Source of the DNA: an uncultured Synergistales bacterium
Lineage (GTDB): Bacteria; Synergistota; Synergistia; Synergistales; Aminobacteriaceae
NCBI GenBank assembly: GCA_905233645.1
Contig: CAJODZ010000015.1
Coordinates: 1-38,719 of the forward strand
Reading direction: 5' to 3'
Length of the DNA stretch: 38,719 nt
Both the position numbers and the translations under genes were made by a program. Below the pieces are notes generated by a model, which saw nothing but the letters and a program-made list of their open reading frames with translations, was not told the origin of the DNA and made no database searches. Below are positions 1-38,719 of the stretch, in pieces; position 1 is the first letter of the stretch, and the number at the start of each line of letters is the position of its first letter.

Positions 1-261
1 TCCGGCATTTCCTAACGGTGTAAGCTCATTAAAATATTTTATTTTCACACCAAATTTTGAACCGTCGCCGAAATAATTCATTATGCTTGCGCTCAAATGC
101 GAAACCGTGATTATAAAATCGTCAAAGCCCTGAGCTTTTAAACATTCAATTTGATGTTCAAGGACTGGCTTATTTGCGATTGGTATCATTGGTTTAGGGA
201 TATCGTTAGCAATTTGCTGAATACGAGTTCCTTTACCGCCAGCCATTAAAATTACTTTCAT
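1..261 (-). CDS. hddC: Sugar-phosphate nucleotidyltransferase, N-terminal part (heptose-1-phosphate guanylyltransferase-like), cut by window edge
   Basis: Reading leftward from ATG at 261 gives 87 codons with no stop before base 1, so the C-terminal half is missing. The protein starts MKVILMAGGKGTRI, the nucleotide-binding loop of the sugar nucleotidyltransferase superfamily, followed by IPKPMIPIANKPVLEHQ, which carries the conserved PKP(M/L) and N-K-P-x-L-x-x-Q segments. The family transfers NMP from NTP to a sugar 1-phosphate in the cytoplasm. The gene directly upstream on the same strand is a D-glycero-D-manno-heptose 7-phosphate kinase homologue, so the likely role is making GDP-D-glycero-alpha-D-manno-heptose for a surface glycan. 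The specific substrate is inferred from that neighbour; a glucose- or mannose-1-phosphate enzyme cannot be excluded. Confidence 0.8.
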   Translation of the reverse strand, partial: MKVILMAGGKGTRIQQIANDIPKPMIPIANKPVLEHQIECLKAQGFDDFIITVSHLSASIMNYFGDGSKFGVKIKYFNELTPLGNAG

Positions 262-277
262 GATTAAAAATTCCCGT

Positions 278-1336
278 TTAAATCTTTTCTGCCGGTTCGT
301 AACTTTCAGGCGTGTAATACAGAATTTGCGCACCGCCATTCTCAAACATAAACGGAACGTACAAAAATTCTTTCATGGCCTCGCGGACTTGATTTTGAAA
401 TTCAGGAGTAACGTAAAAAACAAAAAAGCCTCCTCCGCCAGCACCTAATAATTTTCCACCGAGAGCACCAGCTTTTTTAGCACGTAAATAAATTTCGTCG
501 AGCGTGTCATTTGAGATTGCTTTACCGGTTTTACGTTTTAATTCCCAAGTATGATTTAACAATCTTCCGAAATCATCTAAATCGCTATGTTTATCCTGCA
601 AAATATCAAGAGCGTTGCTAACGAGTAACTTCATTTCGTCGAGCGATTTAATTTTATCTTTGGGTGTTTCAGCGTTATTAGCCTTTTGAATACTAGACGA
701 CAACCGCGTAAAACCTGTGAAGAACATCATTAAATTATTATTAAGCTGCGTTTTGCGTTCAGGGTGAATTATAACTGGTGATACTTCGTAATCATGGCCA
801 TGAAATTTAATAACATTCATTCCACCGAAAGACGCTGCTATTTGGTCTTGCCAACCTCCGGCCTCATTGCACAGGACACGCTCTAAGTAAATCGCTTCGT
901 CAGCAAGTCGTTTTTTATCAGCGTACTTACCTTTCAGAGCGTGAAAAGCCTGCAGCATTCCAACCGCAAATGATGAGCTTGTCCCTAAACCTGAACGAGC
1001 CGGCAAATCTGCTTCATACGTTAATCTGATTTCATGAATGTCCAACATTTTCATAGCGTTTTTAATTGCAGGGTGGTCAATTTGTTCAACGTCTGTAACG
1101 CGTTCTGTTTTTGAGTAAACTAATTCAGTTGAATAATCAAAAAATCTCGGCAAATGTCTAACAGTAACGTAACAATATTTGTCGATTGAACTTGAAAGTA
1201 CAGCCCCACCGTTTTCAGCAAAATAATTTTCCATATCAGTGCCGCCGCCGAAAAATGACATTCTGAACGGAGTTTTAGTAATGATAATTTTAATCGCCGC
1301 CTTAAATTTTTTAATGGCAATTATAAATAAAATCAA
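278..1336 (-). CDS. hddA: GHMP kinase, D-glycero-alpha-D-manno-heptose 7-phosphate kinase-like
   Basis: A GHMP-family sugar kinase of about 340 residues. It shows the N-terminal FFGGGTD loop, the ATP-binding motif PARSGLGTSSSFAVG near residue 112, and a C-terminal glycine-rich GGKLLGAGGGGFFVFY. This set, including ITKTPFRMSFFGGGTD at the N-terminus, matches HddA, which phosphorylates D-glycero-D-manno-heptose 7-phosphate at C1. HddC, the next enzyme, lies 16 bp downstream on the same strand. The start is unclear. The only conventional start is TTG at 1336, which touches the tRNA terminator and has no ribosome site. Relatives begin at the residue corresponding to ATT at 1288, and AAGGCGG (1297-1303) sits 8 nt before that codon. 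Products would feed O-antigen, capsule or S-layer glycan. Family assignment is firm, start is not. Confidence 0.85.
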   Translation of the reverse strand: MILFIIAIKKFKAAIKIIITKTPFRMSFFGGGTDMENYFAENGGAVLSSSIDKYCYVTVRHLPRFFDYSTELVYSKTERVTDVEQIDHPAIKNAMKMLDIHEIRLTYEADLPARSGLGTSSSFAVGMLQAFHALKGKYADKKRLADEAIYLERVLCNEAGGWQDQIAASFGGMNVIKFHGHDYEVSPVIIHPERKTQLNNNLMMFFTGFTRLSSSIQKANNAETPKDKIKSLDEMKLLVSNALDILQDKHSDLDDFGRLLNHTWELKRKTGKAISNDTLDEIYLRAKKAGALGGKLLGAGGGGFFVFYVTPEFQNQVREAMKEFLYVPFMFENGGAQILYYTPESYEPAEKI

Positions 1337-1341
1337 AGCAC

Positions 1342-1370
1342 AAAAAAACCCTGACTATTAAAATCAGGGC
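1342..1370 (-). terminator. Rho-independent terminator of the tRNA-Leu gene
   Basis: On the minus strand GCCCTGA (1370-1364) pairs with TCAGGG (1354-1349) across a 9-nt AT-rich loop, followed by seven T residues (1348-1342). It lies 16 bp past the encoded CCA of the tRNA. Confidence 0.85.
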
Positions 1371-1385
1371 ATTAATTTTTTAATT

Positions 1386-1475
1386 TGGTGCGGAGGGGGA
1401 GACTCGAACTCCCACAGAGCTTAATTGTCCACAAGATCCTTAGTCTTGCGCGTCTACCAGTTCCGCCACCCCCGC
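1386..1475 (-). tRNA. tRNA-Leu, anticodon AAG, CCA encoded
   Basis: The minus strand folds as a class II tRNA. The acceptor GCGGGGG pairs with CCTCCGC with one G-U pair, followed by discriminator A and an encoded CCA. The D arm is GCGG...CGC, the anticodon stem CAAGA/TCTTG, the loop CTAAGGA, then a long variable arm and a T arm GGGAG-TTCGAGT-CTCCC. In the 7-nt loop T33 is followed by A34 A35 G36 and G37, so the anticodon is AAG, reading CUU and, after A34 deamination to inosine, CUC and CUA. G37 after the anticodon is usual for CUN leucine tRNAs. The long variable arm and A73 support leucine identity. A34 in a leucine tRNA is uncommon in bacteria. Confidence 0.93.
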
Positions 1476-1511
1476 AATATAAAATATTAAAAGGTATCCA
1501 GAACGCAAAGT

Positions 1512-1539
1512 ATTATACTCACAAATTTTTTCGCGTCAA
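1512..1539 (-). promoter_or_regulatory. Sigma-70 type promoter for tRNA-Leu
   Basis: On the minus strand TTGACG (1539-1534) and a perfect TATAAT (1517-1512) are separated by 16 bp, about 37 bp upstream of the mature tRNA 5' end. This is the best promoter match in the window. Confidence 0.8.
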
Positions 1540-1590
1540 GTTATATAATAACTCGTAAATTTTTTAATGGGAGGTTTATGTTTATAGACA

Positions 1591-1848
1591 ATGAAATTAG
1601 CACGTAGCCGTACATCAAATTTCCAAGTAAGTTTTCAAAGGAAGCTTGCGCTAAAATTAGTTAAGTCCGTTCCTGGATATAAGTTACCACGTATTATTGG
1701 CCTGTTAAAAAATGAGATGCAATATTCTGAGGTAACTCCTGATAAATTCGATTTAGCTTTGATTGCAGAAGCCGACCGTGAGAACAGTAAAGACGCAAGC
1801 GCAATTTCACTAGAAGATTTAGCAAGGAAGCTTGAAATTGAGTTATAG
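1591..1848 (+). CDS. Putative antitoxin of a type II toxin-antitoxin pair
   Basis: A small 85-residue protein, basic in its first 40 residues and acidic after that, ending SLEDLARKLEIEL. I do not recognise its family. The antitoxin role is inferred from position: it lies directly upstream of, and overlaps by 11 bp, a RelE/ParE-like gene in the usual antitoxin-toxin order. The start is unusual. The only good ribosome site (GGGAGG, 1569-1574) serves an ATG at 1578 that opens a 9-codon reading frame ending at 1607. The antitoxin ATG at 1591 lies inside that frame, one base out of phase, with a stop codon immediately upstream in its own frame (1585-1587). Either translation is coupled through the short leader, or an indel has split an originally continuous start. 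Confidence 0.6.
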   Translation: MKLARSRTSNFQVSFQRKLALKLVKSVPGYKLPRIIGLLKNEMQYSEVTPDKFDLALIAEADRENSKDASAISLEDLARKLEIEL

Positions 1849-2098
1849 CGTCAAAATCAAAAAAGTTGCTGAAAAATTTATACAAAATCAAAGCAAAGAC
1901 ACACAATCAAGAATTTTAAAGGTGCTTAGTGATTTTCCGCCGCCGTCAGGTGTTAAGAAATTAAAAGGTAAAGGCAACGGTAAATATTTTCTAGTTCGTG
2001 TTGGCGATTTGCGAATAATTTTTACGATGGACAATGAGGATAAAATAGTTTTTATTGAAGCTATAGGCAATAGAGGCCAAGTTTATAAAGATTTTTAA
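1838..2098 (+). CDS. RelE/ParE-superfamily toxin
   Basis: About 86 residues, the normal size for RelE/ParE toxins. It starts with a helix-rich SYSVKIKKVAEKFIQNQ, then has a central basic segment, GVKKLKGKGNGKYFLVRVGDLRIIFTM, and ends with FIEAIGNRGQVYKDF. The order of basic loop, YxxRVGDxRI strand and C-terminal (I/R)xxVYK is characteristic of RelE-like toxins, which are mRNA-cleaving ribosome-dependent RNases; ParE-like gyrase poisons share the fold. I chose TTG at 1838 because AAGGAAG (1824-1830) lies 7 nt upstream; the other TTG at 1832 is only 1 nt from it. The gene overlaps the antitoxin end, which suggests translational coupling. Confidence 0.8.
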   Translation: MSYSVKIKKVAEKFIQNQSKDTQSRILKVLSDFPPPSGVKKLKGKGNGKYFLVRVGDLRIIFTMDNEDKIVFIEAIGNRGQVYKDF

Positions 2099-2113
2099 TG
2101 GAGGTTTTAAAAA

Positions 2114-2518
2114 ATGCAAGAGTTAAGCGCGTTCCCTATTGGTGAAAAAAATGATGCTTACGCAAAATATTTTATCGGACAAAGTTATTTAAAGCCGCTT
2201 TCAAAAGAACAGATTTTTATAGCAAACGTAACTTTTGAACCTGGCTGTCATAATAATTGGCATATACATCACTCAACAAAGGGCGGCGGTCAAATTTTAA
2301 TCGTTACTGCCGGCCGCGGTTATTATCAAGAATGGGGCAAAGAACCTCAAGAGTTACACGCTGGCGATATACTTAACATTCCTGCTAACGTCAAACATTG
2401 GCACGGCGCAGCTCCTTCCGAATGGTTTCAGCATTTATCGTTAGAAGTTCCAGGCGAAAATAATTCTAATGAATGGCTCGAACCGGTTGACCAAAAATTT
2501 TATGAGGCTTTGAAATAA
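2114..2518 (+). CDS. Cupin-domain protein
   Basis: A 134-residue single-domain cupin. Motif 1 provides H50 and H52 (NNWHIHH) and Q60 within GGGQILIVTAGRG. Motif 2 provides H95 and H97 in IPANVKHWHGA, together a typical metal-binding set. Small proteins of this kind often accompany carboxymuconolactone decarboxylase-like or flavodoxin-type genes in anaerobes, and their substrate is rarely known. A strong GGAGG site (2100-2104) precedes ATG 2114. The stop codon overlaps the start of the next gene (TAATG), so the two are translationally coupled, and the gene begins 15 bp after the toxin. No enzymatic activity can be named from the sequence. Confidence 0.8.
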   Translation: MQELSAFPIGEKNDAYAKYFIGQSYLKPLSKEQIFIANVTFEPGCHNNWHIHHSTKGGGQILIVTAGRGYYQEWGKEPQELHAGDILNIPANVKHWHGAAPSEWFQHLSLEVPGENNSNEWLEPVDQKFYEALK

Positions 2519-3012
2519 TGAAGAGGCTTTTAATTTTTACATTCGCATTTTTGATTTTGATTACATGTTCTTTTTCAGATGCTTACGCTTCGGAATTGGG
2601 ACAAATTAAAATTACAGCTAACGGTAACGCAATAATCGGCAGTCTTGAAGATAATCCGGCCTCACGCGCTTTTTATGACATGCTGCCGGTAACTTTTAAC
2701 ATGCGCGATTTGTATGAGCGTGAGATGTGTTACAACATGCCTAAACCTTTAAGAACTGGAAAATTAACGGCGAGTGCTTATCAAGTTGGAGATATTATTT
2801 ATTGGCCGCCGCGTCATAGTTTAGTAATTTTATATAAACAGAACGGTGAAAGATTTCAAAGGCAACACTTAGGGCATATTGATTACGGTGTTGAAATTTT
2901 TGAACATACGGGCGACGCGGTTGTAACGTTTGAAAAATTAGAGTTAAGTCCGGAAAGCCCTAACATCCCATTAGATATCCCCAAACCCGAAAAAATCGAG
3001 TTCGTAAAATAA
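2518..3012 (+). CDS. Secreted cyclophilin-like-fold protein
   Basis: 164 residues. The N-terminal hydrophobic stretch (3-20) ends at a plausible signal peptidase I site, DAYA-SE around residue 25, so the protein is probably exported to the periplasm. The mature part has IKITANGNAIIGSLEDNPASRAF, then LPVTFNMRDLYEREMCYNMPKPL, then a YQVGDIIYWPPRHSLVILYK core. These match the cyclophilin-like fold family that is widespread in gut bacteria (signature: SLEDNPAARAF, NMRDL-EKYY, GD-YP-HLVIFY). Members generally lack the proline isomerase active site and have no assigned function. It is coupled to the cupin gene and followed by a terminator. The LITC segment is a poor lipobox. Confidence 0.75.
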   Translation: MKRLLIFTFAFLILITCSFSDAYASELGQIKITANGNAIIGSLEDNPASRAFYDMLPVTFNMRDLYEREMCYNMPKPLRTGKLTASAYQVGDIIYWPPRHSLVILYKQNGERFQRQHLGHIDYGVEIFEHTGDAVVTFEKLELSPESPNIPLDIPKPEKIEFVK

Positions 3013-3020
3013 AAATATAT

Positions 3021-3053
3021 CCCCTTAGTTTTCGAGCTAAGGGGAGTTTTTTG
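3021..3053 (+). terminator. Terminator between convergent genes, probably bidirectional
   Basis: CCCCTTAG (3021-3028) and CTAAGGGG (3037-3044) form a perfect 8-bp stem with an 8-nt loop, followed by AGTTTTTTG on the plus strand. On the minus strand the same stem is followed by an AT-rich ATATATTTTT, so it may also stop transcripts of the facing flavodoxin gene. Confidence 0.9.
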
Positions 3054-3054
3054 T

Positions 3055-3519
3055 TTACAGCCAGCCGTTTAATTTTGATTGATTAACGCCGCCGTTTAAT
3101 AATTTTCCTGGTTGCCATTGTGCATTTGGATACATGGCCGCTAAATCACTAACACATTTTTCAACGCCGCTACTTCCTGAAGTTGCAAACGTATAAATCT
3201 TTTTGCCGCTTAAATCAAATTTTTCAAGGAACGTGTTAATAATATGCGGGGCTGTGTACCACCAAACAGGGAAGCCGATAAAAATCTCATCATAGTTTTT
3301 CATGTCAGGGATATCATTTGCTAAGGCTGGACGTGAATTTTTATCCTGCATTTCGATGGTTGAACGGCTCTTTTTGTCCGTCCAATCTAAATCAGCGTGT
3401 GTATAAGGTGTTTCGGGGACTATCTCGTAAATATCAGCTCCGGCAAGTTTTGCTAATTCGGTTGCTACATTTTCAGTGATGCCGCTCGCCGAAAAATACG
3501 CTACAAGTTTTTTACTCAT
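3055..3519 (-). CDS. Flavodoxin family protein
   Basis: 154 residues with the FMN phosphate loop near the N-terminus (YFSASGITENVATELAKLA), the middle IFIGFPVWWYTAPHIINTFLE segment and FATSGSSGVEK near 115, which contact the isoalloxazine ring. This is the layout of the short flavodoxins common in gut anaerobes. These act as electron carriers or as small NAD(P)H-dependent flavin reductases in the cytoplasm. The ribosome site AGGAGA precedes ATG 3519. A minus-strand TATAAT (3561-3556) lies 37 bp upstream of the start. The gene is transcribed toward the cyclophilin-like gene and ends at the shared terminator. The redox partner cannot be predicted. Confidence 0.88.
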   Translation of the reverse strand: MSKKLVAYFSASGITENVATELAKLAGADIYEIVPETPYTHADLDWTDKKSRSTIEMQDKNSRPALANDIPDMKNYDEIFIGFPVWWYTAPHIINTFLEKFDLSGKKIYTFATSGSSGVEKCVSDLAAMYPNAQWQPGKLLNGGVNQSKLNGWL

Positions 3520-3600
3520 GATTTTAAAAATCTCCTGTTCAAAAATTTAATTCGCATTATAAAACACAAATCATCTTATTTAAAAGCAAAGCGCGAAAAA

Positions 3601-3713
3601 TTTTATGGCTCTAAAAAAATCGACACTTTGTTTTTTAAATTATTTCTGAAAAATTTTATCAGCACTAAATTTTTAAAGGCTTTTTGTAGTTGTAAACGTA
3701 GTTGCAAAAAATA
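3601..3713 (-). repeat. Dispersed intergenic repeat, copy A (about 110 bp)
   Basis: Shares long stretches with 11151-11263 (opposite orientation) and 27033-27145. The best conserved block is GTAGTTGTAAACGTAGTTGC followed by AAAAAATA. Further blocks are ATCGAnnTGC, a TTTGTT-rich stretch and TTTATGGCTC. On the minus strand it begins right at the T-tract of the adjacent hairpin. This copy is the most diverged of the three in its distal half. It contains no ORF. Confidence 0.75.
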
Positions 3714-3740
3714 GCAGTCCCCCAAATTAAAAGGAACTGC
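3704..3740 (-). terminator. Terminator-like hairpin next to repeat copy A
   Basis: On the minus strand GCAGTTCC pairs with GGGGACTGC (one G-U pair), followed by TATTTTTTGC, the start of the repeat. No minus-strand gene upstream explains it. Confidence 0.55.
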
Positions 3741-3892
3741 GGTGCAAAAAATGTTAGAAAACTGAAAATGACGCGATTATTTTAATGTATTGTTTTAAAA
3801 AATGCACGTGCTAAAAAATTTCGTGATATCATTGCCAAAATTAAAATTAAAAAATTAAAAAAGCTCGCGCTTTTCAAGGAGATTTAAATAGA

Positions 3893-4741
3893 TTGCGTAA
3901 AAAAATTTTTGCTTGCCTGTTTATTGCGTTGTGCTTACAAATTTTTAATCACGCTAACGCCGCAACAAATGATATGCCTGATAAAGCTACGCTCGCCGCT
4001 AATAGAATGCGTTTCGATTCTAATACAGGCGATTTTTTAGCAGACGGTAACGTTACGATTACAGCCGGTGATTTTAAAATTGTCGCGCCCGTCGGTTCAG
4101 GTAATATTGATAAACAAATTTTAAATTTTGAAAAAGGGATTACAGCTTCAGGCTTATGGCTCGGCGATAAAATCAATCTTAAATCCGGCAACGTCTCTGT
4201 CTCTTTCGCTGGAACACCAACTTGCAAATTTAATAACGGTGTCTTCGGCAGTTTTGGAACGATGAAGTTAGAGGCTGACAAACTCACGATTACAGGAGCG
4301 GGCGGTCTCGAAAAAAATTCCCGTAATAAAAAAGATACTCAAACAAAATTTTGGCTCATTAAAGTTAATAAGCTTGAAGATTTGTCGCGCGGTGTAACGT
4401 TTAGTGCCGGAGCTGTCGAAGGAGTTTTAAAGAACGGCGAATTACACAGCATGACCGCAAAAAACGGAGTTCATTTAAAAGGCAAGCCCAAAGGTCAAAA
4501 ACAAGTCGTAACTCTTAGAGGCGACAGCGCATTATATTCACTCTCAAGAGGGAGTATTGTCGTTAGCGGCCATGTCGTAGCAACTCAAGGCGGACGCACT
4601 TTAAAGTCTGACAGCATTGTATATTTCCCAGACCAAAATCGCGTCGAAGCGTTAGGCGGTGTCTCTAAAAAACGCAACGGCCTCGTTCAAATGGGACAAG
4701 CAGAAATTACGATTGATTTGCGCCGCGAAAGAGAGAATTAA
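3893..4741 (+). CDS. lptA: LptA/OstA-like periplasmic LPS-transport protein
   Basis: 282 residues with an N-terminal signal peptide (cleavage near HANA-AT, residue 24). The mature part is rich in beta strands with repeated OstA-type motifs: ANRMRFDSNTGDFLADGNVTI near 37, RGDSALYSLSRGSIVVSGHV near 208 and LKSDSIVYFPDQNRVEALGGV near 235. LptA-family proteins form the periplasmic bridge carrying LPS from the inner-membrane ABC transporter to LptD. It is longer than E. coli LptA (about 185 residues), as is usual for OstA-like proteins outside Proteobacteria. The start is TTG 3893 with AAGGAGA upstream. lptB follows 3 bp downstream, which supports the role. No LptC, LptF or LptG gene is in the window. 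Confidence 0.82.
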   Translation: MRKKIFACLFIALCLQIFNHANAATNDMPDKATLAANRMRFDSNTGDFLADGNVTITAGDFKIVAPVGSGNIDKQILNFEKGITASGLWLGDKINLKSGNVSVSFAGTPTCKFNNGVFGSFGTMKLEADKLTITGAGGLEKNSRNKKDTQTKFWLIKVNKLEDLSRGVTFSAGAVEGVLKNGELHSMTAKNGVHLKGKPKGQKQVVTLRGDSALYSLSRGSIVVSGHVVATQGGRTLKSDSIVYFPDQNRVEALGGVSKKRNGLVQMGQAEITIDLRREREN

Positions 4742-4744
4742 AAA

Positions 4745-5464
4745 ATGGCGGTTTTAAAAGCTGAAAATTTACGTAAATCTTATAGCGGCCGTAACGTTGT
4801 CAAAAAGATTAGTGTTGAAGTTAATACCGGTGAAGTTGTTGGATTATTAGGCCCGAACGGTGCTGGTAAAACAACTTCATTTTATATGATTGTCGGACTT
4901 ATTCAACCGGACGCAGGCGTTGTAAAAATTGATGACGTTGATATTACGAATATGCCTGTTTATCAAAGAGCGCGCGCCGGAATTGGTTATCTGCCTCAAG
5001 AAGCGTCCGTCTTCAGAAATTTAACGGTCAGGGAAAATATAAATCTCGTCTGGGAGGAAACAGGTAAACGCCGCGAAGCTAAAAAACTCACTGATGAATT
5101 ACTCGAACAATTCAAAATTACTCACATAGCCGAAACAAAAGGTTATTCACTTTCAGGCGGCGAACGTCGCAGAGTTGAGATTGCGCGCGCATTAACTTTA
5201 AAGCCGAAATTTATTTTGCTCGATGAACCGTTTAGCGGCATTGACCCCATTGCAGTTGCTGATATTCAGTCGATGATTGACGAATTAAAAGCGCACGGTT
5301 ACGGAGTTTTAATAACAGACCATAACGTAAGAGAGACGCTTTCAATTACAGACAGAACGTATTTAATACATGACGGTGAGATATTTTTAGCAGGCACGCC
5401 CTCAGAAGTTACGAATAACGAGATGGCCAAGAAATTTTATTTGGGCGAACACTTTGAAATGTAA
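4745..5464 (+). CDS. lptB: LPS export ABC transporter ATP-binding protein
   Basis: 239 residues, full length for LptB. Walker A is GPNGAGKTT (35-43), the Q-loop [18 protein letters not shown], the signature [15 protein letters not shown], Walker [14 protein letters not shown] and the switch histidine TDHNVRETL. The segment GYLPQEAS(V/I)FRxLTV together with LSGGERRR(V/T)EIARAL and PFAGVDP-like text is diagnostic of LptB among ABC ATPases. It powers extraction of LPS from the inner membrane through LptF/LptG. It follows lptA by 3 bp, so the two are one operon; fumC starts 21 bp later with its own AAGGAG. Confidence 0.95.
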
Positions 5465-5485
5465 GGAGCTTTTTAAATTTTAAAA

Positions 5486-6865
5486 ATGGAATACAGAATT
5501 GAACACGACACTATGGGGGAAGTTAAAGTCCCAAGCGATAAATATTACGGCGCACAAACAGAACGCAGCAGGCAGAATTTTCAAATCGGTGTTAATCGTG
5601 AAAATATGCCAATCGAAATTATTAACGCATTCGCAATTTTGAAGAAGGCCGCCGCAGTCGCAAATAATAAATTATTACCTGAACGTATGACGAATGAAAA
5701 ATTAAATTTAATTTCGCGCGTCTGTGATGAAATTACTGCCGGCGGTTTGAGCGAAAATTTCCCGTTAGTTGTTTGGCAGACAGGTTCGGGAACTCAATCA
5801 AACATGAACGTCAACGAAGTCATTGCTAATAGAGCTAACGAACTCGCAGGTAAAAAGATTTTGCACCCTAACGATGATGTAAATATGTCCCAGTCATCAA
5901 ATGATACGTTCCCGACAGCAATGCATATCGCCGCAGTTTTAGAAATCGAAAATAATTTATTGCCTGAGATTAAAAATTTAATTGCAACGTTTAAAAAATT
6001 AGAGCTTGAAAACCCAAATATTATAAAAACCGGACGCACTCATTTACAGGACGCTGCACCGTTAAAATTTTCACAGGAAATTTCGGGCTGGCGTAACAGT
6101 CTTGAGCGCGGCTTAGAGATGATTTTAAACGCGACGAATTTTTTACGTGATTTAGCATTAGGCGGCACGGCTGTCGGAACAGGATTAAACGCGCCGAAAA
6201 ATTTTGATGTTGAGAGCGCAAAGGCCGTTTCAGAAATTACAGGCACTCGATTTAAAACAGCGGATAACAAATTTCATGCATTGACTTCAAAAAGCGAATT
6301 TGTTTTTGCACACGGAGCTGTTAAAGCTTTAGCCTGCGACATGATGAAAATTGCGAACGATGTTCGTTGGTTAGCTTCGGGGCCTCGTTGCGGAATTGGT
6401 GAAATAATTATCCCAGCGAATGAGCCAGGAAGTTCGATAATGCCCGGCAAAGTTAATCCGACACAGTGCGAACAGGTTACGATGACAGCTACGCAGATTA
6501 TTTCAAATGACACAGCTGTAACTATTGCGGCCTCACAGGGGAATTTTGAATTAAATGTATTTATGCCCGTGAGCGCGTATAACTTTTTACAATCGGTGAG
6601 GCTGTTAGCAAATTCGATTAAATCATTTAACAATAATTGCGCGGTTGGGATTAAGCCCGATAAAAATCGTATGGCCGAAAATTTGAATAAATCTTTAATG
6701 CTTGTAACGTGTTTAAATCCTGTAATAGGTTATGAGAACGCCGCCAAAGTTGCAAAATTAGCGCACTCAAAAAATATTTCGTTGGAAGCTGCGTGCTGTG
6801 ATGAATTAAAATTTTTATCACATGATAAATTTCAGGAGGTTGTTGACCCTGCAAAAATGGTCTAA
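5486..6865 (+). CDS. fumC: Fumarate hydratase, class II
   Basis: 459 residues, the normal length of FumC. Landmarks are the N-terminal EHDTMGEVKVPSDKYYGAQTERS, the TGSGTQSNMNVNEVI block, SQSSNDTFPTAMHI, the GRTHLQDAAP block, and the superfamily signature GSSIMPGKVNPTQCEQ containing the catalytic serine loop. It interconverts fumarate and malate without an iron-sulfur cluster. The gene has nothing functionally in common with lptAB before it or the rRNA methyltransferase after it. Its end overlaps the latter by about 20 bp, so the whole stretch from 3893 to 8180 is likely one transcript. Confidence 0.97.
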   Translation: MEYRIEHDTMGEVKVPSDKYYGAQTERSRQNFQIGVNRENMPIEIINAFAILKKAAAVANNKLLPERMTNEKLNLISRVCDEITAGGLSENFPLVVWQTGSGTQSNMNVNEVIANRANELAGKKILHPNDDVNMSQSSNDTFPTAMHIAAVLEIENNLLPEIKNLIATFKKLELENPNIIKTGRTHLQDAAPLKFSQEISGWRNSLERGLEMILNATNFLRDLALGGTAVGTGLNAPKNFDVESAKAVSEITGTRFKTADNKFHALTSKSEFVFAHGAVKALACDMMKIANDVRWLASGPRCGIGEIIIPANEPGSSIMPGKVNPTQCEQVTMTATQIISNDTAVTIAASQGNFELNVFMPVSAYNFLQSVRLLANSIKSFNNNCAVGIKPDKNRMAENLNKSLMLVTCLNPVIGYENAAKVAKLAHSKNISLEAACCDELKFLSHDKFQEVVDPAKMV

Positions 6866-8180
6866 TTTAAAAATCACCGGTCTTTCGAGCGACGGTGCAG
6901 GAATTGCCAGGACATCGAACGGCGTTATATTTGTGAACGGCGCGTTGCCTGGTGAGATTGTTACGGCTGAAATTATTTTGCGCAAGAAAGATTTTTCGAT
7001 AGGTCGTTTGATTTCGATTGAAAAAATTTCAGAAGACCGCGTAAAACCAAAATGCAAATATTACGGCAAGTGCGGAGGCTGTCAGCTTCAACACGTAAAT
7101 TACGAAGGCCAATTAAAATTAAAAGCCGATTTAGTAATTGACGCGATGAAAAGGATTGGCGGTTTTGATGACGAGTGCGTAAATGAAATTAAGTGTGAGC
7201 CTTCGCCCGAAAAATGGGGTTATCGAAATAAAGCGTCATTCCCTGTTCAGGGTGTCAACGGGAAAATTTTAACGGGCTTTTACAAATTACGAACTCACGA
7301 AATAGAATTTATAAATAATTGTCCTGTCAATGCTCCTGAAATAAATCGTCTGTATAAAAATTTGCTTGATGAGATTTCCGGGCATGGCATAAATTTAGAC
7401 GGTTATAACGAGAAAACTAACAAAGGCAAATTGCGGCACATAATCTTACGTACAGGAATAAACACTGCTGAAAATTTATTGAGTTTTGTAATTAACGGCC
7501 GGTTATCTCAAAAAAATATAAGTTCGTTAATAAAGCTTTGTGCAAATTTTACGCCCGACACGATAACTTTAAATTTTAATTCAAAGCCGGGCAATACGAT
7601 TTTAGGAATTAGGAGCGAAGCAATTTACGGCAACGGAATAATTTCAGAACAGCTAAATAATTTTAAATTGTTAATGGACACTTCTTCATTTTTCCAAGTG
7701 AACACGAACCAAGCCGAAAAATTATTTTCATACGTTCAAAATTTAGCGCGTGATTATAAAAATATTCTTGAGTTATACAGCGGAGTAGGTTCATTAACGT
7801 GTTATCTTGCTGAAAATTCAAACGTTACTTCGATTGAAGAGTGGCGGCCTGCTGTGAATATGGCTGTAAAAAATTTCAAGCTGAATAATTTGCGTGTGAA
7901 AGCTTTGTGCGGAAAAGCTGAAGATTTAATAAATGACATTTCCGGAAATTTTGACGCAGTTGTTTTAGACCCGCCGCGCGACGGTTGTGAGAGGGGCGTT
8001 TTAGAATTTATAAACAGGCTTGGCATTAAAAATGTTATTTACGTCTCGTGCAACCCTGCTACTTTAGCGCGCGATTTAAAAATTTTAGCGGCGCACGGTT
8101 ATAAATTGGCGAGCATAAAATCTTTTGACATGTTCCCCCAAACAGTGCATGTTGAAACGGTAGCAGTATTTTTAAAATGA
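6843..8180 (+). CDS. rlmD: TrmA/RlmD-family rRNA (uracil-C5) methyltransferase
   Basis: About 445 residues. An N-terminal TRAM domain (KITGLSSDGAGIARTSNGVIFVNGALPGE) is followed by a four-cysteine iron-sulfur motif (CKYYGKCGGCQLQH and a further Cys). The catalytic domain contains ELYSGVGSLTCYLA for SAM binding, LDPPRDGC and the nucleophile loop YVSCNPATLARDL. The family makes m5U in 23S rRNA (RlmD or RlmCD type) or tRNA (TrmA); the iron-sulfur and TRAM domains favour RlmD. The start is ambiguous. AGGAGG at 6834-6839 precedes TTG 6843 closely and CTG 6849 at an ideal 9 nt, while ATG 6822 has no ribosome site. Every option overlaps the fumC end, indicating coupling. Confidence 0.88.
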   Translation: MTLQKWSNLKITGLSSDGAGIARTSNGVIFVNGALPGEIVTAEIILRKKDFSIGRLISIEKISEDRVKPKCKYYGKCGGCQLQHVNYEGQLKLKADLVIDAMKRIGGFDDECVNEIKCEPSPEKWGYRNKASFPVQGVNGKILTGFYKLRTHEIEFINNCPVNAPEINRLYKNLLDEISGHGINLDGYNEKTNKGKLRHIILRTGINTAENLLSFVINGRLSQKNISSLIKLCANFTPDTITLNFNSKPGNTILGIRSEAIYGNGIISEQLNNFKLLMDTSSFFQVNTNQAEKLFSYVQNLARDYKNILELYSGVGSLTCYLAENSNVTSIEEWRPAVNMAVKNFKLNNLRVKALCGKAEDLINDISGNFDAVVLDPPRDGCERGVLEFINRLGIKNVIYVSCNPATLARDLKILAAHGYKLASIKSFDMFPQTVHVETVAVFLK

Positions 8181-8322
8181 GAAGGGAATTTGTAAGATTT
8201 TAATATTTTTCACAAAACTTACGCTGTTGAAATAAGGCTTATAAATTTAATATTGCTTCATGAAATAATTTTAACAAAATTCACAACCGCTTCAAATTTT
8301 TGACAGGGGGATTTTTGAAAAC

Positions 8323-9150
8323 ATGAAGCTTATTTTTTTGGATATCGACGGAACGCTAACTCAGCCCGGCGAAAATAACCCTCCGACTAGTGCCATTCAA
8401 GCTATTAAAAAAGCTCGCGCTAAAGGTCATAAAGTTTTTTTATGCACTGGCCGTAATCCTGATATGCTAGCTCCGGTTTTTAAATTGGGTTTTGACGGGA
8501 TGATATCATGCGCGGGCGGTTACGTTGCTGTTGGTGAGGATGCGAACGAAGTTTTATTTGATTGCCCGATGAGTAATGAACAGCGCGATGTGTCTTTAAC
8601 GTCTTTACACAATCACGGCGTATTTTGCACGATTGAGGCTAAGGACGGCTCGTGGGGTGATGAAAATTTAGGCGCGTTCTTACAAAATCAAACGTCCGCT
8701 AACAGTGAGATTGAACGCTGGCGTAAAGCCCTTTCAAAAAATTTAGGCATTCGCCCAATGAGTGAGTATGACGGCAGTCCGATTTACAAAGTCGTCATCA
8801 TGTGTGAACAAATGCAGCAATTAGACGAAGCAAAAAATTTATTGGGCAATGAGTTTAATTTTGTATTGCAAGAGGTTAAAGCTCACAGTTGCATTAACGG
8901 CGAAATTCTCAATAAAAATTTTAATAAAGGCTCAGGCGTAAAGCTCATCGCTGAAAGATTTAACACCGATTTAAAAAATACGATTGGTTTTGGCGATAGC
9001 ATGAATGATTTAGAGATGATACAGACTGTCGGTTTTAGTGTCTGTATGGCAAACGGTGCTGAAGCTCTGAAAAAATTAGCCGATATGGTTTGTCCTGCGG
9101 TTGATGATGACGGAATTGCAAAAGCGTTTGCGGATTTAAATTTAATTTAA
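8323..9150 (+). CDS. Cof-type HAD-superfamily sugar phosphatase
   Basis: 275 residues. Motif I is DIDGT with nucleophile D7 and acid D9, motif II the TGR segment (FLCTGRNPDM), and motif IV GFGDSMNDLEMI. The large C2-type cap between them places it in the Cof/IIB group, which dephosphorylates sugar phosphates or FMN-like substrates. ATG 8323 follows a GGGGGA ribosome site. The gene starts 142 bp after the methyltransferase and 24 bp before the PTS permease, so it probably acts in the same pathway, perhaps removing phosphate from the imported sugar phosphate to limit its accumulation. That last point is inference. Confidence 0.88.
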   Translation: MKLIFLDIDGTLTQPGENNPPTSAIQAIKKARAKGHKVFLCTGRNPDMLAPVFKLGFDGMISCAGGYVAVGEDANEVLFDCPMSNEQRDVSLTSLHNHGVFCTIEAKDGSWGDENLGAFLQNQTSANSEIERWRKALSKNLGIRPMSEYDGSPIYKVVIMCEQMQQLDEAKNLLGNEFNFVLQEVKAHSCINGEILNKNFNKGSGVKLIAERFNTDLKNTIGFGDSMNDLEMIQTVGFSVCMANGAEALKKLADMVCPAVDDDGIAKAFADLNLI

Positions 9151-9174
9151 TTTTTTAAGGAGGCTTTTTTAAGA

Positions 9175-11088
9175 ATGGCTCTCGATTACAGAAAATGCGC
9201 TCAAGAAATAGTCGATAACATCGGCGGACGCGAAAACATTGCTCAAGCGGCACACTGTGCTACACGTCTAAGGCTCGTTATTAAGGACAACTCAAAAATT
9301 AACAAAGCCGCTCTCGATAATATTGAAGGTGTTTCCGGAACTTTTGAGAACAGCGGACAACTTCAGTTAATTATTGGGACAGGCACGGTCAATAAAGTTT
9401 ACGCCGAATTTTTATCGATTACGGGAATGTCAGAAGCAACGAAAGATGATGTCAAAGCCGCCGCCGCCGCACAACAACCAGTTTGGAAAAGAATGCTTAA
9501 AGCGATTGGCGATGTCTTTGTTCCGATTTTGCCTGCGATTGTCGCTTCAGGTTTAATGATGGGTTTAATTGAAGCACTCGGAAATTTTGACGCGTCATTT
9601 AAAAATACAGCTTGGTTTGACTTTTTAAGCTTGGTCGCGAACACTGCATTTGCATATTTACCGGTTATCGTTGCAATATCAGCGGCTCGTGTTTTTGGAG
9701 GCAATACATTTTTAGGCGCGGTCATTGGTCTTGCGATGATACATTCAAGTTTATTAAACGCTTGGAACGTCGGTTCGGTAAAAGCTATTAACAAATTTTT
9801 TGAGATTGCAACCGGAGTTATTCCAAGCTGGAATTTGTTAGGCGATTTTAAAATTGGTTCGTGGGTCATTGGCTCAGTATCGCGTGTCGGTTATCAAGGC
9901 CATGTAATTCCCGTTATGATTGCCGTTTATGTAATGTGCATAATTGAAAAATGGCTGCATAAACATGTTCCGGAAATGCTTGACTTATTTATTACACCGT
10001 TTGTGACGGTTTTGACGACAACATTTTTCACGTTCACGATTATTGGCCCAGTCTTTGCATATCTTGAAGGATTAGTCTTACAGGGCGCGCAAGTACTTGT
10101 TAAAAATCCTGTTGGTGCTGGCGTAATGGGTGCTTTATATCCCTGTACGGTCGTTATGGGATTACACCATATGTATAACGTTATTGAGGCCGGTATGCTT
10201 TCATCAACTGGTTTAAATACCTGGATGCCTATCGCTTCAGCCGCTAACTTTGCACAGTTCGGAGCGTGTTTAGCCGTTGGTTTCAAAGCTCTTAACCGCA
10301 AGACTAAAGCTGTCGCTATTCCTTCATCGTTATCAGCCTCATTAGGAATTACAGAGCCTTCGATTTTCGGTGTTAACTTAAGATTTTTAAAACCCTTTAT
10401 CGCTGGTATGATTGGCGGAACAGTCGGAGCTGTTTTCGGAGCTATTTCAGGTATTGGAGCGACATCATACGGTGTTACTGGTTTGCCTGGTTATTTAACG
10501 ATTGACAATCCTGCTCAATATTCGATATTGCTTGCGATTTCGGGAGGTTTAGCATTTATTATCACGTTAGTAATTTGGCGCGATGAACCTCAACCAGCAG
10601 CAGCCGCAGAAACAGAAGATTTAAACGCCGGCAAAAATTTCACACCTGAACAAGTTTTAGAATTTCGTACAGTAATTTCAAGTTCAGGCGGAGAAATTGC
10701 TCAACCTGTCGCCGGAAAAGTTATTCCATATACCGAGATTAACGACCCAGCGTTTGCATCAGGTACAATGGGACAAGGTGTAGGCATTGAACCGGAAGAC
10801 AACATAATTTACTCTCCTGTTGACGGCGAAATAGTTTCTGTAGCTGACAGCAAACATGCATTAGGAATTGCGGCAGGCGATATGGAGATTTTAATTCACG
10901 TTGGCATTGATACGGTTGCAATGAACGGCGACGGTTTTGAAGACTTCGTAAAAGAGGGCGACACCGTTAAAAAAGGACAGAAGCTCATGAAATTCGACCG
11001 TGCAAAAATTAAAGCAGCTAACCACCCTGAAACAGTTGTGTTATTATTAACTAACAGCGAAGATTTTGACGATGTAAAAGTCGGCTAA
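9175..11088 (+). CDS. PTS permease, fused IIB-IIC-IIA, sucrose/trehalose/beta-glucoside family
   Basis: 637 residues. An N-terminal IIB domain has phosphorylated C28 (HCATRLRL). The IIC membrane domain covers about 105-465 with many hydrophobic helices and the substrate loop GITEPSIFGVNLRF. A short linker leads to a C-terminal IIA(Glc)-like domain with H561 (KHALGI) and active-site H575 (ILIHVGID). The protein imports a sugar and phosphorylates it from PEP via HPr. IIB and IIC text resembles sucrose/trehalose permeases (ScrA/TreB) more than BglF, but substrate cannot be fixed: no phospho-glycosidase, fructokinase or antiterminator is adjacent. AAGGAGG gives strong translation initiation. The terminator follows at 11124. 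Confidence 0.92.
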   Translation: MALDYRKCAQEIVDNIGGRENIAQAAHCATRLRLVIKDNSKINKAALDNIEGVSGTFENSGQLQLIIGTGTVNKVYAEFLSITGMSEATKDDVKAAAAAQQPVWKRMLKAIGDVFVPILPAIVASGLMMGLIEALGNFDASFKNTAWFDFLSLVANTAFAYLPVIVAISAARVFGGNTFLGAVIGLAMIHSSLLNAWNVGSVKAINKFFEIATGVIPSWNLLGDFKIGSWVIGSVSRVGYQGHVIPVMIAVYVMCIIEKWLHKHVPEMLDLFITPFVTVLTTTFFTFTIIGPVFAYLEGLVLQGAQVLVKNPVGAGVMGALYPCTVVMGLHHMYNVIEAGMLSSTGLNTWMPIASAANFAQFGACLAVGFKALNRKTKAVAIPSSLSASLGITEPSIFGVNLRFLKPFIAGMIGGTVGAVFGAISGIGATSYGVTGLPGYLTIDNPAQYSILLAISGGLAFIITLVIWRDEPQPAAAAETEDLNAGKNFTPEQVLEFRTVISSSGGEIAQPVAGKVIPYTEINDPAFASGTMGQGVGIEPEDNIIYSPVDGEIVSVADSKHALGIAAGDMEILIHVGIDTVAMNGDGFEDFVKEGDTVKKGQKLMKFDRAKIKAANHPETVVLLLTNSEDFDDVKVG

Positions 11089-11123
11089 TTTGTAATTCGC
11101 AAAATTGTAACCACATTAAACGA

Positions 11124-11158
11124 ACAGTCCTTCAATTTTTGGGGGGCTGTTATTTTTT
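11124..11158 (+). terminator. Terminator of the HAD-PTS operon
   Basis: ACAGTCC (11124-11130) pairs with GGGCTGT (11144-11150), one G-U pair, then TATTTTTT. The T-tract is also the first part of dispersed repeat copy B. Confidence 0.85.
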
Positions 11159-11263
11159 GCAACTACGTTTACCACTACAAAAAAGCATTTATAAATTTAA
11201 CAGCCGCAAAATTTTTAAGCACATCGATTTTTTAACAAAGCGTTAAATTTTTTGAGCCATAAA
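11151..11263 (+). repeat. Dispersed intergenic repeat, copy B
   Basis: Reverse-complement relative of copies at 3601-3713 and 27033-27145. Close to copy C: both share ATCGATGTGCTTAAAAATTT and GCGGCTGTTAAATTT in the same order (read on the minus strand). It starts at the T-tract of the PTS terminator and ends about 40 bp before the left-end hairpin of the tnpB element. No ORF. Confidence 0.8.
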
Positions 11264-11393
11264 AAATCCCCAAGCCCAAATTTTAACAAAAACTAGCAAA
11301 AATTCTCCCGTCTTCTTTAAGCGTGAGATGTCTTTTAGCGTCAGCGTCATGGCTAGATTTGATTTGTGATATAGTTAGTTAAATATAAAAATC

Positions 11394-12599
11394 ATGAATA
11401 GGGCTTATAAATTTCGTATATATCCTAACAAAGAACAAAGAATTATGTTTGCAAAAACCTTTGGTTGTGTGCGTTTCATATACAACAAAATGCTTGCTGA
11501 CAAAATTAAATGTTATAACGATACTGGACAAAACCTTAAAACCACTCCAGCGCAGTATAAAAGTGAGTTTGAATGGCTGAAAGAAGTTGACAGTCTTGCT
11601 CTTGCTAACGCTCAATTAAATTTACAGGCTGCCTATAAGAATTTTTTTAGTCGCAAGGGGGCGGGGTTTCCTAAGTTCAAAAGCAAGAAAAACAGCCGTA
11701 TGAAATATTCAACAAACAACCCAAACGGAAGCGTAAGGATAGAAAACGGAAAAATAAAATTGCCTAAAGTCGGTTTTGTAAAAATAGTTCAACACCGTCA
11801 AATGATTGGCACAATAAAAACTGTTACGATAGAAAAAACACCAACAAATAAATACTTTGTAAGTATACTTGTCGAATACGAAAACCAAGTAAAAACAGTT
11901 AACTTACAAAAATTTATCGGCTTAGATTTTTCTATGCATGACTTATTTGTAACATCAGAGGGAATAAAAGCAAATTATCCGCAGTTTTTCCGTAAAAGTG
12001 AGAAAAAATTATCTCGTGTATGCCGCTGGTTATCAAAGTGTGAGAAAGATAGTAATAATCGTAATAAAGCTAGACTAAAAGTTTGTAGAGTATATGAAAA
12101 AATTTCCAATCAGCGAGCAGATTTTCTAAATAAACTTTCATATCGTCTAGCAGAAAATTATGACGTAGTTTGTATAGAAAATCTCAACATGAAAGCAATG
12201 AGCCGAAGCTTAAAATTCGGGAAATCTGTAATGGATAATAGCTTTGGAAAATTCCGAGACATGCTAAGTTACAAGTTATATTTTCGTGGCAAACAGCTTA
12301 TAGTAATTGATAAATTCTATCCTTCGAGCCAAATTTGTAATAAATGCGGATATAAAAATCCTGAAGTCAAAGATTTGTCGGTTCGTTTTTGGATATGCCC
12401 ATCATGTGGCGAAAAACACGACAGAGACATAAATGCAGCTATCAATATTCGTGAAGAAGGGAAAAGGATAGTTGCTAAAAATAAAATATCTACCGTAGGT
12501 CATACGGGAAGTAACGCTTGTGGAGAGGGTGTAAGACACTATAGCCAAATTGAGGTTATAGCGCAGTCCTCGTTGAAACAGGAAGCCTCCGCTTCTTAA
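11394..12599 (+). CDS. tnpB: RNA-guided nuclease TnpB (IS605 OrfB family)
   Basis: 401 residues, apparently intact. The N-terminus MNRAYKFRIYPNKEQ is typical. The split RuvC active site is complete: D178 (GLDFSMHD), E262 (VCIENLNM) and D345 (HDRDINAAINI). A zinc finger between the last two has C315, C318, C335 and C338. TnpB is a DNA nuclease guided by an omega-RNA transcribed from the element's 3' end; it helps the element persist at its donor site. The codons past INIREEG (from residue about 352) overlap the predicted omega-RNA, as in other TnpBs. I see no ribosome site at ATG 11394, and translation may be weak. Confidence 0.95.
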   Translation: MNRAYKFRIYPNKEQRIMFAKTFGCVRFIYNKMLADKIKCYNDTGQNLKTTPAQYKSEFEWLKEVDSLALANAQLNLQAAYKNFFSRKGAGFPKFKSKKNSRMKYSTNNPNGSVRIENGKIKLPKVGFVKIVQHRQMIGTIKTVTIEKTPTNKYFVSILVEYENQVKTVNLQKFIGLDFSMHDLFVTSEGIKANYPQFFRKSEKKLSRVCRWLSKCEKDSNNRNKARLKVCRVYEKISNQRADFLNKLSYRLAENYDVVCIENLNMKAMSRSLKFGKSVMDNSFGKFRDMLSYKLYFRGKQLIVIDKFYPSSQICNKCGYKNPEVKDLSVRFWICPSCGEKHDRDINAAINIREEGKRIVAKNKISTVGHTGSNACGEGVRHYSQIEVIAQSSLKQEASAS

Positions 12600-12616
12600 A
12601 GCGGAGGTATGTTCAC
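12450..12616 (+). ncRNA. Predicted omega-RNA at the 3' end of tnpB
   Basis: TnpB guide RNAs arise from the tnpB 3' end and the right end of the element. Here the block CGGGAAGTAACGC...GTGGAGAGG...CCTCGTTGAAACAGGAAGC recurs in shortened form at 26786-26885 outside any ORF, indicating that the RNA rather than the peptide is conserved. It ends at the right-end hairpin. Guide sequence would come from the flank after GTTCAC (12617 onward). The 5' boundary is approximate. Confidence 0.55.
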
Positions 12617-12651
12617 GAGCAAGGGGATTATATTTAAATGCGTGTTATTTT

Positions 12652-14325
12652 TTATGCGATTGCTTCGGCTGGAGTTGGCTTGCCTAAAAAATATCCCTGC
12701 GCTAAATCACAACCGGCCTTCTTCAAAAAGTCGAGCTGTTCTTTAGTCTCAACACCCTTCGATAATGCAGGAATACCCAACCGCCGCGCCATATCAATGA
12801 CTGCTGACAAAATAATATTCGTTCGCTCGTTATCATAGGATTTAATCATATCCATGTCAATTTTTAGGCCGTCCAAATTGAAATCTTTTAATACTTTCAA
12901 CGATGAATAACCAGAGCCGAATGCGTCCATCCAAACTTTAAAGCCGTGATGTCTTAACCGTTCGGATTCTTTTTGCATTGTTGCCATATCCATTGCGATT
13001 AAGCTCTCCGTTATTTCAAATCTCAACATTTCGCGCGGAATGTCATAATTTTTAACAGCGTCTTCGATTACTTTTATGATGTCCGTTAATTCAAAATCTA
13101 AACGCGATAAATTAAGTGAGACCGGAATTAACTTCTCGCCTAAATCTTTGCGCCTCTTTAATTCTTTACAGACACTTTGAATTACGAAGCTGTCAAGCTT
13201 ATGAATTTGGTGCTGTTCCTCTAAAACATTTATGAAATTACCAGGCATTAAAGAACCGTACGAAGGGTCTTCCCAACGTGTTAATGCCTCATATGAAGCA
13301 ACCTCTCCAGTCGCAACATTTAAAACAGGCTGGAAGAATACTTTTATGTGTCCGGAGCTTAAAGCTTGGTCGAATGACGTTAATATATGGTCTTGCATGT
13401 GAATGCGTTCGTCCATTTTGTTATCATAAGTTTGAACGGTCGAGCCGTATTCACGTTTGATACTGTCACAGGCTAATTTAGCATAATCGCAGATTAACGA
13501 GATATCCATTTTTTCATCGTAAATTTTATAAATGCCTGCCTTCATCTCGACAATGACTTCGCGGCGAATATTATTTATTCTGGTATTCATACGTAAAATT
13601 TTGTCGCTTAAATCAGTTTGTGAAGTTAATACAACAAAATGGTCGCTCTCAACACGCGCAACTAATCCATTTGGAAAAGTCTCTTTTATAATTCGCGCTA
13701 TTGATTGCAACATTCGGTCGCCGCCTGAAAATCCGTACGTTTCATTGTAAGTATGAAAATTACGAATATTAAAATACACACAGCTCACCGGTAATCCTGA
13801 TTTAAAAACTTTTTGCAAAAATTCAGGAGCTTGCGCTCTAAAATAATTCATGTTGAATAAACCTGTTAGCTCATCTCTGGCATTTTTAGAGCCGTCGTTA
13901 CTGGGTTTTGCATTATTGCCGGCAATGGCCATGAGCTTCTCTTTGTTAGCTGTATCGTGAAGATTGACGTAATATAAATCGCCTAACTCTTCATCATGGA
14001 CAAAGTGTCCCCAATCTTCTATATGCTTGATTTTCCCAGTGCGGGTGATAATTCTATATTTAACATAATCAAAACCGTCAGCTAATTTAATCTGCTCCTC
14101 AATAATTCGATTGGTCTCCTCTAAATCTTCAGGATAGACAACGCCCGAAAAACTGCCGCCGGTAAATTTCATAAAATCTTCAAACGATGAACACTCAAAA
14201 ATTTGTACAAGACCATCGCTCGCACATAAAATTTCAGCTTCTTCATCAGCACGATAAACTAAAATAGCTCCGGGCATGTTAATCGCAAGCTTATCAAATG
14301 AAAAATTATCGTTTTTACGTTGCAT
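12652..14325 (-). CDS. PAS-GGDEF-EAL protein with both catalytic sites degenerate
   Basis: 557 residues, no membrane segment. A PAS-like domain covers about 15-130. The GGDEF domain (about 148-305) begins with RDELTGLFNMNYF but has ESDHF at 226-230 where GGDEF should be. The EAL domain (about 312-557) keeps EAL (346-348), the NLS asparagine, FEITES glutamate, K488, D490 and the QGY glutamine. It has A468 in place of the second aspartate of DDFG and K523 in place of the glutamate of EGVET. Both lost residues are essential for c-di-GMP hydrolysis in studied EAL enzymes. It is probably a sensor or binding protein rather than an enzyme. GGGAGG precedes ATG 14325. It is last in an operon after two hybrid kinases. 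Confidence 0.88.
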   Translation of the reverse strand: MQRKNDNFSFDKLAINMPGAILVYRADEEAEILCASDGLVQIFECSSFEDFMKFTGGSFSGVVYPEDLEETNRIIEEQIKLADGFDYVKYRIITRTGKIKHIEDWGHFVHDEELGDLYYVNLHDTANKEKLMAIAGNNAKPSNDGSKNARDELTGLFNMNYFRAQAPEFLQKVFKSGLPVSCVYFNIRNFHTYNETYGFSGGDRMLQSIARIIKETFPNGLVARVESDHFVVLTSQTDLSDKILRMNTRINNIRREVIVEMKAGIYKIYDEKMDISLICDYAKLACDSIKREYGSTVQTYDNKMDERIHMQDHILTSFDQALSSGHIKVFFQPVLNVATGEVASYEALTRWEDPSYGSLMPGNFINVLEEQHQIHKLDSFVIQSVCKELKRRKDLGEKLIPVSLNLSRLDFELTDIIKVIEDAVKNYDIPREMLRFEITESLIAMDMATMQKESERLRHHGFKVWMDAFGSGYSSLKVLKDFNLDGLKIDMDMIKSYDNERTNIILSAVIDMARRLGIPALSKGVETKEQLDFLKKAGCDLAQGYFLGKPTPAEAIA

Positions 14326-14364
14326 AAGAATTTTTCAACCTCCCATATATTTTTTAATTGCTTT

Positions 14365-16296
14365 CTAACGTTCTTTTAAGCCATTGGGCAAAAATTTACT
14401 GAGAATTTTTTTCAGCGCGTCGGACTTCAAAGGCTTGGCTAAATAATCATCAAAACCATAACCGATATATTCTTCGCGTAAGCCTGAGCCTGAATTAGCC
14501 GTTAATGCAATATATGCCGCTCCTATTGATGCCCCTTGAATTTGTTTCGCACGTACTAAAGTTTCAATACCGTCAAGTCCGGGCATCCTATGGTCTAAAA
14601 AGATTATGTCGTAATGAGTTTTCTCAATCATTTTTAAACAATCTTCGCCGCTCTCTGCCGTTTCGACTTGAGCTTTAGTCTCGTTCAACATTCCTTTAGC
14701 AACGACCAAATTTACAGGCGTATCGTCAACAATCAATAAACGCGCTTTAGGACAAATAAACGGCCTCGTGTCTTCTTCTGTTTTAACAACTGGCCGTTCT
14801 GCAAGAACTTTTTCATATTCCGCGATAGTACCTTGAAATCCGTCGTGCGATAATTGTTGAGTTAGTTCGACAATAAAACTGCTTCCATGACCGTATTCAC
14901 TTTCGGCGTGAATTTTGCCACCCATTAAATCTAACAAGTAACGCACCAATGTTAAACCTAAGCCCGCGCCTTGAATGTTTTGTGTCTCTGTCAAATTAAC
15001 GCGTTCAAAAGAATGGAATAAATGTTTTAAATCGTCTTTTCTAATTCCAATGCCCGTATCGATGACACTGATAATCATTTTGACACGGCCTTTTTCACGG
15101 TCGCCGGCAACTTTTAACGTTACAGTTCCTTCTGAAGTGTATTTCAAAGCGTTGTCAAGCAAATTTATAATTACTTGTCTCAAATGGTCTTCATCGCCGT
15201 ATAAATGTTCGGGTAATGATTTATCAATGTCCAAAACTAATTTCAAGCCTTTGTCATTTACGCTTTCAAACATGGACTCTTCGATATCTTTAATCATTTG
15301 CCAAATGTGATAATCAGCGTTGTAGAGTTCCATTTTGCCGGATTCGATTTTAGAGATATCAAGAATATTATTTATGATTGACAGCAGATGAGTTCCGGCG
15401 CGTCTGATATCGAGTGAAGCCTGTCTGATTTCTGGGTCGTGGCATTCTTTTAAAATCATTTCGTTCATACCTAGAATTGCATTCATAGGTGTTCTGATTT
15501 CGTGAGACGTATTAGCAAGGAAGTCGCTTTTGGCTCGATTTGCGGCGTTAGCCATTTGTGTAGATTTTTCTGTACGTTCGCGGGATTCTTCAAGTTCTTT
15601 TTCAACCGTAGCCATTTGTCTGTACATTGGAGCTTCGTAATAAAAGAACGTTACAAATAATACAACCGTACAGACAGCATACGAGAATAACGTATCACGA
15701 ACAAAGCTGTACTGAATTATGAACGCCAGAATTAAAATCGCCCCTAACGTACTCATAACAGCAAATTGTAATTTTTCGGTGTAATACTGCCTGTTCGTAA
15801 TCTGATGATACGCCGCCATAGTTATAAAATAGAACACGTACAGCGACCGAAATAGAACGTTATATTCACCAGCCTGTAATCCGCCCTCTGATGAAATGCT
15901 GAAGAAAAATCCTGAAATTCCGGGCATTAAATTTAAAAGCAATATGGCAAAACTCGAAATCAATAACATAAAATTAAAGCGTTCAAGTTTTCTATTTCTA
16001 AGCCTTACGTAAGCCTCAACATACCGCATTAAATAATACGCATTAACATTTTCAACAGCATAATAAAACGTCCGTATTATTAAATTCATGATTTGGCGAT
16101 GTCCGAAAAAATCAACTGACATTACGGAAACGATTTCCAGGAACGTCGCTAAAAATGTTGAGACAGTCAATAATCGGGAGCGTTTATTTATTTCAGCAAC
16201 AGTCGCGTAACGCAAATACTGAAATAACGCAAGCACTCCCAAAAATGGAAGCATAGTTACTTCGAGCCAGACGTTATAGCCGTAGGTAATACGCAT
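14365..16296 (-). CDS. Membrane hybrid histidine kinase/response regulator (second of pair)
   Basis: 643 residues. Roughly seven hydrophobic segments span 10-225, then a short coiled coil, then HisKA with phospho-accepting H265 (ANTSHEIRTPMNAILG). HATPase_c has the N-box (INLLDNALKYT) and G-boxes (DTGIGI, GAGLGLTLV). The C-terminal receiver is about 520-640, with DD in LLIVDDTPVN, the phosphorylated aspartate in IIFLDHRMPGLDG and lysine in LAKPLK. No recognisable extracellular sensor domain exists, so the membrane bundle itself likely senses. AGGAGG overlapping the end of the upstream kinase gene drives translation. Output would be phosphotransfer; no DNA-binding partner is nearby. Confidence 0.92.
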   Translation of the reverse strand: MRITYGYNVWLEVTMLPFLGVLALFQYLRYATVAEINKRSRLLTVSTFLATFLEIVSVMSVDFFGHRQIMNLIIRTFYYAVENVNAYYLMRYVEAYVRLRNRKLERFNFMLLISSFAILLLNLMPGISGFFFSISSEGGLQAGEYNVLFRSLYVFYFITMAAYHQITNRQYYTEKLQFAVMSTLGAILILAFIIQYSFVRDTLFSYAVCTVVLFVTFFYYEAPMYRQMATVEKELEESRERTEKSTQMANAANRAKSDFLANTSHEIRTPMNAILGMNEMILKECHDPEIRQASLDIRRAGTHLLSIINNILDISKIESGKMELYNADYHIWQMIKDIEESMFESVNDKGLKLVLDIDKSLPEHLYGDEDHLRQVIINLLDNALKYTSEGTVTLKVAGDREKGRVKMIISVIDTGIGIRKDDLKHLFHSFERVNLTETQNIQGAGLGLTLVRYLLDLMGGKIHAESEYGHGSSFIVELTQQLSHDGFQGTIAEYEKVLAERPVVKTEEDTRPFICPKARLLIVDDTPVNLVVAKGMLNETKAQVETAESGEDCLKMIEKTHYDIIFLDHRMPGLDGIETLVRAKQIQGASIGAAYIALTANSGSGLREEYIGYGFDDYLAKPLKSDALKKILSKFLPNGLKER

Positions 16297-16303
16297 TTTA
16301 AAA

Positions 16304-18226
16304 TTATGCCTCCTTTAAAATCTTTTCAGACGGAATATATTTTATTAACATCTCCTCAAGTTCTTGACCTTTAACGGGTTTACTAAGGAAATCGTCAAAC
16401 CCCGCCGCTAATAATTCTGCTCTCACTCCTACAATCGCATTAGCTGTACAAACTATTACTTTTGCTGTCGCTCCTGGGGCCTTGACCATCTGTTTAATAT
16501 TTGCGAGCGTCTCTTTACCGTCCATGTGCGGCATCATGTAGTCCATTAAAATTACGTCGTAAGGATTTTGCGCGACCTTCTTTAAACATTCTTCGCCGCT
16601 GTCGGCCTGGTCAACTTTAACTTTGGTCTCCTTCATTAACGACTGCAAAACTATTCTGTTCATGTCGTTATCGTCAACGATTAAAACTCTCGCGTCCGGA
16701 GCCTGGAAAACTTTACGAACTTCTTTTTTAGCATGAGTGCTTTCGATTTCGTAATCCCTGAGCGTCTTTGTACCTACGATTTTTTGAGGAAGCGTAACTA
16801 AAAATGTCGTGCCTACTCCGTAAGTTGATGTAACTTCGACAGTACCGCCCATTAACTCAATTAAACGCCCTGTTATCGCAAGCCCTAAACCAGTTCCCTC
16901 AATTTTATGAGTTTGAGCCGCGTCAATCCTTTGGAACGATTTAAATAATTTTGGGATATCTTCTTTGTGAATGCCTATACCCGTATCAGCTACGGTGATG
17001 TTAAGCGTAATCGACGAAGGGTCATCACTGCGTTCACCGGTAAGAGTAAATTTAACGCTGCCGTGTTTTGTATATTTAACGGCGTTGTTAAGAATATTAA
17101 CCATGATTTGATGAACACGTATTCTATCGCCAAATAATTCATCGGGTAAATTCTGGTCGACGTTCGGAATATATTTCAAGCCTTTTTGTTCAGCTTTGAT
17201 TTTAATCATATTTTCAACATCGCGGACGACACGGCCTAAATTGTAATTTCTGCTTGATAATTCTAATTGGCCGCTCTCGATTTTCGTGAAGTCAAGAATA
17301 TCGTTGATTATATGCAAAAGTGTATTACCTGCGCTGTTAATATCACGTGCGTATTCGTAAATCGGGCCTTCTTCGTATTTGCGTAAAATAATTTCGTCCA
17401 TGCCTAAAATCGTCGTAAGAGGTGTTCTGATTTCGTGAGACATGTTAGCTAAAAATTCACCTTTAGCCGCGTCGGCCTGTTGAGCAATTTTATTCGCCTC
17501 GTCTGCAAGAGCCTTAGCCTTACGTAATCTTTCGAGCGTGCGTTCCAAATCTCTATACGCCGGAGTTTCGAGCAAGAAGAAGAATACATATAAATTAACG
17601 CTCAAAATGACAAACGATAACGAAGGAATGTCCGGGAAAAAGATATTGCGAATAAATTCAACTAGCCACGATAAAGCCGCATCAATCACAAGCCCCCAGA
17701 TTTGCCCCTGAGTAAATGAAGTTCTGTAAAGATAAATCTCAAACCAAGCCCACAGCATAAAAACCGTTGGAGCCCAAAAATGCAGCAAAGGCCATATCGC
17801 ACCGGTCGTGATTGCATTACGGTTTTCAGATATTGCAAAATTCGCGCCCGTAAATACTCCGATTAGTTCAAGATATAAAAATACTCCGAGAACGATATTT
17901 TGAACGTAAAACATTTTTTTCCTGAACGTCGAATCATTTCCAAACGAACCGATATAACGCATAAACATGAAATTTACGCTTATTATCGAGATTTGTTGAA
18001 GAACAGAACATAAATAACGCGCTTCAACAGGATAAGGCGACCCCGTTACGAGAACCATTGAGCATAAAACTTCAACAACGCTGCTCACCGTAACCATGTA
18101 ACAATACTGTATAAACATGTGCTGTCCTGAATTTGTACCGGAGTAAATCAATTTCAGGTAAATACACAGCGTCGCATTTAAAAACAAAACGGCAATCTCA
18201 GATTCTATTAAATACAGAATATCCAA
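16304..18226 (-). CDS. Membrane hybrid histidine kinase/response regulator (first of pair)
   Basis: 640 residues with the same plan as the kinase that follows it: about seven hydrophobic segments (10-220), coiled coil, HisKA with H264 (ANMSHEIRTPLTTILG), HATPase_c (VNILNNAVKYT, DTGIGI, GTGLGLAIT) and a receiver with VLIVDDNDMN, VILMDYMMPHMDG and LSKPVKG. Shared architecture, length and many motifs suggest tandem duplication followed by divergence. The membrane parts are poorly alike, so the two may sense different signals or form a heteromeric pair. The start is TTG 18226 with AAGGAG upstream. A promoter candidate lies at 18284-18313. It is the first gene of a three-gene signalling operon. 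Confidence 0.92.
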   Translation of the reverse strand: MDILYLIESEIAVLFLNATLCIYLKLIYSGTNSGQHMFIQYCYMVTVSSVVEVLCSMVLVTGSPYPVEARYLCSVLQQISIISVNFMFMRYIGSFGNDSTFRKKMFYVQNIVLGVFLYLELIGVFTGANFAISENRNAITTGAIWPLLHFWAPTVFMLWAWFEIYLYRTSFTQGQIWGLVIDAALSWLVEFIRNIFFPDIPSLSFVILSVNLYVFFFLLETPAYRDLERTLERLRKAKALADEANKIAQQADAAKGEFLANMSHEIRTPLTTILGMDEIILRKYEEGPIYEYARDINSAGNTLLHIINDILDFTKIESGQLELSSRNYNLGRVVRDVENMIKIKAEQKGLKYIPNVDQNLPDELFGDRIRVHQIMVNILNNAVKYTKHGSVKFTLTGERSDDPSSITLNITVADTGIGIHKEDIPKLFKSFQRIDAAQTHKIEGTGLGLAITGRLIELMGGTVEVTSTYGVGTTFLVTLPQKIVGTKTLRDYEIESTHAKKEVRKVFQAPDARVLIVDDNDMNRIVLQSLMKETKVKVDQADSGEECLKKVAQNPYDVILMDYMMPHMDGKETLANIKQMVKAPGATAKVIVCTANAIVGVRAELLAAGFDDFLSKPVKGQELEEMLIKYIPSEKILKEA

Positions 18227-18283
18227 ATTTTTTCGGACGCTCCTTTTTTAGTTAAATTCAAATTCAAAATCATTTAACGCTAA

Positions 18284-18313
18284 ATTTTAAGCTAATTCAT
18301 TCAGAATAGGCAA
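18284..18313 (-). promoter_or_regulatory. Candidate promoter of the kinase-kinase-EAL operon
   Basis: On the minus strand TTGCCT (18313-18308), 18 bp, then TAAAAT (18289-18284), about 58 bp upstream of the first kinase start. Both hexamers are reasonable matches in a very AT-rich background, so confidence is modest. Confidence 0.45.
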
Positions 18314-18363
18314 GATTTTTATTTAAAAGTATTTTAAAAAATCGTGAACGCACTTAAAAAATT

Positions 18364-19848
18364 TTATATCATTCCGTTCGCAATCATGTTAAAAAATTTT
18401 ATCAGCCATTCAGAATACAACCCGTATAAAAACGCTCCGACAGCCAAAATGAATAACGGAATTAACATTTCGTACGTTGGGTCGCTAACATTTTCGTTTG
18501 CTGTTTTAAAATCGAAATTAGTTCCAGGCATAATGAACACGCTAAAAACTGAGAATATATATAAAACCGTCAACACTGCTGAAATTAAAATCGTAAAAAT
18601 TCCCAAGTAACCAATTTTAGGCGCGTTTGCAAAAGCTGTTCCTAATTGCCATTTACTAATAAAACCGGCTGAAGGAGGAAGACCGCACAAAGCTACACCG
18701 GAAATTAAAATCGCGGCTGTAACTTTAGGCATACCGTGAGAAATTCCGCGCATGTCAAATAAATATTCACGTTTAGTCTGGCACAAAATAGCTCCGGCGC
18801 AGAAGAATAAATTTATTTTTATAATTGCGTGCGCTCCCATGTGAGTTAATGCTCCGACTAGACCTTCGGGTGTCAAAATCAAAACGCCAAGCAAAATATA
18901 AGAGAGCTGGCTAATTGTCGAATAAGCAAAACGCCTTTTAAGATGTTGTGTAGCTAACGCAGTATATGACCCGTAAAAAATAGTCATGCATGAAAGAGTA
19001 AAAGCTAAAATTTGCGCCCAAGTCCCATTTAAAAATTCAGGCGAATATACAAACCATGTTAAACGAATGACAGCGAATACTCCGGCTTTAACGACTGCGA
19101 CCGCGTGTAAAAGGGCTGTTACCGGAGTTGGAGCGACCGAAGCCGCAGGCAGCCAACCATGAAACGGGAATATAGCCGCTTTAACGCCAAAACCTATAAA
19201 TCCTAAAAACCACGCGATTAAATAAATATTGTCCGGAGTAACGAGTTTATTAAAAGCTTTTGAGCCGCCTATCGTAAAAATTTCGCCGCCGCCGTTTATC
19301 AAAGCATAAGTCATCGCAACAAATGCACACGCCGCTCCGCCGAATGAATAAATTAAATATTTTTTGCCAGCCGCCCTAGCTTTATCGTCCATTTCGTGCA
19401 TTACCAAAGGTAACGTAACTAAAGTCATAAGCTCATAAAATAAGTAAAGCGTCAATAAATTCCCTGATAAAGTAATTCCGGCGACAACACCATACGTTAA
19501 AACGAACCATGCAAAAAATCTTTGTTCATTATGTTCATGGCTCATATATTCAAATGCGTATAATCCGGTTAACGGCCAAAGTGTAGCGATAATTCCGGCG
19601 AAGACACTTCCTAAACCGTCAAGCTTGAGCGTAAAGGCCATGTCTTTAGAAAATTTGAACATGTTTAAAATTTCGCCCGCGTGAAAATAATTCAGAGTGA
19701 TTAGTGCAAAAATGATAATCGAATTTACAGCCAATGCACACTCAATAAAAACATTTCTTGAAAAGCGCGACTTAAAATTAAAACTGAACAATATCCCCGA
19801 CGCAATAACAGGCAATAACACCGGCAATAAAAATAATTTCGCGTTCAT
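18364..19848 (-). CDS. Orphan proton-conducting antiporter-like membrane subunit (NuoL/M/N, MrpA/D, HyfB family)
   Basis: 494 residues, almost entirely transmembrane (about 14 helices). It keeps the residues that carry protons in this family: E139 in FYELMTLVTLP, K223 in FGVKAAIFPFHGWLP, H248 and K254 in LLHAVAVVKAGVF, a lysine in HAIIKINLFF, and the late lysine in GFISKWQLG. Such subunits normally work inside complex I, Mrp antiporters or membrane hydrogenases, encoded as multi-gene clusters. Here no other subunit is nearby: the next genes are signalling kinases and a methyltransferase. It may partner with subunits encoded elsewhere or act as part of a minimal transporter. ATG 19848 has an AAAGGAT ribosome site. 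Confidence 0.85.
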   Translation of the reverse strand: MNAKLFLLPVLLPVIASGILFSFNFKSRFSRNVFIECALAVNSIIIFALITLNYFHAGEILNMFKFSKDMAFTLKLDGLGSVFAGIIATLWPLTGLYAFEYMSHEHNEQRFFAWFVLTYGVVAGITLSGNLLTLYLFYELMTLVTLPLVMHEMDDKARAAGKKYLIYSFGGAACAFVAMTYALINGGGEIFTIGGSKAFNKLVTPDNIYLIAWFLGFIGFGVKAAIFPFHGWLPAASVAPTPVTALLHAVAVVKAGVFAVIRLTWFVYSPEFLNGTWAQILAFTLSCMTIFYGSYTALATQHLKRRFAYSTISQLSYILLGVLILTPEGLVGALTHMGAHAIIKINLFFCAGAILCQTKREYLFDMRGISHGMPKVTAAILISGVALCGLPPSAGFISKWQLGTAFANAPKIGYLGIFTILISAVLTVLYIFSVFSVFIMPGTNFDFKTANENVSDPTYEMLIPLFILAVGAFLYGLYSEWLIKFFNMIANGMI

Positions 19849-19877
19849 GATTTTTGTATCCTTTCTCTACAAGAAAA

Positions 19878-19899
19878 CTTCCGCTTCCATAAGCAGGAG
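19878..19899 (+). repeat. Lone IS605-type left-end-like hairpin (remnant)
   Basis: CTTCCGCTT-CCAT-AAGCAGGAG, followed by ACGAATTTTATA, resembles the element ends at 11305-11330 and 30073-30098 (hairpin with TTCTT-like loop, then GATGAATT). No tnpB or right end follows within 100 bp, so it would be a remnant. It sits 30 bp upstream of the proton-channel gene and could affect its transcription. Confidence 0.4.
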
Positions 19900-19960
19900 A
19901 CGAATTTTATATATAATAATATACTAGGTGTTGAAAATGTTAGTTTCTGAAAGGCTTATA

Positions 19961-20000
19961 AAAAATAAAAAGCCCCTTTGTGCATGAGCATCGAAGGAGC
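19961..20000 (-). terminator. Terminator of the methyltransferase gene
   Basis: On the minus strand GCTCCTT (20000-19994) pairs with AAGGGGC (19978-19972), one G-U pair, followed by a T-rich run (19971-19961). Confidence 0.8.
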
Positions 20001-20035
20001 AAAATTTTTTAACTACGCAAATTTTTTGAGGGCGA

Positions 20036-20760
20036 TTAAATTGAATAGCTTATATTGTCTTCTGGTGTCCTTTTATGCGCCCAAATTACCGTTTCAAAAC
20101 CATAATGCGCCCATGTAAAACTGTTGTTCCTTTTTGTAATAATCCTGTCTGCAAAAACTCCAGCAATACGACACAAAATAGGTTTGTAATTTTGCGCTAC
20201 AAAATCTATAAACATGCGATTATTCATAGTTAAGCGTTTAATTACAGCTTTAAAGTCCGGTACATATTGGTGCGTTGGGTCATCATAAAAATTTAATGTA
20301 CCTCTGCGGCTTGGGAAAACAACACTCTGCTCACTTGGAAAACCCATACACAAACGTCCGCCAATTTTTAAACGTGAGCAAATTGCGTCTATCGTTTCCA
20401 TTGGGTGGTCGCAATGTTCTAAATTATGCCATGACATAGCAGCATCGAAATCGCCTGATAAATTTTTGATTGTATTAGGAAATTCATCGCCGGTTGTGAT
20501 TATGTATTCATCAGCTGCTTGTTTTGAGACTTCGTCAGTATTGTAATCGCCAACATCAACACCAACATAATATAAATCTGGTCTAGAAAGCTTCGTATTT
20601 TCTGGTGAATGATTACCGCAACCAACGTCTAAATATTTAGCACCGTATGATAAAGTTTGTAAAAATCTGTTACGCGAATGGGGACTTAAAATTGCACCTA
20701 TGCGTCGTTTAAATCGCTTAAGTAATTTGCCTGAGGGGGGGGGGTGAGATCTTTACTCAA
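20036..20760 (-). pseudogene. Class I SAM-dependent methyltransferase, out of frame at a C10 tract (likely phase-variable)
   Basis: The minus strand has AAGGAG (20775-20770), 9 nt, then TTG 20760, and MSKDLT before a run of ten C (20744-20735). In that frame translation stops 16 codons after the start. The methyltransferase frame opens just downstream and runs to 20036. It includes LLKRFKRRIGAILS, the SAM-binding KYLDVGCGNHSPENT, DVGDYNTD, DFDAAMSWHNLEHCDHP and GGRLCMGFP. With 11 or 8 C residues the two halves join into one protein of about 240 residues. I read this as a phase-variable gene captured OFF. Substrate unknown; Methyltransf_11/23-type enzymes often modify glycans or lipids. The long C run may also be a sequencing error. 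Confidence 0.82.
20735..20744 (-). repeat. Homopolymeric C10 tract (G10 on the plus strand) near the start of the methyltransferase gene
   Basis: By far the longest G or C run in this AT-rich window; the next longest are six. It lies 5 codons after the predicted TTG start, where slippage would switch the downstream frame on or off. Confidence 0.95.
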
Positions 20761-20837
20761 AATTATTAGCTCCTTGTTAAAAATATTGTCAAAAAATTTT
20801 ATCACACCTTACCTTAAAACTTTTTATATTGAGCGTT

Positions 20838-21647
20838 TCAATTACGAATTAAATTAAACAACGCTAACCACTTCTCACACGCAATCTCTTCCGCGCGCAT
20901 TTCTGGTTTTATTCCTGCGGATAATAATAAATTCGCATCGATGTTCATAAAATTTTTGAGATTGTTATAAATATTTTTGCGCCTGAATTTAAAAGCTTGG
21001 TGTAACAATTTGCTCCAAATCGGATTTTTAACGAGGTCGAAATTTTTATTAAGCGTTATCTCAACAATGGCTGAACTAACTTTCGGGATTGGTCTAAAAC
21101 ATTTCGGGGAGACTTCATGAATAATTTTCGCCGTCCCCATAGCTTCGACAGCAATCCCCAAAGGATAACGCGCTTTTGTTTTTATCGGAGCTGTTAATCT
21201 TTCGGCGGCCTCTTTTTGCAACATGTAAAGCTGATATTTAAAACCTAAATCCGCATATCCCAATAAACGCCAAATTAAAGGTGTCGTAATGTTATAAGGG
21301 ATATTCGCAATGATTTTGTTCGGAAAATTATTTTTTAACGCGTCATAATCAAAATTTACAGCATCAGCAAAATGTATCTCACAATTTTTATAACGCGCTT
21401 TTATATCGTTTAACGTCTCTTCTAAACGTGTATCAATCTCAAGAGTGTGTAAAAAATTTATTCCGGCCTCAAGTAACGCACGTGTTAAAACTCCTTGGCC
21501 AGCTCCAATTTCTAAAACAACATCAGAGCTTTTTAAATCAGCACGCGAAATCATGAGATTTAAAATATTTTTGTCAATTAAAAAATTTTGCCCGTAACGT
21601 TTTAAAGTGTGAAAATCGCTTTTATACTCTTTCGATGTCGTTAGCAA
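20838..21647 (-). CDS. rsmA: 16S rRNA (adenine1518/1519-N6) dimethyltransferase
   Basis: 269 residues, normal for RsmA/KsgA. It has the N-terminal RYGQNFLIDKNIL, the SAM motif VLEIGAGQGVLTRALLE, LEIDTRLEE, and the catalytic IANIPYNITTPLIW (NIPY motif). The C-terminal substrate domain includes VSPKCFRPIPKVSSAIV. It dimethylates two adjacent adenines near the 3' end of 16S rRNA during small subunit assembly. The TTG start at 21647 overlaps the end of the upstream GGDEF gene by 26 bp, with only a weak purine-rich ribosome site, so translation is probably coupled to it. Confidence 0.96.
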   Translation of the reverse strand: MLTTSKEYKSDFHTLKRYGQNFLIDKNILNLMISRADLKSSDVVLEIGAGQGVLTRALLEAGINFLHTLEIDTRLEETLNDIKARYKNCEIHFADAVNFDYDALKNNFPNKIIANIPYNITTPLIWRLLGYADLGFKYQLYMLQKEAAERLTAPIKTKARYPLGIAVEAMGTAKIIHEVSPKCFRPIPKVSSAIVEITLNKNFDLVKNPIWSKLLHQAFKFRRKNIYNNLKNFMNIDANLLLSAGIKPEMRAEEIACEKWLALFNLIRN

Positions 21648-22812
21648 TTCTTTTCTTAGCCTCGTTTAAATCGTCCCACGCCGCAGAAATTAAATCCCGA
21701 ACTCCTATCCCGCGAGAAGTCGAAAATTCAGAAGTCCCGAAAAATAAATTTATGTCCGCGTCGGGAAATTTAAAAGCTTCACCTATCTCATTCGCGATTA
21801 CTTTGGCTGAAGCTTGGGGGCATTCGGCAATTAACATAAAATCATTTCCGCCCCAACGTCCGGCTGTGTAATCATTGTCCTTTATGACAGCTCTTAACGT
21901 CGCGGCAAAAGCATTTAAAATTTTATCTCCGTAAGCATAGCCCTTTTCAGAATTGATTTTTTTCAGGCCGTTTAATTCTATCGCGATGACACTGAACGTA
22001 ATTTTGTCGCTGATAGATTTTCTGATTGCCTGCAATATAAAATGCTCCAAACCTTGACGGTTTAAAAAGCCCGTTGATGTTTCCATACGCATTAAACGGT
22101 GAATTTGGTCTTTCGCTCGTTGTAATTCAGTAACATCATTAAAAACTAGCACTGTCGCCGATTGATTATTAAATTCTGACGGAGCAGCTGAAATTTTTAC
22201 TAATCTGTGTTCGCTCTCGATAATATCAGGAATTTTGCACGCAAGCTCTCCCGAACGTTTAGCGATTAACTCTTTTAAAGCATCACGGGAATTTTTATCA
22301 ATAATGCTTTCAATATCATCACCCGTCTTAATCAGCCCTTCGGAATATTTATTAACGGCTAAACATTTTCCAGCATCATCGACTAAGATAGCTACGCACG
22401 GAATTGAATTTAATATATCAGGCGATTTTTGAGGCTGATTTTGCGTTGGGGCTTGAGGATTTTTATTAGCGTTTAATTCGTGAGTAGGCGTTATTTTTAT
22501 TATTACTCCGGCTGGGTCTTGCGTATCTAATTTTAAAGGCGAGGCCGTTACAACCCATGATTTAGCATTCTCGTTAATTTCAAGTGCGTTGCTCTCATTC
22601 TGAGTTGCGGCGGCCTGTAATGTCTGTGTTAAATCTTGGTCAAAATCAGTAAGTCCGGGAGGATAAGTTTTGCCAACTTCACATTTATGACCGAACAGCC
22701 TTAACATTATTGCTCTGTAACCCTGCGTCGAGTATATGAGTTTGCCGCTCAGGTCAATAACGCAACACAATAAACCAGGTATACTGTCTAAAATTTGCTC
22801 CCAGACTTGCAT
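21622..22812 (-). CDS. PAS-PAS-GGDEF protein with altered active-site motif
   Basis: 396 residues, no membrane segment. The first PAS-like domain covers about 5-112 (ILDSIPGLLCCVIDLSGKLIY). A proline/glutamine/asparagine-rich linker (115-130) leads to a second PAS (ILNSIPCVAILVDDAGKCLAVN), then GGDEF from about 238 (METSTGFLNRQGLEHF). The signature reads RWGGNDF instead of RWGG(D/E)EF, so the metal-binding third position is Asn. The first aspartate of the usual D-x-D pair is Glu (IAIELNGLKKIN). Diguanylate cyclase activity is doubtful; GTP binding without catalysis is possible. It overlaps rsmA and follows galE by 14 bp. Confidence 0.85.
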   Translation of the reverse strand: MQVWEQILDSIPGLLCCVIDLSGKLIYSTQGYRAIMLRLFGHKCEVGKTYPPGLTDFDQDLTQTLQAAATQNESNALEINENAKSWVVTASPLKLDTQDPAGVIIKITPTHELNANKNPQAPTQNQPQKSPDILNSIPCVAILVDDAGKCLAVNKYSEGLIKTGDDIESIIDKNSRDALKELIAKRSGELACKIPDIIESEHRLVKISAAPSEFNNQSATVLVFNDVTELQRAKDQIHRLMRMETSTGFLNRQGLEHFILQAIRKSISDKITFSVIAIELNGLKKINSEKGYAYGDKILNAFAATLRAVIKDNDYTAGRWGGNDFMLIAECPQASAKVIANEIGEAFKFPDADINLFFGTSEFSTSRGIGVRDLISAAWDDLNEAKKRIANDIERV

Positions 22813-22826
22813 GTTATTTTTAATCC

Positions 22827-23816
22827 TTAATCTGTATAACCTTGCGGATGTGATTTATGCCAAGCCCAAGCAGTAGAAATAATATCTTCCATCGTTACAT
22901 ATTCGGGCGACCACTTTAAAATTTCGCGGGCTTTATGACTGTCTGCAACTAAACGCGCTGGGTCTCCTGGTCTTCTTGCTCCGATTTCGACCGGAATTGC
23001 ATGGCCTGAAACTTTACGAGCAGCGTTAATCATTTCCATAACTGAATAACCGTCGCCGCTTCCTAAATTAAAAATATCGCTCTTGCCGCCGTTACGTAAA
23101 TAATTTAATGCCAAAACGTGAGCTTCAGCTATATCGCAAACATGAACGTAATCGCGAATACAAGTGCCGTCCTTCGTTGGATAATCATCACCGTAAACCG
23201 TAATATGAGGGCGTTTGCCTAATGGAACTTGCAAAATTAACGGTACTAAATGCGTCTCGTATCTATGGTCTTCACCGATTGAGCCGTCTTTCCAAGCACC
23301 GGCAACGTTAAAATAACGCAACGAGACATAATTGATTTTGTGCTGATTGCTAACCCACTTCATCATTTTTTCCATAATCAATTTGCTTTCGCCGTAAGGG
23401 TTAGTCGGGTTTGTATTATCACTTTCGAGAATTGGTATACGGTCGGGTTCACCATAAGTAGCAGCCGATGACGAGAATATAATTTTGTCGATATTATTCC
23501 TTTGCATGGCCTCTAATAAGCTAATCATGCCCCAAACGTTATTGTCAAAATACTTTAACGGCTTTTCAACGCTCTCACCAACTAACGAACATGCGCAAAA
23601 ATGAATTACAGCGTCGATTTTGTTCTCTGTGAAAATTTTATCGAGTACTTCACCGTTTCTGATATCGCCTTCATAAAATTTAACGTTGTCAGGCACTGAA
23701 GCTCTATGACCCGTTACAAGATTGTCAACGACAATAACTTCTTCGCCGTGTTTCATGAATACTCTTACGTTATGAGAACCGATATAACCAGCTCCGCCGC
23801 AAATTAAAACTGCCAT
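22827..23816 (-). CDS. galE: UDP-glucose 4-epimerase
   Basis: 329 residues, the standard length. The NAD-binding GGAGYIGS lies at 7-14, the catalytic serine in FSSSAATYGEP, the YxxxK pair in NPYGESK, and LRYFNVAGA, GDDYPTKDGTCIRDYVHVCD and LGSGDGYSV are further GalE hallmarks. It interconverts UDP-glucose and UDP-galactose, supplying galactose for LPS and capsule. AGGAGG precedes ATG 23816. Its neighbours include an exported unknown protein and an ArnT-like glycosyltransferase upstream, consistent with an envelope-glycan role. Specificity for UDP-GlcNAc is possible but not indicated. Confidence 0.96.
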   Translation of the reverse strand: MAVLICGGAGYIGSHNVRVFMKHGEEVIVVDNLVTGHRASVPDNVKFYEGDIRNGEVLDKIFTENKIDAVIHFCACSLVGESVEKPLKYFDNNVWGMISLLEAMQRNNIDKIIFSSSAATYGEPDRIPILESDNTNPTNPYGESKLIMEKMMKWVSNQHKINYVSLRYFNVAGAWKDGSIGEDHRYETHLVPLILQVPLGKRPHITVYGDDYPTKDGTCIRDYVHVCDIAEAHVLALNYLRNGGKSDIFNLGSGDGYSVMEMINAARKVSGHAIPVEIGARRPGDPARLVADSHKAREILKWSPEYVTMEDIISTAWAWHKSHPQGYTD

Positions 23817-23847
23817 GATTTATAAAAACCTCCTGCTTAAAAATTTT

Positions 23848-24558
23848 TTAATATCTAACATTAGGAACGGGACTAAAAATCACGTCGCCTATTTCCATAT
23901 CATAACTGTTTTTACGAGCATTGCCCATATGAATTTTTTCAGGGACATCAACAGACGCTGGCTTGACTTGGTCATAAATGCTTTGTGCTTTTAAACCTTT
24001 AGGCGAATTTAAAACCGGCGCGCTGTCGGTGTGATACTTTTTTAAAATCGTCTGAACATAATTTTTGCTTATAGCGGGTTCAGCTTGCCACCACAAATTA
24101 TCATCGACCGTAAAAAATATTTTGTCCTTGTCATTGCCTGAACCTTGAGAGGATTTTAAAACGGGCAAAACTTTATTTATATTTATCCACGCATAATTCT
24201 CACCTATCCAAGCTCCGCCGCCTGGATTATCGCAAATTCCTAAAGCCTGCGATTTTGAACGTAAATATTTTCTAGCTGTCGAACGTTTATCAACCGCTAC
24301 TCCAACCCATAAATTATTATTCACTCGCGAAAATTTAATATCTAAATTTGAAACGCCTGAAAAATATTTTGCTAATGAATTTGCGTCAGGCTCAGTATTC
24401 CCCTCAAGACCGCGAACAGCCGACACAGCATACAAACCGCCTATAACTTTATGAATTGCCGGATCAGCTTCGACCTGTGCAAATGCGTTATTACTCTGTA
24501 AGAATGAAAATGCAATTAAAAATACTAACGCCGCTAAAAATTTTATAACCCTGAGCAA
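23848..24558 (-). CDS. Secreted protein of unknown function
   Basis: 236 residues. A signal peptide (about 1-27, cleavage near AFA-QV) indicates export. I recognise no family. The mature part shows two similar stretches, LWVGVAVDKRSTARKYL and AWIGENYAWININKVL. It has a Trp/Gly/Asn-rich centre and a C-terminal EIGDVIFSPVPNVRY. There is no membrane anchor, no repeated domain, and too few cysteines for disulfides. TTG 24558 is preceded by AGGAGG. It stands between the ArnT-like transferase (27 bp upstream) and galE (31 bp downstream) in one operon, so it may act on or bind a surface glycan; that is inference from position alone. Confidence 0.7.
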   Translation of the reverse strand: MLRVIKFLAALVFLIAFSFLQSNNAFAQVEADPAIHKVIGGLYAVSAVRGLEGNTEPDANSLAKYFSGVSNLDIKFSRVNNNLWVGVAVDKRSTARKYLRSKSQALGICDNPGGGAWIGENYAWININKVLPVLKSSQGSGNDKDKIFFTVDDNLWWQAEPAISKNYVQTILKKYHTDSAPVLNSPKGLKAQSIYDQVKPASVDVPEKIHMGNARKNSYDMEIGDVIFSPVPNVRY

Positions 24559-24585
24559 ATTAAAAAACCTCCTGTGAATTTTAAA

Positions 24586-26163
24586 TTATTTATTGCTTAA
24601 TAATAATACTTCACCGTCATCAAGTAAGCGGTAAATATGGCCGGTTAAATTATTAGGAACTTTATTATCTGCATTTATTATCATAAAAATACGTTCACGG
24701 CCTGACCATAAATTATTTAAAGTCTCAACGCTTATTTTAGCTTTTAAATCTTGAAGTCCGGGCGTTAAAATCGGATTTACTAACAGCGAATTTCTGAACG
24801 TATAAAAATACATTGACGGGTGATTGATTTCATATTGAATAATTAAATTATTACCCTGAATATCGCTCCTGATTGTCAATGCTGCTTCACGTGCGGATAA
24901 TTTTTCAGCTGTCAAATCAAAAATTCCCGTTAACGGCATCAAACACAACAACGCCGCAGCCGGAATGTTACGCGCCCATTTTTTAACCTGCTTAGTCCTC
25001 GTGTAATACCAACATGCAAATAAGAATAACACCATAAATAATCCGTAAGGCACAATCGATAATAAACACGCGCTCACAACCGGAAATATATCAACAGCTA
25101 ACGGCAGTAATAACGCTACCGCCGGAAAAATAATTACAAGAGTTAAGGCCGCTGAAATTTTAATCTCCGTAAAATGTTTTTGCTCTAACCAGTCGTCAAT
25201 GTAATCACCCATTAAAGCAGACAACGCCGGCGCACATGTTCCAAGTGATAATAAATCGCCTGATAAAATTGCCGCTAATCCGAAAATTATTGACCAAATT
25301 AACATGAATGTTCTGCGTGGATTGTCCTTATAGTTTAAAAAAACATTACGCGCTGAATTTATTATGAAACCGTGCCAGGGAATAAACGCCGCAAATGCAA
25401 ATAATACATAACCTAAAATATTCCCTAAGTCTAAGCTCAAATGTTCGCAACGCATAAAATGCAATACCCAACCGTTGCCGTACATTAAGATTAAAATATA
25501 ACAGCCTATACCGCTTACAGATATTAGAGCCGCCGGAGGCCATGTGAAAAAATTTACAGCTTTTTCGTATTCAAAATTTAACGCCGCAAAAATCATCATC
25601 GCCATAAACGGAAATACAAATCCTCCTGCTCCGTGCGCCATAAATGCTAAAACTATACATATATGCGCCTGAACAAAATAATTTTTATCGTCAAAGCCTT
25701 TTAAAATATACATCAAGGCCAAGCCCGTTAAACATGCATAAACAGCGTGCGACGAAGCAATTTGAGATACTGTGAAGCAAATTGACATGCTCGCGCAAAT
25801 TGAAGCCGCTAACCATGATTTTCGCGATGAATATTCTTTTGAACGCCTTGCTGAAATCGCTGAAGACAAAATCATTAAAGCTCCGCTCAACGCTGATAAA
25901 AAACGTACGGAAAATTCACCCCAGCCGAAAATTTTTATCGCTAAAGCTGAGAGCCACCATGTTAATAATGACTTGCCTGCAACTAATTCGTCTCCGACTT
26001 TTGGAACAAAATAATTGCCTGTCGCCAACATGTGAACTTCAACGGACGAATTAACACCTTCAAGAGGGTCAATCAGTCCGTGATCGCCAATTCCCCTAAA
26101 ATATAAATATAAGAGCAGCCCGGCAAAAATTAGAGCTGTCTTGTTTTTAAATAAGCTGCGCAA
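24586..26163 (-). CDS. ArnT/PMT-like lipid-linked sugar transferase (GT39/GT83 superfamily)
   Basis: 525 residues with about a dozen membrane helices. The first periplasmic loop has GDHGLIDPLEGVNSSVEVHML, matching the DP(D/x)E catalytic-loop signature of ArnT/PMT-fold glycosyltransferases. It is followed by GKSLLTWWLSALAIKIFGWGEFSVR, which fits the (K/R)PPL.YWL.A....FG..E...R pattern. The short C-terminal periplasmic part (about 410-525) is soluble. Family members move a sugar from a polyprenyl phosphate carrier to lipid A, a glycan or a protein on the outer face of the inner membrane. Acceptor and sugar are unknown. The TTG start lacks a ribosome site and lies 15 bp after the isochorismatase gene, so coupling is likely. 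Confidence 0.82.
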   Translation of the reverse strand: MRSLFKNKTALIFAGLLLYLYFRGIGDHGLIDPLEGVNSSVEVHMLATGNYFVPKVGDELVAGKSLLTWWLSALAIKIFGWGEFSVRFLSALSGALMILSSAISARRSKEYSSRKSWLAASICASMSICFTVSQIASSHAVYACLTGLALMYILKGFDDKNYFVQAHICIVLAFMAHGAGGFVFPFMAMMIFAALNFEYEKAVNFFTWPPAALISVSGIGCYILILMYGNGWVLHFMRCEHLSLDLGNILGYVLFAFAAFIPWHGFIINSARNVFLNYKDNPRRTFMLIWSIIFGLAAILSGDLLSLGTCAPALSALMGDYIDDWLEQKHFTEIKISAALTLVIIFPAVALLLPLAVDIFPVVSACLLSIVPYGLFMVLFLFACWYYTRTKQVKKWARNIPAAALLCLMPLTGIFDLTAEKLSAREAALTIRSDIQGNNLIIQYEINHPSMYFYTFRNSLLVNPILTPGLQDLKAKISVETLNNLWSGRERIFMIINADNKVPNNLTGHIYRLLDDGEVLLLSNK

Positions 26164-26178
26164 GTTTTAAAGAATTTA

Positions 26179-26748
26179 TTATTTAAACAAAGGCAGTAGC
26201 TTTTTAAATTCAGGTGTTCCGGCTTGGCCAAGCATTTGATAAATAATCGTCTCGACAGGATAAATCATGCAACCAAAATTTTTCGCGGCCTCAAGTGCTA
26301 ATTTGTGATTTGCTTCTGTTCGGCTGCCTGTTGCGTCTGCGGCGATGACAACGTTCAAATTATATTTCTCGATTAAATCTATGGCCGTCCCTAAAACGCA
26401 AATATGACTTTCAACGCCGAACAATATAGCTGTATCACGTGAACCGCTGTCAAATTTTAAATTTAAGAATGCGTCTGAAAATTTTTCATTCTGACACACC
26501 GAAAATTCCGTTTTATCGATTGGCGTTAAATTTTCAGGCAACAATTTTTTGAGTTCGCTTACCGTATCGCCGATACCTTTTGGATATTGTCTGCTAACGA
26601 TTAAAGGTACGTTTAAAGTTTGAGCGGCTGTTAATAATTTTATGGAGTTGTTTAAAATTTCTGTCTGGTTAAAAATAGCTGGTAGTAATTTTTCTTGAAT
26701 GTCAATCATTATTAAAAAACTTGACTGGGTATTTAAAAATTTACTCAT
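26179..26748 (-). CDS. Isochorismatase-family cysteine hydrolase
   Basis: 189 residues. The catalytic triad is visible as D16 (MIDIQEK), K79 (IDKTEFS) and C117 (VESHICVLG), with the cis-peptide segment before the cysteine. Members include nicotinamidases, ureidoacrylate hydrolases and YcaC-like proteins; the GVESHICVLGTA form resembles the YcaC group, whose substrate is not settled. GGGAGG upstream of ATG 26748 gives strong initiation. It heads the minus-strand run toward the ArnT-like gene. The region immediately upstream contains an IS605-type RNA remnant. Confidence 0.88.
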   Translation of the reverse strand: MSKFLNTQSSFLIMIDIQEKLLPAIFNQTEILNNSIKLLTAAQTLNVPLIVSRQYPKGIGDTVSELKKLLPENLTPIDKTEFSVCQNEKFSDAFLNLKFDSGSRDTAILFGVESHICVLGTAIDLIEKYNLNVVIAADATGSRTEANHKLALEAAKNFGCMIYPVETIIYQMLGQAGTPEFKKLLPLFK

Positions 26749-26785
26749 TTATATTTAGTTCCTCCCGTAAATTTTTTGATATTAT

Positions 26786-26885
26786 GAACTGCTCTATGCT
26801 TTTAACGGCTTGAGCTTCCTAATTCAACGAGGCTATATCCTCTCCAAAGGCGTTAATTCCCTGCGTTCCACAGGTATATTTAATT
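26786..26885 (-). ncRNA. Remnant of a TnpB omega-RNA and right end, without tnpB
   Basis: On the minus strand GGGAATTAACGCCTTTGGAGAGG, then ATAGCCTCGTTGAATTAGGAAGC, matches the 3' part of the tnpB element (12507-12586). About 35 nt between the two blocks are missing. It is followed by an imperfect hairpin (26815-26791) and GTTCATAAT where the intact element has GTTCAC. No reading frame accompanies it. It may be a decayed copy, or a short element mobilised in trans. Confidence 0.6.
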
Positions 26886-27032
26886 GATGAATAATATCAT
26901 ATTTTGCGTAGCGTGAATGTCTTCTTCATCTTTAAATTATTTTCATTCGCACTTAAAAACGCCGTCATCTGAATTTAATTTTTTATTCAAAATTAACGCA
27001 ATGCTAAAAATTTTTTGTAGAATTTCAAAAAT

Positions 27033-27145
27033 ATTGCGCTCTGAAAAAATTTAACACTTTGTTTAAAAATCGATGTGCTTAAAAATTTTGCGGCTGTTAA
27101 ATTTTAAAAAGCTTTTTCGTAGTTGTAAACGTAGTTGCAAAAAAT
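27033..27145 (-). repeat. Dispersed intergenic repeat, copy C
   Basis: Shares GTAGTTGTAAACGTAGTTGC plus AAAAAATAAC with copy A. With copy B it shares ATCGATGTGCTTAAAAATTT and GCGGCTGTTAAATTT in order. On the minus strand it starts at the T-tract of the ogt terminator. The far boundary, near a CTCTGAAAAAATTTAAC segment, is approximate. Confidence 0.8.
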
Positions 27146-27173
27146 AACCTCTAACGCTTAAAGGTCAGAGGTT
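27137..27173 (-). terminator. Terminator of ogt
   Basis: On the minus strand ACCTCT (27172-27167) pairs with AGAGGT (27152-27147), extended by one A-T pair at the base, with a 14-nt loop. A TTATTTTTT run follows, which is also the first part of repeat copy C. Confidence 0.8.
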
Positions 27174-27238
27174 TTATTATTTCGCGAATGATTTTAAATT
27201 AACTTCAAAAATTTCGCAAACCTAAAAAATTTTTTAAA

Positions 27239-27718
27239 TCACATACTTGTTTTTACACCCTCAAGTTCGAGCAAAAATTTTTTAATTTCAATCCCGCACG
27301 AAAAACCGCCTATCGTTTTATCAGATGTTATAACTCGATGACACGGAATAAATATCGGTAAAGGGTTCGTAGCTAAAGTATTCCCTACTGAGCGGGCGGC
27401 GTTTACTCTGTGAATTTTTTTGGCTAGCTCACCGTAACTTATCACTTGGCCAAATTTAACCGTACGCAAAAATCTTAAGACCTGCATTTTAAAATTAGTT
27501 CCGTGAAATTCTAAAGGAATGTCAAATTCTTTGCGTTCGCCGTTAAAATATTCGTCAAGCTCTTCAAACGCACGCGCGATTAACTTTGTACGTTTGTGTT
27601 CTGCGTCGGGAATATCATGATTAAATTCACTGCCCATACATAAAAATAATAATGCATCATCGTTCGCAAAAATTTTTATTTTTCCAACTTTAGTATCTTG
27701 AAAATCGTAATATATCAT
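27239..27718 (-). CDS. ogt: Methylated-DNA--protein-cysteine S-methyltransferase
   Basis: 159 residues. An N-terminal ribonuclease H-like domain (1-75) is followed by the DNA-binding/catalytic domain with FGQVISYGELAKKI, the RSVGNTLATNPLPIFIPCHRVI block containing the active-site cysteine (PCHRV), and GGFSCGIEIKKFLLELE. The protein removes methyl groups from O6-methylguanine by suicide transfer to that cysteine. It is the complete two-domain Ogt/AdaB form without an Ada N-terminal regulator. AAGAGGA precedes ATG 27718. It is transcribed divergently from rpsD. Confidence 0.96.
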   Translation of the reverse strand: MIYYDFQDTKVGKIKIFANDDALLFLCMGSEFNHDIPDAEHKRTKLIARAFEELDEYFNGERKEFDIPLEFHGTNFKMQVLRFLRTVKFGQVISYGELAKKIHRVNAARSVGNTLATNPLPIFIPCHRVITSDKTIGGFSCGIEIKKFLLELEGVKTSM

Positions 27719-27891
27719 GCAAAAATCCTCTTAATTTTTTAAATAATTATATTATCTGTTATACTTTCAAATAAGTTCGCGTACTGTGTACTTTCTATGA
27801 GCGATAATATGTTTAAGAAAAGGAGTAACGAAGCTCTTACAGATTGTACCAACGAGAACTTTTTTATTACTTCATAAAAATTAGCCTTGTG

Positions 27892-27920
27892 TTGTGAAAA
27901 TCTTGCCTTTAGTTTAAAAT
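27892..27920 (+). promoter_or_regulatory. Candidate rpsD promoter
   Basis: TTGTGA (27892-27897), 17 bp, TAAAAT (27915-27920), 58 bp upstream of the rpsD start. The rest of 27719-27978 (the ogt/rpsD divergent region) shows nothing I can name. A regulatory leader for S4 autogenous control could lie between 27925 and 27978, but I see no clear fold. Confidence 0.5.
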
Positions 27921-27978
27921 ATCTGCCGGATTTTTAAAAATAGCTTAATTATATTTGAGGAGCGTAACATAAAAACAA

Positions 27979-28587
27979 ATGGCAACACGTAGAGAACCAA
28001 GATTTAAATTATGCCGTCATTTAGGCGTAAACGTAACTGGTCATCCTAAAGCGATGAAACGTTCAGACCCTAAAAAAGCAGCAGCCGTATCAGCAAGAAC
28101 AGGTCAAAAAATTTCGCAGTACGGTTTACAGTTATTAGAAAAGCAAAAAATTAAAGCTTATTACGGAATTTTAGAGCGTCAGTTTGCAAGATATTTTGAT
28201 TTAGCTAAAAAGAGCGACGAGATGACAGGCGTTGCGTTATTAAAAGCTCTTGAGTGCAGACTTGACAATTTAGTATATAGAGCAGGTTTTGCACGTTCAA
28301 TCAGACAGGCGCGCCAATTTGTAACTCACGGTCATATTCTCGTTAACGGCAATAAAGTCGATATTCCGTCATACGGCGTTAAAGTTGATGACGTTATCTC
28401 ATTAAAAGAGAATATCCGCACAAATCCGTTAGTCGATGCAAATTTTAACGGGCTTGTATCTTTTAACGTTCCGTATATTGAAAGAGATAAAAATCAATTT
28501 ACAGCAAAGTTAGTTCGTGAACCTATGCGTGATGAATTACCGATTGATGTAAATGAAATTCTCGCGGTCGAGTTGTACTCGAAATAA
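27979..28587 (+). CDS. rpsD: 30S ribosomal protein S4
   Basis: 202 residues, the usual length. It starts with [14 protein letters not shown] and keeps a single N-terminal Cys, so it is the zinc-free form. [23 protein letters not shown] is the typical S4 core, and the S4 RNA-binding domain (about 93-155) has [32 protein letters not shown]4 nucleates assembly of the 30S body and often controls its own operon. The gene stands alone rather than in the alpha operon with rpsK, rpsM and rpoA, as in many Firmicutes. Its ribosome site GGAG is about 16 nt from ATG 27979, an unusually long spacing; an in-frame stop just upstream rules out an earlier start. Confidence 0.97.
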
Positions 28588-28639
28588 TAAATAATTAAAA
28601 CGTGATATAAAAAGCAAGAAACACTACTCAATAAAGCAG

Positions 28640-28741
28640 CTCTTATCAAGAGAGGTGGAGGGAACGGCCCTTTGAAGCCCGGCAACCTGTTTAAATCAGG
28701 TGCTAATACCGGCAGAGTTTTTCGGTCTGGATGATGAGAGA
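28640..28741 (+). promoter_or_regulatory. SAM-I (S-box) riboswitch aptamer
   Basis: Matches the S-box consensus throughout: CTTATCAAGAGAGGTGGAGG, GGAACGGCCCTTTGAAGCCCGGCAACC, GGTGCTAATACC and GGTCTGGATGATGAGAG in the right order, including the kink-turn and the closing P1 strands. It lies between rpsD and metK and controls the latter. Binding of SAM favours the downstream terminator, lowering SAM synthetase when SAM is plentiful. Confidence 0.97.
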
Positions 28742-28772
28742 GAGTATAAAAAATTTATTTAAAAAATAATGG

Positions 28773-28806
28773 CACTCTCTTGAATTATTCGGGGGAGTGT
28801 TTTTTG
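28773..28806 (+). terminator. Riboswitch-controlled terminator before metK
   Basis: CACTCTCT (28773-28780) pairs with GGGGGAGTG (28791-28799) including G-U pairs, followed by TTTTTT. The 3' side of the aptamer's P1 (GATGAGAGAGAGT) can compete with this stem, the expected antiterminator arrangement. Confidence 0.85.
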
Positions 28807-28843
28807 TGATTTATATATAAATTTTTTAGGAGGTAGTTTTTAA

Positions 28844-30043
28844 TTGTCAGACAATTTTATTTTTTCATCGGAGTCCGTTACTGAAGGCCATCCCGATAAA
28901 GTAGCCGACCAAATTTCAGACGCTGTTTTAGATGCGATTTTACATGATGACCCAATGGGGCGCGTTGCTTGTGAAGTTATGTGTTCGACTGGTCTTGTTA
29001 TGGTTGCCGGTGAGATAACGACTAAAACTTATATCGACATTCCTAAATTAGCCCGCGAAGTCATTAACGAGATAGGTTACACACGCGCGAAATATGGTTT
29101 TGACGGCGACACTTGCTCAGTTTTGACGGCCATTGACGAACAATCAGGAGATATAGCTCAGGGTGTTGACAATGCGTTAGAAATTCGCGATAAAAATTTA
29201 ACTGAAGCCGATATCGCAAAAACAGGTGCAGGCGATCAGGGCATGATGTTTGGTTATGCTACGAACGAGACAAAAGAGTTTATGCCCATGCCGATTGCGT
29301 TAGCTCATGCGTTAGCCCGTCAATTAACAAAAATTCGTAAAGACGGAACAATCGCATATTTAAGACCGGACGGCAAAACACAAGTTTCACTCCGTTATGA
29401 AAATCGCAAAGCCGTTCACGCTGACACAATCGTAATTTCAACACAACATCACCCCGAAGCAGAACTCGGACAAATTCGCGAAGACATGATTAAAAATGTT
29501 ATCGAACCAATAATCCCAGCGAATTTAATTGACAAAGACACGCGCATTTTTGTAAACCCGACCGGAAGATTTGTTAAAGGCGGGCCGATGGCTGATACTG
29601 GATTAACGGGACGCAAAATTATCGTTGACACTTACGGCGGCTGGATACCACACGGAGGCGGAGCGTTTTCAGGTAAAGACCCCACCAAAGTTGACCGCAG
29701 CGGAGCTTACATGACGAGATATGCCGCAAAAAATATAGTCGCTTCCGGAATAGCGGACGAGTGTCAAATTCAAGTAGCTTATGCTATCGGAGTTGCTGAA
29801 CCTGTATCACTTAACGTTAATACTTTTGGAACGGGCAAAATTAGTGACGAGGCTATTGCAAAATTATTACGCGAATATTTTGATTTCAGACCGGCGGCGA
29901 TAATTCGTGATTTAGATTTACGCAAACCGCAATACAAAGCTTTAGCCGCGTATGGACACATGGGAAGAATTGATTTGCCGAATTTGCCAGGTTGGGAAAG
30001 AACAGACCGCGCAGAAGTTTTACGTAAAGCAGCAGGCATTTAA
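28844..30043 (+). CDS. metK: S-adenosylmethionine synthetase
   Basis: 399 residues, full length. Signatures include [25 protein letters not shown], the hexapeptide GAGDQG followed by MMFGYA, and the P-loop-like [16 protein letters not shown]. It makes SAM from methionine and ATP. The start is TTG 28844, nine bases after AGGAGGT (28828-28834). Expression is controlled by the SAM riboswitch directly upstream. It is probably monocistronic: an IS-like element and a likely terminator follow. Together with metF and the MetH reactivation protein at 35103-36564, it belongs to the methyl-group cycle. Confidence 0.98.
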
Positions 30044-30064
30044 CGCCGTGTTATCATTAACTGG

Positions 30065-30303
30065 CAAGAAGACTCCCACTTCTTCAAGTGGGAGATGAAT
30101 TGCCTGTATGGTATAACGCAACGCAGGTTTTCAAATGTTGCCCGTAAGGTAACAGTACCTATGGAGCGTAGGGAAGGGTTAGCCTCATAAAAAACCCATA
30201 GCCTCGGAAACTGATTCCTAAAACGAAATCCTGAAGGCTAAGAAGTATTCAGGTTAGGAGGATTAAAGGAAGCTGCCATCTTCTATAAGTGGCGGTAGTT
30301 CAC
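30065..30303 (+). mobile_element. ORF-less IS605-like element with a structured RNA-like interior
   Basis: The left hairpin CTCCCACTT-CTTC-AAGTGGGAG (30073-30094) is followed by ATGAATT. The right end has a GCCA...TGGC hairpin (30275-30293) with GTAGTTCAC, mirroring the ends of the tnpB element. AGGAAGC precedes the right hairpin, as in the omega-RNA. Between the ends lie several strong helices: GTTGCC-CGTAA-GGTAAC, CCTATG-GAG-CGTAGG, GGGTT...AACCC, AGCCT...AGGCT and CCTGAA...TTCAGG. There is no ORF. It resembles a non-autonomous element that retains a guide-RNA-like scaffold from a different TnpB/IscB lineage. Boundaries are approximate. Confidence 0.65.
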
Positions 30304-30309
30304 AGTTCT

Positions 30310-30331
30310 CCAGTAATGGGGGGCTTTTTTA
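30310..30331 (+). terminator. Right arm of the metK terminator, separated from its left arm by the element
   Basis: CCAGTAATG (30310-30318) followed by GGGGGCTTTTTT could pair with CATTAACTGG (30055-30064) with one bulged base. The two arms now flank the 240-bp element, which therefore appears to sit in the terminator loop. A local 4-bp stem alone would be weak. Confidence 0.45.
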
Positions 30332-30332
30332 A

Positions 30333-31568
30333 TTATTTCAGCCTGCCTACAATTTCATCAAGCGTTAAATTTTCGTGAACGTCATCGGAATTTTTCACAA
30401 GCTCTAAATTTCCGGCCTCATCAGCTTTGCAAATATATTCGTATGAATTTGCGTTCTTAATCTGATTTTTAAAACTACGGCCAGCTATATCACAAACAGC
30501 CGCGATTTTTTCAGAACGTAATTTGCTCGTAATAACTTGTGCATTTTCGCGAGCGTCATCATTTTTAGCAATGACAAAAATTTTAGGCTCAGGAATTTTT
30601 CCAAACGAACAGCCCTGCTCTTCCATTACGATTACAACACGGTCAAGTCCGCACGCAAATCCTACACCTGGTAAATGTGAACCGCCTGCCGCTTCAGCTA
30701 AATTATCATAACGTCCGCCGCCGCAAACTGCATTTTGTGCGCCTAAATCACCGGATAAGATTTCAAACGCCGTCTTCGTGTAATAATCAAGCCCGCGCAC
30801 AAGACGTTTATTGAGTTTATATTTAAAACCTAATCTCTCTAAACCGGCGCAAACTTTTTTAAAATGTTCTTTGCACTCATCGCACAACGAATTAAAAATA
30901 TCCGGCGCATTTTCTGCAACTTTGCCGCAATTCTCCTTCTTACAATCTAAAATTCTTAACGGATTGCGCTCAAGCCTGTTTAAACATGTTTCGCATAATT
31001 CATCTTTGTGCTGATTAAAATATTCAACAAGCTTTTCACGATAAACCGGACGGCATTTTTCACAACCAACTGAATTTATTACGACCTCTAAATTTTTCAG
31101 GCCAAGACGTTTAAATAACTCAAGCGATAAATTTATAATTTCGATATCAGCTTCAGCTCCGGCAATTCCTAAACATTCAGCATCAATTTGATAAAACTGC
31201 CTGTAACGTCCCTTCTGCGGTCTTTCATACCTGAACATTGGTCCGTAACTCCACAATTTTGCAAAATTCCCCTGAGCGCATAAATTATTTTCAAGTGCAG
31301 AACGCATAACTCCTGCTGTCGCTTCCGGTCTAAGAGTAATGCTGCGTCCGCCCCTGTCAATGAATGTGTACATCTCTTTTTCAACAATGTCCGAAGTCTC
31401 ACCAACACCGCGCGCAAATAATTCAGTGTGTTCAAAAATCGGTATATAAATCTCGTTAAAGGCAAAATCGCTCATGACTTCGCCTGCTGTTTTTATAACG
31501 TATGACCATTTATAACTCTCACCAGGCAAAATATCTCGTGTGCCTCTTGGTGCGATAATTGATGCCAT
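30333..31568 (-). CDS. hisS: Histidyl-tRNA synthetase
   Basis: 411 residues, normal for bacterial HisRS. The class II core has motif 1 in the N-terminal helix region, motif 2 MFRYERPQKGRYRQFYQ and motif 3 GVGFACGLDRV. The histidine-specific block is LVRGLDYYTKTAFE, and the anticodon-binding domain covers about 325-411 (FVIAKNDDARENAQVI). A 180-230 insertion with CEKCRPVY, CETCLNRL, CKKENC and SLCDECK carries paired cysteines, as in many Firmicutes and Synergistota HisRS. AAGGAGT precedes ATG 31568. It is the last gene of the waaA-rseP-ispG-hisS run. Confidence 0.98.
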   Translation of the reverse strand: MASIIAPRGTRDILPGESYKWSYVIKTAGEVMSDFAFNEIYIPIFEHTELFARGVGETSDIVEKEMYTFIDRGGRSITLRPEATAGVMRSALENNLCAQGNFAKLWSYGPMFRYERPQKGRYRQFYQIDAECLGIAGAEADIEIINLSLELFKRLGLKNLEVVINSVGCEKCRPVYREKLVEYFNQHKDELCETCLNRLERNPLRILDCKKENCGKVAENAPDIFNSLCDECKEHFKKVCAGLERLGFKYKLNKRLVRGLDYYTKTAFEILSGDLGAQNAVCGGGRYDNLAEAAGGSHLPGVGFACGLDRVVIVMEEQGCSFGKIPEPKIFVIAKNDDARENAQVITSKLRSEKIAAVCDIAGRSFKNQIKNANSYEYICKADEAGNLELVKNSDDVHENLTLDEIVGRLK

Positions 31569-31574
31569 TAAAAA

Positions 31575-32630
31575 TCACTCCTTGTTAATAAAATCTTTAA
31601 TTCCTAAAAATTCCGGCAAAATATTTTTTAACGTGTCAATGTCATATTCTCCGACTGTCTCGCCTGATTTAAATAAAATTGCGCCCTTCGGTGTACCTGC
31701 AATTCCGTATTCAGCGTGTTGTGCTTCTTTCGGGCCGTTGACTTCACACCCCATAACCGCAACCGATACGCCGTCAGGCATGAATTTTAATAACGGTTCG
31801 ACGATTTTAACAAGCTCTTTAACTTCGGCTCTGCGTCTTCCGCAAGTTGGACACGAAATAAAATTAACACCGCGCGTTCTCAAATTAAGTGCTTTTAAAA
31901 TTTCATAACCGATTTTAATTTCGCGTTCGGGTTCATCTGTCAAAGATATTCTCAACGTATCGCCAATGCCTTTTAATAATAAATTTGACACGCACGCAAC
32001 GCCTTTCACAATTCCGCCGTCGCCGTAGCCTGCTTCAGTCAATCCTATATGTTTTGGAAAATCTTTATATCTTTCGTGAATTAAAACATTTGCGTTAATG
32101 CATTCTTGAACATCTGACGACTTGGCCGATAAAATCATATTTTCAAAATTCCGCGATAATAATAATTCAGCCTGCTCGCTCACTGCGATAAATAATGCTT
32201 TTGCTCTATCACCTTTAGCCGCGTTTAATTGGTCATATGAAACAGAGCCGCCGTTAGCACCAATTCTAATTACAACGCCTAAATTTTTCGCTGTGCTTAT
32301 AACATTTTCAAGCGCGCTTAAAATCATATTGCCCGGATTTATTCTGATTGATTTACAGCCGGCCTCCATTGCTAAAATTGCAAGCTCTGGGTCAAAATGT
32401 ATATCGGCCATGAGTGTTAATTTTGTGTTAGCTACTAAATACTTGAGGTCGTCAAAAAATTTTTTATCAGGGAATGCAACACGAGCTAATTCACAACCGC
32501 ATTCAATAAGACGATTACATTGCAATAAACATTCTTCACGGTCGTTTAATCTCGTTTTTAACATGCTCTCAACTCTTACAGGAGCACCGCCGCCAATCGT
32601 GAGACCGTTAATATTTACTTGTTTAGTCAT
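31575..32630 (-). CDS. ispG: 4-hydroxy-3-methylbut-2-en-1-yl diphosphate synthase
   Basis: 351 residues, the length of the short two-domain bacterial form. The N-terminal TIM barrel includes PVRVESMLKTRLND, MADIHFDPELAI and RINPGN. The C-terminal iron-sulfur domain carries the three cluster cysteines in ISCPTCGRRR and VAVMGCEVNGPKEAQHAEYG. It converts MEcPP to HMBPP in the MEP isoprenoid pathway using reduced ferredoxin or flavodoxin. In many bacteria ispG follows dxr and rseP; here rseP is next to it, 15 bp upstream, while dxr, cdsA and uppS are absent from this window. Confidence 0.98.
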   Translation of the reverse strand: MTKQVNINGLTIGGGAPVRVESMLKTRLNDREECLLQCNRLIECGCELARVAFPDKKFFDDLKYLVANTKLTLMADIHFDPELAILAMEAGCKSIRINPGNMILSALENVISTAKNLGVVIRIGANGGSVSYDQLNAAKGDRAKALFIAVSEQAELLLSRNFENMILSAKSSDVQECINANVLIHERYKDFPKHIGLTEAGYGDGGIVKGVACVSNLLLKGIGDTLRISLTDEPEREIKIGYEILKALNLRTRGVNFISCPTCGRRRAEVKELVKIVEPLLKFMPDGVSVAVMGCEVNGPKEAQHAEYGIAGTPKGAILFKSGETVGEYDIDTLKNILPEFLGIKDFINKE

Positions 32631-32645
32631 TTTAAAAATTAACTC

Positions 32646-33695
32646 CTAGTGCGTGAAAAATATATTGTAAATATCATGGAACGTTATCAAAATTATTAAC
32701 GTGATTAAAAATACAAATCCAGCCGTGTGTATCCAATTTTCAACTCTTTCAGGTAAACGACGGCGCAAAATTATTTCAAGCAGCACAAATAAAATTCTTC
32801 CTCCGTCGAGCGCAGGTATCGGAAATAAATTAAATATCCCCAAATTCAAAGATACAATCGCAATAAACATGATAAAGCCCCAAAATCCTGAACGTATAGC
32901 TTGGCCGGACATTGACGCAATTCCAACAGGGCCGGTAACTTCAATTTCTTGTTTGCGTAAAACTAAATCTGCAATACCTCTTAAACTCAAAGCCGTAACT
33001 CTATAAATAAACCCTGCCGAACTTTTACACGCTCTTAAAAATCCGTAACGCACATTTGCCGGAGTAACACCTAACATCGGACGGCCATATTCTTCGTTGA
33101 ACGGGATTACTAAATCAAGAGTTAAAATTTTCCCGTCGCGTAAAATTTCCAAAGTTACGCTGTGATTTTCGCTGTCGATACTTTCGCTTTTAATCTTGTC
33201 AGACATTTCGCGCCATTTAGTAACTTTCATATTATTGACGCTTAAAATCTCATCACCCGTTTTAATTCCTGCTTTCATAGCTGGTAAATCAGGCAACACT
33301 TCACCAATTACAGCGTGTTCCGTATCAATGACACCGTTTAGCCATAAAAACATCGTCGATAAAATTAGAGCAAGAATAATATTAAATAATGCTCCGTTCA
33401 GCAAAATAAAAAATCTTTTCCAGGCCGGCTGCTCATTAAAACCCATTCCCGGAATTACTTCTTCGTCGTCTTCCTCTTCGTCCATTCCGGCTAATCTGCA
33501 AAATCCGCCAATCGGAATTAAACGCCACGACCAAAGCATATTATTTTTTTTAACTTGTTTTATAACCGGCCCCATTCCAAACGCAAATTCATGAACTTGA
33601 ACGCCGAGCAACTTAGCCGTTATGTAATGTCCATACTCATGAACAGTAACGCAGATAAAAATTAAAATTACAAAACCTATTAAAGCTGTAAGCAA
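32646..33695 (-). CDS. rseP: Site-2 intramembrane metalloprotease RseP
   Basis: 349 residues with one PDZ domain, as in Firmicutes-type RseP/RasP. The zinc site is H19-E20-x-x-H23 (VTVHEYGHYI) in the first helix; the third ligand lies in the NLFPIPALDGGRIL motif. The PDZ domain is at about 115-205 (MKAGIKTGDEILSVNNMKV). RseP cleaves anti-sigma factors and leftover signal peptides within the inner membrane. The start TTG 33695 follows AGGAGG by 10 nt. It lies between waaA (36 bp upstream) and ispG, on one transcript, the classic rseP-ispG pairing. Confidence 0.96.
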   Translation of the reverse strand: MLTALIGFVILIFICVTVHEYGHYITAKLLGVQVHEFAFGMGPVIKQVKKNNMLWSWRLIPIGGFCRLAGMDEEEDDEEVIPGMGFNEQPAWKRFFILLNGALFNIILALILSTMFLWLNGVIDTEHAVIGEVLPDLPAMKAGIKTGDEILSVNNMKVTKWREMSDKIKSESIDSENHSVTLEILRDGKILTLDLVIPFNEEYGRPMLGVTPANVRYGFLRACKSSAGFIYRVTALSLRGIADLVLRKQEIEVTGPVGIASMSGQAIRSGFWGFIMFIAIVSLNLGIFNLFPIPALDGGRILFVLLEIILRRRLPERVENWIHTAGFVFLITLIILITFHDIYNIFFTH

Positions 33696-33731
33696 ATTAT
33701 TTAGCCTCCTATTTAAATTAAAAATCTATTT

Positions 33732-35006
33732 TTAAAGCAACTTTAAATCACGCGCGATAGCTTTCCATGTTTTTTCCGCCGCGCCGCCTAAAGTATCAAA
33801 ATATTTTTTGCAGGCTTTTTCAGATTTTTCGCGCTCACCTGGTTTTAAAGCTTCTCCCCATGCACGGGCTAATTCAAAATCATTATGAACACACAACGCC
33901 GCGCCAAAGCTGTCCATTCTGTCTGTGTCCGGAAAATCAGTCATGCAAGGCCCGTGAATTGCCCGAACTCCAAATAACGCAGGCTCAAAAGGATTTTGCC
34001 CTCCCTTGTTTACTAAACTCCCTCCAACAAATACAGCGTCCGCAATAGCATATAAACTAAATAACACTCCGATTTTATCAACGACTAAGACATTAAAATT
34101 TTTAGCGTCGGGATTTTCAGGGAGTTTTGATAAAATTTCGGCTTGCAAATCCGGAAACGGTAACGCTGAGGCGACGGACATTAAAGCTCTTTGAGGGTGT
34201 CTCGGAACGATTACTAATTTTGTGTCCGGAAATCTTTTGCGCACCATTCTGAAAGCTGAAATAATTACATCGTCTTCACCTTGATGAGTACTGCCAGCTA
34301 CGAATAATTTATCGCCGTTCGATTTTAACCATTGCCATTCATCGCGGTTAACTTCGTCTCGTCTGCTAAAGAGTGTGTCAACTTTGCAATCGCCTGTAAT
34401 AATCATTTTGTCATCAGGAACGCCGAGACTTGAAAATTTTGCGCGGTCGTCTTCAAATCTAACCATGAGCAAATTAAAATAATTTAATATATTTTTCCAG
34501 AACCACGATGTTTTTTTCAGGCGGCCAAAACTCTTTTCAGATATGCGGCCATTTGCAAGATATATAGGAATTTTACGAGCGTGTAATTGTGTTAAAAGCT
34601 CCGGCCATAATTCCGTTTCCATTGTGATATAAATTGACGGTTGGATATGATTTAGTGCACGCGTTACAAATTTTTTATTGTCCCAGACGCTGTAAATAAT
34701 TTTCTCGACAACGCCGCTTAATAATTTTTTAGCTGTCTCTCGGCCTGTAGTTGTTACTGTTGAGATGACGCAGGGCAAATTATTTTTTGATTTAATCTCA
34801 CGAATTAACGCGCCCGCTGATTGAACTTCACCGACCGAAACAGCATGAACCCAAACACAACCAGGCTTTATATCTTCAATATTGCCTACACGTTCACTGA
34901 TATCATTTTTATATTTACGGCCAAGAATTTTTGTTCCGCCAAGTCCGAAAAATACACCGGCTAAAATTCTATAAAGCATCATTGTTAATTTAAACAACAC
35001 TCGCAT
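33732..35006 (-). CDS. waaA: 3-deoxy-D-manno-octulosonic acid (Kdo) transferase
   Basis: 424 residues from ATG 35006. The N-terminal membrane anchor and GxxE-type acceptor site are followed by VWVHAVSVGEVQSAGALI, VISTVTTTGRETA, YITMETELWPELL and the nucleotide-sugar site VFVGGSLVNKGGQNPFEPALFG, all hallmarks of GT30. It adds Kdo residues to lipid A precursor on the inner leaflet, direct evidence for LPS in this organism. I prefer ATG 35006 because AGGAG (35024-35020) is upstream and GTG 35042 has no ribosome site, though the 13-nt spacing is long. It heads the minus-strand operon and is divergent from metF. Confidence 0.96.
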   Translation of the reverse strand: MRVLFKLTMMLYRILAGVFFGLGGTKILGRKYKNDISERVGNIEDIKPGCVWVHAVSVGEVQSAGALIREIKSKNNLPCVISTVTTTGRETAKKLLSGVVEKIIYSVWDNKKFVTRALNHIQPSIYITMETELWPELLTQLHARKIPIYLANGRISEKSFGRLKKTSWFWKNILNYFNLLMVRFEDDRAKFSSLGVPDDKMIITGDCKVDTLFSRRDEVNRDEWQWLKSNGDKLFVAGSTHQGEDDVIISAFRMVRKRFPDTKLVIVPRHPQRALMSVASALPFPDLQAEILSKLPENPDAKNFNVLVVDKIGVLFSLYAIADAVFVGGSLVNKGGQNPFEPALFGVRAIHGPCMTDFPDTDRMDSFGAALCVHNDFELARAWGEALKPGEREKSEKACKKYFDTLGGAAEKTWKAIARDLKLL

Positions 35007-35102
35007 TAAAAAATAATCACTCCTAAATTTAATTTTTATCACGTTTATGGAGATAGATTATAATATCTTGTTAAATTTATTTTAAAAAGCTGGTGTAAAA
35101 AT

Positions 35103-35960
35103 TTGAGTTTCTCATATACTTTTGAAATATTTCCGCCCAAAGGTAATAACAGCACCGAAGGAACATACGCGGTTTTAGACAGTCTTGTAAGTTTTTATCC
35201 TGATTTAATCAGCGTTACGTATGGAGCTGGCGGTTCGAGCCGTGATAATACCGTTGAGATTTCATCAGGCATTCAAAAACGTTATAACATTCCGGGCGTA
35301 GCTCACTTAACTTGCGTCGGTAGTAAACGTGAACATATCCGCGAAATTTTAAACCAATTAAAATCAAACGGTGTAAAAAATATTTTAGCGTTACGCGGTG
35401 ATTTAAAAAGTGAAGATGATTTAGGCGACTTCCATTATGCTTCAGAGCTTATCGAATTTATTAAACAAGAACACGGCGATGATTTTGATATTTACGCGGC
35501 CTGTTATCCTGAAAAACACCCCGAAGCAAAATCGATTGACGAAGATTTAAAACACTTAAAGGCAAAATGCGAACTTGGTGTTAAAGCTTTAATTTCGCAA
35601 TTATATTTTGATAACGATATTTTTTGCGCTTGGCGTGATAAAGCAAGAGCTTACGGAATTAACACACCTATTATCGCCGGAATTATGCCTGTAACGTCAG
35701 CTGCTCAAATTTCAAAAGTTGTCGAGATGTGCGGAGCTTCTGTTCCTGAAAGAGTTAGACGTTTTGTAAATTCATACGATAAAAATTCAGGCGCATTAAA
35801 AGAGGCCGGCATTATTTACACAACTGAACAAATTATTGATTTATTAGCGCGCGGTGTTGACGGAATACATTTATATACGATGAACCAGGCCGACACAGTC
35901 CGCAGGATTGATAATAATATTCGCGCTGTGCTTTATTCAAAACGTCATGGACATAAATAA
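35103..35960 (+). CDS. metF: 5,10-methylenetetrahydrofolate reductase
   Basis: 285 residues. TFEIFPPKG, VTYGAGGSSRDNTVE, HLTCVGSKREHI and NILALRGD are the conserved barrel motifs that bind FAD and methylene-folate; the C-terminal GVDGIHLYTMNQADTVRRI is also typical. It makes 5-methyl-THF, the methyl donor for methionine synthesis. The start is TTG 35103, with no strong ribosome site. The gene overlaps the MetH reactivation-domain gene by 14 bp, linking it to B12-dependent methionine synthesis; metK elsewhere in the window uses the methionine. metH itself is not here. Confidence 0.96.
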   Translation: MSFSYTFEIFPPKGNNSTEGTYAVLDSLVSFYPDLISVTYGAGGSSRDNTVEISSGIQKRYNIPGVAHLTCVGSKREHIREILNQLKSNGVKNILALRGDLKSEDDLGDFHYASELIEFIKQEHGDDFDIYAACYPEKHPEAKSIDEDLKHLKAKCELGVKALISQLYFDNDIFCAWRDKARAYGINTPIIAGIMPVTSAAQISKVVEMCGASVPERVRRFVNSYDKNSGALKEAGIIYTTEQIIDLLARGVDGIHLYTMNQADTVRRIDNNIRAVLYSKRHGHK

Positions 35961-36564
35961 TCAAGCTATTTCAACAGCATTGCGTTATATGCGTGTTCCG
36001 CCTAATGCCCAAAATAACGAACTTGTACGCACGGTTGAAAACGCTTTTGAAAAATTAGAGAGATATATCACGCCGCGGGTGGTCTGGGGTAAATTTCCCG
36101 TTGTTCATTTCGACGGCGGTTTTAAAATTGCTGACACTGATATTTACAGCCGTAATTTATCGCGCTTAATTTCGAGGTGTGATTTTTGCATTTTAATGGC
36201 CGTAACTTTAGGAGCAGAAGTTGACCGTCAAATATCATTAGCTCAAAAAATCGACATGCTTGACGGAATTGCTTTAGACGCTTGCGCTTCGGTAATGGTT
36301 GATTTATTTTGCGATGAAGTCATGAAAAACGAGATGGCCGAAATTTTAGCACCCAATGAATTTTTAACATCGCGCTTCAGTCCTGGCTACGGTGATTTAA
36401 AATTGAGCGTTGTTGAGGACGTAATAACGATTTTAAATGCAACAAAGCGTATAGGTTTATCGTTCACAAAATCTTTTATGATGACCCCTGTAAAATCAGT
36501 AACAGCATTCACAGGTATAGCAAGACGTGAAAATTATGAAGAACCCGAATTTTTACAAGAATAA
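35947..36564 (+). CDS. Stand-alone methionine synthase reactivation (MetH activation-domain) protein
   Basis: About 205 residues from ATG 35947 (MDINNQAISTALRYM). The diagnostic SRFSPGYGDLKLSV matches the SAM-binding RxSPGYG motif of the MetH activation domain. The preceding ALDACASVMVDLFCDEV is the usual helix of the same fold. In E. coli this domain is the C-terminal part of MetH and, with SAM and an electron donor, re-methylates oxidised cobalamin. In many anaerobes it is a separate protein, as here. The upstream extension to 35908 is unlikely because it runs deeper into metF. It overlaps metF at its start and the next gene at its end. Confidence 0.88.
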   Translation: MDINNQAISTALRYMRVPPNAQNNELVRTVENAFEKLERYITPRVVWGKFPVVHFDGGFKIADTDIYSRNLSRLISRCDFCILMAVTLGAEVDRQISLAQKIDMLDGIALDACASVMVDLFCDEVMKNEMAEILAPNEFLTSRFSPGYGDLKLSVVEDVITILNATKRIGLSFTKSFMMTPVKSVTAFTGIARRENYEEPEFLQE

Positions 36565-37036
36565 ACTTATTTTTACCAGCGTAATTTTTGGAATAATCAG
36601 CGTATTACTTTTTGCGGTAATTCTTTTGCCGGTCTATCTTTTAAATTCTTCAAAGACTGAGTACATAAAAATGCAAGATAATTTTTTATCGCAGCGTTCA
36701 GAAATTAAAAAGCTTGAAAGCGAAAATCAGGAGCTTGAAAATTTAATTGCGATTGGCACAAGAACAGAACGGATAACTTTAGTTGAATTTTATGCACGGG
36801 CGCAAAGAGTTTTTCAGGATGCCGGCTTAAATGTAATCGAAATACAGCAGGACGATGACAAATATTTTTTAAAAATCACGCTTGAAGGAGATTATTATGC
36901 TTTTGTAACTGCTCTTGCCGGATTACGTTTGCTTAAAAATCCCGTTAAAATAATTTCGCTGACAATTTCTAAAAACACGCAAGACCCTGTTAATTTAGTG
37001 AATGCTGATTTAGTTTTAGCGACGATGAGGCCGTAA
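36536..37036 (+). CDS. PilO/GspM-like inner-membrane assembly protein
   Basis: About 166 residues from ATG 36536 (GTG 36527 is an alternative). A single transmembrane helix (about 8-32) is followed by a coiled coil (FLSQRSEIKKLESENQELENLI) and a ferredoxin-like C-terminal half (ERITLVEFYARAQRVFQDAG... ALAGLRLLKNPVKIISLTISK). This topology and order match PilO of type IV pili and GspM of type II secretion, although sequence similarity is too low for me to be certain. It overlaps the MetH reactivation gene by about 29 bp, so it is part of that operon. No PilM, PilN, PilQ or ATPase gene is present. Confidence 0.55.
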   Translation: MKNPNFYKNKLIFTSVIFGIISVLLFAVILLPVYLLNSSKTEYIKMQDNFLSQRSEIKKLESENQELENLIAIGTRTERITLVEFYARAQRVFQDAGLNVIEIQQDDDKYFLKITLEGDYYAFVTALAGLRLLKNPVKIISLTISKNTQDPVNLVNADLVLATMRP

Positions 37037-37051
37037 TTAAATTTAAAATTT

Positions 37052-37612
37052 ATGCTTGAGGATATACGAGACCTTTTAAAAATCATAGGTGAGTTCATAA
37101 ATAAAAATGCGGCCAAGTTTTTAACTCGTGAGATTTTTATTATTGGCGTTGTATTTTTAATTTTCGGGCTGTATATTTTTTATGAACAGGTAAATTTTGA
37201 ATTAGCCCCCGAAAAACCGACACCGATAATAAATAATTCTGATAATCCTCAACACGCGAAAAACCGTTTACTAGCTGAAAAAGCTTTAATCTTGAGTATG
37301 ACGCGCGAAGCCGGTAAAGATATCGCTACGTCAATTCAAAATATGAACTTACGATTATTTAACGATGACCCTGAAATTATCGAAGAGCAAAAAATTGCGG
37401 AGGCAAAAAATTTCAAAGCCCCCGATATCAAAATCAAAGCGTTATTATTAGGCGACGGAGGCAAGAGAGCGGCGATAATAGACACTCCAACCAGAAGAGG
37501 CATGACGATTAAGACCGGCTCAAAAATTTTAAATGGCCGCGTTGTTAAAATAAATTCCGCCGGAGTAATAATAGATTTTGAAAACGTTCAAGTTATGTAC
37601 AATGCCGAATGA
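37052..37612 (+). CDS. PilP/GspC-like inner-membrane protein
   Basis: 186 residues. A cytoplasmic N-terminus is followed by one transmembrane helix (about 24-44), a low-complexity periplasmic linker, and a C-terminal beta domain. That domain, IKALLLGDGGKRAAIIDTPTRRGM... KILNGRVVKINSAGVIIDFENVQVMY, has the homology-region pattern of GspC/PilP: short strands with G-x-V-x-x-I-x-x-x-G-V. Such proteins connect the inner-membrane platform to the secretin in type II secretion and type IV pili. Together with the PilO-like protein 15 bp upstream it forms a matching pair. No ribosome site is evident, and the assignment rests on architecture. Confidence 0.5.
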   Translation: MLEDIRDLLKIIGEFINKNAAKFLTREIFIIGVVFLIFGLYIFYEQVNFELAPEKPTPIINNSDNPQHAKNRLLAEKALILSMTREAGKDIATSIQNMNLRLFNDDPEIIEEQKIAEAKNFKAPDIKIKALLLGDGGKRAAIIDTPTRRGMTIKTGSKILNGRVVKINSAGVIIDFENVQVMYNAE

Positions 37613-37613
37613 A

Positions 37614-38719
37614 TTATTTTCCGCGCAGACGTTGTACAAAATCCCACAAGCCCAAAATTTTTAACGCTTTTTTTACAATTCGTTTAGGTAATCTCAAAGC
37701 GAATAGTACAGCTCTTTTAGGAAACGTAATAATTTTGTCATGCGAAACGGCTTTATGAAGTCCGAACTCATTTAAATTTTTAACAAAGCTGTCATATGTT
37801 CTAGGCTTTTTGCGAGTTGTGAAATATGCGCCGTTATTTTTAATAATAAATTCAGGGTCAGCCGGTGCTAATTCAAAATCATCAGTATCAATTAAATTTA
37901 CAAGCTCTTGACCTTTTTCAGAACGGGCTAAAATTATTGACACACCGTTTTTATTAAAGCCCTTCATTTTTTCGGTCAAACCCCAATAATCAGCAACGGT
38001 AATATCAGCTTTGTGATTAAGTCCTCTGGCGTTACACGAAAAACATGGCTTATTAGCAAAATTAGCGAACGCATAACCGTAATCAGATTTATAAAAAACT
38101 TCGTCAAAAATTCTTCCGTCCTGAAATTCAGCTCTGATATAAAACGGTGTCCAGCCAAATTTTTTATAACGCACTGTGAAATTTGTTAAGCCAGAATTAA
38201 ATTTTTGCTCAAGCGAATTTATATAATCAGTGTGAACTTTTTTGAGTGTTGCTCCGAAGCAAATTAAATCGGCCGTGAAAAGATTTTGAGTGTTAATTTT
38301 GTTGTGTTCAAGATAAGAATATAAAGCCGCAATATCACAACCAAGCCCAACGAATAAAATTTTTTGTCCTTCATTTAATTTATCGCCCGCAAATTTAAAC
38401 ACCGGCTGATAAGTCCCATTAACGAAAATTCTTTTATCCGACGCGGCATATTTTGAACCTTTTAATTTTTGTAAATCATTTAGATTTTCGATGTAAGCAA
38501 ATTCGATATTCCTGCAATCATTTGAATACGTTGCTCCTATGACCGCGCCATTAAAATTTTTGATAAACCCTTCAGAAACAGCAGTTGCCGCTCCGCCCGA
38601 AGCTGAAGCTAATAATTTATTTGTATCCTTAAAAAATCTTGAATAAGCCTTTAAATTTTGATAAAGTGATAGCTGTTGCTCGTTGCTCGTTGCTCGTTGC
38701 TCGTTGCTCGTTGCTCGTT
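37614..38719 (-). CDS. FrhB-domain (coenzyme F420 hydrogenase beta-like) protein, 5' end beyond the window
   Basis: The minus-strand frame is open from the window edge to a stop at 37614, at least 367 codons. Past a repeat-encoded segment it reads ASASGGAATAVSEGF, GAVIGATYSND, ENLNDLQKLKGSKY, and then ILFVGLGCDIAALYSYL, CFGATLKKVHTDY, CFSCNARGLNHKADITVADYWG. These are the FrhB_FdhB N- and C-domain motifs with four iron-sulfur cysteines. Outside methanogens such proteins often sit in exopolysaccharide clusters and may act on glycans through an unknown flavin/iron-sulfur reaction. GTG 38402 is an internal codon, not the start. The frame enters a 7-bp tandem repeat at 38719. Confidence 0.85.
   Translation of the reverse strand, partial: RATSNEQRATSNEQQLSLYQNLKAYSRFFKDTNKLLASASGGAATAVSEGFIKNFNGAVIGATYSNDCRNIEFAYIENLNDLQKLKGSKYAASDKRIFVNGTYQPVFKFAGDKLNEGQKILFVGLGCDIAALYSYLEHNKINTQNLFTADLICFGATLKKVHTDYINSLEQKFNSGLTNFTVRYKKFGWTPFYIRAEFQDGRIFDEVFYKSDYGYAFANFANKPCFSCNARGLNHKADITVADYWGLTEKMKGFNKNGVSIILARSEKGQELVNLIDTDDFELAPADPEFIIKNNGAYFTTRKKPRTYDSFVKNLNEFGLHKAVSHDKIITFPKRAVLFALRLPKRIVKKALKILGLWDFVQRLRGK
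38675..38719 (-). repeat. Heptanucleotide tandem repeat inside the FrhB-domain gene, running off the window
   Basis: Six complete copies of AACGAGC (minus strand; GTTGCTC on plus) plus three bases up to the last base. Read in frame it encodes NEQRATS cyclically. Because 7 is not a multiple of 3, each copy gained or lost shifts the reading frame, and none of the three frames of the repeat contains a stop. Total copy number is unknown because the window ends within it. Confidence 0.95.

Follow-up and report, generated by a model that had tools for sequence, protein, structure and literature searches.

The window, by which we mean the whole 38,719-nt stretch of Synergistales DNA analysed here, carries on its minus strand a predicted methyltransferase gene whose start region contains a run of ten cytosines. 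In the direction of translation the order is an AAGGAG ribosome-binding site (20775–20770), CTAATAATT, a TTG start codon (20760–20758), AGTAAAGATCTCA and the C10 tract (20744–20735; G10 on the plus strand), with 9 nt between the ribosome-binding site and the start, and with the tract beginning 16 bases past the first base of the TTG. The coding part of the methyltransferase, 232 amino acids plus a stop codon, occupies 20036–20734 on the same strand. The gene stands alone, outside any glycan cluster, with an antiporter-subunit gene on one side and ksgA (RrnaAD family; 20838–21647, minus strand) on the other; ksgA lies upstream across a gap of 77 bp, and the two genes are possibly co-transcribed.

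The repeat unit is not a multiple of three in length, and the methyltransferase gene is complete in one register only, that of C8 and C11. Translated in silico from the TTG, tracts of 7, 8, 9 and 10 C yield products of 19, 240, 13 and 20 amino acids, respectively, and tracts of 11 and 12 C yield 241 and 14 amino acids. As assembled, the frame that enters the tract is closed by a TAG at 20698–20700 (minus strand). In the methyltransferase frame, no ATG, GTG or TTG occurs between the tract and codon 100; the first in-frame ATG is codon 100 itself, past the SAM motif YLDVGCGN, refuting the possibility that a downstream alternative start bypasses the tract. Since no intact alternative start is present, the assembled state of the gene is OFF. 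A promoter-spacer mechanism was also rejected for this tract, which sits 3′ of the start codon.

These results agree in most respects with the initial annotation, which had described, with the correct tract and coordinates, a start with a good ribosome-binding site leading into C10, a full methyltransferase frame opened by 8 or 11 C, and a gene caught OFF; its count of 16 codons before the stop has to be replaced by 20, the start codon can be specified as TTG, and the DNA comes from Synergistales and from no relative of Campylobacter or Neisseria, the genera that it cites for comparison. Its judgement that a ten-base C run in an AT-rich genome is very unlikely to persist by chance is also borne out: no C10 or G10 appeared in 100 dinucleotide shuffles of the window, and all remaining C/G runs in the window are of 6 nt or shorter.

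The protein encoded past the tract matches the Pfam family Methyltransf_23 (PF13489; E = 1.5e-9, 38.2 bits against a curated cut-off of 27), with weaker matches to Methyltransf_11 and Methyltransf_12; no NCBIfam model matched it. An AlphaFold2 model computed from an alignment of 22 homologues is confident (pLDDT 91.4, pTM 0.88), and its best-ranked PDB matches in Foldseek are methyltransferases, with 3l8d first, in a general class I resemblance that extends to natural-product enzymes and to CmoM, which acts on tRNA. Motif I (DxGxG) is present, and its sequence LDVGCGNH is invariant across the 22-sequence homologue alignment. Modelling thus places the protein among class I SAM-dependent methyltransferases with a Rossmann-like fold.

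The genomic surroundings of distant relatives suggest a possible substrate. We examined the flanks of six of these, from Sphingobacteriia, Ignavibacteriae, Kiritimatiellae, KSB1, Acidobacteria and Terriglobus, and all six have at least one glycan-cluster neighbour gene, including Wzy_C/O-antigen ligase, GT9, GT1, GT4 and epimerase genes, among others, in clusters of the O-antigen type (for Sphingobacteriia, the flanking genes were identified from their open frames, without a profile search). Such a neighbourhood is absent both at the window locus and in the congener G036 described below. Because the distant relatives adjoin glycan genes, the likeliest substrate would be a sugar of a surface polysaccharide.

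The C10 tract is one of several in its genome, a fragmented 1.57-Mb metagenome-assembled genome (MAG) that is 80% complete. A first-order model over the whole genome predicts 0.66 C/G tracts of at least 9 nt and 0.12 of at least 10 nt, against nine and six observed; the nine have lengths of 9, 9, 9, 10, 10, 12, 12, 13 and 21 nt. Long C/G tracts recur in all 43 genomes of the genus that were searched, at 2–59 per genome with a median of 14 (computed as C9 hits minus C10 hits). Five of these genomes (G027, G033, G037, G026 and G017) have 40–59 tracts of at least 9 nt each, above the median of 20 poly-G genes per genome for Campylobacter jejuni, a figure obtained with that study's own, partly shorter cut-offs (PMC6321876). 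C10-rich genomes also occur in other Synergistales genera (G046 of g5, G049 of g8, G158 of g48 and G165 of g50), so the habit may extend past the genus. Full-length MutS and MutL are encoded in the window genome and present in nearly all congeners, which rules out lost mismatch repair as the cause of the long tracts; any slippage is not raised by such a loss.

To score the registers of such tracts, we drew a sample of 61 from the window genome and other genomes of the genus, and called a tract joinable when the open frames upstream and downstream combine to at least 130 codons. Among the 52 joinable tracts, 18 are in frame (ON) and 34 out of frame (OFF). The in-frame share, 35%, is about one third, as random registers predict. 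When shorter runs were scored in the same way, the share in frame was 86% for C/G runs of 4–5 nt and 88% for 6-nt A/T runs. The coding strand carries G in 49 of the 52, the window methyltransferase being one of three with C.

Judged by sequence, most tract-bearing genes across the sample are glycan genes. LicD, Glycos_transf_1, DUF6625, FkbM and Caps_synth are the most frequent Pfam families, with IspD-like proteins and acetyltransferases as further classes. In the window genome, the tract is in the ON register in genes for a MenD-like TPP enzyme (L009, G tract), an NAD-dependent epimerase/dehydratase, an FkbM methyltransferase and a protein without assigned function, and in the OFF register, besides the window methyltransferase, in genes for a LicD protein (L012, G tract), an IspD-like cytidylyltransferase (L014, G tract) and an aminotransferase nearest to 2-aminoethylphosphonate aminotransferases (L013). 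The tract of this last gene, a G21 inside the gene at 2738–2758 of its locus, is exceptionally long. Together, L009, L013, L014 and L012 could make the decoration of glycans with phosphonates or phosphoalcohols subject to switching.

A search of 100 relatives returned a clear orthologue of the window methyltransferase in only one congener, uncultured Synergistales bacterium Reindeer_2_mag_23 (G036; contig CAJOMU010000008.1, the best match among named genomes), at 61% identity. The C-tract is missing from this orthologue; in its place, directly 3′ of the start codon, lies a 7-bp array of five perfect copies of ACGAACC, so that the same position of the gene holds a different frame-shifting repeat in each species. 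The orthologue is also out of frame, and one extra unit restores the frame in silico. Over 208 aligned codons, dN between the two genes is 0.34 against a dS saturated at about 4 (NG86), which indicates that purifying selection between the species maintains the coding part while both assembled copies are OFF. A conserved coding part in two OFF copies is the pattern expected of a switch, not of a pseudogene.

We therefore consider it highly probable that the window tract is a slipped-strand translational on/off switch, a contingency locus, of a surface-glycan methyltransferase. Slipped-strand mispairing in replication would add or remove C's just 3′ of the start codon. If the tract holds 8 or 11 C, translation from the TTG would run on in frame into the class I SAM methyltransferase; with 9, 10 or 12 C, it would stop within about 13–20 codons. 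The enzyme, when ON, would methylate a sugar of a cell-surface polysaccharide or lipopolysaccharide. The evidence in hand consists of the tract itself, its registers, the conserved coding part, the recurrence of tracts across the genus and the 7-bp repeat that replaces the tract in the congener. Switching, which the initial annotation had proposed, gains support from the conserved coding part, the different repeat in the congener and the genus-wide tracts at random registers. That slippage takes place in living cells we infer from these sequence patterns, and its selective value would presumably lie in evading recognition by phages, the host or protozoa.

Several other explanations were weighed. 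The true length of the tract might be 11 C, or 8, with a constitutively active gene, the assembled length being an assembly or sequencing error; the sequence is a MAG consensus, and homopolymers are the commonest site of length errors. Such errors would have to account for 34 of 52 long tracts lying out of frame over many separately assembled genomes, when C/G runs of 4–5 nt do so in about 14% of cases, and error would neither favour glycan genes nor give the congener a 7-bp repeat in just this position; we give this explanation a very small chance. Smaller still is the chance that the tract is fixed and acts through programmed frameshifting or slippage in transcription, so that full-length enzyme would be made steadily at a low level, with no heritable switch. 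Homopolymers do also provoke polymerase or ribosome slippage, and some leakage is compatible with the data, but tract registers look random, and 7-bp repeats, which do the same job, would not easily be read through by ribosomal or polymerase slippage. We regard as least probable a decaying pseudogene, in which a permanent frameshift would mark a gene on its way to loss. This would fit a methyltransferase that is out of frame in both genomes having it, with its clear orthologue confined to a single other genome among those searched; against decay, 232 codons remain open, the invariant residues of the SAM motif are kept, dN/dS is far below 1, and each species has its own unstable repeat rather than random lesions. 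The random registers, the controls and the purifying selection rule out assembly error and pseudogene decay as the main reading.

A different kind of alternative accepts the switch and moves the target of the enzyme from a surface glycan to a small molecule, a lipid or tRNA. This is unlikely, although less so than the explanations above: the fold search returned generic class I methyltransferases only, and the immediate neighbours of the gene are ksgA and the antiporter gene. It has to be set against the glycan-cluster neighbours in all six distant relatives with examined flanks and against the remaining switched genes of the window genome, which are mostly glycan genes.

Poly-G/C tracts are not the only repeats of this kind in the genome, which has about seventeen repeat tracts: nine poly-G/C tracts and about eight heptamer arrays. 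Most of these lie within or ahead of genes for glycan modification, and independent switching would give many combinations of surface glycans. One array lies in the window itself, where the contig ends within a (GAGCAAC)n repeat (38675–38719, minus strand; 6.4 copies with 100% match in TRF) at the 5′ end of a gene for an FrhB_FdhB_C-domain protein (37614–38672, minus strand; Pfam E = 5.5e-19). This array and the gene downstream of it are likely to form a second switch in the window. Elsewhere, arrays precede genes for two GT8 glycosyltransferases, an acyltransferase, a polysaccharide pyruvyl transferase and a hexapeptide transferase (OFF if reading begins at the ATG or TTG that lies upstream in the leader), and two arrays (L110 and L111) have no long open reading frame downstream.

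Near-identical leaders precede such arrays before different genes in the window genome. Leader A is present in four copies (loci L108, L112, L114 and L179) and leader B in five (loci L109, L110, L111, L183 and L184); neither was found in the 42 other genomes of the genus that were searched. A related leader, with TTGACA or TAGACA, 16–18 bp, a TATAAT-like box and 0–7 bp to the array, stands before heptamer arrays in many other genomes of the genus. The near-consensus −35/−10 pair of the leaders across the genus (L048–L072 and L109–L117) matches on average at 10.3 of 12 positions, whereas shuffles give 7.4 ± 0.15. Since the loci read have no start codon between array and domain, the arrays themselves appear to be translated; a promoter-like pair directly before a seemingly translated array is unexplained.

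It is possible, if short of probable, that the genus spreads phase variation by a portable leader of about 45 bp that is copied before unrelated glycan genes and makes each of them switchable. We tentatively define this module as AGAAAGGA, TTGACA or TAGACA, 16–18 bp, a TATAAT-like box and a CACGARC or AACGAGC array. Poly-C and heptamer repeats might likewise replace each other at one gene over evolution, a suggestion that we hold with the same reserve. Given that the copies are near-identical and private to the genome, recombination between leaders, with an exchange of genes, may also take place.

Large phasomes that are driven by repeats have been described chiefly from a few phyla, in pathogens and commensals with small genomes. 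The poly-G/C phasomes known from Campylobacter, Helicobacter and Neisseria (PMC6321876, PMC5953494) resemble the present system in their tracts of 9–14 G/C, mostly with G on the coding strand, in their random ON and OFF states and in their glycan-modifying targets; by contrast, the genomes here belong to Synergistales, carry up to 59 tracts each and have heptamer arrays coexisting with these. Among single genes, C. jejuni cj1426, a phase-variable capsule heptose 6-O-methyltransferase (PMC8437040), is likewise a SAM methyltransferase gene in which a homopolymer tract switches the methylation of a surface sugar, whereas the window gene lies in an unrelated phylum, with C on the coding strand, its tract beside the start and no glycan cluster around it. 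For the heptamer loci of the window genome and the orthologue in G036, a parallel is neuO of Escherichia coli K1, an O-acetyltransferase gene of phage CUS-3 with AAGACTC heptamers (PMC13001214), in which the copy number of a translated 5′ 7-bp repeat also sets the frame of a surface-sugar enzyme. Unlike neuO, a single prophage gene, the window genome has several unrelated glycan genes with near-identical leaders and units of CACGARC or AACGAGC. A phage-borne origin as for neuO was rejected, viral contigs having given only partial matches of 27–29%.

Among the open-licence papers searched, none deals with phase variation or tandem repeats in Synergistota, Synergistetes or Synergistales, a negative that is weak evidence because of this restricted coverage. 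The kind of system is thus already known, and its occurrence in this phylum is apparently undescribed. With a genus in which every genome searched has long G/C tracts, mostly in genes for surface glycans, the strategy reaches a further phylum, and existing metagenomes could address the speed of switching, selection by phages, protozoa or host factors, and the birth of repeats. The methyltransferase and its orthologue in G036, with two repeat types doing one job in one orthologous gene, amount to a natural experiment on convergent or replaced switches.

One tract of the window genome is intergenic, a G10 at 2337–2346 of L010 (G000:C4:13336–13345). It is flanked on one side by a HEPN/nucleotidyltransferase-like pair and on the other by a small DUF1232-like gene, named by eye, and lies inside a possible promoter, TTGACT-15-GATAAT, where changes in its length could cause transcriptional phase variation.
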